From Prevotella sp. (lineage in GTDB: Bacteria; Bacteroidota; Bacteroidia; Bacteroidales; Bacteroidaceae): a stretch of DNA of 64,000 nucleotides. The translations under genes and the position numbers were made by a program. Within the stretch, counting starts at the first letter, position 1. Every line of letters starts with the position of its first letter. The notes beneath the pieces are model-generated. The model was not told where the DNA came from. It saw only the letters and a list, made by a program, of their open reading frames with translations, and made no database searches. The stretch covers positions 248,001 to 312,000 of the forward strand of contig JAFZIY010000017.1 of assembly GCA_017554105.1 (NCBI GenBank), given 5' to 3'. Below, in pieces: positions 1 to 64,000 of the stretch.

Positions 1-197
1 ACAAGTTGAAGTATGTTCCTGGCAAACTCATCATCAGCGGTATTGCAACAGATATCAAGAGCATTACCATCAGTAATGACGAACCGCACGACATCTATAA
101 CGTGCAGGGTCAGTTGGTACGCCGCAATGCCACATCTCTCAGTGACCTGCCAGCAGGAATCTACATCATCGAGGGTGTGAAGGTTGTAAAGAAATAA
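1..197 (+). CDS. C-terminal fragment of a secreted protein (5' end outside window)
   Basis: The reading frame is open from the first base and ends at TAA 195-197, so only the last ~65 residues are visible. The visible part holds IYNVQGQLVRR and ends LPAGIYIIEGVKVVKK. This pattern (short beta-strands, GIYI, final VKK) is typical of the C-terminal domain closing many Prevotella secreted proteins, comparable to type IX secretion sorting domains. The TTG at position 6 could serve as a start, but a 63-residue protein with only this tail is unlikely. The function of the missing part cannot be inferred. A strong terminator follows 35 bp downstream. Confidence 0.75.
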   Translation, partial: KLKYVPGKLIISGIATDIKSITISNDEPHDIYNVQGQLVRRNATSLSDLPAGIYIIEGVKVVKK

Positions 198-231
198 TAG
201 CCCCCTATAATCCCCCAAAGGGGATGAGTTG

Positions 232-266
232 AAAAGAGGTCTTGGCTGCATGCCAAGACCTCTTTT
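232..266 (+). terminator. Rho-independent terminator
   Basis: A 15-bp perfect stem (AAAAGAGGTCTTGGC paired with its complement) with a five-base loop, ending in a T-run. It closes the partial gene before it. Confidence 0.85.
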
Positions 267-288
267 GTATGTTCCCCAAAAATGTTCC

Positions 289-378
289 GCGGGCTAACAC
301 AGGGGTTCGCCCCTACATTGTGCTATTCTTTTTTGAATTTACAAATACTTGTAGGGGCGAACCCCAGTGTTAGCCCGC
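289..378. repeat. REP-like inverted repeat element, copy A (downstream of RAYT)
   Basis: Two ~30-bp arms in inverted orientation bound this ~90-bp element: GCGGGCTAACAC on the left and its near complement GTGTTAGCCCGC on the right. Each arm contains a tight hairpin, AGGGG-TTCG-CCCCT, or its complement. A near-identical element lies at 984-1073 on the other side of the transposase gene. Hairpin pairs flanking a Y1 transposase are the hallmark of REP/BIME elements. Confidence 0.85.
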
Positions 379-383
379 AAGAA

Positions 384-932
384 TTATTCCAACATCTTTA
401 TCTCAGCGCCCATATCATCGAATTCATCAACACAATCACCATTCAACCTATCATATACCCAACGTTGCGGATTCAGAAAAATATAATTCGCTATATAATC
501 ATAAGAACGCTGATTCCTGATGATATGGTCGTAAATATTCCTTTGCCATAGTTTATCCTCAAAGGCAATCCACCCTTTCTCCTTAACCCCATGAATATAC
601 TTGTTGGTTGTTATGCTTTTAAACCATCTCATCACATCAATGATATTATGTCCGCCATTGTTTTGGATTATAAGATGTACATGATTAGGCATAACTACAT
701 AGTGCGGGATTGCCGTACTCGGAAATCTTCTACCTATTTCTCTCGTAGTGTCAAGTACCATCATACCGGCGTCATTCAAAATCATTTTACCATTACATAC
801 ATCTCCTAATAGACATTTACGATTCTGAATAACGATTGTGACAAAATAATTGGCGGGGGTTGAATAATCATAACCACACAACCTGATGTTTTTCCTGCAT
901 GGAGATCCTGTGTTATTTTCCATGATTGACAA
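384..932 (-). CDS. REP-associated tyrosine transposase (RAYT, Y1/HUH family)
   Basis: A 182-residue protein of the Y1 transposase superfamily (TnpA_REP type), which nicks single-stranded DNA at REP hairpins. Visible motifs: the HUH-type metal-binding stretch MPNHVHLII at residues 81-89, and LWQRNIYDHIIRN at 128-140, where the Tyr at 134 is the probable nucleophile. The C-terminal YIANYIFLNPQRW is also typical of the family. The length is normal and the frame intact, so it may be active. The start could be at 932 or three codons later (MENN). It is a single-gene unit flanked by inverted repeats at 289-378 and 984-1073, the expected REPtron layout. Confidence 0.9.
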   Translation of the reverse strand: MSIMENNTGSPCRKNIRLCGYDYSTPANYFVTIVIQNRKCLLGDVCNGKMILNDAGMMVLDTTREIGRRFPSTAIPHYVVMPNHVHLIIQNNGGHNIIDVMRWFKSITTNKYIHGVKEKGWIAFEDKLWQRNIYDHIIRNQRSYDYIANYIFLNPQRWVYDRLNGDCVDEFDDMGAEIKMLE

Positions 933-983
933 TCTTTAGTATTATGGTTAACACAAAGGAACATTGAGTGACGAGTGATAAGA

Positions 984-1073
984 TTTCCGGGCTAACACAG
1001 GGGTTCGCCCCTACATTGTGATGTTTTTGAATACAAACACTTGTAGGGGCGAACCCCCGTGTTAGCCCGGAAA
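984..1073. repeat. REP-like inverted repeat element, copy B (upstream of RAYT)
   Basis: Same architecture as the 289-378 element: TTTCCGGGCTAACAC at the left, its exact complement at the right, and the AGGGG-TTCG-CCCCT hairpin in each arm. The outermost bases differ from copy A (CCGG rather than GCGG), and the spacer is shorter and different. The conserved part is therefore the arms, not the centre. Confidence 0.85.
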
Positions 1074-1091
1074 CTATTGCGTTATAACCAT

Positions 1092-3578
1092 TTATCTCAC
1101 ACTAACCTTCACACCTTTCTCATCACCTACCTTCAACACATAAATGCGATTTGTAGGAACAGAGAAGGAGATGCGTGTGCTCGTTGCTGTCTGCTGTCCA
1201 ACAAGGACTCCGCTAACATCATAAAGACTTACGCGTGTGCCTGCTGCCACGTTGTTGACAGAGATTGTGCCGTTGGCATACTGCCATGTCCATACCGAAG
1301 ACTTCACGTCATTGATGCCAGTGTCGACATCTGTAATTGCCTCAATCTTCAGGTTTGAACATGAAGGCATGGTAAACGCATACTCAGAACCTTCCACCTG
1401 TGTTGTAGTAGTGCTGCCCGATGCAGTTTTTGTCACTTTCCATCCTGTCACCTTCCTTCCGTTGGCAGCCTCACCCTTGAGTACAACCGAACGGTTCTGG
1501 AAAAACTTACCGTCGAAGCGTCCCTTTGTCAATTTCACATCGTTAAAATAGAATGGAATATCCTGGACAACAGCATCCTCAACATCCTTATTCACAGTCA
1601 TATTGATCAATGTGCCAAGATTATAAAAATCCTTAAGATGATTATAGAAGTTGTTGGTACGTTGACTGAGCCAGTTGCGGGCGTTGTTGATTTCGTTGTT
1701 GATATCCGTTTCGTACCCAAACCAACTCCAAGTATAGAGCGAGCGGTGCTGTATGAGTTCTGGCTTAACGAGGTCTGCCATAGGATCCCATATCTCACGT
1801 GTTCCACTCTCGTTCAGGAAATCGCCCATGTATATGGCACATCGGTCGATGAACTCGCGTTTGAAGTCTGGGTCTGCCATCAGGTTGCGGAAGAGCATCG
1901 TAGCCTCAGCGGTATTTGCCCATGCGTTGCCTGAATCATAGTTGGGGTCGTTAATCCATGCTATGGTGTTGTAATTGGCAGAACGTCCGTAGAGTCCAAG
2001 TCCGAAGTCGGTATCTTTTGCAATCCATCTCCATCGTCCGTCATCGGCTGTCGGTCTCCATACGACGAGGTTGTTACCAGGGAAGTCAAGGTTGCCATAG
2101 TACAGGTTCATTGCCATGAGATTGATGAACTCATAGCAGTCCATGAGGTTTTCATATTCTGCCATGCTGTGTCCGCTCTCATGGTAGAAAGCCTTGAAGG
2201 CGTTGTAGTTGTCCAACGTACCAGCCTTCAGTTCCTCCACCATCTGCGAGTTCTCCTGTGAGATTTCCACCATATCGATGTCTTCCAGTCCCTTACCCTT
2301 ATTGTTCTTGTAGTTTGAGAAGACATTGTCATCATTGGAGCGTTCACGTATGTTGAGCACTCCTTTGTAAACACCATTGATGAAGATAGCAGTAGGCTGC
2401 CATGCCTGCCAGTCGAGATCGGTATTCTGTCCCATGACACGCTGGATGATGGCATCACGCATATAGAGTCCACCGAAGTCATTGCCGGCATTACGCAGCA
2501 TAAGGCTCTTGAACTCTGTGATTCCTGGCTTCTGGTCAGGGAAGAACTCATAAGCAAGGCGTTTCGTGCCGAATCGTTTATTGGCATATACTACCAACGT
2601 CTTCAATGGGTGTTCACGCGACTGTCCGCCTGCTACACGCGTCTCGCAGAGTTGGTTGAGAGCGCTTTCTATCCCTGCGTTGTCAAAGTACTCAAAGTTG
2701 ATAGGACGTCGCCAGTCGTGCTTGTTGTACTTGTCAGGGTTGTTCGCGATGATACCGATGGTAGCATCGTTCAGGTAGCGATCGTCGGTCACGATGGAGA
2801 TCACGGGGATAGTAAAGTCACGACCGAGGAAGATGTATGACTGGGTCGTGGATATGGGCGAGAGGTAACCATCGCAGAACAGTTTCGCACGTATCACGGT
2901 GCTGCTGTTAATCATCAATGGTGAAGTATATTGCGTACTGGAAGCCGTAGGCTCGCTGCCGTCCGTGGTATATCTAATCACTGTTCCATCGGGCGCATCT
3001 TCAGGAAGGCTCAGCGCAACTCTCATATTCTTACTGGAGGTGAACACCTTACCCACGGAACTGAACACCGGTGCACCGAGAATATCAGTATAGGTGGTGC
3101 CGCAGTTAGTTGCTCCTGGTGTGGCTGTAGCCTGATAGCCCCATTCACTGCCGCCGTCGGTCTTGCGCCCGTAGGCGATGTTAGGAGCAGGCATTGCATT
3201 GTAATCCACTTTCTCTAACTGTGTGCTGCCATTGAAGAGGTATACGCTACCCGCATCGTCAGACTCCAGACGGAAACTGGTGTGGAGACCATTCTCTTCT
3301 TTGTCGCAGTAAATCACCACGTAACCATGGGCATTGACTGTTTGGCTTGGCAATTGCCATGCTTTGTCAGCACTCTTCTTGCTGCCTAATTTATAGTCAC
3401 CAAGATTAACGGGGGTGTCGCTGTTGTTATAGAGTTCCACCCATGAATCGGGGAACTCCATGAGGTCGTCCATGATACCGTCAATGTTCGACTGCATTAT
3501 CTCATTGACAACCAACTGTGCCCTTGCTTGTGTAGATAATCCAAGAAGAGCAAGTGAAAAAAGTAAAGTTTTCTTCAT
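1092..3578 (-). CDS. Secreted CotH-kinase family protein with lamin-tail and chitobiase-like domains
   Basis: About 828 residues starting at MKKTLLFSLALL; an in-frame upstream ATG would add 11 residues ahead of the signal peptide and lies on the promoter. After the signal peptide (cleavage near QARA-Q): a lamin-tail domain (VVNEIMQSN, SWVELYN) at about 22-140; a CHB_HEX_C-type Ig-like domain (IRYTTDGSEPT) at about 190-245; then a CotH domain at about 330-600 with LRNAGND, YKGVLNIRERS and WRWIAKDTDFGLG. CotH proteins are spore-coat or surface kinases; the Bacteroidetes versions are secreted and of unknown substrate. The C-terminus (VSLYDVSGVL, IYVLKVGDEKGVKVSVR) resembles a T9SS-type sorting tail. 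Expressed from its own promoter at about 3609-3637. Confidence 0.85.
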   Translation of the reverse strand: MKKTLLFSLALLGLSTQARAQLVVNEIMQSNIDGIMDDLMEFPDSWVELYNNSDTPVNLGDYKLGSKKSADKAWQLPSQTVNAHGYVVIYCDKEENGLHTSFRLESDDAGSVYLFNGSTQLEKVDYNAMPAPNIAYGRKTDGGSEWGYQATATPGATNCGTTYTDILGAPVFSSVGKVFTSSKNMRVALSLPEDAPDGTVIRYTTDGSEPTASSTQYTSPLMINSSTVIRAKLFCDGYLSPISTTQSYIFLGRDFTIPVISIVTDDRYLNDATIGIIANNPDKYNKHDWRRPINFEYFDNAGIESALNQLCETRVAGGQSREHPLKTLVVYANKRFGTKRLAYEFFPDQKPGITEFKSLMLRNAGNDFGGLYMRDAIIQRVMGQNTDLDWQAWQPTAIFINGVYKGVLNIRERSNDDNVFSNYKNNKGKGLEDIDMVEISQENSQMVEELKAGTLDNYNAFKAFYHESGHSMAEYENLMDCYEFINLMAMNLYYGNLDFPGNNLVVWRPTADDGRWRWIAKDTDFGLGLYGRSANYNTIAWINDPNYDSGNAWANTAEATMLFRNLMADPDFKREFIDRCAIYMGDFLNESGTREIWDPMADLVKPELIQHRSLYTWSWFGYETDINNEINNARNWLSQRTNNFYNHLKDFYNLGTLINMTVNKDVEDAVVQDIPFYFNDVKLTKGRFDGKFFQNRSVVLKGEAANGRKVTGWKVTKTASGSTTTTQVEGSEYAFTMPSCSNLKIEAITDVDTGINDVKSSVWTWQYANGTISVNNVAAGTRVSLYDVSGVLVGQQTATSTRISFSVPTNRIYVLKVGDEKGVKVSVR

Positions 3579-3608
3579 GTTATGTAGTTTATATTTAAAA
3601 TTTGCATG

Positions 3609-3637
3609 CAAAGGTACATCTTTTTTTCTTTTAACAA
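3609..3637 (-). promoter_or_regulatory. Bacteroidetes-type promoter for the CotH gene
   Basis: On the minus strand, TACCTTTG (-7 box, 3609-3616) is preceded by TTG (3635-3637) with an 18-bp spacer, matching the Bacteroidetes sigma consensus. Confidence 0.7.
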
Positions 3638-3721
3638 TATATATATCCCTTATAAAATATAAATTAATACATCCCCTAATGGTTTAGATACATAAGATAA
3701 AGTGGAGACCACAAATAAAGA

Positions 3722-3771
3722 CTAGATTTTTCTAGATAATCTAGATAGTCTAGGCAATCTAGGATATCTAG
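3722..3771. repeat. CTAG array, 9-bp period
   Basis: Six CTAG tetramers start at 3722, 3732, 3741, 3750, 3759 and 3768, i.e. 9 bp apart after the first. Spacer bases are AT-rich. A second array of the same period lies at 5911-5972. The gene-free stretch 3638-3770 holds nothing else recognised. Confidence 0.8.
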
Positions 3772-3898
3772 AAACAAAAGAAGCGCACCAAAAAAGTGCG
3801 CTTCTTAAAGTGGAGCTGGCGGGAGTCGCGCTCGGCTTTGCCGCTTTTACAAAGCGAAGCGACTAAAAGAACCCGCACGCGGGGAGATGACCAGAGGC
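3771..3898. repeat. 128-bp tandem unit 1: degenerate tmRNA 3' end plus terminator
   Basis: First of two 128-bp direct repeats that precede the true tmRNA 3' end. The unit starts with the terminator hairpin AAGAAGCGCAC / GTGCGCTTCTT and continues with the last 18 nt of tmRNA. It then departs by a 41-bp segment inserted inside what would be the T-arm, resuming with AACCCGC. Copies 1 and 2 differ at one visible base (CCCGCACGC versus CCCGCGCGC). Confidence 0.85.
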
Positions 3899-4026
3899 GA
3901 AACAAAAGAAGCGCACCAAAAAAGTGCGCTTCTTAAAGTGGAGCTGGCGGGAGTCGCGCTCGGCTTTGCCGCTTTTACAAAGCGAAGCGACTAAAAGAAC
4001 CCGCGCGCGGGGAGATGACCAGAGGC
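3899..4026. repeat. 128-bp tandem unit 2: degenerate tmRNA 3' end plus terminator
   Basis: Second copy of the unit at 3771-3898, in the same orientation and directly adjacent. It abuts the genuine terminator and 3' end of the tmRNA gene, which share the first ~58 bp of the unit. Read on the minus strand, the inserted part can fold: AGTCGC pairs with GCGACT around an internal hairpin. Confidence 0.85.
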
Positions 4027-4033
4027 GAAACAA

Positions 4034-4062
4034 AAGAAGCGCACCAAATAAGTGCGCTTCTT
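4034..4062 (-). terminator. tmRNA terminator
   Basis: Perfect 11-bp stem AAGAAGCGCAC / GTGCGCTTCTT with a 7-nt loop just beyond the tmRNA 3' end. The same hairpin recurs in the two 128-bp repeats. Confidence 0.8.
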
Positions 4063-4066
4063 AAAG

Positions 4067-4464
4067 TGGAGCTGGCGGGAGTCGAACCCGCGTCCAAACA
4101 GGGAAACCATACGCTTTCTACACGCTTATTCCAGCCTTCGGTTTTCGTGCAGTAGCAAGACCTGGACCACCAACCACTGCCTTATCCTCTAAATCTCATC
4201 ATACAATCGAGGCATTGCACGACTATTCCCGATTTTGCTGCACCGCTAAACCAAAGAGCCTCGGGACGACGGCTTTTGAGCGATGTCTCGTTCCGTCACC
4301 TGGTGGCGGAATTAAGCCAGTAAACTACTGTACTTCGTTTAGGCAGCGAGAGCATAGTTGTTGTTGCCAGATAAATTTGATGACCATTGGGATTTAGGAG
4401 CCACCAGCCAACGCTCCGCGTGCTTACGTACCACTCCAGCCTGCTGTCAAATCCAGTCAACCCC
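4067..4464 (-). ncRNA. ssrA: Transfer-messenger RNA (tmRNA)
   Basis: A one-piece tmRNA of about 398 nt that rescues stalled ribosomes. The 5' end GGGGTTG (4464 downward) pairs with CAGCTCC before the discriminator A at 4067; CCA is not encoded. The T-arm CGCGGGTTCGACTCCCGCC is intact. The tag frame lies at 4339-4368 and reads GGC-AAC-AAC-AAC-TAT-GCT-CTC-GCT-GCC-TAA, giving GNNNYALAA, close to known Bacteroidetes tags (G-x-x-NYALAA) with the ALAA degradation signal. Short ORFs across this interval are shadows of the RNA gene. The first tag codon is assigned by analogy; it could be one residue off. Confidence 0.93.
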
Positions 4465-4556
4465 AGAGTAACGTGCGGCAAAGGTATAAATTATTTCCAA
4501 TAAAAAGAACAAAAACGCCAAAATATTTTGCAATTGATGCAAAACGGGAAAGTAAT

Positions 4557-4613
4557 TTCGGCAGAATTGGTGAGTAAACCTGGCAGGATTACTGACCAAA
4601 CCTGGCAGGATTG
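4557..4613. repeat. 22-bp-period palindrome array (cores TTCGG and CCTGGCAGG)
   Basis: Three palindromic cores start 22 bp apart: a degenerate TTCGGCaGAA at 4557, then CCTGGCAGG at 4579 and 4601. Positions 4574-4613 are identical over 40 bp to 38685-38724. It lies just upstream of the HU-like gene promoter. Confidence 0.75.
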
Positions 4614-4645
4614 CACCGATATCTCACAATTGTAGCTAGCAAATA

Positions 4646-4678
4646 TTTGCAATTACATCTTGTTTTCCGGTATCTTTG
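4646..4678 (+). promoter_or_regulatory. Promoter of the HU-like gene
   Basis: TATCTTTG at 4671-4678 matches TAnnTTTG; TTTG at 4646-4649 is the likely -33 box with a 21-bp spacer. Confidence 0.6.
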
Positions 4679-4706
4679 CAACATAAATCTTTAAAACAAC
4701 AAGAAA

Positions 4707-5138
4707 ATGGCTATAAGATACAGAATTATGCGCAACAACATTCTCAGAGACAAGAACTATGGCAAGTACTATGCCTTAACGGTGAAGAACAGCGAAGTAA
4801 CACTGGAGGATATTGAGCGGGAGATTCAGGAGAACTGCTCAGCGAAGGTCTCTGACGTACGCTTGGTGATGCGCGAGCTGTTCGACACCATCCGCAGGAT
4901 GATGCAGGACGGGCATGTGGTTAACATGGGAGAATTGGGGAAGATGTATATCGCAGTGACAAGCACACCCGCGGACACTCCTGAGGAGTTCCGCACCGAC
5001 AGGAACATCACGGGGTTCCGCTGCGCATATACTCCCTGCGGCCACCGCTACGGGAGCGGTGCGGGTGAGAAATCTGGCAAGATTCACCGATTGCTGACTG
5101 ACGGGTGCAAGGCGAAGAAGTTAGGAATTAGGAATTAG
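4707..5138 (+). CDS. HU-family DNA-binding protein (Bacteroidetes HU-like)
   Basis: 143 residues. The N-terminal ~110 residues match the HU-like domain widespread in Bacteroidales: YYALTVKNSEVTLEDIEREI, then SDVRLVMRELFDTIRRMM and GELGKMYIAV, corresponding to the HU helical dimer core and first arm strand. Such proteins are larger relatives of HU/IHF thought to bind DNA as dimers. The C-terminus (residues ~110-143) is basic and less ordered. Its last codons and stop are supplied by a GTTAGGA-type repeat tract, so the end of the protein may have been reshaped by repeat expansion. Single gene with its own promoter; the next gene is 140 bp away. Confidence 0.8.
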   Translation: MAIRYRIMRNNILRDKNYGKYYALTVKNSEVTLEDIEREIQENCSAKVSDVRLVMRELFDTIRRMMQDGHVVNMGELGKMYIAVTSTPADTPEEFRTDRNITGFRCAYTPCGHRYGSGAGEKSGKIHRLLTDGCKAKKLGIRN

Positions 5139-5165
5139 GAGTTAGGAGTTAGAAGTTAGGAGTTG
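5119..5165. repeat. GTTAGGA heptamer-type tract
   Basis: Imperfect tandem run of TTAGGA/GTTAGGA/GTTAGAA units. A 7-bp period puts TAG in every reading frame, and the HU-like gene stops inside it. A longer tract lies at 14794-14873. Confidence 0.75.
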
Positions 5166-5215
5166 TGAAATATTAAAAAGGCAGGAGGATAGAGTGATAT
5201 TAAAAAAAATATGTG

Positions 5216-5223
5216 TACCTTTG
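5216..5223 (+). promoter_or_regulatory. -7 box upstream of the exopolysaccharide locus
   Basis: TACCTTTG, 55 bp upstream of the first locus gene. No clear -33 TTG was found at the usual distance. Probably starts the long co-directional operon from 5279 onward. Confidence 0.5.
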
Positions 5224-5278
5224 CAACATTTTAACGAAAAACGTGTTATTATATATAGGAAAAGTGTAATATAACCAG

Positions 5279-5914
5279 ATGGAGCAAAAGACAACTGACA
5301 TGCTAAACAGCCATGATGCAATGAACAAGACTCAGCGGGTCGTAAAAAGAATTATTGACATCATAGGGTCTGCTTTGGCTTTAGCATTTCTCTGGCCTCT
5401 CCTGCTGGTGTTTGTCATTATGCTGAAGTTGCAGCACAATGGTTCTGCCATCTTCAGTCAGGAAAGGATAGGAAAAGGCGGTAAGCCTTTCACCATATAT
5501 AAGTTCCGCACAATGAACAGGGACACCGAGAAAGACGGGCCGCAGTTGGTGCCGCATGCTGAGGGCATGGCATCGACTGACCTTGAGCGATTTCTTCGCG
5601 ACCATCATCTCGATGAGTTACCCCAATTGTGGAACGTGCTCTGTGGCGATATGTCTATCGTGGGTCCCCGCCCCGAGAGACGTTTCTTCATAGAAAAGAT
5701 TATGGAGATGGATGACCGCTACCCACTAATCTATGAGATGCGTCCTGGACTAACTTCTGAGGCTACTCTATATAACGGTTACACCGACACTATGGAGAAG
5801 ATGCTGAAACGTCTTGATATGGACATTCACTACTTGGAAACACGCTCGCTGACTGGCGACTTCAAGATAATGTTGAATACCGCACTGAGCATTATTAGCG
5901 GAAAGAAATTCTAG
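5279..5914 (+). CDS. Monotopic phosphoglycosyl transferase (bacterial sugar transferase, WcaJ/EpsL type)
   Basis: A 211-residue small-type sugar transferase (PF02397), which moves a sugar-1-phosphate from a UDP-sugar onto undecaprenyl phosphate to start a repeat unit. Visible: one re-entrant hydrophobic segment at about 25-50 (IIDIIGSALALAFLWPLLLVF), then FSQERIGKGGKPFTIYKFRTM (60s-80s), and the catalytic core LDELPQLWNVLCGDMSIVGPRPE at about 112-134. The Asp/Glu pair of these enzymes matches the DE of LDELPQ. It lacks the long N-terminal multi-pass part of WcaJ. First gene of the exopolysaccharide locus. The stop codon TAG lies in the first CTAG of a repeat array that continues downstream. 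Confidence 0.92.
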   Translation: MEQKTTDMLNSHDAMNKTQRVVKRIIDIIGSALALAFLWPLLLVFVIMLKLQHNGSAIFSQERIGKGGKPFTIYKFRTMNRDTEKDGPQLVPHAEGMASTDLERFLRDHHLDELPQLWNVLCGDMSIVGPRPERRFFIEKIMEMDDRYPLIYEMRPGLTSEATLYNGYTDTMEKMLKRLDMDIHYLETRSLTGDFKIMLNTALSIISGKKF

Positions 5915-5972
5915 AAAAAAAATAGATAATCTAGAATATCTAGAAAGTCTAGAATATCTAGAAAAAGACTAG
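5911..5972. repeat. CTAG array, 9-bp period (second copy)
   Basis: CTAG at 5911, 5931, 5940, 5949, 5958 and 5969, with a mutated ATAG near 5922, mostly 9 bp apart. It fills the gap between the sugar transferase and the SLBB export gene. Confidence 0.8.
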
Positions 5973-5989
5973 AAGAAGGAAAAAGAATT

Positions 5990-8497
5990 ATGAAGAAATT
6001 ACTTGTTATAGCATTCTTGTTGGGCTTTTGTTCTTTAGGGACATTTGCGCAATCGTCCATGACCGATGAGCAGGTCATGCAGTTCGTGCTTAAGGAGAAT
6101 CAGAAAGGTACGTCACAGGCGCAGATTGTGACGAAACTGATGCAGCGCGGCGTTGACATCAACCAGATACGCCGCGTGAAGAATACCTACGACCGCATGC
6201 AGAAGAACCAAGGGCTGGGAACTGTTGACGACGGCTCCTCTGCCGCTTCACGTATGCGAACGAACAACGGCGACAAGAAAGATGCTGAAGCACAACGTAT
6301 GCAGGCTCAACGTGGGACATCGCAGAGAATGCAGAGTGTTCGCGGAACACGCCACACTTATGATGATGCTGACGAGGATTTCGTTACTATAAACGACCAT
6401 GTGGGTTATATGCTGCCTGACTCTCTTGAAATACTCTATCAGGAGGAAGGCAAACGTAAGGTGTTCGGACGTGACATCTTCAACAACAAGATGCTCACCT
6501 TCGAGCCTAACATGAACATTGCCACACCTCAGAACTATCGTCTAGGACCTGGCGATGCCGTGTTCATCGATGTATATGGCGCATCTCAGCGCACCATAGA
6601 GAGCACCATCAGTCCCGACGGAACAGTTACCATAGAGGGCTTCGGACCCGTTCAGGTAGCAGGAATGACAGTGGCACAGGCCAATGCACAACTGCGCTCT
6701 ACACTGGGTTCACGCTATAGCAGCAGTCAGATAAGACTCACGGTAGGCCAGACACGTACCATCATGGTAAACGTGATGGGTGAAGTAAAGGCTCCAGGTA
6801 CCTATACGCTGTCTGCCTTCGCTTCAGTGTTCCATGCACTTTATATGGCCGGCGGTGTGAACGACCTCGGAACACTGCGTAACATCAAGGTTTATCGCAA
6901 CAGCCAACTCATATCCACAGTTGACATATACGACTACATACTGAACGGAAGGCTTACGGGTAATGTGCGTCTTGCCGAGAACGATGTCATTGTTGTAGGT
7001 CCATACGACTGCTTGGTTAACATCACAGGTAAGGTGAAACGCCCGATGTTCTATGAGATGCGCCGCAATGAGAGCGTCGGCACGCTGTTGAAGTACGCCG
7101 GCGGATTCACTGGCGATGCCTACACCAAGTCAGTAAGGCTGGTGCGTAAGACGGGACGCGAGTTCTCGGTTTACAACGTTGACGAGTTCGACTTGAGTTC
7201 TTTCCACCTTGCCGATGAGGACTCGGTGAGTGTTGATTCCATCCTGCCACGTTTCTCTAACATGGTTGAGGTGAAGGGAGCTGTGTTCCGTCCAGGCATA
7301 TATCAAGTGGGCGACAACATCACTACTGTTCGCGAATTGCTCGAAAACTGCGAGGGTGTTACAGAAGAGGCATTCACTGCACACGCCGTGATGCATCGCA
7401 TGAAGGAAGACCGCACCCTGCAGGTGATTGCTGTTGACATAGACGGAATAATGAAAGGCACCGTTCCCGACCTTGCACTGAAGCCTAACGATGTGCTCTT
7501 TATCCCCACGAAACAGGAGATGATGGAGGAACAGACCATCACAATACATGGTGAGGTGCAATATCCTGGCGTTTACAAATACGCTGATAATGAGACACTT
7601 GAAGACTTCGTACTGCAAGCAGGAGGTCTGAAGCAGACCGCTTCGACGGTGAAAGTGGACGTGGCTCGTCGCGTCAGCAACCCCAAGGCATTACAGACAG
7701 ACTCCGTCATTGCCCGCACATATAGTTTTGCGCTGAAAGACGGCTTTGTAATCGATGGAGAGCCAGGCTTCACATTGATGCCTTTCGACGAGGTTTATGT
7801 ACGTAAGAGTCCTGGATTCTACCAACAGCAGAACGTCTATGTGGAAGGAGAAGTGATGTTCAGTGGCACCTATACACTGGAGCGCAAGAACCAACGACTG
7901 AGCGACCTCATCAAGTCTGCAGGTGGAGTGAATGACCGTGCATATACAAAGGGAGCACGACTGGAACGCCGCTTCACCCATGAAGAACGGTTGCGTACCG
8001 AGTCTCTGCTGAAGATGGCAAAGACACAAAGCGGTGGAAAAGACACCATTGACGTAAAGAAGATTGACATTGGCGACATCTATTACGTAGGTATCGAACT
8101 CGACAAGGCGCTGGCAAATCCAGGATGCGACGAAGACATAGTGCTTCGCGAGGGCGACCGCCTTATCGTACCACAATACACCAGTACGGTGAAGATAAGT
8201 GGTGACGTGATGTACCCCAATACCGTGGGCTATCAGAAAGGCAAGAAGGCTGGCTACTACATCGACCAGGCTGGTGGATGGGGCAACCGTGCCAAGAAAA
8301 GCAACACCTTCATAATATATATGAACGGAAAGGTAGCACGTGTGGCACATAACGCCAAGCCAGAGCCAGGCTGCGAGATATTCGTGCCGAGCAAGGCAGA
8401 GCGTGACCCGCGCATGCTGGCACAGACGCTATCCATAGCCTCAAGCGTGGCTTCGTTCGCGACCATCATAGCCACTTTTGCCAATATCATAAAGTAG
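5990..8497 (+). CDS. Polysaccharide export outer-membrane protein with multiple SLBB domains (Wza-like)
   Basis: 835 residues with a cleavable signal peptide (MKKLLVIAFLLGFCSLGTFA). Residues ~182-260 form the Poly_export domain (YRLGPGDAVFIDVYG, ISPDGTVTIEGFGPVQVAGMT). At least five SLBB-type beta-grasp repeats follow, recognisable by recurring GEV..PGTY, GAVFRPGIYQVG, GEVQYPGVYKY, GEVMFSGTYTL and GDVMYPNTVGY. The protein ends in a hydrophobic helix (~805-835). A Gln/Met/Arg-rich linker spans ~70-125. At over 800 residues it is about twice the length of E. coli Wza because of the extra SLBB repeats, as is common in Bacteroidetes. Expected role: the outer-membrane and periplasmic conduit for the polymer. 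Confidence 0.92.
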   Translation: MKKLLVIAFLLGFCSLGTFAQSSMTDEQVMQFVLKENQKGTSQAQIVTKLMQRGVDINQIRRVKNTYDRMQKNQGLGTVDDGSSAASRMRTNNGDKKDAEAQRMQAQRGTSQRMQSVRGTRHTYDDADEDFVTINDHVGYMLPDSLEILYQEEGKRKVFGRDIFNNKMLTFEPNMNIATPQNYRLGPGDAVFIDVYGASQRTIESTISPDGTVTIEGFGPVQVAGMTVAQANAQLRSTLGSRYSSSQIRLTVGQTRTIMVNVMGEVKAPGTYTLSAFASVFHALYMAGGVNDLGTLRNIKVYRNSQLISTVDIYDYILNGRLTGNVRLAENDVIVVGPYDCLVNITGKVKRPMFYEMRRNESVGTLLKYAGGFTGDAYTKSVRLVRKTGREFSVYNVDEFDLSSFHLADEDSVSVDSILPRFSNMVEVKGAVFRPGIYQVGDNITTVRELLENCEGVTEEAFTAHAVMHRMKEDRTLQVIAVDIDGIMKGTVPDLALKPNDVLFIPTKQEMMEEQTITIHGEVQYPGVYKYADNETLEDFVLQAGGLKQTASTVKVDVARRVSNPKALQTDSVIARTYSFALKDGFVIDGEPGFTLMPFDEVYVRKSPGFYQQQNVYVEGEVMFSGTYTLERKNQRLSDLIKSAGGVNDRAYTKGARLERRFTHEERLRTESLLKMAKTQSGGKDTIDVKKIDIGDIYYVGIELDKALANPGCDEDIVLREGDRLIVPQYTSTVKISGDVMYPNTVGYQKGKKAGYYIDQAGGWGNRAKKSNTFIIYMNGKVARVAHNAKPEPGCEIFVPSKAERDPRMLAQTLSIASSVASFATIIATFANIIK

Positions 8498-8501
8498 AGT
8501 T

Positions 8502-9338
8502 ATGGCGAAGGAGTTTTCAATTGCAATGGCCGTTTATAAAAACGATGCCCCAGACTACTTGAGAGATGCCTTGAAAAGCGTAATCGATCAGACTCTGAAG
8601 CCTAGCGAGATTGTCATTGTCGGCGACGGGCCGATAAGCGAAGAATGCAAGAAGACAATAGAGGACATGAGTCACGAGGCGCAGCACGAAGGCATCGACC
8701 TCGTCTTTCTACCACAGGAAGAGAACAACGGACTGGGGGCCTCGCTTCGACTGGCCGTGGAACATTGCCGATATGACTACATCGCACGCATGGATGCTGA
8801 CGACCTGGCACTACCCTACCGCTTCGAGAAGCAGATGAAATGTTTCGATGAAGACCCCGAACTGAGCATCGTGGGCGGAATGATAACCGAGTTTGAGGGA
8901 AATCCCGAGAACATCATGGACAAGCGAGTATTACCACTCAGTGACAGTGAGATTAAGGAATTCATGAAGTCACGCTGCGGTGTCAACCATGTCACGGTAA
9001 TCTTCAAGAAAGCCGATCTGCTGAAGGCAGGCAACTATAACGATGAATACCGTCAGGAAGACTACTACCTATGGGCACGCATGATAAAGGCTGGCTGCAA
9101 GTTCCGTAACATTCCGGACATAGTGGTGAATGTTCGTTCGGGCAGAGACCAGTTTGCACGCCGTAGCGGTGGCAGTTACTACCGAGACCACATGGAGATA
9201 TTCAAGTATATGCGACGCGAAGGCATCATCACCTATCCGCGCCTTGTGTATAACGGAATAGTGAGGGGACTCGTGCAATACGTCTTCCCCAACAGACTGC
9301 GGACATTCACCTATCAGCACATGCTGAGGAAACGCTGA
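8502..9338 (+). CDS. Glycosyltransferase family 2 (AmsE-like)
   Basis: 278 residues. GT-A fold start FSIAMAVYKNDAPDYLRDALKSVIDQT, then the nucleotide/metal motif ARMDADDLALPYRFEKQ at about 93-109, and an EDYYLWARM acceptor motif near 190 (the ED of the ED-Y/W motif). Adds one sugar to the lipid-linked repeat unit on the cytoplasmic face. It starts 4 bp after the SLBB gene stop, so the two are surely co-transcribed. Sugar specificity cannot be told from sequence. Confidence 0.9.
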   Translation: MAKEFSIAMAVYKNDAPDYLRDALKSVIDQTLKPSEIVIVGDGPISEECKKTIEDMSHEAQHEGIDLVFLPQEENNGLGASLRLAVEHCRYDYIARMDADDLALPYRFEKQMKCFDEDPELSIVGGMITEFEGNPENIMDKRVLPLSDSEIKEFMKSRCGVNHVTVIFKKADLLKAGNYNDEYRQEDYYLWARMIKAGCKFRNIPDIVVNVRSGRDQFARRSGGSYYRDHMEIFKYMRREGIITYPRLVYNGIVRGLVQYVFPNRLRTFTYQHMLRKR

Positions 9339-9408
9339 GAAGGAACTACGCATATTATCCTCTCATATCAACATTTGGAACATCAATAAGACAATCCCTT
9401 CAAGTATT

Positions 9409-10461
9409 ATGGACAAGAAATTTAGGGTAGAATTTAAGATAAAAGAGTTTTGCTATCTCCTTAGAGATCGGAAAAAACAAATCATAGGCCTCGGCATACT
9501 GACAACGATATTTGCCATTATCGTGGCATTCAGTATCCCTAGGATTTATAAGGCAAGAGTCGTATTGGCACCAGAGACATCAAACGGCAACATGGCATCG
9601 AGCATCTCGTCATTGGCTTCGATGATAGGACTCTATGGCAACAACAACATGACCGGCGATGCCATCTATCCCGAAATTTATCCTGAGATATTCAACTCTA
9701 CAGAGTTCATAACCGAGTTGTACAACATCAAGTTCCATACATCGGACTCGAAAAAGCAAACCACTCTTTATGAATACATGAAGACTGGGCAGAAGTCTCC
9801 ATGGTGGAATTATCCTTTAATGCTAATCAAGGGTCTTTTCGCCTCTAAAGGTGAAACTCAGGATTCCACAAAAGTGGATCCATTCCACTTGACCAGGGAA
9901 CAATACAACATTACACGGAGCATTCAAGGTAGCATTTTTTGTGCTGTTGACAAGAAGACAAGCCTCATCACTCTTGAAGTGACGGCGCAAGACCCGCTTG
10001 TGGCAGCAGTATTGACCGACTCGGTGAAAAACCACCTTCAGGATTTCATTACACAGTACCGTACGAAGAAGGCATGCAATGACCTTGACTACATGAAACG
10101 TCTTTATGTCGAAGCCAAAAACGATTACACCAGGGCACGTCAGTTGTATGCATCATACAGCGATGCTAATCAGGATTTGCAACTGGCAAGTTTTCGCATG
10201 AAGGCTACCGACCTGGAGAATGACATGCAACTAAAGTACAACATCTACACACAGGTGGTACAACAAGTACAATTGGCTAATGCTAAAGTACAGGAAAACA
10301 CACCGGCGTTCACCGTGGTACAGAACCCTGTTGTTCCCATCAAGCATAGCAACAAGCCCAAAATCCTGATATTGGCAGCATTCCTCTTGATTGCATACGC
10401 CACTTATGTAATCGTACTCATCGTGAGACATCGCAGAGAAGTAATAAAGGTTCACTGGTAA
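9409..10461 (+). CDS. Wzz-family chain-length determinant protein
   Basis: 350 residues in the polysaccharide co-polymerase layout: N-terminal transmembrane helix at about 25-47 (IGLGILTTIFAIIVAFSIP) followed by the IYKARVVLAPE start of the Wzz domain, a large periplasmic helical region, then the second transmembrane helix at about 318-340 (ILILAAFLLIAYATYVIVLI) with a short basic cytoplasmic tail. A PxxP-like stretch (NPVVPIKHSNKPK) precedes TM2, as in Wzz/Wzc proteins. No fused tyrosine kinase and no separate Wzc kinase in the locus. Controls polymer length together with the next gene. Confidence 0.85.
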   Translation: MDKKFRVEFKIKEFCYLLRDRKKQIIGLGILTTIFAIIVAFSIPRIYKARVVLAPETSNGNMASSISSLASMIGLYGNNNMTGDAIYPEIYPEIFNSTEFITELYNIKFHTSDSKKQTTLYEYMKTGQKSPWWNYPLMLIKGLFASKGETQDSTKVDPFHLTREQYNITRSIQGSIFCAVDKKTSLITLEVTAQDPLVAAVLTDSVKNHLQDFITQYRTKKACNDLDYMKRLYVEAKNDYTRARQLYASYSDANQDLQLASFRMKATDLENDMQLKYNIYTQVVQQVQLANAKVQENTPAFTVVQNPVVPIKHSNKPKILILAAFLLIAYATYVIVLIVRHRREVIKVHW

Positions 10462-10474
10462 GAAAACACGGCAG

Positions 10475-11416
10475 ATGGACGGAGGGAATGTGAGTGTGTG
10501 GAAGATATGCGCAAACAAGAAGTACACATATCTTGTTACTACGACTATAGCAGTACTGATTGCTATAGTCTTTAACATTTCTCTGCCCAATACCTTTGTA
10601 TCTCAGGAAGTGCTGATTGTGGAGTCTTCGGCACCTATGAACTTACTCGTCGGGGCTGACATGTATGCCCGGGAACTGATGAAAAAGAATCATACATCGC
10701 CCGTTGCCAACAACAGCTTCGCATATAAGAACGTCTTCCACTCAAGCATGATGATAAACTCCATCAAGAACAAGAATGTGAAAGAGACAAGTGGCAAGAC
10801 CGTGACAATGGAACAACACATTAAGAAAAACTACAAGGGGGCATGGTGGGAGTCGTTGTTCGGAGACAAGAACACGGATGACATCATACGCGACCGACTT
10901 AAATATGAAATAAAACTGAAGCCAGTAATTATCATCGTGCAATATGAGGATGAGGACGAAAACGTTTCCTCACAAGTGACAAATGCACTGACATCGATGC
11001 TTAACGACTACTTCAAGGACCTGAACATGCAGAGAATACAGCCCGATCTTGACTACTACAAGAAGAGGAGACAGGAACTCGGGCTTGAATATAAGGAGAG
11101 TTCAAAGAAATACTCTGACTATCAAGATAGTCATTATGGAACAGAACTGCAAGCTGAACAGTCCCAAATTGAGTTCCTAAGAAACGAGATGAACAGCAAG
11201 TATGAGGAGTATTCGAAAGCATGCATTATGTACAAGAGGGCTGAGATGTACACCCAGCAACTGCAGTCTGTATCCACAAGAATAAAGACATCCCAGACCT
11301 TCACTTCGAAGAACACTATGACGTGGGTGGCAAGCATTGCCGTGGCATTGTTCCTCGCCGTCATAATGACCAGTTGGTATGTCCTTTTAAAGGCAAAGTA
11401 TGGAAAGAATAGATAA
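10475..11416 (+). CDS. Second Wzz-like chain-length/co-polymerase protein
   Basis: 313 residues with the same two-helix topology as the preceding gene: TM1 at about 19-38 (TYLVTTTIAVLIAIVFNISLP), periplasmic region with coiled-coil-like stretch at about 185-265 (YYKKRRQELGLEYKESSKKY), and TM2 at about 282-302 (WVASIAVALFLAVIMTSWYVL). It is diverged from its neighbour in sequence, and the Pro-rich motif before TM2 is weak. It starts 13 bp after the first wzz-like gene. Having two half-size co-polymerases suggests a hetero-oligomer; that is inference. Confidence 0.7.
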   Translation: MDGGNVSVWKICANKKYTYLVTTTIAVLIAIVFNISLPNTFVSQEVLIVESSAPMNLLVGADMYARELMKKNHTSPVANNSFAYKNVFHSSMMINSIKNKNVKETSGKTVTMEQHIKKNYKGAWWESLFGDKNTDDIIRDRLKYEIKLKPVIIIVQYEDEDENVSSQVTNALTSMLNDYFKDLNMQRIQPDLDYYKKRRQELGLEYKESSKKYSDYQDSHYGTELQAEQSQIEFLRNEMNSKYEEYSKACIMYKRAEMYTQQLQSVSTRIKTSQTFTSKNTMTWVASIAVALFLAVIMTSWYVLLKAKYGKNR

Positions 11417-12740
11417 CGGTGAGAAAAGAACCCGTCTGCTGAGAAAGAACATCATCCTGTCATTTCTGATGAAGGGATGGGCTGGTGTCGTGCAGTTACT
11501 CATGGTGCCACTTACCATCATGTGTCTCGGCGATTACAAAAACGGAGTGTGGCTCACGATAAGTTCTTTCCTGCTTTACACTGATTCACTCGATATTGGA
11601 TTGGGCAACGGACTGCGTAACAAGTTGGCAGCATACTGGGCTAAGGGAGACATGGAGAAAGCGCGGCAAAGCGTGTCATCGACCTTCTTCACGCTAATAC
11701 TGATTATGCTTCCCATTGCCATAATATTGCTCGTGCTGATAAACACTATCGACCTTTATGCACTGGTGAATGTCAAACCACAGATTATAGACAATCTAAG
11801 GGAAGTTTACTCCATATCGACAATTCTGGTGTGCGCACATTTCGTAATCAAGTTTATAGGAAATATTTACCTCGGACTGCAGTTGCCTGCCGTTAATAAC
11901 CTGCTAGTGGTGGGAGGTCAGACCCTCGCTCTTGCCATAATATTCGTACTTAGCAGGCAGAAAGGCATGGATAATATGCTTCTTTGGGTGGCAATTGCCA
12001 ACACCCTGGCGCCATTGGTTATATATGTCATCGCCTATCCCATCACATTTTACAAGAAATTCCCCGAACTTCGCCCCTCTCTGAAATATTTCAAGAAGGA
12101 GATGGTTGGTGAACTTCTTGGTTTGGGATTCAAGTTCTTCATTCTTCAGATTGCAGGCATCATTATCTTTGCATCCTCCAACTTCGTCATCTCTAATGTC
12201 GTTTCGCCAGCCCAAGTGACCCCATATCAGGTGGCATATAGGTATTTCAGTCTTACGATGATGGTTTTCACCGTAATAGGTGTTCCTTTCTGGAGTGCCA
12301 CAACCGACGCCTACGAACGGGGTGACATTGACTGGATAAAGAAATCCATGAAGCGGCTGCACATGATACTTATAGCGATATTCTGTGCTCTTGTCTTAAT
12401 GGTAGTTGTTGCCAACTTCGTCTACCGCATATGGGTGGGAAGTGATATCATAGTGCCAATGTCGCTCACCATAGGAATGGCTCTGTACCTGATGATTGTA
12501 ATCACAAGCCTGTGCTATTCATACTTCCTCAATGGATTCGGATTCCTGCGCCTGCAACTCATAACGACCATCATTTCAGCAATAATATACATCCCTCTGG
12601 CGATTGCTTTAGGGCATCGTTTCGGAACTACGGGCATTGTCATCGCCTTGTGCATAATGAACACTCCCGGAGTTATCGTGAATATGATACAGTATAACAA
12701 GATAGTTAACAACAAAGCCTCCGGCATCTGGAAAAAATGA
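11400..12740 (+). CDS. wzx: Wzx-like polysaccharide flippase (MOP superfamily)
   Basis: 446 residues, nearly all hydrophobic, with about 12-14 predicted membrane helices; typical start NIILSFLMKGWAGVVQLLMVPLTIMCLG and a conserved DSLDIGLGNGLRNKLAAYWAKGD segment. Matches the polysaccharide transporter family that flips undecaprenyl-PP-linked repeat units to the periplasm. The ATG overlaps the end of the preceding gene by 17 bp in another frame, indicating translational coupling. Its position directly before a Wzy-like polymerase supports Wzx. Confidence 0.85.
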   Translation: MERIDNGEKRTRLLRKNIILSFLMKGWAGVVQLLMVPLTIMCLGDYKNGVWLTISSFLLYTDSLDIGLGNGLRNKLAAYWAKGDMEKARQSVSSTFFTLILIMLPIAIILLVLINTIDLYALVNVKPQIIDNLREVYSISTILVCAHFVIKFIGNIYLGLQLPAVNNLLVVGGQTLALAIIFVLSRQKGMDNMLLWVAIANTLAPLVIYVIAYPITFYKKFPELRPSLKYFKKEMVGELLGLGFKFFILQIAGIIIFASSNFVISNVVSPAQVTPYQVAYRYFSLTMMVFTVIGVPFWSATTDAYERGDIDWIKKSMKRLHMILIAIFCALVLMVVVANFVYRIWVGSDIIVPMSLTIGMALYLMIVITSLCYSYFLNGFGFLRLQLITTIISAIIYIPLAIALGHRFGTTGIVIALCIMNTPGVIVNMIQYNKIVNNKASGIWKK

Positions 12741-12746
12741 CGTGTC

Positions 12747-13970
12747 ATGATTGAACTGATAATTATATTTTCAATTATGCTTACAGCATTTTTTGTCTTC
12801 AAGATAGGAGACATTTTCTCACCTTGGTTTATTACCACTGGGGTGTGGCTTGCTATACTTCTTATGTTCACCCAATACGGGGACATGCTCTATCCTCTCG
12901 AAGAGAAATTCTACATTTGTGTGTCGTTATGGGTACCCATTGTGAGCGTGACGGGAATATTAACATACTATGCGCTGCCAGAAAAGACTATTCCGCAGCA
13001 AGAAATGTCACGCCCCATAACAGTGAATCACAAGTTCTTCATGCTGTTCTTGTTCATATCAATAATCCTTACCCCTGTTTATCTGTACCAGATATACAAG
13101 GTGGTATCAATGTTCAGCATGGACAACCTGCTCACCAACCTGCGTATCCTCACTCTTGGCGAAAGCGACGACATTGGCACCGGAGTCCTGAAGTACGTAC
13201 GTGCTGTGAATCAGACACTATTCATTATGGCCATATGGCGCTATCCTGACATCAAGAAGTGGCAACTCTGGTGCATCATTATCGCCAATATTCTCTGTGC
13301 CATAGCGATAATGGAGAAAGGTTCTATTTTCTTCATGCTCATCGTGACGGTATTCATTCTTTATCAAAAGGGAAAGATTAAGATTTCGAGAATCATTCTC
13401 GCCGGAGTCATCATCCTGTTTGTCTTCTACGGTTTTAACCTCCTGAGGAGTGGAAAGTCAGATCCAACAGAGAATAATTCATTCTTAGACTTCTTCTCTT
13501 TGTATGTACTATCACCCTCGGTTGCCTTCGGTCAGGTACAAGAGAAACTCACAGAGCAGTTCGGTTCACGTACCTTTGCCTTTTTCTATGCCATACTGTC
13601 ACGACTGGGCATTGGTAACTACGTCCACGAGCCGATGTTGCAAGAGTTCGTAATGGTACCTATCGCAACTAATGTCTATACCGTATTTCAGCCTTTCTAC
13701 GAGGACTTCGGATATAAGGGTGTAGCCTTCTTTGGTGCAGTCTATGGCGTGTTCACCGGGTGGCTCTACCGTCTTTGCAAGAATGGCGGTGCCATAAGCA
13801 AATGCCTTTATGCATATATTGCGGAGGTTTTGGTACTGCAGTTCTTCCAGGAGAACCTCATACTGAGCCTTTCGCTTTTGATACAATATATTGTATTGTT
13901 TGGCTTCTCGCTCCAGAGATTTGTAGGTTTTGCCCGCCATAAAGAATCAGGAGGAAAGAGTGATGGATAA
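12747..13970 (+). CDS. wzy: Wzy-like oligosaccharide repeat-unit polymerase
   Basis: 407 residues with about ten to twelve hydrophobic segments and no soluble domain. Loops hold the charged stretch RILTLGESDDIGTGVLKYVRAVNQTLF (residues ~130s-150s) and FNLLRSGKSDPTENN near 235, the kind of periplasmic loops expected in an O-antigen-type polymerase. Wzy proteins share little sequence, so the call rests on topology plus position after wzx and between the wzz pair and the glycosyltransferases. Starts 6 bp after wzx. Confidence 0.75.
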   Translation: MIELIIIFSIMLTAFFVFKIGDIFSPWFITTGVWLAILLMFTQYGDMLYPLEEKFYICVSLWVPIVSVTGILTYYALPEKTIPQQEMSRPITVNHKFFMLFLFISIILTPVYLYQIYKVVSMFSMDNLLTNLRILTLGESDDIGTGVLKYVRAVNQTLFIMAIWRYPDIKKWQLWCIIIANILCAIAIMEKGSIFFMLIVTVFILYQKGKIKISRIILAGVIILFVFYGFNLLRSGKSDPTENNSFLDFFSLYVLSPSVAFGQVQEKLTEQFGSRTFAFFYAILSRLGIGNYVHEPMLQEFVMVPIATNVYTVFQPFYEDFGYKGVAFFGAVYGVFTGWLYRLCKNGGAISKCLYAYIAEVLVLQFFQENLILSLSLLIQYIVLFGFSLQRFVGFARHKESGGKSDG

Positions 13971-14805
13971 GAGAATATACGTTGTCATCGTCTTCTACAA
14001 TCCTTCTGAAGAAGACATCAGTCACGCAAGGTTGATATCTGAGCGTTACAATGGTATTGTGGTTGACAACTCCGACCGTCCATCATGCAACGAAGATATG
14101 CTCTCCGGACTGAAATACATAGCGAACAACAAGAATCTGGGCATTGCAGAGGCACAGAACATAGGCATATCAGAGGCTCTGAGGCACGAGAATACGCAGT
14201 ATATTGTATTTCTCGACCAGGACAGCCGTCTCGACATCGACTATCCTGAGAAGATAGTAGAAGAGTTTGAGACAATCCACAAGACGCACAATCAGTTGGC
14301 TCTTTTAGGACCGACAATAATAAACAAGGATACTAACGAGGCATATAGCAGTGTTTTCCATCCCGACAACGGTGAGGAACGCTTCACTAAGCGCCGCGAG
14401 ATAATCTCATCGGGCAGTTGCATGAGCCGTGAGGCAATCGAAAAGGTGGGTGTCAACGACGCACGTTTGTTCATCGACTATGTTGACTTCGACTGGTGCT
14501 GGCGCGCTAATGCATTAGGTTTTGAGTGCGGAGTGACCCGCGCCTTGTCGATAAACCACAAGGTGGGACGTGGCGAACTGCATCTCGGGAAGATTAATGT
14601 CACCATCTCTGCCCCGTTCCGTTACTACTATCAATACCGCAATTACCAGTGGCTGCGCCGTCGCAGTTATGTGCCAGGACAATGGAAATGGCGCATGGGA
14701 ATAAAGCAGGCACTAAGACTCTGCTACTTCCCTTTCCTCGTGAAAGACGGATGCAAGTGCTGGAAGCAGATGGTAAAAGGAATAAGGGATGGGGTTAAGA
14801 GTTAG
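13963..14805 (+). CDS. Glycosyltransferase family 2 (rhamnosyltransferase-like)
   Basis: 280 residues from MDKRIYVVIVFYNPS; this ATG overlaps the wzy stop by 8 bp and has an AGGAGGAAAG ribosome-binding site. An upstream in-frame ATG inside wzy is less likely. Motifs: nucleotide-binding VVDNSDRPS, NNKNLGIAEAQNIGISEA, the DxD-type VFLDQDSRLD at about 86-95, and the DYVDFDWCWRANALGF acceptor motif. This arrangement is typical of WbbL-type rhamnosyltransferases that use dTDP-rhamnose, but donor identity is inference. It is a tandem paralogue of the next gene. The last codons (GVKS-stop) come from a GTTAGGA-type tract. Confidence 0.88.
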   Translation: MDKRIYVVIVFYNPSEEDISHARLISERYNGIVVDNSDRPSCNEDMLSGLKYIANNKNLGIAEAQNIGISEALRHENTQYIVFLDQDSRLDIDYPEKIVEEFETIHKTHNQLALLGPTIINKDTNEAYSSVFHPDNGEERFTKRREIISSGSCMSREAIEKVGVNDARLFIDYVDFDWCWRANALGFECGVTRALSINHKVGRGELHLGKINVTISAPFRYYYQYRNYQWLRRRSYVPGQWKWRMGIKQALRLCYFPFLVKDGCKCWKQMVKGIRDGVKS

Positions 14806-14873
14806 GAGTTAGGAGTTAGGAGTTAGGAGTTAGGGGTTAAGAGTTAGGAATTAGGAATTAGGAGTTAGGAGTT
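14794..14873. repeat. GTTAGGA heptamer tract between paralogous glycosyltransferases
   Basis: About ten tandem GTTAGGA-like units, some degenerate (GGTTAAGA, ATTAGGA), covering the end of the 13963 gene and most of the gap to 14882. Same family as the 5119-5165 tract; the 14882 gene also ends with one such unit (GTTAGAAGTTAA). Confidence 0.85.
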
Positions 14874-14881
14874 CTACTAAG

Positions 14882-15748
14882 ATGATAGGAGCGATACTTG
14901 TACTTTACAACCCCGACCTGTCACGAACACGGCAGGTAGTGGAACGAATGTTGTCACAGGTGGATGCCATCTGTGCCATCGACAATTCCGACAACGACAA
15001 GGCCACGGAGATGTTCGAAGAGTTGCCGAAGGTAAAATACATCTCTCTCCACGGAAACTATGGCATAGCAAAGGCACAGAACGAGGGAATACGCTATTTC
15101 CAGAAGGAAGGCTTCGACTTCATCGTTTTCATCGACCAGGACACTATGCCTGAGGAAGGTACCGTAAACCGTCTGCTCTCCTCATGGCAATGCCTCGACA
15201 GACAGGGAATAAAGGTGGGAGCGGTGGCACCGATAGCCATCAACCACTTTACCAAGCAACCCGTATCATACAGCATTTCGAAGATGGCAGAATTTGATCT
15301 CGAAGACCATCACTACTTCGAAGTAATGCATACCATGAGTTCTCTCTCGCTCATCAAACTCAGTATGTTCGATGAGGTGGGACTGATGTGGGAGCAACTG
15401 TTCATCGATGCCGTTGACTGCGAATGGTGCTGGCGTGCTGCCGACAAGGTCGGTGCAAGGTTTTTCTACGACTGTGACATCCACATGGATCACATACTAG
15501 GCGTAGGAACAAAGAAAGTTGGTAAGCGCTCGATACACATTACACCACCCTTCCGCATGTACTATCAGTATCGCAACTTCATTTGGCTGTTGCACAAGAA
15601 ATATGTTCCACGGCGATGGCTTAAGAAGAATGCCGTGAAATATGTACTGAAGATTGGATACTATATTCTTAACGGTCCCGACCGGCTCGCCTACTTGAAG
15701 AACATTGCAAGGGGCATTAGAGACGGTATAAAGGGAGTTAGAAGTTAA
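14882..15748 (+). CDS. Glycosyltransferase family 2 (rhamnosyltransferase-like), paralogue of preceding gene
   Basis: 288 residues. Aligns with the 13963 gene along its length: IGAILVLYNPDLS, AIDNSDNDK, HGNYGIAKAQNEGIRYF, VFIDQDTMPEEG (DxD-like, about 85-96), FIDAVDCEWCWRAADK, HILGVG.KKVGKRSIHITPPFRMYYQYRNFIWL. The shared carboxy-terminal YYQYRN.xWL stretch and the GIRDG(V/I)K tail show recent common origin. Adds another sugar of the repeat unit; donor unknown. Separated from its paralogue by the heptamer tract rather than overlapping, unlike most genes of this operon. Confidence 0.88.
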   Translation: MIGAILVLYNPDLSRTRQVVERMLSQVDAICAIDNSDNDKATEMFEELPKVKYISLHGNYGIAKAQNEGIRYFQKEGFDFIVFIDQDTMPEEGTVNRLLSSWQCLDRQGIKVGAVAPIAINHFTKQPVSYSISKMAEFDLEDHHYFEVMHTMSSLSLIKLSMFDEVGLMWEQLFIDAVDCEWCWRAADKVGARFFYDCDIHMDHILGVGTKKVGKRSIHITPPFRMYYQYRNFIWLLHKKYVPRRWLKKNAVKYVLKIGYYILNGPDRLAYLKNIARGIRDGIKGVRS

Positions 15749-15767
15749 ATGCGTAGAATAAGAAGAT

Positions 15768-16562
15768 ATGACAGAACTAAGGCACCTGCAACTGGTAATA
15801 ATGCAGATAATGAAGGATATCGACGACATATGTCGCCGAAACGACATTGATTATTACCTCAATGGCGGCTCAGCAATAGGAGCAATACGCCATAAAGGAT
15901 TCATTCCATGGGACGACGACCTCGATATTATGATGACCTACGATAACTATGAGAGATTCATAAAGGCATGTCGAGAGCAACTTGACCCCCAAAAGTACTA
16001 CGTGCAGGAAGGACTTAAGGACTGGCCACTGAACTACACTAAGATAAAGCTTATTGGCACTTGCTTCGACGAGCGAGAGGCTTACGCAAAGGAAGAGTGG
16101 CAGAAGGGTATCTTCATTGACGTGTTCAAAATGGACAATACATCGAGCAACCGCTTGTTGCAATTTTGGCAGTATGCCTGCGCAAAATACCGAGTGTGCT
16201 ATCTGATGGGAAAACGGACATACAAGAGTGCTAATTGGAAGAAAAAAATCTTCATGGCATCGGCTTTCCCACAAAACATCGGTTTCATAAGGCGGTTCTT
16301 CGAGTGGCAATCTGAACTTTACAATGGCAAACGGACAGAGTTTATTGCAAGTTTCTATGAATCGAAACGGTTCAAGAAATGCATTTTCCGACGCGAAGTA
16401 TTCGGCAAACCACTACGCGTGCAGTTTGAAGACGCCATGCTGCCAGTACCTGCCGACTACGACTCATACCTTACTACGTCCTTCGGCGACTATATGAAAC
16501 TGCCACCTGAGGAAGAACGTCAATTGAAACACCTGACAAAAATAGATTTCGGAAAATACTAA
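15768..16562 (+). CDS. LicD-family phosphotransferase
   Basis: 264 residues with the LicD signature NGGSAIGAIRHKGFIPWDDDLDIMM at about 31-55; the DDDLD aspartates bind metal. LicD proteins transfer phosphocholine or related phospho-alditols from CDP-activated donors to glycans. The product is probably a zwitterionic or phospho-decorated repeat unit. A TagD/GCT-like cytidylyltransferase encoded 1.2 kb away (17794-18201) could make the CDP donor; this link is inference. Co-directional with the glycosyltransferases, starting 19 bp after the previous stop. Confidence 0.88.
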   Translation: MTELRHLQLVIMQIMKDIDDICRRNDIDYYLNGGSAIGAIRHKGFIPWDDDLDIMMTYDNYERFIKACREQLDPQKYYVQEGLKDWPLNYTKIKLIGTCFDEREAYAKEEWQKGIFIDVFKMDNTSSNRLLQFWQYACAKYRVCYLMGKRTYKSANWKKKIFMASAFPQNIGFIRRFFEWQSELYNGKRTEFIASFYESKRFKKCIFRREVFGKPLRVQFEDAMLPVPADYDSYLTTSFGDYMKLPPEEERQLKHLTKIDFGKY

Positions 16563-16659
16563 TAAACCATTTTCCATAGTAAATAGTAATAGGAATGAAC
16601 GCAGAAGCAATGCTTCTCCACTTATAGAAAATATGTTTTGATACAACAATAACATAAAT

Positions 16660-17769
16660 ATGAAGAAACAAATCTATCTATTGCTCATATTGTTCGTTGC
16701 GCCACTATATGCATGTAACGACTTGGAAGAATACGACGTGGAGGATTATCTGACCACACAACCTATAGAAGTGGCCGAAGGGGAGATAGCCTTCTTACAC
16801 ATATCTGACACACATGGCTCAGACAGAAGTCTTTATCCTGCCTGTGACTTCCTCAATCAAACAGGATGCTCATTTGGTCTGTTATCGGGAGATATCATCG
16901 CAACAGAATTTATGAAGAACAAACTGCTGGCTTGCAAAAAGCCTTTCTTAATGATACCTGGCAACCACGACGCATACGACTGCGGTGGAGAATACCACTT
17001 CCGCACTGAAATGCTCGACCCGATGCAACATATAAACAACGTAGTCTTTGGTTCCGAGCAGGGCAACTACTGGTATCGGGATTTTGAAAAAGACGGCTAT
17101 TCAATACGTGTCATTGCCTTAGACCAGTTCCAAATAGACCATTACAGCAAGTCGGAACGTGTGGCAGCATCAATACTGACACAGGAACAGATAGACTGGT
17201 TCATCCAAACGATGAAAGACTCATACAACTTCGATGGAATAATAATAATGATACACGAGGGTTTTGGCAATGCCCACATAGGACAACGCGACATGAGCGT
17301 CACAAACGACTTCATATCCATCTATGCAAAAGACTATAAGAACTGCTACGACTACGCAGGAATCAATAACGCACTTATAATTCCTGACATCGTCGAAGCA
17401 TACCTCTCAGGAGAAAACATCGTGGGGAAAGAATACGTGAATGCCAACGATGCGGACATAATAACCGTGACCACCGACTTTGACGGGGCGCACAATAACT
17501 TCATATCATACTTCGGGGGACATACCCACTGGGATATGGTGGAACACCTGACAGGCTATCCGCGACAACTTCTTTCACTCATCGCATTCGGAGGCTACCT
17601 CACGGGAAGTGACCTGAAAGACCTCGTAAAGACCGCAAACGGCGAGGACTCATTCACCATCAACCTCAACATCATCGACTTCAAGAACCGAAGAATAACG
17701 ATAAAAAGACTTGGTTCGAAGAAAAAAGTCGACGGAACATTACGCGAGTCGATAGCATTCGATTACTAA
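16660..17769 (+). CDS. Lipoprotein metallophosphoesterase (calcineurin-like)
   Basis: 369 residues. Signal peptide with lipobox APLYAC (Cys19). All core metallophosphoesterase motifs are visible: HISDTHG (about 47-53), LLSGDI, PGNHDAYD (about 103-110), MIHEGFG, and GGHTHW near 285. Acts in the periplasm or on the surface, hydrolysing an unknown phosphoester. In this position, last co-directional gene after licD, it could trim or remodel phosphate substituents of the polymer, but the family is broad and the idea is untested. 97-bp gap upstream; a small palindrome AGAAGC-AAT-GCTTCT lies in it. Confidence 0.85.
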   Translation: MKKQIYLLLILFVAPLYACNDLEEYDVEDYLTTQPIEVAEGEIAFLHISDTHGSDRSLYPACDFLNQTGCSFGLLSGDIIATEFMKNKLLACKKPFLMIPGNHDAYDCGGEYHFRTEMLDPMQHINNVVFGSEQGNYWYRDFEKDGYSIRVIALDQFQIDHYSKSERVAASILTQEQIDWFIQTMKDSYNFDGIIIMIHEGFGNAHIGQRDMSVTNDFISIYAKDYKNCYDYAGINNALIIPDIVEAYLSGENIVGKEYVNANDADIITVTTDFDGAHNNFISYFGGHTHWDMVEHLTGYPRQLLSLIAFGGYLTGSDLKDLVKTANGEDSFTINLNIIDFKNRRITIKRLGSKKKVDGTLRESIAFDY

Positions 17770-17793
17770 GAGATATATTTACTTGAAAAACAA

Positions 17794-18201
17794 CTACATG
17801 CTATGTATCCTCTCCTTAAGCCATGAAGAGGAGATTCCTTCAGTGCGAGGAAGCACCACAACCTCGCGTCCATGCTCACGACACCATGCCATGGCACGCT
17901 GGAAACCTTCATGACACTGGTCGGGACCTACAACAAAAACATCAAATTCCACTTCCTCCACTATTGTGTCAACATCACGGTATTCCACAACACAGTCAAC
18001 ATATCTTATACTTTTAACCATATACATGCGTTCCTCTGTGCTATAGACAAGCTTGCTCGCAGGCTTGTACTTCAGCACAACATCAGAACTCTGTACGGCT
18101 ACTATAAGATAATCTCCAATTTCCCTGGCACGGCGGAACAATTCCACATGACCTATGTGCAACAAATCGTAAACGCCAACAGTAAATACTCTTTTCATCA
18201 T
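17794..18201 (-). CDS. TagD/GCT-like cytidylyltransferase
   Basis: 135 residues of the nucleotidyltransferase superfamily: VGVYDLLHIGHVELFRRAR (HxGH motif near residue 17), and the RTEGISSSWLK motif near the end that matches RTxGIS(T/S) of glycerol-3-phosphate cytidylyltransferases. Makes CDP-glycerol or a similar CDP-alcohol from CTP. Encoded against the direction of the polysaccharide operon but enclosed by it, next to licD. Substrate could also be phosphoethanolamine-like or another alditol phosphate. MMKR gives two adjacent possible start codons. Confidence 0.85.
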   Translation of the reverse strand: MMKRVFTVGVYDLLHIGHVELFRRAREIGDYLIVAVQSSDVVLKYKPASKLVYSTEERMYMVKSIRYVDCVVEYRDVDTIVEEVEFDVFVVGPDQCHEGFQRAMAWCREHGREVVVLPRTEGISSSWLKERIHSM

Positions 18202-18215
18202 TTGATTGTTTCGTG

Positions 18216-18245
18216 CAAAGTTACCACATTATTTGAAAAGCACAA
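18216..18245 (-). promoter_or_regulatory. Promoter of the cytidylyltransferase gene
   Basis: Minus-strand TAACTTTG (-7, 18216-18223) with TTG (18243-18245) 19 bp upstream. Confidence 0.6.
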
Positions 18246-18260
18246 AATATAGAACGAGAA

Positions 18261-19433
18261 ATGCAATATTTAGTATGTTTATTTGTTATAATAATGTCAG
18301 AGATTGTAATAACTAAGGCAGACCTAAATATGAACATACATATAATCTACTCTATTATAGCATTGATTGCAGCATGCCTGTGCGGAATAATAACCATTCC
18401 CTTCGTTCTTGACTTCTGCAAGAAGAAGGGAATCTACGACCTGCCCAACCAAAGGAAGATTCACAAAAACGCCGTACCACGACTGGGAGGAATAGTGTTC
18501 TTGCCGAGCGTGCTGATAGGATGCTGCGTCGCATTCCTCTTAGCGGGAATACATGGAACGACATCGGTGACGCTGAGCCTATGGACAATCTATTTCGTCT
18601 TTGGCGTTACTGCCATTTACATCATTGGCATCATCGACGACTTGTTCGATCTCAATGCAATGGTGAAGTTGGTTGTTCAACTGGTTGCAGCATCGATGCT
18701 CCCTCTGGCAGGACTATGGATAAACAATCTCCACGGTCTTTTCGGCATTCACGAGATACCTTTCATCATCGGTGCGCCACTTACCGTGATTACCGTGACG
18801 TTCATCTCTAATGCCATCAACCTTATTGACGGCATTGACGGGCTGTCAGGAAGTCTTACGGTACTGATTCTTTGCGGCTTTGCCATTTCCTTCAGTTACT
18901 GGCAACTGTGGTATTACGTCATCATAATATGTTCGCTGATAGGAATACTTCTTGCCTACCTATACTTCAATATCTTCGGCAAGGCAGAGGAGAACCGTAA
19001 GATATTCATGGGCGACACAGGGTCGCTATCCATCGGTTTCCTGCTGGCATTCCTGTCGCTGAAGTTGGTGATGAAAAACTCAATGGTACTACAGTCGAGC
19101 AGCGATGAACTGTTGCTGGCATTCACCCTGCTTCTTGTACCGACATTTGACGTGTTCCGCGTGTCTCTCCTTCGTATCAGGAACAGGTTCTCGCCATTGA
19201 GGGCAGACAAGAACCATATCCATCACAAGCTGTTGCGCACAGGCCTGTCGCCCCATGCCACACTGATAACCATCTTATGCCTTGCATTGGCATTTATTGC
19301 AATAAACTATACGCTGTATCAGTTCTGCAACCTCACGGTAATTGTCATTGCAGACATCGTGATTTATTCGACCTTCCACCTTCTGGTAAACTATATAATC
19401 AAGCGGAATGGTGAGAAACCACATGTGTTTTAA
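18261..19433 (+). CDS. Polytopic undecaprenyl-phosphate N-acetylaminosugar-1-phosphate transferase (WecA/MraY family)
   Basis: 390 residues if the first ATG is used; ATGs at 18294 (MSEIV) and 18330 (MNIHII) are equally plausible starts since hydrophobic sequence begins there. About 10-11 membrane helices. Family motifs: PNQRKIHKNAVPRLGG, the Mg-binding IDDLFDLNA, NAINLIDGIDGLSG, FMGDTGSLSIGF, and the cytoplasmic ADKNHIHHKLL (HxHH-type carbohydrate-recognition motif). Forms undecaprenyl-PP-HexNAc to initiate a glycan. The locus thus encodes both a polytopic (this) and a monotopic (5279) initiating enzyme. Followed by a strong terminator. Confidence 0.9.
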   Translation: MQYLVCLFVIIMSEIVITKADLNMNIHIIYSIIALIAACLCGIITIPFVLDFCKKKGIYDLPNQRKIHKNAVPRLGGIVFLPSVLIGCCVAFLLAGIHGTTSVTLSLWTIYFVFGVTAIYIIGIIDDLFDLNAMVKLVVQLVAASMLPLAGLWINNLHGLFGIHEIPFIIGAPLTVITVTFISNAINLIDGIDGLSGSLTVLILCGFAISFSYWQLWYYVIIICSLIGILLAYLYFNIFGKAEENRKIFMGDTGSLSIGFLLAFLSLKLVMKNSMVLQSSSDELLLAFTLLLVPTFDVFRVSLLRIRNRFSPLRADKNHIHHKLLRTGLSPHATLITILCLALAFIAINYTLYQFCNLTVIVIADIVIYSTFHLLVNYIIKRNGEKPHVF

Positions 19434-19440
19434 GTAAAGA

Positions 19441-19475
19441 TTAACTCCCAATGGACGGTCATCCATTGGGAGTTA
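19441..19475. terminator. Bidirectional terminator between converging genes
   Basis: TTAACTCCCAATGGA pairs with TCCATTGGGAGTTAA (15-bp stem, short loop) between the wecA-like gene and the converging nuclease gene. Confidence 0.85.
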
Positions 19476-19485
19476 ATGATTAGCT

Positions 19486-20403
19486 TTATTTCAGTCCCCA
19501 AGCATTAGGAGCAAAACTTGACTCCACACTCTGTTCAATGTCGTCAGGCAGATTACAGAAGAAGTCGATACCTGTCTTCTGCTCCAGTTCATCGATACTG
19601 ACTGCGTAGTTCTTGAGGTTGTCTGTACTATTATCAATTGCAGTATGTTCCATCCAGAAGCCGATGGCACGATATCCGCTGGAGTTCTTCAACAACAAAG
19701 CGGTGAAGAAGAACTTAGGCACAATAAGCCTGCTACTTATACGCTTTATTATTTGGTTCTCATTGTCTATTGTACCACCCTTGCAGACATACAAGACATC
19801 CGAAGTATTTGACGGAGTCCACGCACTGCGGATTTTCTCTTCAAGTTTCTTCCAAATGCCACTATTGAACTCGCTATACTGTGGCTGCATGTTGGTGAGA
19901 TAGAATGTCTGATAGTTTGCCCTATCGGAATAAAGACGGTCAGCAGAAGGACATATATGCCCGTGGTTAAATCCTGAACCCCAGAATAAATCCTGACCGA
20001 AATAGTCATAAGAAGGTAAATCCTCATCAAATGGATACTGAGGATCACCATAATAACGAGATATTCCCGTAACCTGATAACCTCTCATCATCTGATAGCA
20101 TGACCAACGCTGCGACTTTTTCTCGATGTCCCATTCAACGGAATAGTTGACACCATTGCTGTAAGAATCACTTGTCTTATGGACAACGACGATGTTGTTA
20201 CCTGTCTCACGAAGACGTGGGAATTCCAGACGAGTCACCTCAGAGGGGACACCGGCTTTCACAACATTCTTGTTGCTATTCACCTCTGTCTTGCCACCAC
20301 CACTTGGTGTGGAAGGTACGCCGTCATCATCACCATCACCGCCACAACCAGCCAACACGAGTGTTGCGGCTATCATAAAAGCAAATATTCTCTTGTTTGA
20401 CAT
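19486..20403 (-). CDS. Secreted DNA/RNA non-specific endonuclease (NucA/NUC1 family), lipoprotein
   Basis: 305 residues. Signal peptide with lipobox VLAGC (Cys19), followed by an acidic/Gly/Ser linker. The nuclease core has FNHGHICPSADR around residue 167-178: this replaces the usual DRGH with NHGH, keeping the catalytic His, and YLTNMQPQYSEFNSGIWKKLE around 193-213, which holds the metal-binding Asn. The family cuts DNA and RNA without sequence preference. It is expected on the cell surface or in the periplasm. Neighbouring genes (OB-fold lipoproteins, TonB receptor, EEP nuclease) suggest a role in nucleic-acid scavenging. The D-R to N-H change is a visible departure from DRGH, though other Bacteroidetes members may share it. 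Confidence 0.88.
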   Translation of the reverse strand: MSNKRIFAFMIAATLVLAGCGGDGDDDGVPSTPSGGGKTEVNSNKNVVKAGVPSEVTRLEFPRLRETGNNIVVVHKTSDSYSNGVNYSVEWDIEKKSQRWSCYQMMRGYQVTGISRYYGDPQYPFDEDLPSYDYFGQDLFWGSGFNHGHICPSADRLYSDRANYQTFYLTNMQPQYSEFNSGIWKKLEEKIRSAWTPSNTSDVLYVCKGGTIDNENQIIKRISSRLIVPKFFFTALLLKNSSGYRAIGFWMEHTAIDNSTDNLKNYAVSIDELEQKTGIDFFCNLPDDIEQSVESSFAPNAWGLK

Positions 20404-20441
20404 TGTATAGGATTTTTAGTTATTAATGCTTTTGAAAATAA

Positions 20442-20481
20442 AGCGCATTGGAGTGCATATGCAACTACACTCTAATGCGCT
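20442..20481 (-). terminator. Terminator after rpmE2
   Basis: Imperfect stem AGCGCATTGGAGTG / CACTCTAATGCGCT followed on the minus strand by TTATTTT. Confidence 0.75.
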
Positions 20482-20513
20482 ATAATTCTTCAGTAATATA
20501 TAAAAGGTATATA

Positions 20514-20768
20514 TTATTTCTTGGTACTCTTAGCGTAACGGCTCATGAAGCGGTCTACGCGACCTGCTGTATCGACGAGCTTGCTCTTACCAGTATAGAA
20601 CGGGTGAGAGGTGCTTGAGATTTCCAACTTTACCAAGGGGTAGGTCTCTCCTTCAAATTCCACTGTCTCTGTAGCCTTGCATGTAGATTTTGAAAGGAAC
20701 ATATCGCCGTTGGACATATCCTTGAATACGACGGGGCGATAGTTTTCGGGGTGAATACCTTTTTTCAT
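20514..20768 (-). CDS. rpmE2: 50S ribosomal protein L31 type B
   Basis: 84 residues. [25 protein letters not shown] and [23 protein letters not shown] are the L31 signature. It lacks the CxxC pairs of zinc-binding (type A) L31, so it is the C-minus type B form usual in Bacteroidetes. Type B is often the zinc-starvation form elsewhere, but here it may be the only L31. Monocistronic with its own promoter and terminator, inserted between the nuclease and the OB-fold lipoprotein genes. Confidence 0.96.
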
Positions 20769-20829
20769 TTTCTTTTTAAACTGTTATTATTAATATGACT
20801 AATTATTCCGCACAAAACGTAACGGGCTG

Positions 20830-20859
20830 CAAAATTACAAAGAATTTCGCAACCCGCAA
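20830..20859 (-). promoter_or_regulatory. rpmE2 promoter
   Basis: Minus-strand TAATTTTG (20830-20837) with TTG at 20857-20859, 19-bp spacer. Confidence 0.55.
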
Positions 20860-20876
20860 AATATTTCAGGAGTTTT

Positions 20877-22571
20877 TTAATTTCCGTAATATATTTCTAT
20901 CGTCTTGACACGTAATTGAGTACCACCCGAATTTGATGAGAATTCATTGTAGATGGTCAGTGTCGTGCCTTCTGCCTCTCCGTAAAGAGTATCATTTCCT
21001 GTGTAACTGCCATCACAATTGAGCACTACCTTGGCAATCTTCATGTTGTTGCCACTTACTCTGACGAGGTTCTTTGCATACATACGAACAACAGGTTCAT
21101 AGTAGGCAGGCGCATTTCTACCCTCACCTTTCTCGAAAGACACGCTGCACATGTTGGTAGATACGGCAAGTTCTGCCGTCTCTTTTACCCATCCTTGTTG
21201 TGAAAGGACAATCTCTTCCGGAATAGCATCAGAAGGTATGGTAACAGAATTGTCGGTTATTGTCACGACACTACCCTCAACGGTCTTGGTTATGTCGCCC
21301 CCTTGTCCTGAGCCGCCCTCTGTTTGTCCGTTGAGAGAATAGAGAACATTTCCGGCATCAAACTCAGGTGTGTTGCCCCTGAAGTTCTTGCACTTACCCT
21401 TGACAATTACAACGTCGCCGACCTTTATCTGGTTTGCAGAAGTAAAGTTTGCGCCACCAAGATACTTGCCACGATAAACCTGCAACTGATTGTTTTCTGT
21501 TCCGTCGTCAGAGATGAAATAAGTAGCATTACCATTTTGAACGCTTACTTCCTGAATCTTAGATATCTTACCTTTGACATATATTTCGTCAGTCAATTGT
21601 CCATCTGCCATTGGGGTGATGAGAGCCAATGCGGCAGCAACGTTATAAGGATCGTTTTGTACACCGGAGCCCTCTGGGTCGCCTGCAGGAGTTTCCTCTG
21701 CATATTGCCCGTTAATCATATATATAGAACTTCCAGTGTCGAACTCAGGTGTATTGCCCTTGAAGTTCTTACACTTACCCTTAACAATCACCTCGTCGCC
21801 GACCTTTATCTGGTCTTCAGAAGTGAACGATTTACCTCCAAGATACTTGCCACGATAAACCTCCAACTGATTGTTTTCTGTTCCGTCGTCAGAGATGAAA
21901 TAAGTAGCATTACCATTTTGAACGCTTACCTCCTGAATCTTAGATATCTTACCCTTGACGTATATTTCGTCTGTTATTTCTCCATCTTTCATTGGGGTGA
22001 TGAGAGCCAATGCGGCAGCAACGTTATAAGGATCGTTTTGTACACCTGTTCCTTCTGGTTCGCCGAGAGGAACTTCCTCTGCGTATTGCCCGTTGAGCAT
22101 ATATAGAGCACTTCCTGTATCGAACTCAGGTGTATTACCCCTGAAGTTCTTACACTTACCCTTGACAATCACCTCGTCGCCGACCTTTATCTGGTCTTCA
22201 GAAGTGAATGGCTTACCTCCAAGGTACTTTCCATGATATACCTGTAACTCATTATTGGTACTTCCATCATCGGAAATGTAATAATCTGCGCTACCATAGC
22301 TCAGATCAATGTTTGAAATGGCTGATATTTTACCCTTCACAAAGATGACTTCTGTCGTCTCACCGTCAGCCATGGCCTTTATCATTGTCAGCGCCGCAGC
22401 AACGTTATACGGGTCATCTACCGTTCCTGTACCCTCTGGGTCACCGATAGGAACTACCTCTTTGCCACCATTGCCCTCGGGGAACCCGTATGGTGCAGGA
22501 ACATCCTCGCAACTTGATAGTGTGAATACTGCAATAGCAAGCATCATCACTGAATAGATTATTTTCTTCAT
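20877..22571 (-). CDS. Lipoprotein with three tandem 127-residue OB-fold-like repeats
   Basis: 564 residues from MKKIIYSVMMLAIA; upstream in-frame ATG rejected because the signal peptide starts here. Lipobox TLSSC. Three near-identical repeats begin with G(D/E)PEGTG..DPYNVAAAL and run through VKGKIS.I, YFISDDG, VYRGKYLGGK, QIKVGD(E/V)VIVKGKCKNF(R/K)GNTPEF; the DNA period is exactly 381 bp. The pattern resembles the OB-fold domains (DUF5689/DUF6359-like) common in Bacteroidetes surface lipoproteins near nucleases. A C-terminal ~140-residue beta-rich domain follows. Such OB folds may bind nucleic acid or carbohydrate; which is unknown. Last gene of the TonB-receptor operon. Confidence 0.75.
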   Translation of the reverse strand: MKKIIYSVMMLAIAVFTLSSCEDVPAPYGFPEGNGGKEVVPIGDPEGTGTVDDPYNVAAALTMIKAMADGETTEVIFVKGKISAISNIDLSYGSADYYISDDGSTNNELQVYHGKYLGGKPFTSEDQIKVGDEVIVKGKCKNFRGNTPEFDTGSALYMLNGQYAEEVPLGEPEGTGVQNDPYNVAAALALITPMKDGEITDEIYVKGKISKIQEVSVQNGNATYFISDDGTENNQLEVYRGKYLGGKSFTSEDQIKVGDEVIVKGKCKNFKGNTPEFDTGSSIYMINGQYAEETPAGDPEGSGVQNDPYNVAAALALITPMADGQLTDEIYVKGKISKIQEVSVQNGNATYFISDDGTENNQLQVYRGKYLGGANFTSANQIKVGDVVIVKGKCKNFRGNTPEFDAGNVLYSLNGQTEGGSGQGGDITKTVEGSVVTITDNSVTIPSDAIPEEIVLSQQGWVKETAELAVSTNMCSVSFEKGEGRNAPAYYEPVVRMYAKNLVRVSGNNMKIAKVVLNCDGSYTGNDTLYGEAEGTTLTIYNEFSSNSGGTQLRVKTIEIYYGN

Positions 22572-22633
22572 ATTATGTTTGTTTTTATTTTCCTTGTTAT
22601 ATAAAATCATTTCTGATTTATGTTGTCAGAGAA

Positions 22634-23536
22634 TTAATTCCCAACGACAGCAATGTCATTAATATCACGCATCACAATTTCCCATGAGTCGTTGTAACGC
22701 TTCATTATCCCCGTAACTGACACTGTGCGATGTGGCAACAGCGCTGAAGCGAAGTCAGAATAGTTGCTGTTGTATAGCATCACAGTGGTAGGTTGCTCAA
22801 CGAAGAACCATGAGATGGAATTGTTCAGTTCGGGGTTGGCAAACTGCGCTGCTTCATCGAATGGCAGAGGCACGGTAGTAGTGCCATTATAGTAAGAACC
22901 TTTCGAAAAAGTAACGTTCTCCACAACGCCCAACTTGCCGCCGTCCTCAAGTGCTTTCCATGTGGTCTTTGTCGTACCACTTGCAAATACTTCAGGCTCA
23001 ATAATCTTAGAGTTACCCGTTATGCGGAAATGCTCTTGCCACTGCTTGCGTGAGATTTTGCCAAGCTGGTCTTTTCCAGCATTGTTGCCCTGTGACACCT
23101 TTGACGGCATTCCAATCTGTGGCTGCATGCGGTAGTTGCCAACGCAAAGACCTTTCAGTTCGACAAGTATTTCAGCACCGACAGGCAGATAGCCATAAAG
23201 TCCGCCCTGCTGTATCTCTATCAGAATGGCACCGGTCTCATCCTGTATTGCAACCTCGTTGTATATGTTGCCCGAAACATCGTTGGCAGTAACAAAGCCA
23301 CGTATCTGCAAATTTTCCGTCACTTCTGTGAAAGATTCGCCGTCGCGGAAGTCGGTGGTCATTACCGTACTGTACATCTGCTTTAGTTCCTGGATAGTAA
23401 CCACGTTGGTTGCCTCAATGTTGTTGTTGCCGTATGGAGCGCCCTTGCTGAAGTCGGGCTCGTCATAGTCTTTGTCCATACATGCCGTCATGCCGAAGCA
23501 GAGTGCAGCCACCAAAAGATATGATAATGTTTTCAT
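22634..23536 (-). CDS. DUF5689-type OB-fold lipoprotein
   Basis: 300 residues. Signal peptide with lipobox FGMTAC (Cys19). An N-terminal OB-like domain (ENLQIRGFVTANDVSGNIYNEVAIQDETGAILIEI, about 75-110, then LPVGAEILVELKGLCVGNYRMQPQIG) has the same logic as the repeats in the downstream gene: a linking strand, a ligand phrase and a VELKG strand. The second half has no recognised family. Sits 20 bp after the TonB-dependent receptor-like gene, so it is probably its surface-exposed lipoprotein partner, as SusD-like proteins are for SusC, although it is not SusD-like. Confidence 0.75.
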   Translation of the reverse strand: MKTLSYLLVAALCFGMTACMDKDYDEPDFSKGAPYGNNNIEATNVVTIQELKQMYSTVMTTDFRDGESFTEVTENLQIRGFVTANDVSGNIYNEVAIQDETGAILIEIQQGGLYGYLPVGAEILVELKGLCVGNYRMQPQIGMPSKVSQGNNAGKDQLGKISRKQWQEHFRITGNSKIIEPEVFASGTTKTTWKALEDGGKLGVVENVTFSKGSYYNGTTTVPLPFDEAAQFANPELNNSISWFFVEQPTTVMLYNSNYSDFASALLPHRTVSVTGIMKRYNDSWEIVMRDINDIAVVGN

Positions 23537-23556
23537 TTTCTTACGTTTTGTGGTTG

Positions 23557-26118
23557 TTAGAATTTATATGTGAGGTTAAGCATGCCGTTGGTTCCGAATG
23601 CGTAGTACTTCTTCGGGTTGCGTGAGAACTTGTAAACTCGGTTCTTCACGTTGTCGGTGTTTGCTCCTGTGTAGTCGCTGCGGCTCTGTTCGTAACCGCC
23701 AGTGACAAGACGAGTGTTGTTGAGAATGTTGGTCACCATCAGGTTGATACTGAGTGTGCGACCTTTCTTCAGTCTGAGGAATCTACCAATCGAGCCGTCA
23801 AGCATGAAACCGCCGTGTCCTTTCGACTGTGCCACTGCCGACTCTATGAGGTTGCCCTGATTGTCGAATACATCGCCATCAACCTGCTGACGATAGTTCA
23901 GTGTGCTTTCGTAGCGATAGCATGGTGAGTAAGAAAGGTAAATGCGGTCGTAGTAGTTGCAATCGAGGTCGATGAACCATCCACGGTTGTGGTAACTCAG
24001 TCCGGCAGAAAGCGCGGTGAGCGGTGTACCTGCCTCGTGCATTCCCTTAACATAAGCCTTCTCACGAGTATATGTAGCCTTTGTGGAATTCATGTATTTC
24101 ACTCGGGCGTCATTGATGTTCTTTCCCTCTCCGTAGTTGCCGATAAGTTGGAGGTCGAGTGACGAGAGCAGTTTAAACTTTGCTCCAAGCTCCACTCCGT
24201 AGTATTCTTTCTTCATGCCAGTAAGCGATACGTATGAGAAAGAGTTGATATCGTCGAAGTAGAAGTTCTGCCACTCTGTGACATGTGTCAGACGGCTGTA
24301 ATATCCGTTGATGTTGAGATGGAGCCATGAGTTGTGGTACTGATAAGACACCTCGCTGCTGAAAATGTGCTCATCCTTCAGGTCCTGCACGAAGTCGTTG
24401 CTTATCTCGGGGGCTGTCAGGGCTGTGGATGCGAGCGGAGCACGCCATTCATATCCCATGCCAACAGCAAAGACGTGGCCAAGACCAGCATCGTAGGTGA
24501 GGCTTGCCTTTGCTCCCATCTCTCCGAAGTGAGCCTTACCGCTCTTGCCATAAGAGAAGTCTGGTGCCATACCGTTACGCATATTACCCTTTCGTTGCAT
24601 TCCCACTCCACCGGCACGGGCTGAAACATTAGCATGGCACTGTCCGAAGTCGGTGCTGTAGTTGGTCCATAAAAAGCCCTTGTTCACGTAGATGTTATAG
24701 TCGTAACCGAACTTGTCGCCTTCCTTAACCACTCCATTTGGGTTGTTAAGGTCGTACTGGATGCGCGCATCGTCAGCCGAGTAGTTGCCCATGGCATAGG
24801 TATTGATGTTGTGGAACACCGTTGCTCCAAGCATGTCTTCCATTGTCTGGTAGTGGCGAGCATTGTTGGTTCCATACATAATGCCCATATTCCAACTGCT
24901 TGACTCATCCGTAAGGATGTTCAACGAAGATGAAAGGGTTAGCGTCATGGCGTCATTATGCTTTGCCTGGATGAAATACATAGCATCCTGACCTTGCGCT
25001 GCGGCCTGCTTGTTTGAATAGATAAGCTGGTCGAAATTAATCTGACGGTTAGCCTCTGAGTTCTTGAAGGCGTAGTATGCTATATTCCAGTTGTTCAGAG
25101 CCTGTTCCGAACGGTTGTACTCGTCGGTCTCGTCGAACACGTTATAATAGCTACTCGGCATCAGTTTCCAGTAGTCAGGCTGAGGATTGTCGCTGTTGTT
25201 GTAGTTCAGTTTGGTGCTCTTGTACTTTGAATACTTTCCGAACAACGATGTGGTCAACTTCATCTTATCGTTAATCTTCCAGTCCCATGTCAGGATGGCT
25301 GATGGCGCAAAGTCGTTAACAACCCTTGAGTTGCGCTTCTTGCCGTCCTGATAACCCCAATAAGGGTTATAGAAGTTGTTGTTGGCCATCCAGTAAGCCT
25401 CATCCGTCGAGGCGCCCTGTGTGGAGCGCTCGGTCGGGTTACCCCATGTGGCTAACGACAGGCGATGGTCTCCTAATACCTTCTCCACGCCGAGGAAATA
25501 AGACAAGGAGTTGTAGAACGTTCCCTCAACATATCCGCGGTTTGCCCAGCGGTAAGTAAGGTTAGCAGTGAACGCCCATCCCTTAGGAGTCAGACCAGTG
25601 CTGTAAGTGTACATACCGCGCAGAGTGTAGTTGCGGTTTGCAGCACTTAAAGCCACTCTATGGCCTGCGGCAAAACTCGATGCACGGAAGTTATAATTCA
25701 CACTTCCGCCCATATTCGACATGTCAAAGTTTCCATTCTCAAAGGCCAATACGTTGTCGGCGTTGCGGGTCATCTGGTTCAGACCGCCCACTTGTGAGAA
25801 ACGGAACTGTCCAGTCTCCATATCGTTCAGCAGCACTCCGTTCACATGAACGTCGTTATACTTCTGGTTGAAGGAACGATAGCGGAATCGCACAGGCGAG
25901 AAAAGGAAACCGACGCTGTTTGCAAAGAGGTTGTTGTTCGAACTGATAATGGTGACATTCTGCGACATGTCATCGTTATCGCCCAACTGAGCCTCAGTGA
26001 ATGTGAATGCCGACTCGTCCAACGTGGCGGCTTTTTGCGCCTGTGACTCCTCCGTCTGGGCAAAGGCCAACGAAGCATAGCACAGGGCTATCACAACAAG
26101 TTTCAGTTTTTTTTGCAT
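23557..26118 (-). CDS. TonB-dependent receptor-like outer-membrane beta-barrel protein
   Basis: 853 residues. Signal peptide MQKKLKLVVIALCYASLAFA. A short plug-like region follows (NVTIISSNNNLFANSVGFLFSPVRFRYRSFNQKYNDVHVNGVLLNDMETGQFRF, GGLNQMTRN), then an alternating aromatic/amphipathic barrel ending in aromatic Phe (NLTYKF). It lacks the carboxypeptidase-like regulatory domain common in SusC, and no clear TonB box was seen. Substrate is probably determined by its partner OB-fold lipoproteins downstream. Divergent from a secreted EEP nuclease gene with opposing canonical promoters. The likely role is uptake of a large or complex nutrient; nucleic-acid fragments are one inference. Confidence 0.8.
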   Translation of the reverse strand: MQKKLKLVVIALCYASLAFAQTEESQAQKAATLDESAFTFTEAQLGDNDDMSQNVTIISSNNNLFANSVGFLFSPVRFRYRSFNQKYNDVHVNGVLLNDMETGQFRFSQVGGLNQMTRNADNVLAFENGNFDMSNMGGSVNYNFRASSFAAGHRVALSAANRNYTLRGMYTYSTGLTPKGWAFTANLTYRWANRGYVEGTFYNSLSYFLGVEKVLGDHRLSLATWGNPTERSTQGASTDEAYWMANNNFYNPYWGYQDGKKRNSRVVNDFAPSAILTWDWKINDKMKLTTSLFGKYSKYKSTKLNYNNSDNPQPDYWKLMPSSYYNVFDETDEYNRSEQALNNWNIAYYAFKNSEANRQINFDQLIYSNKQAAAQGQDAMYFIQAKHNDAMTLTLSSSLNILTDESSSWNMGIMYGTNNARHYQTMEDMLGATVFHNINTYAMGNYSADDARIQYDLNNPNGVVKEGDKFGYDYNIYVNKGFLWTNYSTDFGQCHANVSARAGGVGMQRKGNMRNGMAPDFSYGKSGKAHFGEMGAKASLTYDAGLGHVFAVGMGYEWRAPLASTALTAPEISNDFVQDLKDEHIFSSEVSYQYHNSWLHLNINGYYSRLTHVTEWQNFYFDDINSFSYVSLTGMKKEYYGVELGAKFKLLSSLDLQLIGNYGEGKNINDARVKYMNSTKATYTREKAYVKGMHEAGTPLTALSAGLSYHNRGWFIDLDCNYYDRIYLSYSPCYRYESTLNYRQQVDGDVFDNQGNLIESAVAQSKGHGGFMLDGSIGRFLRLKKGRTLSINLMVTNILNNTRLVTGGYEQSRSDYTGANTDNVKNRVYKFSRNPKKYYAFGTNGMLNLTYKF

Positions 26119-26154
26119 TTCGTTTAAGGTTTATAAAAATTATTCTCTTGGGTA

Positions 26155-26183
26155 CAAAGGTAGTGAAAATTTCTAAAACTCAA
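26155..26183 (-). promoter_or_regulatory. Promoter of the TonB-receptor/OB-lipoprotein operon
   Basis: Minus-strand TACCTTTG (26155-26162), TTG at 26181-26183, spacer 18 bp. Confidence 0.7.
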
Positions 26184-26297
26184 AACAAAAGACTAAAAAT
26201 GTTTATCATATTTTTGGAGTTGTTGAAATATTATGTTCACGAACTGTTTGATTTAACACAACTTTCCCATATTCGAAAAAAAAGAAATGATTTTGTT

Positions 26298-26327
26298 TTG
26301 TTCTATAATCGTTTTTTCGTATCTTTG
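26298..26327 (+). promoter_or_regulatory. Promoter of the secreted EEP nuclease gene
   Basis: TTG at 26298-26300 and TATCTTTG at 26320-26327, spacer 19 bp; divergent from the receptor promoter 115 bp away. Confidence 0.7.
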
Positions 26328-26378
26328 CCCTCGAAGTACAATTTTTGTTTTAAACTATCAAGAATACCTTATATACTT

Positions 26379-27416
26379 ATGAAGAAACTTTTAATACTCT
26401 TGTTCTGCTGCATGGCAGTTTCTGCCTTCGGACAAAAGAAATTCTATGTCTATGGTGTGGGATTCTACAATTTGGAGAATCTGTTTGACACGTGCCACGA
26501 TGAGGGGAAGAACGACTATGAGTATCTACCCACTGGGGCAAACAAATGGGGTGAAATGAAATATGTTCACAAACTGCGCAACATGGCACGAGCCCTTGCC
26601 GACATGGGCACCGACATGTTGCCCGAAATCGGTTGCTCTATCATAGGAGTATCTGAGGTGGAAAACTCGAAGGCTCTTGACGACCTCGTGGCTCAAGGAC
26701 CTCTTTCCGTGAGGGGATATAAATATGTTCATGTGGAAGGTCCCGACCGTCGTGGCGTGGATTGCGCCATGCTTTACAACCCAGCCTTCTTCACTGTGAA
26801 GGACGTGAAACTCGTTCCGTATGTTCCGGAACTGGAAAAGGACAGCACGTTCAAGACACGTGGATTCCTCACCGTTAGCGGAACACTTGCCGACGAGCAT
26901 GTGGCTGTCATCGTATGCCACTGGCCCAGCCGTTTCAGCGAGTCGTTCTATCGTGAGTCGGCTGGACGACAGGTGCGCGTAATAAAGGACTCGCTGCAAC
27001 GCGATGACCCTGACGTGAAGATTTTCATCATGGGAGATATGAACGACGACCCGACGAACCGCAGTATGAAAGACGAACTCGGAGCGAAGGCTGAGATTTC
27101 GGATGTGGGACCAGGCGACCTGTATAACCCATGGTATAACACTCTGGCGAAGAAAGGACAGGGAACCCTGAGCTATCAAGGTTCATGGAACCTCTTCGAC
27201 CAGATTGTCTTCACGCCAAACCTTTTGAAAGGTATAGACAAGAAAGACTTCTCGAAACTGACGTTCCTCAACCACAAGATACAACGGCGCGAATACCTGT
27301 TGGAGCGTGAGGGACGATACAAGGGAAGTCCAAAACGTACACATTCCGGAGGAGTATGGCTCGACGGATATAGCGATCACCTGCCCGTGGCAATATATCT
27401 CATAAAGGAGAAGTAG
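26379..27416 (+). CDS. Secreted endonuclease/exonuclease/phosphatase (EEP) family protein
   Basis: 345 residues from MKKLLILLFCCMAVSAFGQ (signal peptide); the longer open frame upstream overlaps the promoter and is rejected. EEP core motifs: FYNLENLFD near residue 30 (Asn/Glu), GVSEVEN near 90, VCHWPSR near 175, FIMGDMNDDP near 215 and GYSDHLPVAIYL at the C-terminus (catalytic Asp-His). These match DNase I-like nucleases or phosphatases exported by Bacteroidetes. It shares a divergent promoter region with the TonB receptor, and its 3' side is tightly linked to the UDG-family gene. Substrate (DNA, RNA or phosphoester) is not decidable from sequence. Confidence 0.88.
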   Translation: MKKLLILLFCCMAVSAFGQKKFYVYGVGFYNLENLFDTCHDEGKNDYEYLPTGANKWGEMKYVHKLRNMARALADMGTDMLPEIGCSIIGVSEVENSKALDDLVAQGPLSVRGYKYVHVEGPDRRGVDCAMLYNPAFFTVKDVKLVPYVPELEKDSTFKTRGFLTVSGTLADEHVAVIVCHWPSRFSESFYRESAGRQVRVIKDSLQRDDPDVKIFIMGDMNDDPTNRSMKDELGAKAEISDVGPGDLYNPWYNTLAKKGQGTLSYQGSWNLFDQIVFTPNLLKGIDKKDFSKLTFLNHKIQRREYLLEREGRYKGSPKRTHSGGVWLDGYSDHLPVAIYLIKEK

Positions 27417-27422
27417 GCGGAA

Positions 27423-28010
27423 ATGGACATTGAGAGCCATCCTCTGAAACCATTCATACCCGAAAAGGCACGCTTGCTGATGCTCGGCAGTTTCCCGCCG
27501 GCGCGTCATAGATGGTCGATGGACTTCTTCTATCCCAATTTCCAGAATGACATGTGGAGGATTTTTGGACTGGTGTTCTATGGCGACAAAGACCATTTCG
27601 TGGACAATGAGTCACGCACATTCCGACGCGAAGAGATAGAATCGCTGCTCAATGAGCAAGGAATTGCCCTTTACGACACCGCCAGTGAGGTGATACGCAC
27701 ACAGAACACGGCATCAGACAAGGACCTGCAAGTGGTCACACCTACCGACCTTGACAGTCTGCTACAATGCATGCCGATGCTGGAGGCTGTGGTAACCACG
27801 GGGCAGAAGGCCACCGACCTATTCACCACTCACTTCCATATGGCACAACCCAAGGTGGGAGAAAGCGAGACTTTCACGTTCGGCGACAGGCAACTGCGCT
27901 TGTGGCGCATGCCAAGCAGTTCGCGGGCCTACCCTATGAAGGTGGAGAAAAAGGCGGAGAAATACAAGAAAGTGCTACTGGCGCGATGCCAGGATAACGG
28001 CACTGCCTAA
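27423..28010 (+). CDS. Uracil-DNA glycosylase superfamily protein
   Basis: 195 residues. LMLGSFPPARHRWSMDFFYPNFQNDMWRIFG near residues 19-50 fits the UDG-fold motif 1 (GSFP/PxxxP) followed by the FYPxxxNxxW stretch of the family 4/6-like group seen in Bacteroidetes; ALYDTASEV and RLWRMPSSSRA are the matching middle and C-terminal motifs. Presumed to act on damaged bases in cytoplasmic DNA. Starts 6 bp after the EEP gene and lacks a signal peptide, so it is co-transcribed but not co-localised. Exact lesion unknown. Confidence 0.8.
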   Translation: MDIESHPLKPFIPEKARLLMLGSFPPARHRWSMDFFYPNFQNDMWRIFGLVFYGDKDHFVDNESRTFRREEIESLLNEQGIALYDTASEVIRTQNTASDKDLQVVTPTDLDSLLQCMPMLEAVVTTGQKATDLFTTHFHMAQPKVGESETFTFGDRQLRLWRMPSSSRAYPMKVEKKAEKYKKVLLARCQDNGTA

Positions 28011-28036
28011 ACGACAATTATCAATCAAAGCCAAAT

Positions 28037-28672
28037 ATGACAATAATAGGAATTGCCGGAGGTACCGGCTCAGGAAAGACCACAGTGGTAAGGAAACTGG
28101 CTGCCGCCCTACCACCCCATTATGTGGCAGTGGTGCCAATCGACTCGTACTACAACGACACTACGGGAATGACCGACGAGGAGCGCAGGGCCATTAACTT
28201 CGATCACCCAGATGCCTTCGACTGGAAACTGCTTATAAAGCAAGTGAATGAACTGCGCGACGGAAAGGCAATAGAACAGCCCACCTATTCTTATATAATA
28301 AGCAACCGTCTAAAGGAGACAGTGCATGTTGAACCAAAGCCGGTGATTATCATCGAGGGAATCATGGCACTCATCAACCGCAAGTTACGTGACATGATGG
28401 ACCTGAAAATATATGTCGACACTGACGATGACGAGCGACTCATACGCAACATTCAGCGCGACGTGGTGGAGCGCGGGCGCACCGTTGACATGGTGATAGA
28501 CCGCTATCTGAAAGTGCTGAAGCCTATGCACGAGCAGTTCATCGAGCCTTCAAAGAAGTATGCCGACATCATTATACCCCAGGGAGGAGAAAACCTGAAG
28601 GGCATTGCAATACTGCGCAAGTATATCGAAGGTATCGTTCCCGAAGGCGAGGAAGTGCATATCGAGGACTGA
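28037..28672 (+). CDS. udk: Uridine kinase
   Basis: 211 residues. P-loop GIAGGTGSGKTTVVRKL at residues 4-20, VVPIDSYYND (substrate/metal) at about 36, NFDHPDAFDWKLL, PTYSYIISNR, and the adenine-side RRD(V/I)VERGRT-type motif QRDVVERGRTVD. Phosphorylates uridine/cytidine with ATP or GTP for pyrimidine salvage. Third gene in the EEP-UDG-udk operon; salvage of nucleosides would fit a nucleic-acid scavenging cluster. Closed by a terminator at 28719-28752. Confidence 0.95.
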   Translation: MTIIGIAGGTGSGKTTVVRKLAAALPPHYVAVVPIDSYYNDTTGMTDEERRAINFDHPDAFDWKLLIKQVNELRDGKAIEQPTYSYIISNRLKETVHVEPKPVIIIEGIMALINRKLRDMMDLKIYVDTDDDERLIRNIQRDVVERGRTVDMVIDRYLKVLKPMHEQFIEPSKKYADIIIPQGGENLKGIAILRKYIEGIVPEGEEVHIED

Positions 28673-28718
28673 AAGGATATCAACAAGGGTGCAAAAGACG
28701 CCCTTTCGTGATAAGAAA

Positions 28719-28752
28719 AATGAGGATGTGTCATATTAGGCACATCCTCATT
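28719..28752. terminator. Bidirectional terminator between udk and the TrpB-like gene
   Basis: AATGAGGATGTG / CACATCCTCATT stem of 12 bp between convergent genes. Confidence 0.8.
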
Positions 28753-28773
28753 GCATATAAGTCTTTTCTACAT

Positions 28774-30135
28774 TTAAATCTTTGGAACCGTACTGAGCGA
28801 CTTGGCTATCTCCTCATCGGTAATCTCATAGTTGCGAAGGTCGCCATTGATGAATGAGTCATAAGACGGCATGTCGATAAGTCCGTGACCTGAGAGGTTG
28901 AAGAGGATAACCTTCTCCTCGCCACTCTCCTTGCACTTCAGCGCCTCGCGGATAGTAGCGGCGATGGCGTGACAACTCTCGGGAGCAGGGATGATGCCCT
29001 CGGTACGTGCGAACAGCATACCCGACTCGAACGACTCCAACTGCGGGATGTCGACACCACGCATCAGGTTGTCCTTCAACAACTGTGAAACGATGGTTCC
29101 AGCACCGTGATAGCGCAGTCCACCAGCATGGATATTGGCAGGACGGAAGTCGTGACCGAGGGTGAACATCGGCAGCAACGGTGTGTAGCCAGCCTCATCG
29201 CCGAAGTCATACTCAAACTTACCGCGTGTCAGTTTAGGACAACTTGCAGGCTCTGCAGCAATGAACTCCGTGTTCTTTCCGTCGAGGATATTATGGCGCA
29301 GGAACGGGAATGCAAGTCCACCGAAGTTACTACCACCGCCGAAGCAGGCAATAATCATGTCGGGGTATTCGCCAGCCATAGCCATCTGCTTCTCTGCCTC
29401 CAGACCAATGATTGACTGATGCAATGTTACGTGACTGAGCACCGAGCCCAATGTGTACTTACAGTTAGGCGTACTCATAGCCAACTCTATTGCCTCGCTG
29501 ATTGCCGTTCCGAGCGATCCTGAATGAGTCGGGTCGCGGGTAATGATGTCTTTTCCTGCACGTGTTGACATCGAAGGCGAGCCCTCGACAGTCGCTCCGA
29601 ACGTACGCATCATGATAGAACGGTATGGCTTCTGCTGCAATGTTATCTTCACCTGATACACAGCAGCCTCAAGTCCGAAGATGCGGGCGGCATACGACAG
29701 GGCTGTACCCCACTGTCCTGCACCCGTCTCAGTGGTTACGTTGGTCACGCCCTGCTTCTTACAGTAGTAGCACTGTGGTATGGCAGAGTTCACCTTATGT
29801 GAACCCAGTGGGTTGGTACTCTCGTTCTTGAAATATATATGTGCCGGAGTGTCGAGTGCCTTCTCCAGTTCGTATGCTCGAACAAGTGGTGTCGAGCGGT
29901 AGAAACGATACTTGTCCTGCACCTCCTCGGGAATATCTATCCACGCGTTTGTCTGGTCGAGCTCCTGTCGAGAGCACTCCTCAGCGAAAATGGGGAACAG
30001 GTCTTCAGCCTTCAACGGCTTGTGTGTGGCTGGATTCAGCGGCGGCTGTGGCTTGTTCACCATGTCTGCCTGAATGTTATACCACTGTGTAGGAATCTCA
30101 CTTTCCTGCAAGATGAATTTCTTTTGCTTACTCAT
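28774..30135 (-). CDS. TrpB-like pyridoxal-phosphate synthase (TrpB2 type tryptophan synthase beta)
   Basis: 453 residues, longer than standard TrpB (~400), which fits the TrpB2 subfamily. PLP lysine in NPLGSHKVNSAI near residue 113; ETGAGQWGTALSYAAR, the phosphate-binding FGGGSNFGGLAFPFL near 264 and HAGGLRYHGAGT match tryptophan-synthase beta folds. Forms tryptophan from serine and indole, probably free indole rather than TrpA-delivered. No trpA or other trp gene is nearby, so it may act alone as an indole-salvage enzyme; this is typical of TrpB2. Its promoter region is shared with a divergent symporter. Confidence 0.88.
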   Translation of the reverse strand: MSKQKKFILQESEIPTQWYNIQADMVNKPQPPLNPATHKPLKAEDLFPIFAEECSRQELDQTNAWIDIPEEVQDKYRFYRSTPLVRAYELEKALDTPAHIYFKNESTNPLGSHKVNSAIPQCYYCKKQGVTNVTTETGAGQWGTALSYAARIFGLEAAVYQVKITLQQKPYRSIMMRTFGATVEGSPSMSTRAGKDIITRDPTHSGSLGTAISEAIELAMSTPNCKYTLGSVLSHVTLHQSIIGLEAEKQMAMAGEYPDMIIACFGGGSNFGGLAFPFLRHNILDGKNTEFIAAEPASCPKLTRGKFEYDFGDEAGYTPLLPMFTLGHDFRPANIHAGGLRYHGAGTIVSQLLKDNLMRGVDIPQLESFESGMLFARTEGIIPAPESCHAIAATIREALKCKESGEEKVILFNLSGHGLIDMPSYDSFINGDLRNYEITDEEIAKSLSTVPKI

Positions 30136-30190
30136 TGTAGTTTATGATTTTATCGATTATTATTAGTTTGATTTCTTCGATTCTGCCCTG

Positions 30191-30198
30191 CAAATGTA
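30191..30198 (-). promoter_or_regulatory. -7 box for the TrpB-like gene
   Basis: Minus-strand TACATTTG; no good -33 TTG at the expected spacing. Confidence 0.4.
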
Positions 30199-30240
30199 AT
30201 TATTTTCCACGAAATCACGAACATTTTGACTGAAAAATTG

Positions 30241-30248
30241 TAATTTTG
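30241..30248 (+). promoter_or_regulatory. -7 box for the symporter gene
   Basis: TAATTTTG 9 bp ahead of the start codon, implying a nearly leaderless transcript if used. Confidence 0.35.
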
Positions 30249-30256
30249 CAGTCATT

Positions 30257-31687
30257 ATGATAATTTTACTCACTATTCTTGCATATTTCGGGGCGCTGAT
30301 GCTATTCAGTCGACTCACTTCAAGGCGAGCCGACAACGACACTTTCTATCGTGGCAACCGTCGCTCGCCGTGGTATATGGTGGCATTCGGAATGATTGGA
30401 GCCAGCATATCGGGCATAACGTTCGTCTCGGTGCCGGGAATGGTGTTGACGACACAGATGACTTACCTGCAGACATGCCTCGGTTTCATTCTCGGATATA
30501 TTGCCGTGGCCTTCATCTTGCTGCCCGTCTATTACCGACTAAACCTCACCACGATATACACCTACCTTGACCAGCGCCTGGGAAAGGGCGCATACAAGAC
30601 CGGCTCATGGTTTTTCCTGCTGTCGAAGATGACGGGGGCAGCTGTACGTTTCTACGTGGTGTGCATCATTCTGCACCGCTTTGTACTCTCGCCACTGGGC
30701 GTTCCCTTCGTCGTAACGGTGCTCGCGATGGTCGCCCTGATATGGCTATACACCCGCAGGGGCGGCATCAAGACACTGGTCTGGACCGACACGTTCCAGA
30801 CTCTCTGCATGTTCTCTGCCCTACTCCTTATTATATATAATGTGATGGGCGAACTCGGATTCGGCGTAGGCGATGCTGTCAAGGCTATTGCGGGTGACAG
30901 TCATTCGCGCGTGTTCATCTTCGACGACTGGGTGTCGAGGCAGAACTTCTGGAAACAGTTCCTAAGCGGTATATTCATCGTTATCGTAATGACTGGTCTC
31001 GACCAGGACATGATGCAGAAAAACCTTACGTGCAAGACGCTGCGCGAGGCACAGAAGGATATGTGTACCTATGGCATAGCCTTCGTGCCCGCCAACCTTC
31101 TCTTCATGTCTCTTGGCGTACTGCTCGTTCTGTTGGCACAACAAAGGGACATAGCGTTACCTGAGACGGGCGACGAACTGTTGCCTATGTTTGCCGCCTC
31201 GGGAAGTCTCGGGACCACGGTCGTAGTGCTTTTCACCATCGGAATAGTGGCAGCATCGTTCAGTTCGGCCGACTCAGCGCTTACAGCAATGACCACAAGT
31301 TATTGCGTGGATATCAGGGAGCGGAAGGACGACGAGCAACTGCGCCGCAAGGCGCATCTTGTCATGGCAGCAATCTTCGCCGTCATCATCCTCGCCGTTG
31401 ACAGTGTGGGCAGTTCATCGGTAATCGATGCCATCTATGTGATGTGCTCCTACACCTACGGACCGCTGCTCGGACTCTTCGCCTTCGGACTGCTTACGCG
31501 CCGCATGCCCGACAATCGTCTGGTGCCCTATATCGCCGTGGCCTCTCCCCTGCTCTGCTTCGCCATCGACAAGGTGACAAGCAGCGCCACAGGCTACCAT
31601 TTCGGCTACGAACTCCTGATGCTTAACGGCATGCTAACTTTTGCCGGTTTGTGGCTCAGTTCTGTGCTCAAAAAACGCCACTCATAA
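30257..31687 (+). CDS. Sodium:solute symporter family (SSS) transporter
   Basis: 476 residues with about 13 membrane helices. SSS signatures: FYRGNRRSPWYMVAFGMIGASISGITFVSVPG at the start (unwound TM1 region) and MMQKNLTCKTLREAQKD near 253-269, with ASFSSADSALTAMTTSYCVDI near 335 supplying Na+-site Ser residues. Imports a small organic solute with Na+; substrate not predictable. Divergent from the TrpB-like gene; a functional link (for instance indole or amino-acid import) is speculative. Confidence 0.88.
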   Translation: MIILLTILAYFGALMLFSRLTSRRADNDTFYRGNRRSPWYMVAFGMIGASISGITFVSVPGMVLTTQMTYLQTCLGFILGYIAVAFILLPVYYRLNLTTIYTYLDQRLGKGAYKTGSWFFLLSKMTGAAVRFYVVCIILHRFVLSPLGVPFVVTVLAMVALIWLYTRRGGIKTLVWTDTFQTLCMFSALLLIIYNVMGELGFGVGDAVKAIAGDSHSRVFIFDDWVSRQNFWKQFLSGIFIVIVMTGLDQDMMQKNLTCKTLREAQKDMCTYGIAFVPANLLFMSLGVLLVLLAQQRDIALPETGDELLPMFAASGSLGTTVVVLFTIGIVAASFSSADSALTAMTTSYCVDIRERKDDEQLRRKAHLVMAAIFAVIILAVDSVGSSSVIDAIYVMCSYTYGPLLGLFAFGLLTRRMPDNRLVPYIAVASPLLCFAIDKVTSSATGYHFGYELLMLNGMLTFAGLWLSSVLKKRHS

Positions 31688-31720
31688 CTGCTTGATTCTC
31701 AAGATGCCCCAAGTGGCTTA

Positions 31721-31784
31721 ACAATGTTATTAACTTTGTTGAACAATGTTATTAACTTTGTTCGACTATGTTATTAACTTTGTT
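31721..31784. repeat. 22-bp-period palindrome array (GTTATTAAC core), 3 units
   Basis: Three units start 22 bp apart. Each has the core GTTA-T-TAAC flanked by AACAA (or a variant) and TTGTT, making a near-perfect palindrome. The same array, with the same left flank (TGGCTTAACAATG), is at 49015-49078. Each unit also contains TAACTTTG, a match to the -7 box. Confidence 0.8.
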
Positions 31785-31850
31785 CCGCCATTTGGCATGT
31801 ATTGCAATCCGTTTTCTCGTTTTTTAACTGTTAAGAAACAATAAATAGTG

Positions 31851-31879
31851 TTGCCAATAGATTTTTTTTTGTATTTTTG
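31851..31879 (+). promoter_or_regulatory. Promoter of the small YARHG gene
   Basis: TTG at 31851-31853 and TATTTTTG at 31872-31879, 18-bp spacer. Confidence 0.6.
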
Positions 31880-31928
31880 TAACCAAATCTATGCTTTTAT
31901 TACACAAAACTTTTAAAACTTAAAGACT

Positions 31929-32336
31929 ATGAACATTTTTAAGAATCGTAAATCTATGATTGTCATGATGCTGGCAGCATTTTTGACATTGGCAGGTATC
32001 AACGAGGCAAAGGCACAGGTGCCATCAATCCCTCGTAATCAGAAAGCACAGCCAAACAGTTATAATTATGGTAGCAACATCGCATGGGGCACACAATATG
32101 ACTGGTTGTCAACACGCTATGTGACATATAGCGACATTCAGTATATGGACAGAGGACAGATTCGTGTGCTGAAGAACTCTATTTACGCTCGTCACGGACG
32201 TCGTTTCCAGGACTCTCAACTGCGCGCATACTTCAACTCACAGTCGTGGTACAATCCTCGTCGCAACGAAGTGCCGGCAAGAGAGTTCAACAAGTATGAG
32301 AACTACAACATCTCATTCTTGCATAGGTACGAGTAA
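31929..32336 (+). CDS. Small secreted YARHG-domain protein
   Basis: 135 residues. Signal peptide ends near NEAKA-Q. The YARHG domain covers the C-terminal ~80 residues with LKNSIYARHGRRFQDSQLRAYFNSQSWYNPR, the name-giving motif at about residues 86-90. YARHG domains are extracellular and presumed to bind cell-wall or surface ligands; function unknown. A second YARHG protein is encoded at 54087-55103. Monocistronic. Confidence 0.85.
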   Translation: MNIFKNRKSMIVMMLAAFLTLAGINEAKAQVPSIPRNQKAQPNSYNYGSNIAWGTQYDWLSTRYVTYSDIQYMDRGQIRVLKNSIYARHGRRFQDSQLRAYFNSQSWYNPRRNEVPAREFNKYENYNISFLHRYE

Positions 32337-32485
32337 AGATATTCTTTATGGAGTTTGGGAGTATGGGAGTGTAGGAGTTTAGACAACAATCTTTGCCCCT
32401 GTAATACTCTATAAGAAGGCTCATGTACGTTTATGTATTGTCCGAACTCCTTTAACTCCTTAACTTCAATAAAAAATAAACCACT

Positions 32486-33370
32486 GTGAAAAAGATTATA
32501 TCTTTAATGGCAGCGACACTGGTCATAGCATCAGTGTTCGCTGTTGGTTTAGGCTGTAAGGACAGCAAGGCTGGTCCTTCTGAACAGCAGAATACCGTAA
32601 GCGACGGGCAGAAGACAGAGAAACAGGAAACGAAAGCCGAGCAACAGAAGGCCGACAAGACACTTCAGGCCGGCGTTCCTGCTGGTGCCCAGGCGCTGAT
32701 GGAGGCCTATCCCGACTTCATAACGGGCTATCGCGACAACAAGATTCTGTTCAAGGACGGTACCGAAATGACCTATGATGACGGTCGTGAGAAGTCGTTC
32801 GTGCAGAAACTCGACGATGCCGACATTGAGGATATGTTCGCCTTCAAGTACGACCTCAACTCATGGACTCCTGAGTTCCAGCAGGATGCAGGACGCAGTC
32901 GCAACGAGGCTTTGTTCAAGAAGATGTACGGCAACTCGGCTGCCGAGGTGCGTAAACATCTCGTCAACGTGCCCTGGTTCGGACAGAACGTGCTGTTCAC
33001 CACCGTCAATGGTGCTGCAGAGCATCTGAAGGCAGTGCGCGACGAACTGGCAAAGCACCCTGAGTTCAAGTCATACTTCAAGTCGGAAGGCACGTTCTAC
33101 TGGAGACAGGTGCGCGGAGCCAACCGCCTGAGTGCACACTCCTACGGCATGACTATCGACATCGGCGGCAACTACAAGACGTATTGGCTATGGTCGAAAG
33201 CCGGAGCGAAGGAGACCGATAAAGTGCAGTACAAGAACAAGATACCGCACGAGATTGTGGAAATCTTCGAGAAGCACGGTTTCATCTGGGGCGGTCGCTG
33301 GTATCACTACGACACCATGCACTTCGAGTATCGTCCTGAGATACTGATGATGGAGAAACTGAGGGAGTAA
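32486..33370 (+). CDS. M15-family D-alanyl-D-alanine carboxypeptidase-like lipoprotein
   Basis: 294 residues, starting at GTG (32486); no ATG is available upstream of the signal peptide. Lipobox VGLGC (Cys24) followed by a Gln/Lys/Glu-rich linker. Zn-peptidase motifs of the M15 (VanY/DacB-like) family: RLSAHSYGMTIDI near 211-223 (His and Asp ligands) and WGGRWYHYDTMHFEYRPE near 268-285 (catalytic and ligand His). Trims peptidoglycan stem peptides in the periplasm. Preceded by a short AACTCC/GGAGTT-rich repeat region and 130 bp ahead of dnaX. Confidence 0.85.
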   Translation: MKKIISLMAATLVIASVFAVGLGCKDSKAGPSEQQNTVSDGQKTEKQETKAEQQKADKTLQAGVPAGAQALMEAYPDFITGYRDNKILFKDGTEMTYDDGREKSFVQKLDDADIEDMFAFKYDLNSWTPEFQQDAGRSRNEALFKKMYGNSAAEVRKHLVNVPWFGQNVLFTTVNGAAEHLKAVRDELAKHPEFKSYFKSEGTFYWRQVRGANRLSAHSYGMTIDIGGNYKTYWLWSKAGAKETDKVQYKNKIPHEIVEIFEKHGFIWGGRWYHYDTMHFEYRPEILMMEKLRE

Positions 33371-33375
33371 AGAAA

Positions 33376-33480
33376 TCAAGAAGTTAAGGAGTTAAAGGAG
33401 TTAAGGAGTTGAGACGGCACTTACAAGTGCAGGCTGATAATGCTGATGTCATAACTCCATAACTCCTTAATTCCGTGACT
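33376..33480. repeat. Inverted GTTAAGGA-type simple repeats before dnaX
   Basis: GTTAAGGAGTTAAAGGAGTTAAGG-like direct repeats at the left face AACTCCATAACTCCTTAATTCC at the right. They can form an imperfect hairpin between the M15 gene and dnaX. Related AGGAGTT/AACTCC words occur at 32347-32465. Possible terminator or attenuator, not proven. Confidence 0.55.
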
Positions 33481-33500
33481 ACATAAAACAAAATAAGACA

Positions 33501-35291
33501 ATGGAATATATCGTTTCGGCAAGAAAATACCGCCCGATGTCGTTCGACACGGTGGTAGGCCAGCAGGCACTCACGACGACGCTGAAGAACGCCGTAAAGA
33601 GTGGCAAGCTGGCTCATGCCTATCTCTTCTGCGGACCGCGAGGTGTGGGAAAGACAACATGCGCCCGCATCTTCGCAAAGGCCATCAACTGTGAGCACCC
33701 GACATCCGAAGGCGAGGCATGCGGGGAATGCGAGAGCTGCAAGGCTTTCCAGGAACAACGCTCCTACAACATCTTTGAACTCGACGCCGCGAGCAACAAC
33801 TCGGTGGAGAACATCAAGGCCCTGATGGAGCAGACACGCATTCCGCCTCAGGTGGGAAAGTACAAAGTGTTTATCATCGACGAGGTTCACATGCTCTCGA
33901 CGCAGGCATTCAACGCCTTCCTCAAGACTCTTGAGGAGCCACCGGCACATGTGATATTCATCCTCGCCACGACAGAGAAACACAAGATTCTGCCCACCAT
34001 CATCTCGCGTTGTCAGATCTATGACTTCGAGCGCATGACGGTGAAGGACACCATCGACCACCTCAAGACGGTTGCCGACAAGGAAGGCATCACATACGAG
34101 GAAGAGGCACTGGCGGTGATTGCTGAGAAATCCGACGGTGGAATGCGCGATGCACTGAGCATCTTCGACCAGGCAGCATCGTTCTGCCAAGGGAACATCA
34201 CTTACGAGAAAGTGATTGAAGACCTCAACGTGCTCGACAGCGACAACTATTTCCGTATCATCGACCTCGCGATGGAGAACAAGGCGGCAGACATCATGGT
34301 GCTGCTCAACGACGTTCTGGCAAAGGGATTCGACGGCGGGAACCTGATTACAGGACTCGCCAAGCACGTGCGCAACGTGCTGATGGCTAAGGATCCGCAG
34401 ACAGTGGGATTGCTCGAGACAAGCCAAAGACAGGAAGAACGCTATAAGGAACAGGCAAAACGTTGCCCTGCGAAGTTCCTTTATCAAGCGCTGAAGATAA
34501 TGAACCAGTGCGACGTGACCTACAAGCAGAGTACAAACAAGCGCCTGCTGGTGGAACTGACGCTGATAGAGGTGGCGCAGATAACGCAGGAGGAAGATGT
34601 GCCTGGCGCGGGGCGCCTGCCCCGAAGATTGAAATCCCTGTTCAAGAAACTTACGAAACGAAGCCAGTCAGAACAAGTGGCAGCACAGGTGGCCACGACT
34701 GGTAAAACGAAGACGACGGCATCAGAGGATGCCGTAGCAGACAACACGCATCCTGCAGAGGAGCCTAACACGCAGCAACAGACAGAAAATGAAACGCCAA
34801 AGGCATCCAAACCGCGCAAGCCGCTGAAACTTGGCGGACTCGGAAACTCATTCAAAAAACTGAGTCAGGGAGCGGAATCGACCGGTAATAAGGATGATGA
34901 GGTGAAGATAGAAAACACTGGTGAGCACAAGAACTTCACCGAAGAGGACCTCAGGAGAGTCTGGTTTGCGATGTGTAACCGCATGCCTCAGCGACTGGCA
35001 GGCATCTCGTCGCGCATCAAGAACATACAACCGAGAATAACAGAGTTCCCCAACGTGGAAGTGGTGGTTGACAACGTACTACTCCTTGAAGACATAAACA
35101 AGATAAAGGGCAGCATCAAGGCAACGCTCATCCGAGACCTTCAGAACGACAGCATCGGACTGACGCTGCGCAAGGCACAAGAAGAGGAGATGGGCAAAGC
35201 GCTCACTCGCCGAGAACTTTACAAGGAAATGCTTGAAAAGAACGCGGCGATGGCTAAACTGCAGAAAATGCTTAATCTTGAGTTGGTGTGA
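33501..35291 (+). CDS. dnaX: DNA polymerase III subunit gamma/tau
   Basis: 596 residues, clamp-loader ATPase. YIVSARKYRPMSFDTVVGQ start, Walker A GPRGVGKTTCAR near 45-56, zinc module with four Cys (CEHPTSEGEACGECESC), Walker B FIIDEVHMLS near 125, the SRC sensor region ISRCQIYDFERM, and the domain III segment. The C-terminal third is low complexity (Gln/Thr/Glu, ~390-450) before a conserved tail with KNIQPRITEF. No obvious -1 frameshift slippery site for a short gamma product was searched for in detail. Its stop codon lies inside the terminator stem. Confidence 0.95.
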   Translation: MEYIVSARKYRPMSFDTVVGQQALTTTLKNAVKSGKLAHAYLFCGPRGVGKTTCARIFAKAINCEHPTSEGEACGECESCKAFQEQRSYNIFELDAASNNSVENIKALMEQTRIPPQVGKYKVFIIDEVHMLSTQAFNAFLKTLEEPPAHVIFILATTEKHKILPTIISRCQIYDFERMTVKDTIDHLKTVADKEGITYEEEALAVIAEKSDGGMRDALSIFDQAASFCQGNITYEKVIEDLNVLDSDNYFRIIDLAMENKAADIMVLLNDVLAKGFDGGNLITGLAKHVRNVLMAKDPQTVGLLETSQRQEERYKEQAKRCPAKFLYQALKIMNQCDVTYKQSTNKRLLVELTLIEVAQITQEEDVPGAGRLPRRLKSLFKKLTKRSQSEQVAAQVATTGKTKTTASEDAVADNTHPAEEPNTQQQTENETPKASKPRKPLKLGGLGNSFKKLSQGAESTGNKDDEVKIENTGEHKNFTEEDLRRVWFAMCNRMPQRLAGISSRIKNIQPRITEFPNVEVVVDNVLLLEDINKIKGSIKATLIRDLQNDSIGLTLRKAQEEEMGKALTRRELYKEMLEKNAAMAKLQKMLNLELV

Positions 35292-35318
35292 GTCTCCTCA
35301 CACCAACTCTTTTTTTAT
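35281..35318 (+). terminator. dnaX terminator, overlapping the stop codon
   Basis: AGTTGGTGTGAG / CTCACACCAACT stem then a T-run; TGA 35289-35291 lies within the left arm. Also faces the converging gene. Confidence 0.85.
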
Positions 35319-36022
35319 TCCTCCTCGCTGACCACTATCTCGGTCACTTCTTCCTTCACTTCGGCTGCTTCTTTCACAACCTCCTTAGCCTCGTCGGCCA
35401 CTTCTACAGCATCCTCGACTACCTCTTCAGCCTCGGTAACCTTCTTGCTGGCTGCGTAGTCCTTGATTGCCGTGATGCACTCAACAACACCCAACAACAG
35501 CAAGCACCATCCAATGGCGTACATCGTGGTGTCGAGAACAGCAAAAGGCTTTATTATCAGCCATACGCCTGCAATGAGAAGAATGACTGGGAATACCCAG
35601 AATAGCCAGTGAACACGTGCGATGCGATTGATAAGTGCAAGTTTCACAAACTGGTTGATGGCTCCGACAATGATGAAAGCACCGAGGATATACATCAGTA
35701 TCTCATCGAAAAGGTCGGGACGAAGGATGAGAACAAGACCAAAAAGCACACTGCCAGCACTCGACATCGGGAACGATGAACGTCCCTTGCCGAAAGCACT
35801 GCGACGCATGGGGCGACCCTTCTCGTCAATCTCAACAGCCTCCTTGCGCTCCTGGAACACGCGAACGAAATAGTTGATGCATGACATCACGCCCACAACA
35901 AGGAACAAGACACCCAGCAGAATGGTTATCCACTTCAACGTACCCGACGGGTCCTTAACCAACAACACGCCCATAGCAATGGCTACGATAGCGCGAAAAA
36001 AAGCACTCTGAATAATCTTCAT
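35315..36022 (-). CDS. DUF308 (HdeD-like) membrane protein
   Basis: 235 residues with about six membrane helices in pairs: FFRAIVAIAMGVLLV, WITILLGVLFLVVGVMSCI, FPMSSAGSVLFGLVLIL, ILMYILGAFIIVGAIN, WLFWVFPVILLIAGVWLII and YAIGWCLLLLGVVECI, fitting the DUF308/HdeD family. A charged cytoplasmic loop (QERKEAVEIDEKGRPMRR) lies between helices 2 and 3. The last ~45 residues are Glu/Val/Ala-rich and probably coiled coil. HdeD relates to acid stress in enterics; no such role is shown here. Own promoter at 36052-36078. Confidence 0.8.
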   Translation of the reverse strand: MKIIQSAFFRAIVAIAMGVLLVKDPSGTLKWITILLGVLFLVVGVMSCINYFVRVFQERKEAVEIDEKGRPMRRSAFGKGRSSFPMSSAGSVLFGLVLILRPDLFDEILMYILGAFIIVGAINQFVKLALINRIARVHWLFWVFPVILLIAGVWLIIKPFAVLDTTMYAIGWCLLLLGVVECITAIKDYAASKKVTEAEEVVEDAVEVADEAKEVVKEAAEVKEEVTEIVVSEEE

Positions 36023-36051
36023 AATTATAACGATTTAGGTTTCTCTTCTGC

Positions 36052-36078
36052 AAAAGTAATACAATTTTATTAAACAAC
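36052..36078 (-). promoter_or_regulatory. Promoter of the DUF308 gene
   Basis: Minus-strand TACTTTTG (36052-36059) with TTG at 36076-36078; the 16-bp spacer is short. Confidence 0.4.
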
Positions 36079-36133
36079 ATCGATTAAGCATGAAAAATCA
36101 ACTCCCTAACCGATTTATTTGGCAGAATTATAC

Positions 36134-36141
36134 TAACTTTG
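36134..36141 (+). promoter_or_regulatory. -7 box for the histidine phosphatase gene
   Basis: TAACTTTG 28 bp upstream of the start; -33 box not clear. Confidence 0.4.
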
Positions 36142-36168
36142 CACGATGACACACATTCATAGGAAGAT

Positions 36169-36678
36169 ATGACAACACTTTTGCTCGTGAGACACGGCGA
36201 GACATTTGACAACGAGAACCAGATAATGCAGGGGCAGACGCAGGGACGACTGAACCCTCGCGGCATTGAACAGGCACGGCAGCTGGCAGAAGAGATGAAG
36301 GAACGGCACATTGACGCCTTCGTTTCGAGCGACCTGAACCGCGCCATCGAGACATGTCGTATCATCGCCGAGCATCACAATGGAACAATAGTCACCACCC
36401 CATTGTTGCGCGAACGCGACTGGGGAGCATTCACCGGACGTTTCATTCCCGACCTTAAGGGCGAGCCTTTCCCTGATGATGTGGAGTCGCTCGACAAACT
36501 GTTGCTGCGTGCCCAGCATTTCATCGATTTCATAAGGGAACGCTTTCCCGACCAGACTGTTCTCGCCGTAGGACACGGAATAATCAATAAGGCAATACAG
36601 GCACAGTTCTACCACAAACAGATGCGTGAAGTGGAACGCATGGGAAACGCCGAGGTACGCACCCTCGACATACCATAA
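36169..36678 (+). CDS. Histidine phosphatase family protein (phosphoglycerate-mutase-like)
   Basis: 169 residues. Catalytic LLLVRHGETFDNENQ at residues 4-18 (phospho-His in RHGE), SSDLNRAIETCRII (Arg of the phosphate pocket), LLRERDWGAFTGR, and TVLAVGHGIINKAI (second catalytic His). Typical of small cofactor-independent-looking branch-2 phosphatases with sugar-phosphate or nucleoside-phosphate substrates; specificity unknown. Single gene with its own terminator. Confidence 0.9.
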   Translation: MTTLLLVRHGETFDNENQIMQGQTQGRLNPRGIEQARQLAEEMKERHIDAFVSSDLNRAIETCRIIAEHHNGTIVTTPLLRERDWGAFTGRFIPDLKGEPFPDDVESLDKLLLRAQHFIDFIRERFPDQTVLAVGHGIINKAIQAQFYHKQMREVERMGNAEVRTLDIP

Positions 36679-36684
36679 CAAAAC

Positions 36685-36713
36685 ACGCCCCGCGATTTCT
36701 CATCGCGGGGCGT
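36685..36713 (+). terminator. Terminator after the histidine phosphatase
   Basis: ACGCCCCGCGAT / ATCGCGGGGCGT, 12-bp GC-rich stem; T-run is weak. Confidence 0.7.
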
Positions 36714-36862
36714 ACAGATTATTTAAAATGACTGTCGTGTTATCCTTTATTTATTAGTTCCTTGTTACCAAATCCTATTTACCTTTATGTTTCACCTATT
36801 GAATCGTCTTATGAATACGATCTGCTTATTTAAATTATTATATATATATTGTAGTGTTATTA

Positions 36863-38176
36863 TTATCTACGTCCTCCGAAGTGACCGCCACCACCGTGTG
36901 AACCACCATGGCTACCGCCGCCACGACTGCCTCCGAACGAGCCGCTGCTGTGTGAACCGCCACCGCGAGAGCCGCCACTGAATGAACCGCTACTGCGAGA
37001 GCTGCTGCTACTTGGACGACTGAACGAACCACTGCTGCGTGAGCTGCTGCTACTTGGACGACTGAACGAACCACTGCTGTGAGAGCTGCTGCCGCTTGGG
37101 CGACTGAAATTGCTGCTACTGCTGTTGTTGCGCTGTACCGGTGAAGAACTGCGGCTTGGAGAGAATGTTCCAGAAGGACGACTCTGTGTTGCGCCACTGT
37201 TGTTTCTACGGTCGAAGCTGCCACGTGCTGTAGAGCGGGTGCTGCTTTCACGAGAGCTGGATGAGCGGTCAATGCTGCGGTTGCGAACATCCGATGCACT
37301 TCTTTCGCTGATTCGGCTTCTTTCCTGGCGTACGCCACCGTCAATAGTACCACGTCTTGTGGTGATTGTGCTATTGCGATTGTTGTCACGTCCACGTCCA
37401 TTACCAAGGTTGCCGTTGTGGTTGTCGCGTCCATGTCCACTACCCATGTTGCCGTTGCGGTTGTCACGGTCACGTCCATATCCGTCACGCATGTTGCCGT
37501 TGCGGTTGTTGTCGCGTCCATGTCCACTACCCATGTTGCCATTGCGGTTGTCACGGTCACGTCCATGTCCGTCACGCATGCCTCCGTTGTGGTTGTCACG
37601 GCCTCGTCCACTGTATCCCTGTGGCTTATGATTGCGATAGTCACCGCGGTCAAAGCCGTTGCGCATACCGTGTCCACGTCCACCATGACTGTTCCTGTGA
37701 CTCATACCCCAGTTACGTCCGTGATACCAGCTCCTGCCTCCATTGTGATGCCAGCTGTGTCCACCGCGATAGGTGTACCAGAAACTTGGGTATCCGAAGT
37801 AGAAGTATGAACGATACGGATAGCGTGCGTAGATTCCGAAGTGCCAGTAACCTGCATCCCAGTACAGCGGACGATAGAAGTAAGCTGCTGCACAATATGC
37901 ACTATACTGCCAGTCGAGGAGTATATAACTCAGGTCGAGATTACGACGTGTCCAATATACGCCATAAAGATCGTCGCGAGTTTCAACACTCATGAGATAG
38001 TCGAGATTTATCTCATACGCTGCTTCGTACTGATCCTCGGTCAGGTTCAGTTCGTAAGCCATCTTGTCTGTCAAGAACAACGCTTCTTGGCGAGCCTGCT
38101 CATAGCCCATAGCGTTGGCATTAACTGCCATTGTTAACAGTGCGGTGAGAGCGATGATAATCTTTTTCATATCCAT
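36863..38176 (-). CDS. Secreted low-complexity repeat protein (Gly/Arg/Asn/Ser-rich)
   Basis: 437 residues; start MDMKK (38176) or MKK (38170). Signal peptide ends near NANA-M. An N-terminal folded part (~20-75) has the helical LTDKMAYELNLTEDQYEAAYEINLDYLMS. An aromatic-rich stretch (~85-150, many Tyr/Trp/His/Gly) is followed by tandem GRDRDNRNGNMGSGH-like repeats (~185-270), Ser/Arg repeats SFSRPSSSSSRSSG (~350-410) and a Gly/Ser/His tail. Very basic and probably disordered outside the N-terminus. The helical N-terminal part resembles small proteins that follow RNA-polymerase ECF or stress genes in Bacteroidetes, but the family is not recognised. It might bind nucleic acid, metal or the surface. 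Confidence 0.7.
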   Translation of the reverse strand: MDMKKIIIALTALLTMAVNANAMGYEQARQEALFLTDKMAYELNLTEDQYEAAYEINLDYLMSVETRDDLYGVYWTRRNLDLSYILLDWQYSAYCAAAYFYRPLYWDAGYWHFGIYARYPYRSYFYFGYPSFWYTYRGGHSWHHNGGRSWYHGRNWGMSHRNSHGGRGHGMRNGFDRGDYRNHKPQGYSGRGRDNHNGGMRDGHGRDRDNRNGNMGSGHGRDNNRNGNMRDGYGRDRDNRNGNMGSGHGRDNHNGNLGNGRGRDNNRNSTITTRRGTIDGGVRQERSRISERSASDVRNRSIDRSSSSRESSTRSTARGSFDRRNNSGATQSRPSGTFSPSRSSSPVQRNNSSSSNFSRPSGSSSHSSGSFSRPSSSSSRSSGSFSRPSSSSSRSSGSFSGGSRGGGSHSSGSFGGSRGGGSHGGSHGGGGHFGGRR

Positions 38177-38280
38177 AGGTTTTAAATTGTTCGTAATGTT
38201 TTACGATGCAAAGAAACAACAAAATATAGAACCCCGCAAAGGATTTTCCCTACTTCGCACGGGATTTTCCCTATAGGTTA

Positions 38281-38600
38281 ATTATTCATGTTTATTTACG
38301 TTCCAATTACGTTTTAATGTTCTCCGCTAATTACCGCTAATGTAACGATATTTGACATAAATACTTTTTAAAACGTAAATGTCCGTAAATGAAACGTAAA
38401 TGCTCGTAAATAAATATTTTCGGTAATTCGCGTTTCATTCGCGATAATTATCGGAGCCATTTATAAGATATTCGCGTTTATTTACGTCTCATTTACGACA
38501 ATTAACGTTCGAGCATCCTCCGCAAATTACCGAGAATTACACGCAAATACTTTTTTAACGTAAATGACCGTAAATGGAACGTAAATGGTCGATAATACTT
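38281..38600. repeat. CGTAAATG box cluster, helically phased
   Basis: Gene-free stretch with ten CGTAAAT boxes. One run of four starts at 38374, 38384, 38395 and 38405; another of three at 38559, 38569 and 38580; three inverted copies (ATTTACG) occur near 38294, 38480 and 38491. Spacing alternates 10 and 11 bp, about one helical turn. The 28-bp triplet at 38374 matches one at 52797 in 27 of 28 positions. No coding potential is credible across 38177-38911. Confidence 0.8.
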
Positions 38601-38645
38601 TTTTTCGGCAATTATCGTTTCATTAGCGTTAATTTGCGGAGTAAA

Positions 38646-38724
38646 TTCGGCGAAATTGCTGACCAAATTCGGCGAAATTGCAAAGTAAACCTGGCAGGAT
38701 TACTGACCAAACCTGGCAGGATTG
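38646..38724. repeat. 22-bp-period palindrome array (TTCGGCGAA x2, CCTGGCAGG x2)
   Basis: Four 9-bp palindromes start exactly 22 bp apart at 38646, 38668, 38690 and 38712. Two have core TTCG-g-CGAA and two CCTG-g-CAGG, all flanked by AA and ATT. The CCTGGCAGG half is identical over 40 bp to 4574-4613. Confidence 0.85.
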
Positions 38725-38911
38725 GTTTCCGAAACGACACGATTTGGCATGCGAATGGTGTCCAACGGAGCTCCCGAAGATCATCATTTGACAAACGAAA
38801 GATCATGTTTTACCCAGTTCTGGATAAGGAATGGGTACATAGAATAAAAATATCGGTAACTCGTTAAGAGCCACCGATATTTTTTTACGCTAACGTTAAC
38901 GGAACACGTTA

Positions 38912-40909
38912 TTATTTTACTATCACTTTCTTTGTCGTGCCGTCACTCATCTTGATGATATTGATGCCTTTCGTTAGTTTGTTTAAACGATTTCCCACCA
39001 CATCATATATAATAACGTCATTGTCCAAGTTGATTGTGGTTGTATCTATTCCAGATGGTGCCTCAACAACTTTTACTACACAAGCAGCAGGGAAACCGCC
39101 ATCAACTGTAGTAGCCACTATTGTTGATGTTCCATATCCCACGGCAATTATTGTTCCATTAGACGAAACTGAACATACAGAAGTGTTAGAGCTCGTCCAC
39201 TCAACAGACTTATCAGAAGCATCTTCAGGTAATACAGTAGCAACCAACTGTTTCATCTGACCGAGCTGTTCCATGGTATATGAGGATTCGTCCAAGGCGA
39301 TTCCTGTTACTGGTTGAATAACAGTAACTTCACACATGTCTTTGGCTTCTCCATTTGACACTGCCGTTGCGGTAATTATTGCACTTCCAGCTTTCTTTGC
39401 TGTCACAATTCCATTTTCGTCAACTTCTGCAACCACATTGTTATTTGAAGTCCACTCCACACCCTTGTTTGTTGTGTTTTCCGGAGAAACTGTTGCAGTA
39501 AGTGTTTCTGACTTTCCAACAATTATAGATGTTGTGTGTTTGTTAATTAAAACTGCGTTTGCGGGTTGCACTACCGTTATTTCACACTCTGCCTCATAAC
39601 CACCATCAACAGAAGTTGCCTTAATTATGCAAGAACCTATACTGACAGCATAGACGTTTCCATCTTCATCAACAGTTGCAACATCATCATTATCTGTACT
39701 CCATGTTATTTCATTGTCTGACGTGCTCATAGGAAGTGTTTTAGCAGTAAGTTGAATAGACTCTCCGACATTTACATTCTCTTTTGTCGTGGAGATTTCT
39801 ATACCCGTGGTGTGCTCGTAAACTTTTACAACACATTGTGCTTGGACTTCTGAATTCTTCACAGAACTAACAACTATATTGGCAGTACCAGGTAAAAGGC
39901 CTACCACCTCGCCATTTTGTGTTACCGATGCAACTTGCACGTCACTACTTTCCCAATTCAGTTCTTTATAATATACCTCTTCCGGCATAAAGGACGCTGT
40001 TAATATACCTGTTTCGCCCCTGTATAACTTTAAATTTGAAGTATCTAAACTGATTTCATCTGGAGCATTCATCTCTACAATGACTTTCATTTTATTGAAT
40101 AACGTAGACTGATATAGAGATTTTGTTCCTGCTGGCACAAAAATAGTATCTCCATATAACCTACAGTCATCAAATGTCACACTTGTTGGATTTTCAATAA
40201 ATGAGACAATGTTACCTTTTTTAATTTTCAGTTTTGATATGTTTGTTATCGTAGAAGATAACACTAACTTGTTAAAATTTGGCCAATCTTGATCACTATA
40301 CGTAGAATGATATGCATAGAGAGTCACAGATTCTAACCCTTCTGATAGTTCAAGAGATTTCATGCTATATTTAGGCAAATTATAATAATTCCACCTATAT
40401 GGGTAATAGGAAACATATATGGTAGCTTCTTTGAATTGACCATTTATAATAACGGTGTCTGCGTTCACTAACATCTCACCTGTTTTTAGATTGGTCACAC
40501 TCTTTGGAGTAGATATTTTTCTTGTATTTATAAATGGAAGAAACAAATTCGAGGGCAATACATTGTTCTCAGTTATTATGGCTTCATTTACATGTCTATT
40601 CCCCGTATCATCTTGATACGACGAAATAAAAACATTTTCACCACCCTTCACTATATTTACATCTGTCAAGTCAATAACTCTTAAATTATAATCCAACTGC
40701 AATTGAACTAGGAAATTAAAGTCTGTTCCGTTCAAATAACCAGTAACTTTAAGTTCTTCCACGGTTTGTTGATCTCCGTAATTAATTTTACTTGATAACC
40801 AGCCAGGTGTCTGGTTGTCAATCACCAAAGATGTTGCTTGGCAAAATGCCTCAATTGCTGCCATACTCATGAGCACAGCCAACAAGAATATAAGTTTAAT
40901 TTGTTTCAT
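38912..40909 (-). CDS. Secreted surface protein: BspA/LRR-like N-terminus and four BIG2 Ig-like domains
   Basis: 665 residues. Signal peptide ends near EAFC-Q. Residues ~45-290 read like BspA-type leucine-rich sheet repeats (LKVTGYLNGTDFNFLVQLQLDYNLRVIDLTDVNI; LELSEGLESVTLY; LVLSSTITNISKLKI; FVPAGTKSLYQ). Four bacterial Ig-like group 2 domains follow at about 295-625, each with L.P..A..K.(V/L).W.SS...VA.V...G.V.A...G...I.A. The end GIDTTTIN ... VYDVVGNRLNKL ... KGINIIKMSDGTTKKVIVK is a T9SS/Prevotella secretion-tail type. Overlaps the upstream small gene by 4 bp (ATGA). Likely adhesin or surface-layer component. Confidence 0.85.
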   Translation of the reverse strand: MKQIKLIFLLAVLMSMAAIEAFCQATSLVIDNQTPGWLSSKINYGDQQTVEELKVTGYLNGTDFNFLVQLQLDYNLRVIDLTDVNIVKGGENVFISSYQDDTGNRHVNEAIITENNVLPSNLFLPFINTRKISTPKSVTNLKTGEMLVNADTVIINGQFKEATIYVSYYPYRWNYYNLPKYSMKSLELSEGLESVTLYAYHSTYSDQDWPNFNKLVLSSTITNISKLKIKKGNIVSFIENPTSVTFDDCRLYGDTIFVPAGTKSLYQSTLFNKMKVIVEMNAPDEISLDTSNLKLYRGETGILTASFMPEEVYYKELNWESSDVQVASVTQNGEVVGLLPGTANIVVSSVKNSEVQAQCVVKVYEHTTGIEISTTKENVNVGESIQLTAKTLPMSTSDNEITWSTDNDDVATVDEDGNVYAVSIGSCIIKATSVDGGYEAECEITVVQPANAVLINKHTTSIIVGKSETLTATVSPENTTNKGVEWTSNNNVVAEVDENGIVTAKKAGSAIITATAVSNGEAKDMCEVTVIQPVTGIALDESSYTMEQLGQMKQLVATVLPEDASDKSVEWTSSNTSVCSVSSNGTIIAVGYGTSTIVATTVDGGFPAACVVKVVEAPSGIDTTTINLDNDVIIYDVVGNRLNKLTKGINIIKMSDGTTKKVIVK

Positions 40910-41166
40910 TGTTTTGTATATTTAAGACTACAATAAATATCAAAATCATCTAACTCTGCAATAATACCACCACATTCATCTACAATTTGTAGTTTCTGAA
41001 TACGCCGTTTGCATTTTTGTATTTCAGGCATATTCTTATTCACGTACAAAGCTATTGCCGTTTCATCAACTAATTCATATCCTTCTTTCAAATGGAGCTG
41101 TAAATCCGTATCTATTCTATAACATTTACCATTTGAATCGTTTAAAGTAAAAAGTATCTTCTTCAT
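40906..41166 (-). CDS. Small hypothetical protein
   Basis: 86 residues, no signal peptide; MKKILFTLNDSNGKCYRIDTDLQLHLKEGYELVDETAIALYVNKNMPEI. Resembles no family I can name. Its TGA overlaps the start of the BIG2 gene, so it is translationally coupled to it. Lys/Glu-rich with two Cys. Two small genes ahead of a large surface protein could be regulators or chaperones, but nothing in the sequence says so. Confidence 0.65.
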   Translation of the reverse strand: MKKILFTLNDSNGKCYRIDTDLQLHLKEGYELVDETAIALYVNKNMPEIQKCKRRIQKLQIVDECGGIIAELDDFDIYCSLKYTKQ

Positions 41167-41188
41167 AGTTAATTATATCATAAAATGG

Positions 41189-41404
41189 TTACTTTAAATC
41201 GTCTATACTACTTGATAAACCATCTATCATTTCCTTAAGAGACTCAAGTTCTTTATCATAATCTTTAAAGAAACTAATATAACAACCACATTCAGGATTG
41301 TTACATTTAATTCCTTTTAGATAATATCCATCTATTTCCACATCAACAACAGATAATGCAGAATTAGAATTACCACATTTGGGACAATCAGGATAATAAG
41401 TCAT
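41189..41404 (-). CDS. Small zinc-ribbon protein
   Basis: 71 residues. CPKCGNSNSAL near residues 7-17 and KCNNPECGCYI near 33-43 make a CxxC...CxxxxC zinc ribbon; the rest is an acidic helix (KDYDKELESLKEMIDGLSSSIDDLK). Too small for an enzyme. It lies 22 bp upstream of the next small gene and directly downstream of the 41405-41803 RNA candidate, so the three genes could share that transcript. Confidence 0.65.
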   Translation of the reverse strand: MTYYPDCPKCGNSNSALSVVDVEIDGYYLKGIKCNNPECGCYISFFKDYDKELESLKEMIDGLSSSIDDLK

Positions 41405-41803
41405 ATTCTTCTTTCTCGTTGTGCCTCTGGTACCCTTCCAAGGCGGTTAATAATAATTGATGTGTCGTACCTACACAACGAAAAACGTGAGTACCCACCT
41501 CTGCTTATCTGTCTCTGAGGCCTACCACAGCCCTGCATGCCGACAAACAGAATGATTACCCACGTCGTATGTATATACTCATCATTCTCCGGAAAGTGTG
41601 CATCAGAGAGTAACGGATACTCTCGTAGCACACCCCGGACATGCAGTATTATTACATACCCGTAGCATTCACTTCTGACTTTTATCTTTGGCATGCGTCT
41701 GATTGTGGTAGTTTCAGAGCCATAAGATAAAGCGTTAGTGACGCTTTCCAATAAATGTAGTAGTCCTCTCCCACCGCATCCAGAACACGGCGTGAATAGG
41801 AAC
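41405..41803 (-). ncRNA. Candidate structured non-coding RNA or long structured leader
   Basis: About 400 nt between a strong promoter (41809-41839) and the zinc-ribbon gene. Ends can pair: GTGTTCTGG near the 5' end with CCAGAGGCAC at the 3' end, then GCGGT with ACCGC inside. Internal hairpins: AAAGCGT/ACGCTTT, GAGAGTA/TTACTCTC within a longer GTGTGC/GCACAC and CCGG/CCGG stem, GAATGAT/ATCATTC, TGTGT/ACACA, and GCATGCC with GGCATGC. The 172-codon open frame here has no protein-like features. Not RNase P (no GGAAAGTCC core seen), SRP RNA or tmRNA. Could also be a 5' leader of the small-gene/BIG2 operon, since no terminator was found at its end. Confidence 0.4.
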
Positions 41804-41808
41804 TGCTG

Positions 41809-41839
41809 CAAATATACATATTTTGTTCTAAACAAGCAA
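41809..41839 (-). promoter_or_regulatory. Promoter of the candidate structured RNA
   Basis: Minus-strand TATATTTG (41809-41816) with TTG at 41837-41839, 20-bp spacer; predicted start near 41803. Confidence 0.6.
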
Positions 41840-41938
41840 ATAAAATACTGATAATTTTCAGGTTGCAAGTTTATAATTTCCATACAAGACTGTTGAAATG
41901 AACAAAGGCAAAAGAACACTTATTAAGGGAATTATTAT

Positions 41939-42025
41939 ATTAACGTGAATTCGTCGAATTCCAGTCAGGGGGCTCCCCTCCCTTGTTGGAGCGGGCTCAG
42001 GATTATTCGTTGAACCCACGTTAAT
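41939..42025. repeat. 87-bp palindromic element (MITE/REP-like)
   Basis: Bounded by ATTAACGTG and its exact complement CACGTTAAT; the arms stay related inward (AATTCGTCGAA versus the complement of TTCGTTGAACC). The centre holds GC-rich short stems (GGCTCC/GGAGC). It lies 85 bp upstream of the Wzi start and 100 bp from the RNA promoter. Confidence 0.65.
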
Positions 42026-42110
42026 TACCAATAAATATTAACTGAATAATACTAAATATTCCATGCGTGCGTTATTTATTAATAAGGTGGGAACCTTCAA
42101 CATTGATTTT

Positions 42111-43676
42111 ATGACAAAAAAGATATTTACATTTATACTGGCGGCGGTCACTGCCACCGCCGTTTGGTCACAAGAACAAGAGAAAAAAGAGCCGCTGAAA
42201 CCACTGCACGGACTAGGATATAAGGTGGAAGCCCAGGGCTCGTTCTCGCGCGGCACCACTCCACTTTGGCTCAGTGCCAACAAATACGGACTGAGCAGTC
42301 TGGAAAAGAACAACGGCTACGTGCGTGCAGCACTTGAGAGACCGTTGCGTGTTGACTCGGGCAGGAAATGGGGAATTGGCTATGGAGTTGACCTTGTCGT
42401 CCCCTTCAACTACACCAGCAAGTTCATCGTTCAGCAGGCATACGGTGAGTTACGGTGGCTGAGCGGTGCGATAACCATTGGTAGCAAGCACTACCCCATG
42501 CAACTGAAAGACGGAAATCTGTCGAGTGGCTCACAGACTCTCGGCATCAACGCCCGTCCCGTGCCACAAGTGAGGCTGGCATTGCCCGAGTATTGGACTA
42601 TCCCACTTACCCGTGGATGGCTCCATCTGAAAGGACATATCGCCTACGGTAAGTTCACTGACGATAACTGGCAGCACGATTTCACCAGCCGCCAGCAGCG
42701 ATATACCGACGGAGTGCTATACCATAGCAAGTCTGGATTCCTGAAACTGGGCAACGAGGATGTCTTTTTCCCATTGTCTATAGAGGCAGGACTGGAGATG
42801 GCAACACAGTTCGGAGGTACACGATATATTCCAAAAGCCGACGGAACAGTTGATGTCTTGGAGAACTCAACCGACTTCAGTGCCTATTGGCATGCCTTCA
42901 TCCCCGGTGGAGAAGATGCCAGCGAGACGGTGTACAAGAATGAGGAAGGTAACATCTTGGGCTCATGGATGCTGCGCATCAACTACGATGCCGACGCATG
43001 GACGTTTGGAATCTATGCCGACAAGTACTTCGAAGACCACTCCGCTATGTTCCAAGCCAACAACAACGGATATGGAACGGGTGAGGAATGGAACGTAAGG
43101 AAGAAGCACAAATGGTTCATCTATGACTTCAAGGACTGGATGTTGGGCATCGACTTCCACTACAAATACAACCGCTGGCTCAAGGGACTGGTGCTTGAGT
43201 ACATCTATTCAAGATACCAGAGCGGTTCCACCTATCACGACCATACACAGAACATCAGCGACCAGATTACAGGACGCGACAACTTCTACAACCACCACAT
43301 CTTCCCGGGATGGCAGCACTGGGGACAGGTGATGGGCAACCCGCTCTATCGCTCACCCATCTATAACACCGACGGTAAGGTGGAAGTGAAGGACAACCGC
43401 TTCATGGCATTCCACCTGGGAGTGAGTGGCGAGCCGACAGAGAACTTCACATACCGAGTGATGGGTACCTATCAGGAAGGATTCGGAACCTACGATGATC
43501 CTTACACAAAACGCCATCATAACATCAGTGTGCTGGCAGAGGCAGCATATAAGTTTGACGGCAAACTCAACGGACTGTCTGTTCGCGGTGCCTTCGGTGC
43601 CGACATGGGTGGAATATTGGGACATAACTATGGTTTCCAATTGACTGTAACCAAGGTAGGACTATTTAATTTATAA
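42111..43676 (+). CDS. wzi: Capsule assembly Wzi-family outer-membrane protein
   Basis: 521 residues from MTKKIFTFILAAVTATAVWSQ (signal peptide); a longer frame starting at 42063 would put 16 residues ahead of it and is rejected. Beta-barrel with alternating aromatic strands: GLGYKVEAQGSFSRGTTPLWLSANKYGLSSLEKNNGYVRAALERPL, YGELRWLSGAITIGSKHYP, HNISVLAEAAYKFDGKLNGLSVRGAFGADMGG, ending in GFQLTVTKVGLFNL. Fits the Bacteroidetes Wzi-like capsule assembly family (PF14052), which anchors capsule polymer to the outer membrane. Encoded 23 kb from the polysaccharide locus; a partner in the same process is likely but inferred. Confidence 0.88.
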   Translation: MTKKIFTFILAAVTATAVWSQEQEKKEPLKPLHGLGYKVEAQGSFSRGTTPLWLSANKYGLSSLEKNNGYVRAALERPLRVDSGRKWGIGYGVDLVVPFNYTSKFIVQQAYGELRWLSGAITIGSKHYPMQLKDGNLSSGSQTLGINARPVPQVRLALPEYWTIPLTRGWLHLKGHIAYGKFTDDNWQHDFTSRQQRYTDGVLYHSKSGFLKLGNEDVFFPLSIEAGLEMATQFGGTRYIPKADGTVDVLENSTDFSAYWHAFIPGGEDASETVYKNEEGNILGSWMLRINYDADAWTFGIYADKYFEDHSAMFQANNNGYGTGEEWNVRKKHKWFIYDFKDWMLGIDFHYKYNRWLKGLVLEYIYSRYQSGSTYHDHTQNISDQITGRDNFYNHHIFPGWQHWGQVMGNPLYRSPIYNTDGKVEVKDNRFMAFHLGVSGEPTENFTYRVMGTYQEGFGTYDDPYTKRHHNISVLAEAAYKFDGKLNGLSVRGAFGADMGGILGHNYGFQLTVTKVGLFNL

Positions 43677-43683
43677 TAAAGAA

Positions 43684-44136
43684 ATGAGAACAAACAAGAT
43701 ATATATAGCCTTGACAGCATTGGTATTATGTATTTCGGGAATGCTGACAGGCTGCACATTGGAGACATCGGGCAACGGAAAACTCGATGGATACTGGCAC
43801 ATGACTGCCGTTGACACCATCGCCACGGGAGGCACCTGCGACCTGTCGCAAAAGCGATTGTTCTGGGGCGTACAGGCAAAACTCATAAACCTAAGCGACC
43901 GCGACGACCTTTCATACAACTTCTTCATGCGTTTCGAGTATGCGAAGACCACACTCCGACTTTTTGAGCCGTACCAGAACGACCGCATTGAAGGCGACCC
44001 CGTACTTGAAGATGCCACAAAACTGGAGCCTTTCGGCATCGAAGGAATGGAACAGTCGTTCAAGATTGAGGAACTGAAAGGTAAGAAAATGACCCTTGCC
44101 TCAGAAAACCTACGTCTCCATTTTGAGAAAATGTAA
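43684..44136 (+). CDS. Lipocalin-like lipoprotein
   Basis: 150 residues. Lipobox GMLTGC (Cys24). DGYWHMTAVDTIATGGTCDLSQKRLFWGVQAKLINL and the later YAKTTLRLF/MTLASENLRLHF strands read as the lipocalin-like domain frequent in Bacteroidetes lipoproteins. Starts 7 bp after the wzi stop, so the pair is co-transcribed and this may be its lipoprotein partner; ligand unknown. Confidence 0.7.
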   Translation: MRTNKIYIALTALVLCISGMLTGCTLETSGNGKLDGYWHMTAVDTIATGGTCDLSQKRLFWGVQAKLINLSDRDDLSYNFFMRFEYAKTTLRLFEPYQNDRIEGDPVLEDATKLEPFGIEGMEQSFKIEELKGKKMTLASENLRLHFEKM

Positions 44137-44174
44137 GCCTGCACTAAACCATATCTGTTTTTTCTATAAATCAA

Positions 44175-44204
44175 TTGCGGTTTTGTTTTATTTTCATATC
44201 TTTG
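44175..44204 (+). promoter_or_regulatory. Promoter of the 44231 gene
   Basis: TTG at 44175-44177 and TATCTTTG at 44197-44204, 19-bp spacer. Confidence 0.65.
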
Positions 44205-44230
44205 CAGCGACAACTAAAAACCAAACCATT

Positions 44231-44671
44231 ATGAACATATCCAAGAAACTGTTTATTGTCATGACAATAGCATTGGGCATGACATTTTCCAGCGCAAATG
44301 CAGCCAACGATACGAAAGTTGCCCCAAAAGTAGAGGCAACTAACGGCGGCTCAATCACTTACGTGGGATACATAGGACAATACAAGGTGGAGTTTTCCTA
44401 CACCAACCTCCATATGTCGCCCGACGAGCCATTCTTCTCGTACCGATACCTTACGACAAACACGAACAACGGTAGAAGCATAGACCTGAAGTATTCCGGA
44501 GAGAGGGACGGATTTGCCATTTGGAAGGAGTATATCAGAGGCAAGAACACCGGCACATTCTATATCAAGAGGACAAACACCAAGATTACCGGAACCTTCG
44601 TGAACTCTAAGGGACAGAGGTTCAATGTCAGCGCATCGATGACAGAGAGCAACTGGGCTGACGAGTTCTAG
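44231..44671 (+). CDS. Small secreted hypothetical protein
   Basis: 146 residues from MNISKKLFIVMTIALGMTFSSANA (signal peptide, cleavage after ANA). The open frame upstream is shadow sequence across the promoter. Mature part is beta-rich (SITYVGYIGQYKVEFSYTNLHMSPDEPFFSYRYLTT, GTFYIKRTNTKITGTFVNSKGQRFNV). No family recognised; the closing ..GTF.IKRTNTKITGTF..KGQ.F pattern is lipocalin-like. Confidence 0.7.
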   Translation: MNISKKLFIVMTIALGMTFSSANAANDTKVAPKVEATNGGSITYVGYIGQYKVEFSYTNLHMSPDEPFFSYRYLTTNTNNGRSIDLKYSGERDGFAIWKEYIRGKNTGTFYIKRTNTKITGTFVNSKGQRFNVSASMTESNWADEF

Positions 44672-44715
44672 TTATGTTGTTTATTTAATATGATATTACG
44701 TAAATATTTACCATT

Positions 44716-45216
44716 ATGAAGATAAGAAATTATTACCAGTACCTATTCCTAACCGCATTGCTGAGTTTAATAGGAACTAATGTTTATGCCTCTGGCATAG
44801 CTTTCGCGTCATGCGACACCAGATTTGAAAACATCACGGAAATAAATGACGACGAAGTAACCATTGAAGAACTCAAGGCCGTTGTCAAGAAAGCGACCGA
44901 AGACGGAGACAGTTGGACTGAAGAAGAGTGGAAAAAAGCATACAAGACTGTTGTTAAGGCAATAAAACCCTTGCTGCTGGAACTGAAGGATATGCAAGAG
45001 AAAATAGAGGGAGCAAGTGAGGAAGAACAAATGAAAATAGTCAGTGAACTGACTGAAAAGCTAGAGAGCTATAAAGAAATATCAGACCAGTTTGAAGCCT
45101 TCGAAAAAGTCGCTGAATCATCGGAGATAGGAAAGAGACTCAGTGAAGACGAAGAGTTCCAGAAGGAAATAGAAAAGGAACTTGGTTTGGGCGAAGGTTT
45201 CTTTGACGACCTCTAA
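44716..45216 (+). CDS. Secreted acidic helical protein
   Basis: 166 residues. Signal peptide MKIRNYYQYLFLTALLSLIGTNVYA. The rest is Glu/Lys-rich with heptad-like spacing (LLLELKDMQEKIEGASEEEQMKIVSELTEKLESYKEISDQFEAFEKV), probably a helical bundle or coiled coil. No catalytic residues or family recognised. 44 bp after the previous gene; terminator follows. Confidence 0.65.
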   Translation: MKIRNYYQYLFLTALLSLIGTNVYASGIAFASCDTRFENITEINDDEVTIEELKAVVKKATEDGDSWTEEEWKKAYKTVVKAIKPLLLELKDMQEKIEGASEEEQMKIVSELTEKLESYKEISDQFEAFEKVAESSEIGKRLSEDEEFQKEIEKELGLGEGFFDDL

Positions 45217-45238
45217 ACCATTTCCACTTTGAAAAATA

Positions 45239-45266
45239 AGAGGGTGTGTCGATTGACACACCCTCT
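45239..45266. terminator. Terminator between convergent genes
   Basis: AGAGGGTGTGTC / GACACACCCTCT, 12-bp stem with a 4-nt loop. Confidence 0.85.
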
Positions 45267-45290
45267 GCTGTTACTAACATGTTCGTGATA

Positions 45291-45884
45291 CTATTTTGGC
45301 TCCGCTTGGGTATCAAGTCTTATAACACCGTTGTCTGTGACCTTAACCCTCTGAAGTCCAGGAATCTCTTTTAATGTGGTATTTTCCTTCATCTTTCGAG
45401 GAGCATAGTATGAGCCGTAATAATCATAATCCCAATCGAAATTATGTATCAGATTGAGCCTGAACCTAATCTCTCTTCCAGATCCGTCTTCTATATAACC
45501 TTCGAAATAATTGTCACTCAGTCTGTAATCTCTTATATAAGCTGGATTATAAACATCATCGTCATATGTTATAATAATATCACGATTATGTACTTCCCAT
45601 TTGAAATTGCTCATATAACCTAAATCTGTATTCAGGTCATAATCAACTTCACGTCCCCAACCTCTTTTCCAATGATACTCATCACCATAAAACTCTATTG
45701 TTGTACGATAATGGTCACCACTCCATCCATATCGTGTATTATAGAATGCACTTATCGTGCCACTCCACACCTTTCCATTTGCGCCTGCAAGGTCATAAGC
45801 AATTTCTTCATCCTCGCATGAAGTGAACGTGAATGCCATCATTGCCAGCATCATCATCGTGATTATAGAAGTAAACTTTTTCAT
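45291..45884 (-). CDS. Lipoprotein, unknown function
   Basis: 197 residues. Lipobox FTFTSC (Cys23), then EDEE typical of Bacteroidetes surface lipoproteins. Rich in Tyr/Asp/Trp (NTRYGWSGDHYRTTIEFYGDEYHWKRGW, DWDYDYYGSYYAP). Likely beta-sandwich; family not recognised. Own promoter. Confidence 0.7.
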   Translation of the reverse strand: MKKFTSIITMMMLAMMAFTFTSCEDEEIAYDLAGANGKVWSGTISAFYNTRYGWSGDHYRTTIEFYGDEYHWKRGWGREVDYDLNTDLGYMSNFKWEVHNRDIIITYDDDVYNPAYIRDYRLSDNYFEGYIEDGSGREIRFRLNLIHNFDWDYDYYGSYYAPRKMKENTTLKEIPGLQRVKVTDNGVIRLDTQAEPK

Positions 45885-45915
45885 AATAGTAAATGTTTAA
45901 TTGGTTTATCTGCTG

Positions 45916-45946
45916 CAAAGGTAAGTATTTTATCTGCCTTCCACAA
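45916..45946 (-). promoter_or_regulatory. Promoter of the 45291 lipoprotein gene
   Basis: Minus-strand TACCTTTG (45916-45923), TTG at 45944-45946, 20-bp spacer. Confidence 0.6.
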
Positions 45947-46135
45947 GTTTTTTCCCGAAAAACGGATAGGAATAACTATATTTGATGGGGAGAAAACCCT
46001 AAGCCCCCATTAAACATTAAAACATTCAAAAAATAAAACACCCAATCTCCCAAACCACCAAACAACTAATCTCCCAAACGACTAAACGACTAAACACCTT
46101 TTCTTCTTAAAAAAACTAAAACTATAATCTAAATA

Positions 46136-46165
46136 TTGAGAATAATGATTTTTTTCTTATCTTTG
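46136..46165 (+). promoter_or_regulatory. Promoter of the glutathione peroxidase-trxB operon
   Basis: TTG at 46136-46138 and TATCTTTG at 46158-46165, 19-bp spacer. The candidate start codon at 46136 for a longer frame falls inside the promoter, favouring the start at 46202. Confidence 0.7.
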
Positions 46166-46201
46166 CAATGTAATTCTTATTGCAATACATTACATATAAA
46201 A

Positions 46202-46750
46202 ATGAAAACAGTCTATGATTTCTCTGTCAAAGACAGAAAGGGCGGCAACGTGTCGCTGAAAGAGTATGCAAACGAAGTGCTTCTCATCGTTAACACAGCA
46301 ACAAAGTGCGGATTCACACCGCAGTATGATGAACTGGAAAAACTTTATGAGAAATATCACAGCCAAGGATTCGCAATCCTCGATTTCCCCTGCAACCAGT
46401 TTGGACAGCAGGCACCAGGGACCGACGAGAGCATACACAGTTTCTGTAAACTAACCTATGGCACAGAATTTCCTCGATTCAAGAAGATAAAGGTAAATGG
46501 AGACGATGCCGATCCTCTCTTCAAATTCCTTAAAGAACAGAAAGGATTCGCAGGCTGGGACATGTCACACCCCATCGCTCCCGTGCTCGACAAGATGCTC
46601 AGTGAGGCAGATCCGGACTACAAGGAAAAGTCTGACATCAAGTGGAACTTCACCAAATTCCTTATTAATAAGAAAGGTCAGGTAGTGGCACGATTCGAAC
46701 CTACTGAGAGCATCGAGAATATCGAGAAACAGATTGTAGAACTTCTATAA
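46202..46750 (+). CDS. Glutathione peroxidase family protein (thiol peroxidase)
   Basis: 182 residues from MKTVYDFSVKDRKGG. Active-site Cys in NTATKCGFTPQYDELE near residue 36, FPCNQFGQQ with the Gln, and KWNFTKFLI with the Trp/Asn of the catalytic tetrad. A Cys in the FPCNQFG segment and one in HSFCKLTYG are candidate resolving residues, so it probably uses thioredoxin rather than glutathione. trxB follows 14 bp downstream, supporting that. Removes peroxides in the cytoplasm. Confidence 0.92.
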   Translation: MKTVYDFSVKDRKGGNVSLKEYANEVLLIVNTATKCGFTPQYDELEKLYEKYHSQGFAILDFPCNQFGQQAPGTDESIHSFCKLTYGTEFPRFKKIKVNGDDADPLFKFLKEQKGFAGWDMSHPIAPVLDKMLSEADPDYKEKSDIKWNFTKFLINKKGQVVARFEPTESIENIEKQIVELL

Positions 46751-46764
46751 GTGGCATTATTGTC

Positions 46765-47697
46765 ATGAACAAAACAAAATGCTTAATCATTGGCAGCGGA
46801 CCAGCAGGGTATACCGCTGCCATTTATGCAGGCAGGGCTAACCTCAGCCCTATCGTGGTGTGCGGTCCACAAATGGGAGGACAGCTGACACAGACCACCA
46901 TAGTTGAGAATTTCCCTGGTTATCCCGACGGTGTCGATGCAAACCAGATGATGATGGAGATGCAGCAACAGGCAGAACGCTTCGGTGCTCAGATTATCCC
47001 AGGTATTGTCACCGATGTGGATTTCGGTACCAAACCAGCCATTGTCACCCTCGACGAGGGCGACAAGATTGAGGCCGACACGGTAATTATAGCTACTGGT
47101 GCATCGGCAAAATATCTCGGACTTCCCGACGAGCAGAAATACAACGGACAGGGAGTGTCTGCCTGTGCCACATGCGACGGCTTCTTCTACCGCAAGAAGG
47201 TGACTGCCGTGGTAGGCGGCGGCGACACCGCGTGCGAGGACGCGCTCTATCTGTCGCAGTTGTGCCGTAAAGTTTATCTCGTTGTCCGCAAGCCTTTCCT
47301 CCGCGCTTCCAAGATAATGCAGGAGCGAGTGATGGCTGCCGAGAACATTGAGATACTCTTTGAACACAATGCCACGGGACTTTACGGTGAGAACGGTGTT
47401 GAGGGAATGCATGTAGTGAAGCGCAAAGGCGAGGCCGACGAGCAACACTATGACGTTGCCATCGACGGTTTCTTCCTTGCCATAGGCCATAAGCCGAACA
47501 GCGAAGTGTTCCGTAAGTGGGTTGACACCGACGAGGTGGGCTATATCAAGACCATAGGAACGACACAACAGACACGCACTCCAGGACTGTTCGCCGCAGG
47601 CGACGTGTGCGACCCTACCTACCGTCAGGCAGTGGTTGCCGCAGGCACCGGCTGCAAGGCAGCACTCGAGGCAGAACGCTATCTGCAAACACTTTAA
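46765..47697 (+). CDS. trxB: Thioredoxin reductase
   Basis: 310 residues. FAD-binding GSGPAGYTAAIYAGRA near residues 10-25, redox Cys pair CATC near 133-136, NADPH-binding VVGGGDTACEDALYLS near 149-164, and the second FAD motif GLFAAGDVCDPTYRQAVVAAGTGCKAA. Reduces thioredoxin with NADPH. Operon partner of the upstream peroxidase. Confidence 0.96.
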   Translation: MNKTKCLIIGSGPAGYTAAIYAGRANLSPIVVCGPQMGGQLTQTTIVENFPGYPDGVDANQMMMEMQQQAERFGAQIIPGIVTDVDFGTKPAIVTLDEGDKIEADTVIIATGASAKYLGLPDEQKYNGQGVSACATCDGFFYRKKVTAVVGGGDTACEDALYLSQLCRKVYLVVRKPFLRASKIMQERVMAAENIEILFEHNATGLYGENGVEGMHVVKRKGEADEQHYDVAIDGFFLAIGHKPNSEVFRKWVDTDEVGYIKTIGTTQQTRTPGLFAAGDVCDPTYRQAVVAAGTGCKAALEAERYLQTL

Positions 47698-47732
47698 TTC
47701 ACAATAAGGCTTTTTATGAAAGGACATAGAAC

Positions 47733-48836
47733 ATGAAAAAGCGGTTGATTTTTTGTGTGGCAATGCTCAGTCTTGTCACAGCAGCATTTGCACAGAACAC
47801 TAAAGCCGTGCTTGTCGCAGACAGTCTGACAAGAGTCTCTCTTTATGACGATAACGGCTGGGGAGGCACGCCTAAGGCTTGGACATTGCAAGAACATCTA
47901 AACGAAGTTGCCACAAACGACGACCTTGTGGCATTGGCCCGCAGTCATTGCAACGGTGCCGCTCGAGCAACAGCTTTCAGACTTCTTGTGGCTCGCTGTG
48001 ACAGTCGCTACCGCGACATTCTATACAGTTCACTTCAGGACACAGCTTGTTTCCGCGTGCAGTCCTTCGACGTCATTTACCCCAGCAATGTTGCCAGTTA
48101 TATGGTGGATGTGCTGACATACCATTGGGATTTTCAGGATCTCAGAGAAAGACTTCAATTAGACAGTCTTTTCCGCAGCAATCCCGAGCTGAAGAAGAAG
48201 CATCCGCATCTCTATAAAACCTTAGTAAGAACACCCGCGGTGACAGATTTTCGTCAAATCTTTACGCAGAAAGACAGCGTCACCCTTGACAGTGTGCTCT
48301 TCTTCACTCGCAATCTGAATCACATAGAGCGGCTGTCATCGATACTCGAGAATCTGCCAGCAGAAGAACGCTACTATGACCGGCTGCACCAGATGTATTA
48401 TGATGAAGGTTACGCAAATGCTCTGCCGAAACTCCTATGCTATCATCGTGAAACAGACAAGCCCGCTGTTATAGAGTGTCTGTTGGAATATTCTAAGGGA
48501 CTTGACGAAGAACATGTGACAGTGGGACCTGGGGGCAGAACCAACGAAGGTCTTAAGGCTGTGGCCCTTTGGCCCGACCCAGCATTTCTCCCCGCGCTCC
48601 GTAAAGTGCGCGACTACGAGGTGTCACGCATCCATTATGACTACTATCGCATACGCCTCTTCTACCTTGCACTTATGGCCTATGACGATGAAAACTCGTA
48701 TAACTTCATCGACGAAACGCTCCGCATGACCGGCAGAGACAAAACTACCAGGCAATATCATCTCGAGTTTTTCCGTATGGCCTATGACATGAGTCCCAAC
48801 CCCCGCTATGAGACTCTGCTGAACAAATACAATTGA
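47733..48836 (+). CDS. Secreted hypothetical protein, alpha-helical
   Basis: 367 residues with a signal peptide (MKKRLIFCVAMLSLVTAAFAQ). Mature part is mainly helical, with repeated Leu/Ala heptads such as NDDLVALARSHCNGAARATAFRLLVARCDSRYRDIL that suggest HEAT/TPR-like structure. No catalytic motif recognised. 35 bp after trxB, so possibly in the same transcript, though its export argues for a different role. Confidence 0.7.
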   Translation: MKKRLIFCVAMLSLVTAAFAQNTKAVLVADSLTRVSLYDDNGWGGTPKAWTLQEHLNEVATNDDLVALARSHCNGAARATAFRLLVARCDSRYRDILYSSLQDTACFRVQSFDVIYPSNVASYMVDVLTYHWDFQDLRERLQLDSLFRSNPELKKKHPHLYKTLVRTPAVTDFRQIFTQKDSVTLDSVLFFTRNLNHIERLSSILENLPAEERYYDRLHQMYYDEGYANALPKLLCYHRETDKPAVIECLLEYSKGLDEEHVTVGPGGRTNEGLKAVALWPDPAFLPALRKVRDYEVSRIHYDYYRIRLFYLALMAYDDENSYNFIDETLRMTGRDKTTRQYHLEFFRMAYDMSPNPRYETLLNKYN

Positions 48837-49014
48837 GCGAATCAAACCTTTCTCATTCGCCAAACGAGAAATCCGCAATCTTTACTCTAAGGAAATAATG
48901 TGATTCATGATACCCACAATCCCAAGTATAAAGTTGTAGAGACGAATCTCTATAAATATGCACTGAAATTATGATTTGATGCAAACCTTTTTGCAAGAGA
49001 TGTCAAATGGCTTA

Positions 49015-49078
49015 ACAATGTTATTAACTTTGTTCAACAATCTTAATAACTTTGTTGAACAATCTTATTAACTTTGTT
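49015..49078. repeat. 22-bp-period palindrome array (GTTATTAAC/CTTATTAAC core), 3 units
   Basis: Three units start 22 bp apart (ATG/ATC at 49018, 49040 and 49062). The first is identical to units at 31721-31784, including the TGGCTTAACAATG flank; the second and third have CTTA in place of GTTA. Confidence 0.8.
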
Positions 49079-49251
49079 CGGCGTTTTATATGCCTTTTGT
49101 AACTCATTTAGTATCAACGGGTTACAAAGGGGTAAAAATTCGGTCACCAAACACCGAATTTTCTGCATATTTATGCCTTGTTGAAAGGGCGAAAAAACAC
49201 TGTGTTTTGTTTTTTATCGGTGCAACGTTTTACTATTTTAATTATTTCCAT

Positions 49252-49259
49252 TACCTTTG
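49252..49259 (+). promoter_or_regulatory. -7 box for mfd
   Basis: TACCTTTG 49 bp upstream of the mfd start; the -33 box is not clear. Confidence 0.45.
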
Positions 49260-49308
49260 CAGCGACATAGAACCAATGGAGAAAGATTCTTGCGGGACAC
49301 TTTAATTA

Positions 49309-52300
49309 ATGGAGATAAAAGACCTATTGGGTGAATATGCCAAGTCGAAGCAGGTCTCTGCGCTGGCACACTTACTGGAAGACATATCCTCGGAGAGCGT
49401 TTTCCTGCAAGGACTAATGGCTTCTGCCGCACCGATGATGTTCGCCGCAGCGGCTTTGAAGTCACCAAAAACGATACTATTCATACTGCAGGATGCTGAT
49501 GAGGCAGCCTATTTCTATAATGACCTGAAGCAGATGATGGGCACGGAGGCAGTACTCTACTTCCCCTCTTCCTATCGTCGGCAGGTGAAATACGGACAGA
49601 AGGACCCGGCAAACGAGATTCTCCGTACCGAGGTGCTCACCCGATTGCAGAATGCCAGCGGCACATTATATATTGTCAGCGAGCCTTCTGCCGTTGCCGA
49701 ACTGGTGGTATCGAAGAAGATTCTCGACGAGAGGAGCATCTCGCTAAAGGTGGGACAGACAATAGATGTCACACAACTGCGCCACGATATGCTCGACTTC
49801 GGATTCACGGAGGTTGACTATGTATATGAACCAGGGCAGTTCGCATCACGCGGAAGCATCGTCGATGTGTTCAGTTACAGCAGTGAATATCCTTACCGCA
49901 TCGACTTCTTTGGTGATGAGATAGACTCGATACGTACCTTCGAGGTGCAGAGCCAGTTGTCGCGCGACCGCAAGGACAGCATACGCATAGTGCCTGAGAT
50001 GACTTCCCTGAGCAACGAGAAGACTCCATTCCTGCAGTTCTTGCCAGCCGATGCCATCATAGCAATGAAGGACTTCCTTTATGCTCGCGAGGTAATCGAC
50101 CGCATCTACCGCGAAGGGTTCTCACAGCAGGCACTGGCGGAGCGCATGGAGGGAATGACGGAAATGGAGCAACAGGCACTGATTGTGCAGATGCAGGCAG
50201 ACCAGATGCTATGTCCCGGTACGCTGTTTACGGAGGATGCGCTACGGTTCAGACGGATAGAGTTCGGCACCAAACCCACAGGAACGCCGAAGGCAACACT
50301 GAAGTTCAACATCTCTCCACAACCTTTACTGCACAAGAACTTCGACCTTCTGAAACAAACTCTCGAGGACTATACGCTCAAGGGATACAAACTGTTTATC
50401 CTTGCCGACAGCAAGAAGCAGCAGGAACGACTTAAAGAGATTGTCAGCGAGGAGTTCACACCCGTGAGTCCCACTGTTCACGAGGGATTCGCAGACAACA
50501 ACCTGCACCTGTGTCTGTTCACCGACCATCAGATATTCGACCGTTTCCACCGCTACAGCCTGAAGTCCGACGCAGCGAGGGCAGGCAAGATGGCTCTCAC
50601 TATGAAGGAACTGCAGGAGATGGAGATTGGCGACTATGTGGTGCATGTCGACTTCGGAGTGGGTAAGTTCGCCGGACTGGTGCGCACTCCTATCGGTAAT
50701 AGTTATCAGGAGGCTATCCGCATCGTATATCAGAACAACGACAAGGTGGATGTGTCGATACATTCACTGTACAAGATAAGCAAATACCGCCGCCACGACA
50801 CCGACAAGCCTCCACGTCTCTCGACACTCGGAACGGGGGCATGGGACCGACTGAAGGAACGCACGAAGAAGAAGATAAAGGATATCGCGCGCGATCTCAT
50901 AAAACTGTATGCCGCCCGTCGGCGCGAGAAGGGATTTGCTTTTGCCGCCGACTCATTCATGCAGAATGAACTGGAGGCAAGTTTCCTCTATGAGGACACA
51001 CCCGACCAACTGAAGGCAACCAATGATGTGAAGGCAGACATGGAGGCTCCACGCCCTATGGACCGTCTCGTTTGCGGTGATGTGGGATTTGGAAAGACCG
51101 AGGTGGCGGTGCGTGCCGCATTCAAGGCAGCATGCGACTCGAAGCAAGTGGCACTGATGGTGCCCACCACGGTGCTTGCATATCAGCATTACCAGACATT
51201 CAAGAGTCGTCTGCAAGGCATGCCGGTGAGGGTGGATTATCTCTCACGTGCTCGCTCGGCGAAGCAGACCAAGCAGGTGCTTGACGACCTTCGAGACGGC
51301 AAGATAGACATCATCATAGGCACCCACAAGCTTATCGGCAAGACGGTGAAGTTCAAAGACCTCGGACTTCTCATCATCGACGAGGAGCAGAAGTTCGGTG
51401 TGGCAGTGAAAGAAAAACTGCGCAAGATGAAGACTAACGTCGATACACTTACCATGAGTGCCACGCCGATACCGCGAACACTGCAGTTCTCGCTCATGGG
51501 AGCACGCGACATGAGCATCATACAGACACCGCCACCAAACCGATTCCCCGTGCAGACGGAGGTACACACCTTCGACAAGGAGGTGATTATAGATGCCATA
51601 AACTTCGAGATGAGCCGCAACGGACAGGTGTTCTTTGTGAACAACCGCATCAACGGACTGACAGAGATAGCACACCTCATCAACAAGTATATCCCCGATG
51701 CGCGCATCGCCATAGGTCACGGACAGATGAAGCCGGAGGAACTGGAGAAGATAGTAATGGGATTCATGAACTACGACTACGACGTTCTGCTGTCAACGAC
51801 GATAGTGGAGAACGGTATAGACATCTCGAATGCCAACACCATCATCATCAACGATGCCCACCGTTTCGGTCTCTCCGACCTGCACCAGATGCGCGGACGT
51901 GTAGGAAGAAGCAACAAAAAAGCGTTCTGCTATCTCCTCGCTCCCCCACTCTCGTCGCTCACTCAGGATGCACGCCGTCGGTTGGAGGCCATTGAGACAT
52001 TCTCAGAACTGGGCAGCGGCTTCAACCTCTCAATGCAAGACCTTGACATACGAGGTGCCGGCAACCTGCTCGGTGCGGAACAGAGTGGATTCATGGAGGA
52101 CCTGGGCTACGAGACATACCAGAAGATTCTCACCGAGGCAATGGTGGAACTGAGAGAGGAGACTCTCCCCCAGCCCCTCCCTGTGAGGGAGGGGGGCAAT
52201 CACCCTCAAAACAACGGGAAACAACAGAATCAGCACTCAAAGCATTCTGCTCCCCTCCCTCACAGGGAGGGGACGGGGGAGGGTCTTTTTGTTGCCGACT

Positions 52301-52743
52301 GCTCCATCGACAGCGACCTCGAGATGTACTTCCCCGACCCATACGTGCCGTCGTCATCGGAGCGTATGCTGCTCTATCGCGAACTCGACCTCATCAAGAA
52401 CGCCGACGACCTGAAACGCTACCGTGCCAACCTCATCGACCGTTTCGGTCCTGTTCCCCGCGAGGGTGAGGAACTGTTACAGGTGGTTGCGCTGCGAAGG
52501 ATAGGACGACGGCTGGGATGTGAGAAGATAATGCTCAAGCAAGGGCAGATGATTCTCTATTATCCTGCCAACACTATGAGCCCGTATTTCCAGAGCGCAA
52601 CGTTCGACAAGATGATAAGTTACATGACTGTCAACCTGCGCCGCTGCAAACTTCGCGAAACACCCAAGCGTTCAATGGTCATCAGCAACGTCACATCGGT
52701 GAGTCAGGCAGTAGGTATCCTACGCGACATCGAGAAACTATAA
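49309..52743 (+). CDS. mfd: Transcription-repair coupling factor Mfd, with an in-frame palindromic insertion
   Basis: 1144 residues. UvrB-like N-terminal module (FILQDADEAAYFYNDLKQ, FPSSYRRQVKYG), the CarD/RID-like RNA-polymerase-binding segment GDYVVHVDFGVGKFAGLV near 440-460, then RecG-like helicase: Walker A VCGDVGFGKTEVAVRAA near 587-604, DEEQ box LLIIDEEQKFGV, SATPIPRTLQFSL, HGQMKPEELE, TTIVENGIDI and HQMRGRVGRSNK. The C-terminal TRCF domain follows. Residues ~951-993 (LPQPLPVREGG...LPHREGTGEGL) come from a REP-like palindrome at 52161-52285, placed between the helicase end and the TRCF domain. The frame is maintained, so the protein is probably functional. Confidence 0.96.
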   Translation: MEIKDLLGEYAKSKQVSALAHLLEDISSESVFLQGLMASAAPMMFAAAALKSPKTILFILQDADEAAYFYNDLKQMMGTEAVLYFPSSYRRQVKYGQKDPANEILRTEVLTRLQNASGTLYIVSEPSAVAELVVSKKILDERSISLKVGQTIDVTQLRHDMLDFGFTEVDYVYEPGQFASRGSIVDVFSYSSEYPYRIDFFGDEIDSIRTFEVQSQLSRDRKDSIRIVPEMTSLSNEKTPFLQFLPADAIIAMKDFLYAREVIDRIYREGFSQQALAERMEGMTEMEQQALIVQMQADQMLCPGTLFTEDALRFRRIEFGTKPTGTPKATLKFNISPQPLLHKNFDLLKQTLEDYTLKGYKLFILADSKKQQERLKEIVSEEFTPVSPTVHEGFADNNLHLCLFTDHQIFDRFHRYSLKSDAARAGKMALTMKELQEMEIGDYVVHVDFGVGKFAGLVRTPIGNSYQEAIRIVYQNNDKVDVSIHSLYKISKYRRHDTDKPPRLSTLGTGAWDRLKERTKKKIKDIARDLIKLYAARRREKGFAFAADSFMQNELEASFLYEDTPDQLKATNDVKADMEAPRPMDRLVCGDVGFGKTEVAVRAAFKAACDSKQVALMVPTTVLAYQHYQTFKSRLQGMPVRVDYLSRARSAKQTKQVLDDLRDGKIDIIIGTHKLIGKTVKFKDLGLLIIDEEQKFGVAVKEKLRKMKTNVDTLTMSATPIPRTLQFSLMGARDMSIIQTPPPNRFPVQTEVHTFDKEVIIDAINFEMSRNGQVFFVNNRINGLTEIAHLINKYIPDARIAIGHGQMKPEELEKIVMGFMNYDYDVLLSTTIVENGIDISNANTIIINDAHRFGLSDLHQMRGRVGRSNKKAFCYLLAPPLSSLTQDARRRLEAIETFSELGSGFNLSMQDLDIRGAGNLLGAEQSGFMEDLGYETYQKILTEAMVELREETLPQPLPVREGGNHPQNNGKQQNQHSKHSAPLPHREGTGEGLFVADCSIDSDLEMYFPDPYVPSSSERMLLYRELDLIKNADDLKRYRANLIDRFGPVPREGEELLQVVALRRIGRRLGCEKIMLKQGQMILYYPANTMSPYFQSATFDKMISYMTVNLRRCKLRETPKRSMVISNVTSVSQAVGILRDIEKL
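52161..52285. repeat. REP-like double-hairpin element inside mfd
   Basis: 37-bp terminal inverted repeats (33 of 37 matching by eye), each containing the hairpin CCCCTCCCT-GTG-AGGGAGGGG, enclose a 51-bp centre. The same two-inward-hairpin architecture as the RAYT-flanking elements, but a different hairpin sequence. Lies within the mfd reading frame. Confidence 0.85.
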
Positions 52744-52870
52744 TCACAAAAAAAGTATTTACGTTTCCTTACATAATTTACGCTTTTCTATTATAGCGTA
52801 AATGTCCGTGAATGAAACGTAAATATTAGATAATAAATAAATGTAATTGCGTACTATTAGCGATTATTAG
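52741..52870. repeat. CGTAAATG box triplet and AT-rich flank
   Basis: Boxes start at 52797, 52807 and 52818 (10/11-bp phasing, the middle one CGTGAAT); inverted TTTACG words precede. A TTAGCGATTATTAGCGGA segment mirrors CCGCTAATTACCGCTAAT in the 38 kb cluster. Occupies the gap between mfd and asnA stop codons; no terminator clearly visible. Confidence 0.75.
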
Positions 52871-52882
52871 CGGATTGGAATC

Positions 52883-53920
52883 CTATATGAGTGGCATGCC
52901 GAGGGAGCGGCACTCGCGCATCATCTCGCACGGCCAGATGCTTGCCTGAATCTCTCCGAGGTGCGCCTTGTGCAGCAATACCATGCAGAGACGGCTCTGA
53001 CCGATACCACCACCCACGCTCAGCGGCAGTTCGTCAGCAAGCAGTTTCTTGTGGAAATATAGTTCCTTGCGGTCTTCCTTACCCGAGATGGCGAGTTGTC
53101 GGAGCAGACTCTCCTTGTCAACACGTATTCCCATAGACGAGAGTTCCACGGCACGGTCGAGCACAGGATACCAGATGAGGATGTCACCGTTAAGTCCTGG
53201 CTTGCCGTTCTCGCCCTCTGTTGTCCAGTCGTCATAGTCGGGAGCACGTCCGTCGTGTGGCTCGCCGTTGCTCAGTTTACCACCGATGCCGATGATGAAG
53301 ACTGCACCATATTTCTTGGTGATGAGGTCCTCGCGCTCTTTCACGCTCTTGTCAGGATACATCTTCAGCAAGTCCTCACTGTGAATAAAGAATATATCTC
53401 GCGGCAGGAACGGCTTGATGTTTGAGTAACGCTCGCAAACGAGGAACTCCGTGCGCAAAATGGCAGCATATATACGTCTCACGATGCTTTTCAGAAAGTC
53501 GATGTTTCGTTGCTCGCGGGTTATCACTGCCTCCCAGTCCCACTGGTCAACATACAGCGAATGCAGGTTGTCAAGTTCCTCATCGGCACGGATGGCGTTC
53601 ATATCGGCATAGATGCCGTAGCCTGGCTCCACCTTATACTCGGCGAGCGACAGTCTTTTCCACTTCGCCAGCGAGTGAACCACCTCAGCCTTTGCGTCTC
53701 CGAGGTCTTTTATCGGGAACGTCACGGCACGTTCCACGCCGTTAAGGTCGTCGTTGATACCCAGTCCTTTCAGCACGAAGAGCGGTGCTGTGACACGTAT
53801 CAGGCGCAGTTCGGTGGAAAGGTTCTGCTGGAAGAAGTCCTTTATCAGTTTTATTCCCTGTTCCGTCTGCTGAGTGTCGAGCAGTTGCTCATAGTGCTCA
53901 GGCTTAATCAGATTGCTCAT
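52883..53920 (-). CDS. asnA: Aspartate--ammonia ligase (asparagine synthetase A)
   Basis: 345 residues. AsnA signatures: LRLIRVTAPLFV near residue 37, ERAVTFPIKDLG, AEVVHSLAKWKRLSL, GIYADMNAIRADEELDN, SVYVDQWDWE-type LHSLYVDQWDWEAV, and the terminal GGGIGQSRLCMVLLHKAHLGEIQASIWP. Makes asparagine from aspartate, ammonia and ATP. Related to class II aminoacyl-tRNA synthetases. Own promoter; start chosen at MSNLIKPEHYEQ. Confidence 0.96.
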   Translation of the reverse strand: MSNLIKPEHYEQLLDTQQTEQGIKLIKDFFQQNLSTELRLIRVTAPLFVLKGLGINDDLNGVERAVTFPIKDLGDAKAEVVHSLAKWKRLSLAEYKVEPGYGIYADMNAIRADEELDNLHSLYVDQWDWEAVITREQRNIDFLKSIVRRIYAAILRTEFLVCERYSNIKPFLPRDIFFIHSEDLLKMYPDKSVKEREDLITKKYGAVFIIGIGGKLSNGEPHDGRAPDYDDWTTEGENGKPGLNGDILIWYPVLDRAVELSSMGIRVDKESLLRQLAISGKEDRKELYFHKKLLADELPLSVGGGIGQSRLCMVLLHKAHLGEIQASIWPCEMMRECRSLGMPLI

Positions 53921-53973
53921 TATTCTGTTTACTTTTTGTTCAGGATTACTCCCTGAATGTCATTTTGCGCCTG

Positions 53974-54003
53974 CAAAGGTACTACTTTTTATTTATTCTG
54001 CAA
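53974..54003 (-). promoter_or_regulatory. asnA promoter
   Basis: Minus-strand TACCTTTG-type (caaaggta at 53974-53981 on plus) with TTG at 54001-54003, 19-bp spacer. Confidence 0.65.
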
Positions 54004-54007
54004 GTAA

Positions 54008-54050
54008 AAACCGAAGAAATTGCGCATTTTGACACAAATTTCTTCGGTTT
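54008..54050 (-). terminator. Terminator after the YARHG gene pair
   Basis: AAACCGAAGAAATT pairs with AATTTCTTCGGTTT, followed on the minus strand by T-rich sequence; overlaps the asnA promoter upstream side. Confidence 0.7.
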
Positions 54051-54086
54051 TCTTACATCAAGCAAATGATGTTGGGGAGTTAAGCA

Positions 54087-55103
54087 TTACTCGTTGGCCT
54101 CACTCTCTTTCTCCACTCTCTTTATCAGCTGGATGTTCAGCTGTTCTACCTCTGAGAGCTCTGCCACAGCGGCATTGTTGTTGCCACGAGGCTTGTACCA
54201 TGGACACTTAGAGAAATACTCCTTCATGTCGGGGGTGCTGAACTGATAGCCGTGACGTGCGTAGATCTCGTTGCGCATCAGTTTCAGCTCGCTTTTGGTG
54301 AAGCCATACAGCGATTCCTTGTAGAGCAACGACTGGCTCGCGAAGTCGAAGCGCGAGGACTTGCCCGCCGTGCCTTTCATCTGGCTTGGCAGCACATGAT
54401 ACAGCCTTATCGTCTTTTCAGTAGCTTCCCAGCTCTCAGGATCTTCGGTGTCGCATTTCATCTTAGTAAGCAGCAGGCCGTCGTCCTCATGGCTGAAGCT
54501 GTAGGCTGTTTCGTCGAACTGCAGGATAGTCGATGGCATGTCGTAAACCTCCACCACCTTGAAGTGCTTTGTGTCGTCGAAGAGTCCTGTTACGCTGCGG
54601 TTGTCGGCATTGAACGTCACGAGGTCGCCCTTCGAGTCGATGTATTCTCCTGCCAACTGCGTCTTCAGCATCAGGTAAGCCTCGAGGTCATAGAGCGTCT
54701 CCATCTTGTAGGCTTTGATGAACTCGTGGTAAATGTCATACAGTTCGTTTCCAACATATAAGAGCAGGCAGCGCTCGCCGTCGATGGTGCGCAGCTTTGC
54801 CACCGCGCCTTCGATATCAAGAAGGAGCGTCTGACCAGAATAGTAGAACTCTGAACCTTCGGGCTCGCCATTGTCGCCATTAACTATATTATAGGTGTCA
54901 GCGGTGCCCTTCAGTCCGAAAATAATACCTCCCTCGTGGAGCGAGCCGCCATAGCCACTGTAGTAGTTGGCCTTGCCAGCCACTTTCTTCAACCCGAAGA
55001 ACTGTCCTCCGTTGGTCCATATTGTGCCTTCGAGAGACGCGTTCGACTGCGCCATAGCAAACATTGGCAACAGTGCGAGCATAAACATTACAAACTTTTT
55101 CAT
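54087..55103 (-). CDS. Secreted YARHG-domain protein
   Basis: 338 residues from MKKFVMFMLALLPMFAMAQ (signal peptide); MIM two codons earlier is possible. A ~250-residue N-terminal domain, beta-rich (ASLEGTIWTNGGQFFGLKKVAGKANYYSGYGGSL), is of unknown family. The C-terminal YARHG domain (LKLMRNEIYARHGYQFSTPDMKEYFSKCPWYKPR, about 275-310) parallels the small YARHG protein at 31929. Twelve bp downstream of the 55116 gene stop, forming a two-gene operon. Confidence 0.75.
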   Translation of the reverse strand: MKKFVMFMLALLPMFAMAQSNASLEGTIWTNGGQFFGLKKVAGKANYYSGYGGSLHEGGIIFGLKGTADTYNIVNGDNGEPEGSEFYYSGQTLLLDIEGAVAKLRTIDGERCLLLYVGNELYDIYHEFIKAYKMETLYDLEAYLMLKTQLAGEYIDSKGDLVTFNADNRSVTGLFDDTKHFKVVEVYDMPSTILQFDETAYSFSHEDDGLLLTKMKCDTEDPESWEATEKTIRLYHVLPSQMKGTAGKSSRFDFASQSLLYKESLYGFTKSELKLMRNEIYARHGYQFSTPDMKEYFSKCPWYKPRGNNNAAVAELSEVEQLNIQLIKRVEKESEANE

Positions 55104-55115
55104 AATCACAAGTCT

Positions 55116-55808
55116 TTAGTCAATTTTCTTTAGGGTAAATCCGTTGCCGTTCCACTCATAGACATAGTTCTGTCTCTCAGACAACTGCAGCTGCTCTCCG
55201 TCGGCTATCCTCACTTCGATGTTCTTGCCCACACGTGGCAAAGTGTAAACAGGAGCCCATGCGTTGGCATCCTCATTGCCTACGGTGCGTGCATACTCGA
55301 TGCGCTCGGGACTGGTGCGTCCTTTCTTGGTCCAGTCGATAGGTCTTATTTCCTTATTGAAAGGAGCGTCGATAAGTTTCATCACATGAGTGGCATTGTT
55401 ATAACGATAGAAAAGAAGATAGCTTTCGTCTAATGACTCTCCATCCAACGTAAGAAGGTTAATGGCCACAATCTTCTCTTTCTTGTTTGCACAGTTCCAG
55501 TAGCACATCTCGTACTTTGTCACCGTACCATCGTATCCACTCAGTTGCTGATAGGATGCATATCCGTTCTTCGGGTCGCAAACCGTCTCAGTATCCATGA
55601 AAATATGGGTGCCTTTCTTCACTGCCGTTCCAAAAGAATTAAGGAAGTCATCACCATCGGAAGCCTTTACAAAACTTACCACGAAGTCCTTGATGTTAGG
55701 TGTTCCGTTTCCTGAGGAAATCTTCACACTGCTTGGCTGAGCCATCATTCCCTGAGCGCTCGCCAACATAACGAGAAATACAATTAATCGATATATTTTC
55801 TTTTTCAT
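55116..55808 (-). CDS. Secreted hypothetical protein, YARHG operon partner
   Basis: 230 residues from MKKKIYRLIVFLVMLASAQGMMA (signal peptide). The longer open frame reaching 56087 crosses the tRNA-Arg gene in antisense and is rejected. Mature part is beta-rich (FVVSFVKASDGDDFLNSFGTAVKKGTHIFM, YVYEWNGNGFTLKKID). No family recognised. Likely secreted together with the YARHG protein encoded downstream. Confidence 0.7.
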   Translation of the reverse strand: MKKKIYRLIVFLVMLASAQGMMAQPSSVKISSGNGTPNIKDFVVSFVKASDGDDFLNSFGTAVKKGTHIFMDTETVCDPKNGYASYQQLSGYDGTVTKYEMCYWNCANKKEKIVAINLLTLDGESLDESYLLFYRYNNATHVMKLIDAPFNKEIRPIDWTKKGRTSPERIEYARTVGNEDANAWAPVYTLPRVGKNIEVRIADGEQLQLSERQNYVYEWNGNGFTLKKID

Positions 55809-55926
55809 AATTAAAGGTTTAATATTTATTACAATTCGGTTTTTGATGTAATTTTTGCAAAGATAACAACTTTTTAAGAAAAAGACATAAATGCAAAAGA
55901 AAAGTTTAAAAAATAGAATAATAATT

Positions 55927-55956
55927 TTGATATGCGAGTAAAATAACGTACCTTTG
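55927..55956 (+). promoter_or_regulatory. tRNA-Arg promoter
   Basis: TTG at 55927-55929 and TACCTTTG at 55949-55956, 19-bp spacer, 10 bp ahead of the tRNA. Confidence 0.7.
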
Positions 55957-55966
55957 CGCAACCATT

Positions 55967-56040
55967 GGCTCCGTAGCTTAGTTGAATAGAGCGTCGGATT
56001 CCGGTTCCGAAGGTCCTGGGTTTGAGTCCCAGCGGAGTCA
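55967..56040 (+). tRNA. tRNA-Arg (anticodon CCG)
   Basis: 74 nt. Acceptor GGCTCCG pairs with CGGAGTC, D-arm GCTTAGTTGAATAGAGC, anticodon stem TCGGA/TCCGA with loop TTCCGGT (anticodon CCG, decoding CGG), T-arm CTGGGTTTGAGTCCCAG. CCA is not encoded. pepT begins 75 bp downstream. Confidence 0.95.
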
Positions 56041-56115
56041 CCTGAAATAGGAAAAGGATGTCCCCTTTCCGATGTCAAGATAAGCATCTATTAACGACAA
56101 ATAATCATAACATAC

Positions 56116-57339
56116 ATGAAGATACAAGAACGATTTCTTAATTACACCAAGTTCGACACACAGTCGAGCGAGGAAAGTGAGAGTGTGCCCAGCACATCGA
56201 AACAACTGATTTTTGCAAAATACCTCAAGGAGGAACTCGAGAAGGAAGGACTCGACGACGTTGAAATGGACGAGAAAGGCTATATCTATGCCACACTTCC
56301 TTCTAACACTAAGAAGAAAATACCCACCATCGGTTTCATTAGCCATTATGACACGAGTCCTGACTGCAGTGGTGCGGACATCAAGGCAAGCATCGTGAGC
56401 AACTATGACGGTGGCGAGATAGAACTGTCGCCGGGCATCGTGAGCAGTCCAGCGAAGTTTCCCGAACTGCTGCACCATGTAGGCGAGGACCTTATCGTCA
56501 CCGACGGAACCACTCTTCTGGGTGCCGATGACAAGGCAGGCATAGCCGAGATTATACAGGCAATGTGCTTCCTGCGCGACCATAAGGAGATACTGCACGG
56601 CGACATCCGCATCGCCTTCAATCCCGACGAGGAGATAGGCATGGGCGCCCATCACTTCGACGTGGAGAAATTCGGCTGCGAGTGGGCTTACACCATGGAC
56701 GGCGGAGACCTCGGCGACCTGGAGTTCGAGAACTTCAATGCCGCCTCAGGCAAGGTAACTATCAAGGGAGTGAGCGTTCATCCCGGATATGCCAAGGGTA
56801 AGATGATAAACGCCAACCGTTTGGCAGCAGAGTTCGCAGCCATGCTTCCTGCCGACGAGACTCCTGAGGAGACCGAGGGTTACGAGGGATTCTATCATCT
56901 GCTGGGCATCGAGTCGAACATCGAAAATGCGAAGATGAGTTATATCATACGCGACCACGACCGCGACCGCTTTGAGGACCGCAAGGTGTTCTTTACGCGC
57001 TGTGCCGAGAAGATGAACGAGAAATACGGTGAGGGAACGGTCACTGCTGTTGTCAAGGACCAGTATTACAACATGAAGGAGAAGATAGACCCCAACATGC
57101 ACGTCATCGACATCGTGTTGAAGGCTATGCAGGCGTGTGACGTTCCACCAAAGGTGGAGCCTATCCGCGGTGGTACTGACGGAGCGCAGTTGTCATTCCG
57201 CGGTCTTCCCTGTCCGAACATCTTCGCCGGAGGTGTCAATTTCCACGGACCCTACGAGTTTGTCAGCATCCAGGTGATGGAGAAGGCAGTACAGGTCATC
57301 GTGAAGATTTGCGAAATCACAGCATCATACAATGACTAA
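56116..57339 (+). CDS. pepT: Peptidase T (tripeptide aminopeptidase)
   Basis: 407 residues, M20 metallopeptidase. [14 protein letters not shown] near residues 73-86 (first metal ligand His and Asp), [16 protein letters not shown] near 134-149 (bridging Asp), the catalytic [14 protein letters not shown] near 173-186, and the dimerisation domain; [32 protein letters not shown] near the end. Releases N-terminal residues from tripeptides in the cytoplasm. Probably co-transcribed with the following antiporter gene. Confidence 0.95.
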
Positions 57340-57345
57340 ATGTAA

Positions 57346-59607
57346 ATGGAGGATATTCCTGGATTAGTAAAAGACTTAGCGCTGATTCTTGTGGTGGCCA
57401 GTGTGGTAACGCTGGTGTTCAAGAAACTGAAGCAGCCATTGGTGTTAGGATATGTTGTGGCAGGATTCCTTGTCTCGACGCACATGCCTTACACGATGTC
57501 CGTGGTCGATCAAGAAGACATTGAGACGTGGGCGAACATCGGAGTAATGTTCCTGCTGTTCTCGCTCGGTCTCGACTTCTCGTTCAAGAAGATACTGAAG
57601 ATGGGCATGCAACCCATCATAGCCACCATGACCATTGTGTTCTGTATGATAATGCTGGGCATTATCGTCGGCAATATAATGGGCTGGAGCCAGATGAACT
57701 GTATCTTCCTCGGTGGTATGCTCGCCATGAGTTCCACCACCATCATCTACAAGGCATTCAGCGACTTAGGTCTGCGACAGCAGAGTTTCGCGAGCATAGT
57801 GATGAGCGTTCTCATCCTTGAGGACATCCTCGCCATTGTGATGATGGTGATGCTCAGTGCCATCGCCAGCGGCAACAACCCCGACGGCGGCCAGATGCTG
57901 AACTCTATATTAAAGATAGGCTTCTTCCTTATCCTGTGGTTTGTTGTCGGCATCTTCCTGATACCGCTGTTCCTGCGCTCCGTCAGACGACTCATCAACA
58001 ACGAGACGCTGCTCATTGTCTCCCTTGGTCTCTGCTGCGCCATGGCGGTGCTGAGCACGAAGGTGGGTTTCTCAAGCGCCTTCGGAGCCTTCGTCATGGG
58101 TAGTATCCTTGCCGAGACCATTGAGGCAGAGAAGATAATAAAACTCGTGGAGCCAGTGAAGAACCTCTTCGGAGCCATCTTCTTCGTCTCTGTGGGAATG
58201 CTTGTCGACCCTAAAATCCTTATAGAATACGCTGTACCAATTATCGTCCTGGTATGTACGATTCTCGTCGGACAGGCCATCTTCGGCTCGTTCGGGTTCT
58301 TGCTCAGCGGTCAGCCGCTGAAGTCGGCCATGCAATGCGGCTTCTCGATGGCGCAGATAGGTGAGTTCTCGTTTATCATCGCGTCACTCGGAGTATCCCT
58401 CGGGGTGACAGGCGACTTCCTATACCCTGTCGTCGTGGCCGTCAGTGTGATAACGACATTCCTGACGCCATACATGATACGCGCCTCGGGACCGGCATAC
58501 ACCCTGACGGAGAAGAAACTGCCGAAGAAATGGATTCGCAGTCTTAACCACATGACACGAAGCCATCCATCCACCAGCAGCGGGGGGAAAAGCCTCTGGC
58601 GCTCACTGCTCATGGCCATGGCGCGCAACACGCTCATCTATACCATCCTCGCGGCTGCCACCGTTGCGTTGATGTTCTCCTTCGTGAGACCTCTCATGCG
58701 CAACATACTGCACGAGGAGAGCCTGCAGACCTATGCCGATGTAATCACCGGAATCTTCACTATCATCTTCATATCGCCCTTCCTGAGGTCTATCGTGATG
58801 AAGAAGAACCACAGCGAGGAGATGAAGAAACTGTGGAGCGAGAACCGCGCCAACCGTCTGCCGCTGATATTCACCGTCCTCGTGCGCGTGTATATCGCCG
58901 CCGCGTTCATATTCTACATCATCAACCGTATCTCGCATTTTGCCAACGCGCTCATGATAACAATAGCCATCGTGGTGGTGATTCTTATGGTAATGTCACG
59001 CGGACTGAAGCAGCGGAGCATACGCCTGGAGCGTACGTTTATCCAGAACCTGCGCTCACGCGACATCGAGGCACAGGTGCATGGTCACCGCAAGCCTCTC
59101 TATGAGGGACACTTGCTCGACCGTGACATCCACATCGCCGACTTCGAGATTCCCGAGGGCTCACTATGGGCTGGCAAGACACTGATGGAACTGGGACTGC
59201 GCAACCGCTTCGGAGTGCATGTAAGTAGTATTCTGCGCGGCAAGCAACGCATAAACATCCCGTCGGGAACCACCGTAATATATCCTGGCGACGACCTTCA
59301 GGCCATCGGCAGCGACGAGCAACTGAAAGCCCTGAGTGACGCCATCGAGGAAGAGATGTTCAGCGGAGACCCCGAGATAGAGAAACGCGAGATGAAACTG
59401 CGGCAGATAGTGATAACGGGAAAGAGCAAGTTCCTCGACAAGACGCTGATGGAAAGTGGCATCCGCGACACTTACAACTGCATGGTAGTGGGACTCGAGC
59501 GTGGCGAGGAAGACCTGTGGCAGCCCGACCCCGACTACATCTTCAAGAAAGGCGACATAGTATGGGTTGTGGGAGAAGAAGACTCCCTGAAACAACTCAT
59601 GGGATAA
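57346..59607 (+). CDS. CPA2-family cation:proton antiporter with C-terminal TrkA_C domains
   Basis: 753 residues. N-terminal ~12-helix Na+/H+-exchanger domain (KefB/KefC/GerN type, residues ~5-385) with GVMFLLFSLGLDFS and GMLAMSSTTIIYKAF/VGFSSAFGAFVMGSILAE. A second hydrophobic block at ~425-565 is more extended than in KefC. The C-terminus carries two TrkA_C-like domains: IADFEIPEGSLWAGKTLMELGLRNRFGVHV and IVITGKSKFLDKTLMESGIRDTYN. No NAD-binding TrkA_N domain was seen. Moves K+ or Na+ against H+. Seven bp after pepT. Confidence 0.88.
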   Translation: MEDIPGLVKDLALILVVASVVTLVFKKLKQPLVLGYVVAGFLVSTHMPYTMSVVDQEDIETWANIGVMFLLFSLGLDFSFKKILKMGMQPIIATMTIVFCMIMLGIIVGNIMGWSQMNCIFLGGMLAMSSTTIIYKAFSDLGLRQQSFASIVMSVLILEDILAIVMMVMLSAIASGNNPDGGQMLNSILKIGFFLILWFVVGIFLIPLFLRSVRRLINNETLLIVSLGLCCAMAVLSTKVGFSSAFGAFVMGSILAETIEAEKIIKLVEPVKNLFGAIFFVSVGMLVDPKILIEYAVPIIVLVCTILVGQAIFGSFGFLLSGQPLKSAMQCGFSMAQIGEFSFIIASLGVSLGVTGDFLYPVVVAVSVITTFLTPYMIRASGPAYTLTEKKLPKKWIRSLNHMTRSHPSTSSGGKSLWRSLLMAMARNTLIYTILAAATVALMFSFVRPLMRNILHEESLQTYADVITGIFTIIFISPFLRSIVMKKNHSEEMKKLWSENRANRLPLIFTVLVRVYIAAAFIFYIINRISHFANALMITIAIVVVILMVMSRGLKQRSIRLERTFIQNLRSRDIEAQVHGHRKPLYEGHLLDRDIHIADFEIPEGSLWAGKTLMELGLRNRFGVHVSSILRGKQRINIPSGTTVIYPGDDLQAIGSDEQLKALSDAIEEEMFSGDPEIEKREMKLRQIVITGKSKFLDKTLMESGIRDTYNCMVVGLERGEEDLWQPDPDYIFKKGDIVWVVGEEDSLKQLMG

Positions 59608-59636
59608 ACACCGCGTATTATATCGGCAAAAACAAA

Positions 59637-59674
59637 TCGGGCTGACACAAGTGAAAACCTCTGTGCCAGCCCGA
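59637..59674. terminator. Hairpin terminator between antiporter and lipoprotein genes
   Basis: TCGGGCTGACACA / TGTGCCAGCCCGA with 12-nt loop between convergent genes. The GGGCT-ACACA outline recalls the RAYT-flanking elements but lacks their inner TTCG hairpin. Confidence 0.75.
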
Positions 59675-59679
59675 AACTA

Positions 59680-60462
59680 TTATTGTTTCTCGCCCTCTGT
59701 CTTTCTCCTGCTGAAGCATTGCAACTCGTCGCCGAACCGCAACTGCAACGAGTCTTTCAAGAGAAGCACCACCTCGGCAGTATCGCTTCTGAGTACCTTG
59801 TTGGTGTTCACGATAGAGTCACCCTTGATGTTCATGTCTATCTGGGTGAATATCAGTTTGCCGTTCCACACATGCCACTCGCTGTAGCGCTTTGGCTTGG
59901 GGTACTCCACCGGACTTTCCGCCTCGAGCACGCCACGCCTGTGCGAGCGACCTATGGTGGTGACGCTGTTCTGCCTAGACAGGGTGAAGCCATACTCACG
60001 CGGTATCATATAGGTGCGTAGCATGGAGTCGCGACGCGCTATATCCTCCTTCGTAAGTTTCTCGCCATCCTCAGGCTCTATAATCTTCGGCACCGGCATC
60101 ACGTTATATACCCACGAACCATACAGTTCGCTGATGTTAAGGACAAGGTCGGCCTTCCACTCCTCATCCTTGCTCAACAGGACGCATATCTCGTCGCCCA
60201 CCTTCGGCAAGCCGAAGACACGTCGCCTGCGCATAGCGTCCAGGATGTCGATGTGCTGGGGATTGTCGCAGGTCTTGGGCAGAAGCATCAACACAGAGTC
60301 GGAACAGCCCACTGAGGCGAGGCCGTAAATGGTACTGTCGCCTTTCGCGTTCTCCATCTTGTTCTTGCCCACAACATTTGCGTTACCGCCCTTGCCACTG
60401 CATGCGGTAAGCAACAGCGACGACAAAAACAGTACTGCGTATAACAGAGTTTTATCCATCAT
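59680..60462 (-). CDS. Lipoprotein, unknown function
   Basis: 260 residues from MMDKTLLYAVLFLSSLLLTAC (lipobox LLTAC). Upstream in-frame ATG precedes the signal peptide. The mature part has paired beta elements (TIYGLASVGCSDSVLMLLPKT; KVGDEICVLLSKDEEWKADLVLNISELYGSWVY; WHVWNGKLIFTQIDMNIKGDSI). No family recognised. Own -7 box TATTTTTG at 60478-60485 (minus). Confidence 0.7.
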   Translation of the reverse strand: MMDKTLLYAVLFLSSLLLTACSGKGGNANVVGKNKMENAKGDSTIYGLASVGCSDSVLMLLPKTCDNPQHIDILDAMRRRRVFGLPKVGDEICVLLSKDEEWKADLVLNISELYGSWVYNVMPVPKIIEPEDGEKLTKEDIARRDSMLRTYMIPREYGFTLSRQNSVTTIGRSHRRGVLEAESPVEYPKPKRYSEWHVWNGKLIFTQIDMNIKGDSIVNTNKVLRSDTAEVVLLLKDSLQLRFGDELQCFSRRKTEGEKQ

Positions 60463-60477
60463 TTCATGTTTTTGCTG

Positions 60478-60485
60478 CAAAAATA
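60478..60485 (-). promoter_or_regulatory. -7 box of the 59680 lipoprotein gene
   Basis: Minus-strand TATTTTTG; divergent from the 60530 box. The -33 element is not clear. Confidence 0.4.
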
Positions 60486-60529
60486 TTATTTTTTTTCCAT
60501 TAAACGATAGATGTTTGGAAAAAAAACGC

Positions 60530-60537
60530 TAAATTTG
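60530..60537 (+). promoter_or_regulatory. -7 box of the carboxyltransferase-like gene
   Basis: TAAATTTG 56 bp upstream of the start; -33 box not clear. Confidence 0.45.
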
Positions 60538-60592
60538 CATTCATAAATCCCTATAATAGAATTCAAGATTACATATTACTAAATCAAACACT

Positions 60593-62368
60593 ATGAAAAA
60601 AAGAATCCAGTTCAGTCTCGTATATCGAGACATGTGGCAGAGTTCAGGCAAGTTCCAACCCCGCAAGGACCAGTTGGAGAAGATAGCGCCGGCCATCATC
60701 GACATGGGAGTGTTCGACCGTGTGGAAACCAATGGCGGTGCCTTCGAGCAGGTGAACCTGCTGGCAGGTGAGAATCCCAACCATGCAGTGAGGGCGTTTT
60801 GCAAGCCTTTCAACCAGGTGGGAATAAAGACGCACATGCTGGACCGCGGTCTCAACGCACTCCGCATGTATCCCGTGCCCGACGACGTACGCGAGTTACA
60901 GTATAAGGTGAAGCACGCACAGGGCGTGGACATCCCGCGTATATTCTGCGGTCTTAACGACACACGAAATATCATACCTTCCATCAAGTGGGCAAAGGCG
61001 GCCGGCATGACGCCACAGGCGACGCTGTGCATCACCACCAGTCCCGTGCACACTGTGGAATACTATTCTGCTATAGCAGAGGAGGTGATAGCAGCAGGAG
61101 CAGAGGAGATATGCCTCAAGGACATGGCGGGTATCGGACAGCCGGCATTGCTGGGTGCACTCACTAAGGCAATAAAGACCAAGCACCCTGATGTTATCGT
61201 GCAGTATCACGGACATTCTGGACCAGGTCTCTCAATGGCAAGTATCCTCGAGGTGTGCAACAACGGCGCCGATGTTATCGACACCGCCATAGAGCCACTC
61301 TCTTGGGGTAAAGTACACCCGGACATCATCTCCGTACAGTCTATGCTGAAGAACGAGGGATTCGAGGTGAAGGACATCAACATGAAGGCCTACATGCAGG
61401 CACGCTCACTCACACAGGAGTTCATCGACGACTGGCTCGGCTACTTCATCAACCCCGGCAACAAGCACATGTCATCGCTGCTCCTCGGCTGTGGACTCCC
61501 CGGTGGCATGATGGGCTCAATGATGGCCGACCTCGCGGGAATGCACCGCACCATCAACTCCATCCGTGCAAAGAAGGGACTGCCTGAGTATGACACCGAC
61601 GAACTGCTCGTGAAACTCTTCGACGAGGTGGCATACGTATGGCCTCGCGTGGGCTATCCTCCACTCGTAACACCATTCTCACAGTATGTCAAGAACATCG
61701 CCCTCATGAACCTCCTCACCATAGAGCAGGAGAAAGGACGCTTCGTTATGATGGACGACTCTATGTGGGGCATGATTCTCGGCAAGTCGGGAAAGATTCC
61801 TGGCGAAATAGCACCGGAACTCAAGGAACTCGCAGCAAAGCAAGGCAGGGAGTTCACCGATGCCGATCCACATACACTTATCCCCAACGCACTCGACGAC
61901 TTCCGCAAGGAGATGGACGAGAACGGATGGGATTACGGACCCGACGACGAGGAACTCTACGAACTGGGTATGCACCCCGAGCAGTACCGCGACTTCAAGA
62001 GCGGCATAGCAAAGAAACGCATGCTCGCCGACCTGCAGAAGGCAAAAGATGCGAAACTTGGCTCAAAACTCTCACCCGAGGAACTGTCCGCATTCAAGCA
62101 CGCCAAGGCAGACGCCCTCGTGGCACCCGTCAAGGGACAGATATTCTACGAGTTCAATGGCGACGGCGAGTGCGCACCATGCGTGGAGCCGTTCATCGGA
62201 CAGCACTACGAAGAAGGACAGCCGTTCTGCTACATCCAGACACCATGGGGCGAGATTGAGACCATCCCTGCGGCACTGGGAGGAAAACTTGTAGAGGTAG
62301 TGGCCAAGCAAGGCGCAAAGGTACAGAAGGGACAACCCCTCGCCTACGTTGAAAGAGACCACGAGTGA
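60593..62368 (+). CDS. Divergent carboxyltransferase-like protein (OadA/PycB relative) with a degenerate biotinyl-like domain
   Basis: 591 residues. The TIM-barrel carboxyltransferase fold is visible: VFDRVETNGGAFEQ, RGLNALRMYP, CLKDMAGIGQPALLGAL, QYHGHSGPGLSMASILEVCNNGADVIDTAIEPLSWGKVHPD (HxH metal ligands), and the PYC_OADA region with GGMMGSMMADLAGM and PRVGYPPLVTPFSQYV. At the start, RDAHQS of classical enzymes is RDMWQSS. The C-terminal ~80 residues look like a biotinyl/lipoyl domain (VAPVKGQIFYEF...GGKLVEVVAKQGAKVQKGQPLAYVE), but the biotin EAMKM site reads QTPWGEIET (about 549-557), so the modified lysine is absent. It may not use biotin in cis, or may be a different enzyme. No other decarboxylase subunit is adjacent. 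Confidence 0.75.
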   Translation: MKKRIQFSLVYRDMWQSSGKFQPRKDQLEKIAPAIIDMGVFDRVETNGGAFEQVNLLAGENPNHAVRAFCKPFNQVGIKTHMLDRGLNALRMYPVPDDVRELQYKVKHAQGVDIPRIFCGLNDTRNIIPSIKWAKAAGMTPQATLCITTSPVHTVEYYSAIAEEVIAAGAEEICLKDMAGIGQPALLGALTKAIKTKHPDVIVQYHGHSGPGLSMASILEVCNNGADVIDTAIEPLSWGKVHPDIISVQSMLKNEGFEVKDINMKAYMQARSLTQEFIDDWLGYFINPGNKHMSSLLLGCGLPGGMMGSMMADLAGMHRTINSIRAKKGLPEYDTDELLVKLFDEVAYVWPRVGYPPLVTPFSQYVKNIALMNLLTIEQEKGRFVMMDDSMWGMILGKSGKIPGEIAPELKELAAKQGREFTDADPHTLIPNALDDFRKEMDENGWDYGPDDEELYELGMHPEQYRDFKSGIAKKRMLADLQKAKDAKLGSKLSPEELSAFKHAKADALVAPVKGQIFYEFNGDGECAPCVEPFIGQHYEEGQPFCYIQTPWGEIETIPAALGGKLVEVVAKQGAKVQKGQPLAYVERDHE

Positions 62369-62398
62369 ATTGAAAATTGATAATTGACAATTGACAGA
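62369..62398. repeat. AATTGAAAATTGATAATTGA-type simple repeat
   Basis: Short AATTGA-type repeats directly after the carboxyltransferase stop codon. Confidence 0.6.
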
Positions 62399-62402
62399 GA
62401 GT

Positions 62403-62437
62403 TAAACACTAGGCTCAAGTTTAGGGCCTAGTGTTTA
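62403..62437 (+). terminator. Terminator after the carboxyltransferase-like gene
   Basis: TAAACACTAGGC / GCCTAGTGTTTA stem, 12 bp. Confidence 0.8.
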
Positions 62438-62461
62438 TCTTGTAAACCATAAACCGTAAGC

Positions 62462-62492
62462 CATCCCTCCCCTTGGGGAGGTCAGGAGGGGG
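62462..62492. repeat. CCTCCCC-TTGG-GGAGG hairpin repeat supplying a ribosome-binding site
   Basis: Hairpin CCTCCCC/GGGGAGG followed by TCAGGAGGGGG, ending 5 bp before the HD-gene ATG. Purine-rich AGGAGGGGG is Shine-Dalgarno-like, unusual in this window. Confidence 0.7.
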
Positions 62493-62496
62493 TATT

Positions 62497-63048
62497 ATGA
62501 ATTATCAGGCAATCATAGACAAATACTACCAAGAGGACAATGAGTTGCGTCACATACTCATTACCCACAGCCGCGCGGTGACCAACATGGCACTGCGCAT
62601 CGCCGACCAGCATCCTGAACTCGGAATTGACAGGCAGTTCGTGGAGGAGGCTGCAATGCTCCATGACATAGGCATCTTTCGCTGCGACGCACCAGGCATC
62701 TGCTGCTACGGCACGGATCCATACATCTGTCACGGTCGTATCGGTGCCGAACTGCTTCGCGAGGAGGGATATCCCCGCCATGCACGCGTATGTGAGCGGC
62801 ACACCGGCGCCGGACTCACGCTCGACGACATTGTATCGCAAGGACTGCCCCTGCCCCACCTGTCGTTCCTGCCCGAGACCATCGAGGAACGGCTTATATG
62901 CTATGCCGACAAGTTCTTCTCGAAGACACGCCCCGACCGTGAGAAAACCTTCGAGCAGGCAGAGCACTCACTGATGAAGTTCGGAGAAGCAGGCGTGGAA
63001 CGCTTCCGCCAGTGGCACAAGATGTTCCAACAAAAAAATGACATTTGA
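62497..63048 (+). CDS. HD-domain phosphohydrolase
   Basis: 183 residues from MNYQAIIDKYYQED; the longer frame starts inside the upstream hairpin repeat and is rejected. HD-superfamily ligands: LITHSRAVTNMALRIA (first His), AAMLHDIGIFRC (HD pair near residue 58), and CHGRIGAELLREEG plus CERHTGAGLT (further His). Similar small HD proteins hydrolyse nucleotides or phosphoesters; substrate unknown. Terminator follows. Confidence 0.85.
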   Translation: MNYQAIIDKYYQEDNELRHILITHSRAVTNMALRIADQHPELGIDRQFVEEAAMLHDIGIFRCDAPGICCYGTDPYICHGRIGAELLREEGYPRHARVCERHTGAGLTLDDIVSQGLPLPHLSFLPETIEERLICYADKFFSKTRPDREKTFEQAEHSLMKFGEAGVERFRQWHKMFQQKNDI

Positions 63049-63053
63049 TAAGT

Positions 63054-63095
63054 GTCTTTTTGTAATTTAGGTGTCAACCTTATTTACAAAAAGAC
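63054..63095. terminator. Bidirectional terminator between the HD gene and aroB
   Basis: GTCTTTTTGTAA pairs with TTACAAAAAGAC, loop ~18 nt, between convergent genes. Confidence 0.75.
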
Positions 63096-63107
63096 AGTAA
63101 AATCCGT

Positions 63108-64000
63108 TTATCCCTCTCTATAGAAGTCGAGTGCTTCTTTTATCTCCTCTTCTGTTGCTGTCTGGTTGATGCGTATGTCGCCGATGTCGGCGAGGAGGGT
63201 GAAGTTTATGGTGCCTGCGGTGTTCTTCTTGTCGTGACGCATGAGGTCGAGCAGGGCAGGGTAGTCGTCGCAGGTGATGTTCATCTGTCCGTAGTTCTCG
63301 CGTATGAAGTTCACGGTCTGACGCATCCTGTCGGTGGGGAACGCAGTCTTCACGGCACTGAGGTACAGTTCGCAGATGATGCCGTAGGCTACGGCGTAGC
63401 CGTGGAGTATGGGACGGCCCTGCTGCATGGCGTATGACTCGAAGGCGTGGCCTATGGTGTGCCCGAGGTTGAGAGCCTTGCGTATGCCGTGCTCGTGGGG
63501 GTCTTGTGCCACGATGTCCTGCTTCACGGCGACGGACTGGCCCACCATGTGCTGCAACTGCGCGAGGTCGGGCTGTGCGAGATTGTAGTTGACGAGCTCT
63601 GCCCACCGCTCCGTGGTGCTTATGAGTCCGTGCTTGAGCATCTCGGCATAGCCGGAGCGCAGGTTCTCGCTGTCGAGGGTCTTGAGGAAGGTGGTGCTGA
63701 GCAGCACGTAGCGTGCGTCGCAGAACGCGCCTACCTCGTTCTTCAGTCCGTTGAAGTTGATACCGGTCTTGCCTCCCACGCTGGCATCGACCATGGCGAG
63801 GAGCGTGGTGGGTATGTTGATGATATCGATGCCGCGCTTGAAGGTGGCTGCCGCGAAGCCTCCGAGGTCGGTGATCATGCCGCCTCCGAGGTTGATGAGC
63901 AGCGAGTGGCGCGTGGCTCCGTTCTCACTGAGGTATTGCCAGATGGTGGTGAGCGACTGGAGGTCCTTGTTGGTGTCGCCCTGTGGCACGGTGATGTGTC
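63108..64000 (-). CDS. aroB: 3-dehydroquinate synthase (5' end outside window)
   Basis: The frame is open to the window edge (HITVPQGDTNKDLQS), so about 297 C-terminal residues of the ~345-residue enzyme are visible. NAD-binding LLINLGGGMITDLGGFAAATFKRG, substrate loop IPTTLLAMVDASVGGKTGINF, metal-ligand region YAEMLKHGLI, and the two His-containing motifs RKALNLGHTIGHAFES and PILHGYAVAYGI. Second step of the shikimate pathway. The GTG near 63989 is only an internal codon. Stop at 63108 lies 12 bp from the preceding terminator. Confidence 0.95.
   Translation of the reverse strand, partial: HITVPQGDTNKDLQSLTTIWQYLSENGATRHSLLINLGGGMITDLGGFAAATFKRGIDIINIPTTLLAMVDASVGGKTGINFNGLKNEVGAFCDARYVLLSTTFLKTLDSENLRSGYAEMLKHGLISTTERWAELVNYNLAQPDLAQLQHMVGQSVAVKQDIVAQDPHEHGIRKALNLGHTIGHAFESYAMQQGRPILHGYAVAYGIICELYLSAVKTAFPTDRMRQTVNFIRENYGQMNITCDDYPALLDLMRHDKKNTAGTINFTLLADIGDIRINQTATEEEIKEALDFYREG

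Follow-up and report, generated by a model that had tools for sequence, protein, structure and literature searches.

The window analysed here is the whole stretch of 64,000 nucleotides from Prevotella sp. (contig JAFZIY010000017.1), and it contains an mfd gene with a pair of inverted repeats inside its reading frame. The features of this locus, by position in the window, are as follows.

49309..52743, plus strand: mfd, the gene for the transcription-repair coupling factor, with an uninterrupted frame of 1144 aa (from the ORF, Pfam and E. coli Mfd 2eyq).
52160..52286, no strand assigned: whole inverted-repeat element, two triplex-type motifs with their tails outward; frame product TLPQPLPVREGGNHPQNNGKQQNQHSKHSAPLPHREGTGEGL.
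52160..52198, plus strand: 5' arm, a C-rich tail and the CCCCTCCC stem; its minus-strand complement is a 9-triplet motif with one mismatch.
52199..52247, no strand assigned: interior between the arms, alignable with the interior of the insert in relative G028.
52248..52286, minus strand: 3' arm, where the plus strand reads CCCCTCCCT-CAC-AGGGAGGGG-ACG-GGGGAGGGT; a 9-triplet motif without mismatch, which also has a G-quadruplex pattern.

The two arms are 39 nt each, 90% complementary and spaced by 49 nt, and within each of them there is an inner hairpin, CCCCTCCC...GGGAGGGG. A preliminary description of this DNA had placed an in-frame palindrome in an otherwise complete mfd, between the helicase and TRCF domains, and all of this was upheld. 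The ORF continues uninterrupted for 1144 codons across the element, its product contains the Mfd domains (UvrB_inter, CarD_TRCF_RID, DEAD, Helicase_C and TRCF in Pfam), and the insert corresponds to about residues 952-993, with the Pfam TRCF domain beginning at 1003. The product matches E. coli Mfd 2eyq with an E-value of 2.4e-191, and the named organisms with related Mfd proteins are Prevotella and kin. The alignment with the E. coli protein is broken between query residues 949 and 988, facing E. coli chain residues 990 and 995; this break, together with the start of TRCF at 1003, places the insert in the joint preceding D7, which we take to be the TRCF domain, so that the repeat lies where the translocase module meets the TRCF domain. 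The peptide predicted from the insert, which would be produced as part of Mfd, is rich in Pro, Gly and Gln. The RNA fold of 52150-52296 has an energy of -93.3 kcal/mol (z -8.7) and the DNA fold of the segment a z of -6.9, with 0 of 200 shuffles as good in either case, and the DNA may itself adopt such a structure.

Other repeats are also present in the window. Tandem 22-nt repeats around AACAATGTTATTAACTTTGTTC were found at 31688-31815 and 48982-49109, the second of which stops some 200 nt ahead of the mfd start. Repeats of the CGTAAATG type are located at 52791-52839, 38368-38416 and 38553-38601, one copy being immediately downstream of mfd, and near-identical 128-nt tandem repeats, along with repeats spaced 381 nt, occupy 3771-4084 and 21324-22385.

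The arm had been expected to occur elsewhere in the genome, and copies of its family were found across the source genome (G000). The family model, R1, has 38 positions and was built from 13 copies; it is sequence-only because RNAalifold gave no pairs on the 13-copy alignment. At least 134 matches were obtained in G000 at E<=0.5, and 107 were retained at E<=0.04, having scored 150 of 735 first-look candidates, so more copies may exist. The 107 copies form about 87 elements (68 single, 18 pairs and one triple), and all but two of the 18 pairs, 16 in number, are facing with the tails outward. Among the 27 matches dropped for E above 0.04, 10 overlap a copy already counted; including the 17 weaker matches that stand apart gives 124 copies in 98 elements, with 73 single, 24 pairs (21 facing) and one triple. 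Additionally, at three places in G000 (C29:360246, C2:1016 and C24:198685; L236, L237 and L238) a CCCCTCTCCCGCAGAGAGGGGC subfamily is followed by a T run, resembling intrinsic terminators made from the same repeat. In the 80-genome search, where at most 84 candidates were scored per genome under stricter filters than in the G000 census, R1 matches at E<=1e-5 were found in at least 25 of 80 genomes, all of them among the 48 genomes of the genus (at least 25 of 48), with 0 of 32 from elsewhere in the order among the candidates scored.

The structure of the unit was examined in the 107 retained copies only, as were G-quadruplex patterns and position within ORFs. Taken as a purine third strand, the G-rich tail matches the stem with no mismatch in 73 of 107 copies and with at most one in 104, compared with 3% and 19% of tail shuffles, respectively; since R1 was built from 13 copies, the copies share their tail partly through selection by the model. 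Both mfd arms pass this stem-tail rule (G*G:C, A/T*A:T, antiparallel). The stem and tail also covary across 61 distinct combinations, in which the third base is other than G opposite a stem A in 67 of 71 cases and opposite a stem G in 31 of 417, in a register chosen to maximise G-G contacts. A G-quadruplex pattern is found in 60 of the 107 copies, against 0.4% of base shuffles, and was set aside as the description of the unit because the triplex rule covers more of them (104). Intrastrand-triplex motif is a more fitting description of the unit than REP. It has the build of BoxC/PIT/TM_ECO, with a C-rich stem, a short loop, a G-rich stem, another short loop and a third G-rich strand, and it has facing pairs and dispersed copies in common with BoxC/TM_ECO (PMC4666352). 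However, the TM_ECO pattern given there, CCCTCNCCCN3-6GGGNGAGGGN3GGGNGAGGG, has an exact match in 0 of 107 copies, the nearest having 3 mismatches and the mfd arms 4. Holder et al. (2015, PMC4666352) counted TM_ECO in proteobacterial genomes and report that every copy in E. coli MG1655 is intergenic, whereas the copies in this Prevotella relative are also located within genes.

For assignment to an ORF, an element had to have an open frame of 25 codons and coding-like codons on each side. This was observed for 17 of the 87 elements, the mfd pair included, and for 11 of the 17 the position is within a Pfam domain, or between the Pfam domains, of a single protein: a DegT aminotransferase, aminopeptidase P (pepP), SufD, an alpha-amylase, a beta-galactosidase, a GH127 protein, asparagine synthase (asnB), alanyl-tRNA synthetase (alaS), an acyltransferase, a DUF5675 protein and Mfd. 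In the remaining six, either the domain match does not reach the repeat or there was no domain match, and wrong starts or false ORFs may account for some of these; six more borderline cases were noted by inspection only. Genes seem to hold fewer elements than their share of the genome, which fits selective removal of most in-gene insertions. The family peptides are rich in Pro and Gly, with no single conserved peptide across copies, and a copy has on average 5.17 of 6 frames open, compared with 3.98 for random 35-mers of the window.

Four of the other host genes were compared with relatives. The cleanest site lacking the repeat in relatives is, by alignment, asnB, where it is missing from three of three relatives, the nearest one included: G028 and G064 do not have the 11 residues, and G022 has other extra residues. 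In alaS the repeat is absent from six of six relatives, G028, G006 and G064 being short and G022 and G016 having other extra residues; the same alaS loop carries a single triplex motif in G000 and a long inverted heptamer array in G060. Also absent from six of six relatives is the pepP repeat, its place being occupied by about eight other residues. In sufD, for which 32 of 34 loci could be parsed and 2 could not, one motif is present in G000 and a facing pair in G028, with none in the other 30. Two neighbouring SufBD-type genes of G000 (C17:118439-121453, L233) contain three counted repeats on the same strand, one near the start of the first gene and two in the second (SufD), one of which is faced by a weaker match at 120773.

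For mfd itself, 65 of the 71 genus relatives gave a strong Mfd match and the remaining six a weak one at best, and the alignment includes 66 genus rows (these 65 and G000) plus four rows of the order. A fixed linker interval across the genus rows has 35-36 aa in 35, is shorter in 2 and longer in 29 (at least 40 aa in all 29), and has 58 aa in G000. Judged by eye from DNA and peptide, repeats of the mfd-type family occupy the linker in 10 of the 66 (L009, L010, L012-L015, L017, L019, L026 and L056) and not in the other 56. By this comparison, the mfd segment of G000 is an insertion, as had been claimed, since most aligned relatives are without it. The expected gap of about 42 residues in relatives was also found, although not at that size: relative to the short linker, whose own sequence is missing in G000, only about 22 residues are gained on balance. 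In L017 the repeat has decayed and no longer obeys the triplex rule, and the other nine occupied linkers retain at least one motif with at most one third-strand mismatch, in L014 only in a 7-nt stem. Inverted arms are significant in 7 of the 10, L056 having a single motif.

The linker was also analysed in named genomes, where 64 of 80 Mfd loci could be parsed (16 were not parsable by pattern) and L091, Prevotella sp. RGIG7592, has a perfect repeat pair. Over the resulting 134 linkers (70 from the first genome set and 64 from the named genomes, sets that may overlap), an inverted repeat at p<=0.01 is present in 11 of the 36 long linkers, against 1 of the 98 short linkers, and 8 of these 11 belong to the mfd-type family. 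The other three of the 11, L028, L035 and L095, have purine-rich heptamer arrays facing each other. Such facing arrays (CTCAACC, GGAGGAA), found in these Mfd linkers and in the alaS of G060 (L305), constitute a second class of in-frame insert. By sequence, then, the mfd linker of other species holds related or different inverted repeats.

On the Mfd tree, with all 70 rows labelled as having the repeat or not, there are eight label changes, seven of them forced by well supported branches (gains or losses), and clustering of the label is weak, 37 of 500 shuffles giving a count as low. A single gain without loss is incompatible with this tree. A conserved short linker is common to most rows that have no repeat, which favours repeated gains, though decay is seen too. 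The inserts of G000 and G028 can be aligned along both the arms and the interior and thus look like one shared insertion. Mfd identity outside the linker is 93.6% between G000 and G028 and 87.9% between G000 and G060; at odds with these values, the tree groups G000 with G060 (100/84) and leaves G028 outside. The linker of G060 is long and has no palindrome, so if the Mfd tree is correct, G060 would have lost or replaced the insert.

Here it is proposed, with a probability of roughly 0.78, that the mfd segment is a tolerated pair of a non-autonomous, dispersed triplex-type repeat that altered a protein linker. The inserted unit would be a facing pair of the repeat, presumably mobile, each unit a purine-type intrastrand-triplex motif, and it would have entered the mfd frame in an ancestor common to G000 and G028. 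Its survival may be due to a stop-free frame, a peptide rich in Pro, Gly and Gln, and landing in a joint between translocase and TRCF (D7) that is probably flexible, where an added segment could be harmless. The facing arms in mfd contrast with the mostly single elements of G000 (68 of 87, or 73 of 98 with the weaker matches), and simple tolerance does not explain this contrast.

Instead of being only tolerated, the insert may have been co-opted. D7 of Mfd restrains UvrA binding, and a longer Pro/Gly linker could tune its docking. The position of the insert, just ahead of the TRCF domain in the alignment break that faces chain residues 990 and 995 of the E. coli protein, is suitable for this, and the 29 genus genomes with long intervals are in line with it; however, the long linkers are dissimilar to one another, and this explanation seems improbable.

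Still less probable is a role as a roadblock, in which a hairpin or triplex in mfd stalls or ends transcription, Mfd thereby senses its own level and the insert is kept by selection. The very stable fold and a TTTTTGTTG just after the hairpin are consistent with it, as is the presence at the same place of significant inverted repeats made from the unlike heptamer arrays. Family repeats are also scattered over the tree in 10 of 66 genus mfd linkers, against 2 of 32 sufD loci, both from the lineage of G000, in genome sets that differ. The linker would then be a selected landing site for polymerase-blocking structures, at which unrelated inverted repeats recur and enable transcriptional self-regulation of Mfd. 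However, 35 of the 66 genus genomes have the plain short linker, the close kin G060 has no palindrome, similar motifs are found in many unrelated genes, and among the 36 long linkers no more than 11 contain an inverted repeat that is significant. The terminator scan, with a loop limit of 8 nt, reported none at mfd, and purine-motif triplexes are described as unable to form in RNA (Holder 2015, PMC4666352). Self-regulation of mfd through the segment is unlikely, and so is the selected landing site.

The window also encodes a Y1 transposase (RAYT, ORF at 289-1073) with inverted GTAG palindromes (TGTAGGGGCGAACCCC...) on both sides, arranged like a REPtron of another family, and the mfd element could have been a GTAG-type REP spread by this enzyme. 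The mfd arms have a different sequence, and GTAG/CTAC is absent from both (it is found somewhere within 6 nt of the match in 33 of 107 copies). The search for the CGTC tag was negative as well, with none in the 5' arm and GACG in the 3' arm only in the loop ahead of the third strand; CGTC/GACG occurs within 6 nt in 4 of 107 copies. A Y1_Tnp search of the genome gave two matches, neither flanked by the mfd-type family in the stretches read, where other palindromes are found instead, and ownership of the repeats by a RAYT was rejected. These differences make a GTAG-type origin very improbable, and they bear out the suggestion that the mfd hairpin, being unlike the RAYT-flanking family, represents another one. 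A mobilising enzyme for the mfd-type family was not found, nor was a target-site duplication. In G028, three of seven inspected pairs, chosen for having their tails inward, are within an outer, MITE-like inverted repeat starting with GGTAATTATATACTATTTGACC or nearly so, which suggests that the repeats may be carried by other elements. A chance palindrome of a C/G-rich coding stretch, where C and G runs raise random pairing, or an assembly error is the least credible origin, given that 0 of 200 shuffles match the RNA or DNA fold, that the same insert is present in the relative G028 and that family copies occur elsewhere in the genome.

Palindromes within reading frames have published precedents, in Rickettsia (PMC10969869) and, in the form of REPs, in repair genes (PMC3733652). 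The Rickettsia palindromic elements are reviewed as being about 150 bp long and inserted in frame into protein genes that are unrelated to one another (PMC10969869), and like the copies described here they are located in otherwise complete genes; however, the host is another, the likeness is one of arrangement, and the mfd-type copies have no one conserved peptide. The earlier comparison with Rickettsia was thus apt as an analogy, mfd being only one of several genes with such inserts. REPs that keep the frame of an ORF had been reported, a large number of them in genes for replication and repair such as those for UvrABC, UvrD, RecBCD and Pol I, and two Xanthomonas have different REPs at about one recB site (Di Nocera 2013, PMC3733652); the words Mfd and Prevotella do not appear in the main text of that report. 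These GTAG/CGTC REPs are also short palindromes in frame in ORFs, but they have the tag beside the stem, whereas the mfd arms do not and no cognate RAYT was found for them. In titles and abstracts, a coverage that mostly excludes subscription journals, there was no description of these elements in mfd, nor of a triplex-motif family in a Prevotella relative, of its in-frame copies in core genes or of recurrent repeats in the mfd linker.

In the Prevotella group, repeats built like the intergenic intrastrand-triplex motifs of E. coli can occupy core protein genes in frame, and some protein loops carry different repeats in different species. The natural insertions, along with relatives free of the repeat, provide a set for asking how selfish DNA adds segments to proteins, and the same set is suited to the question of whether DNA structure within a repair gene affects that gene.
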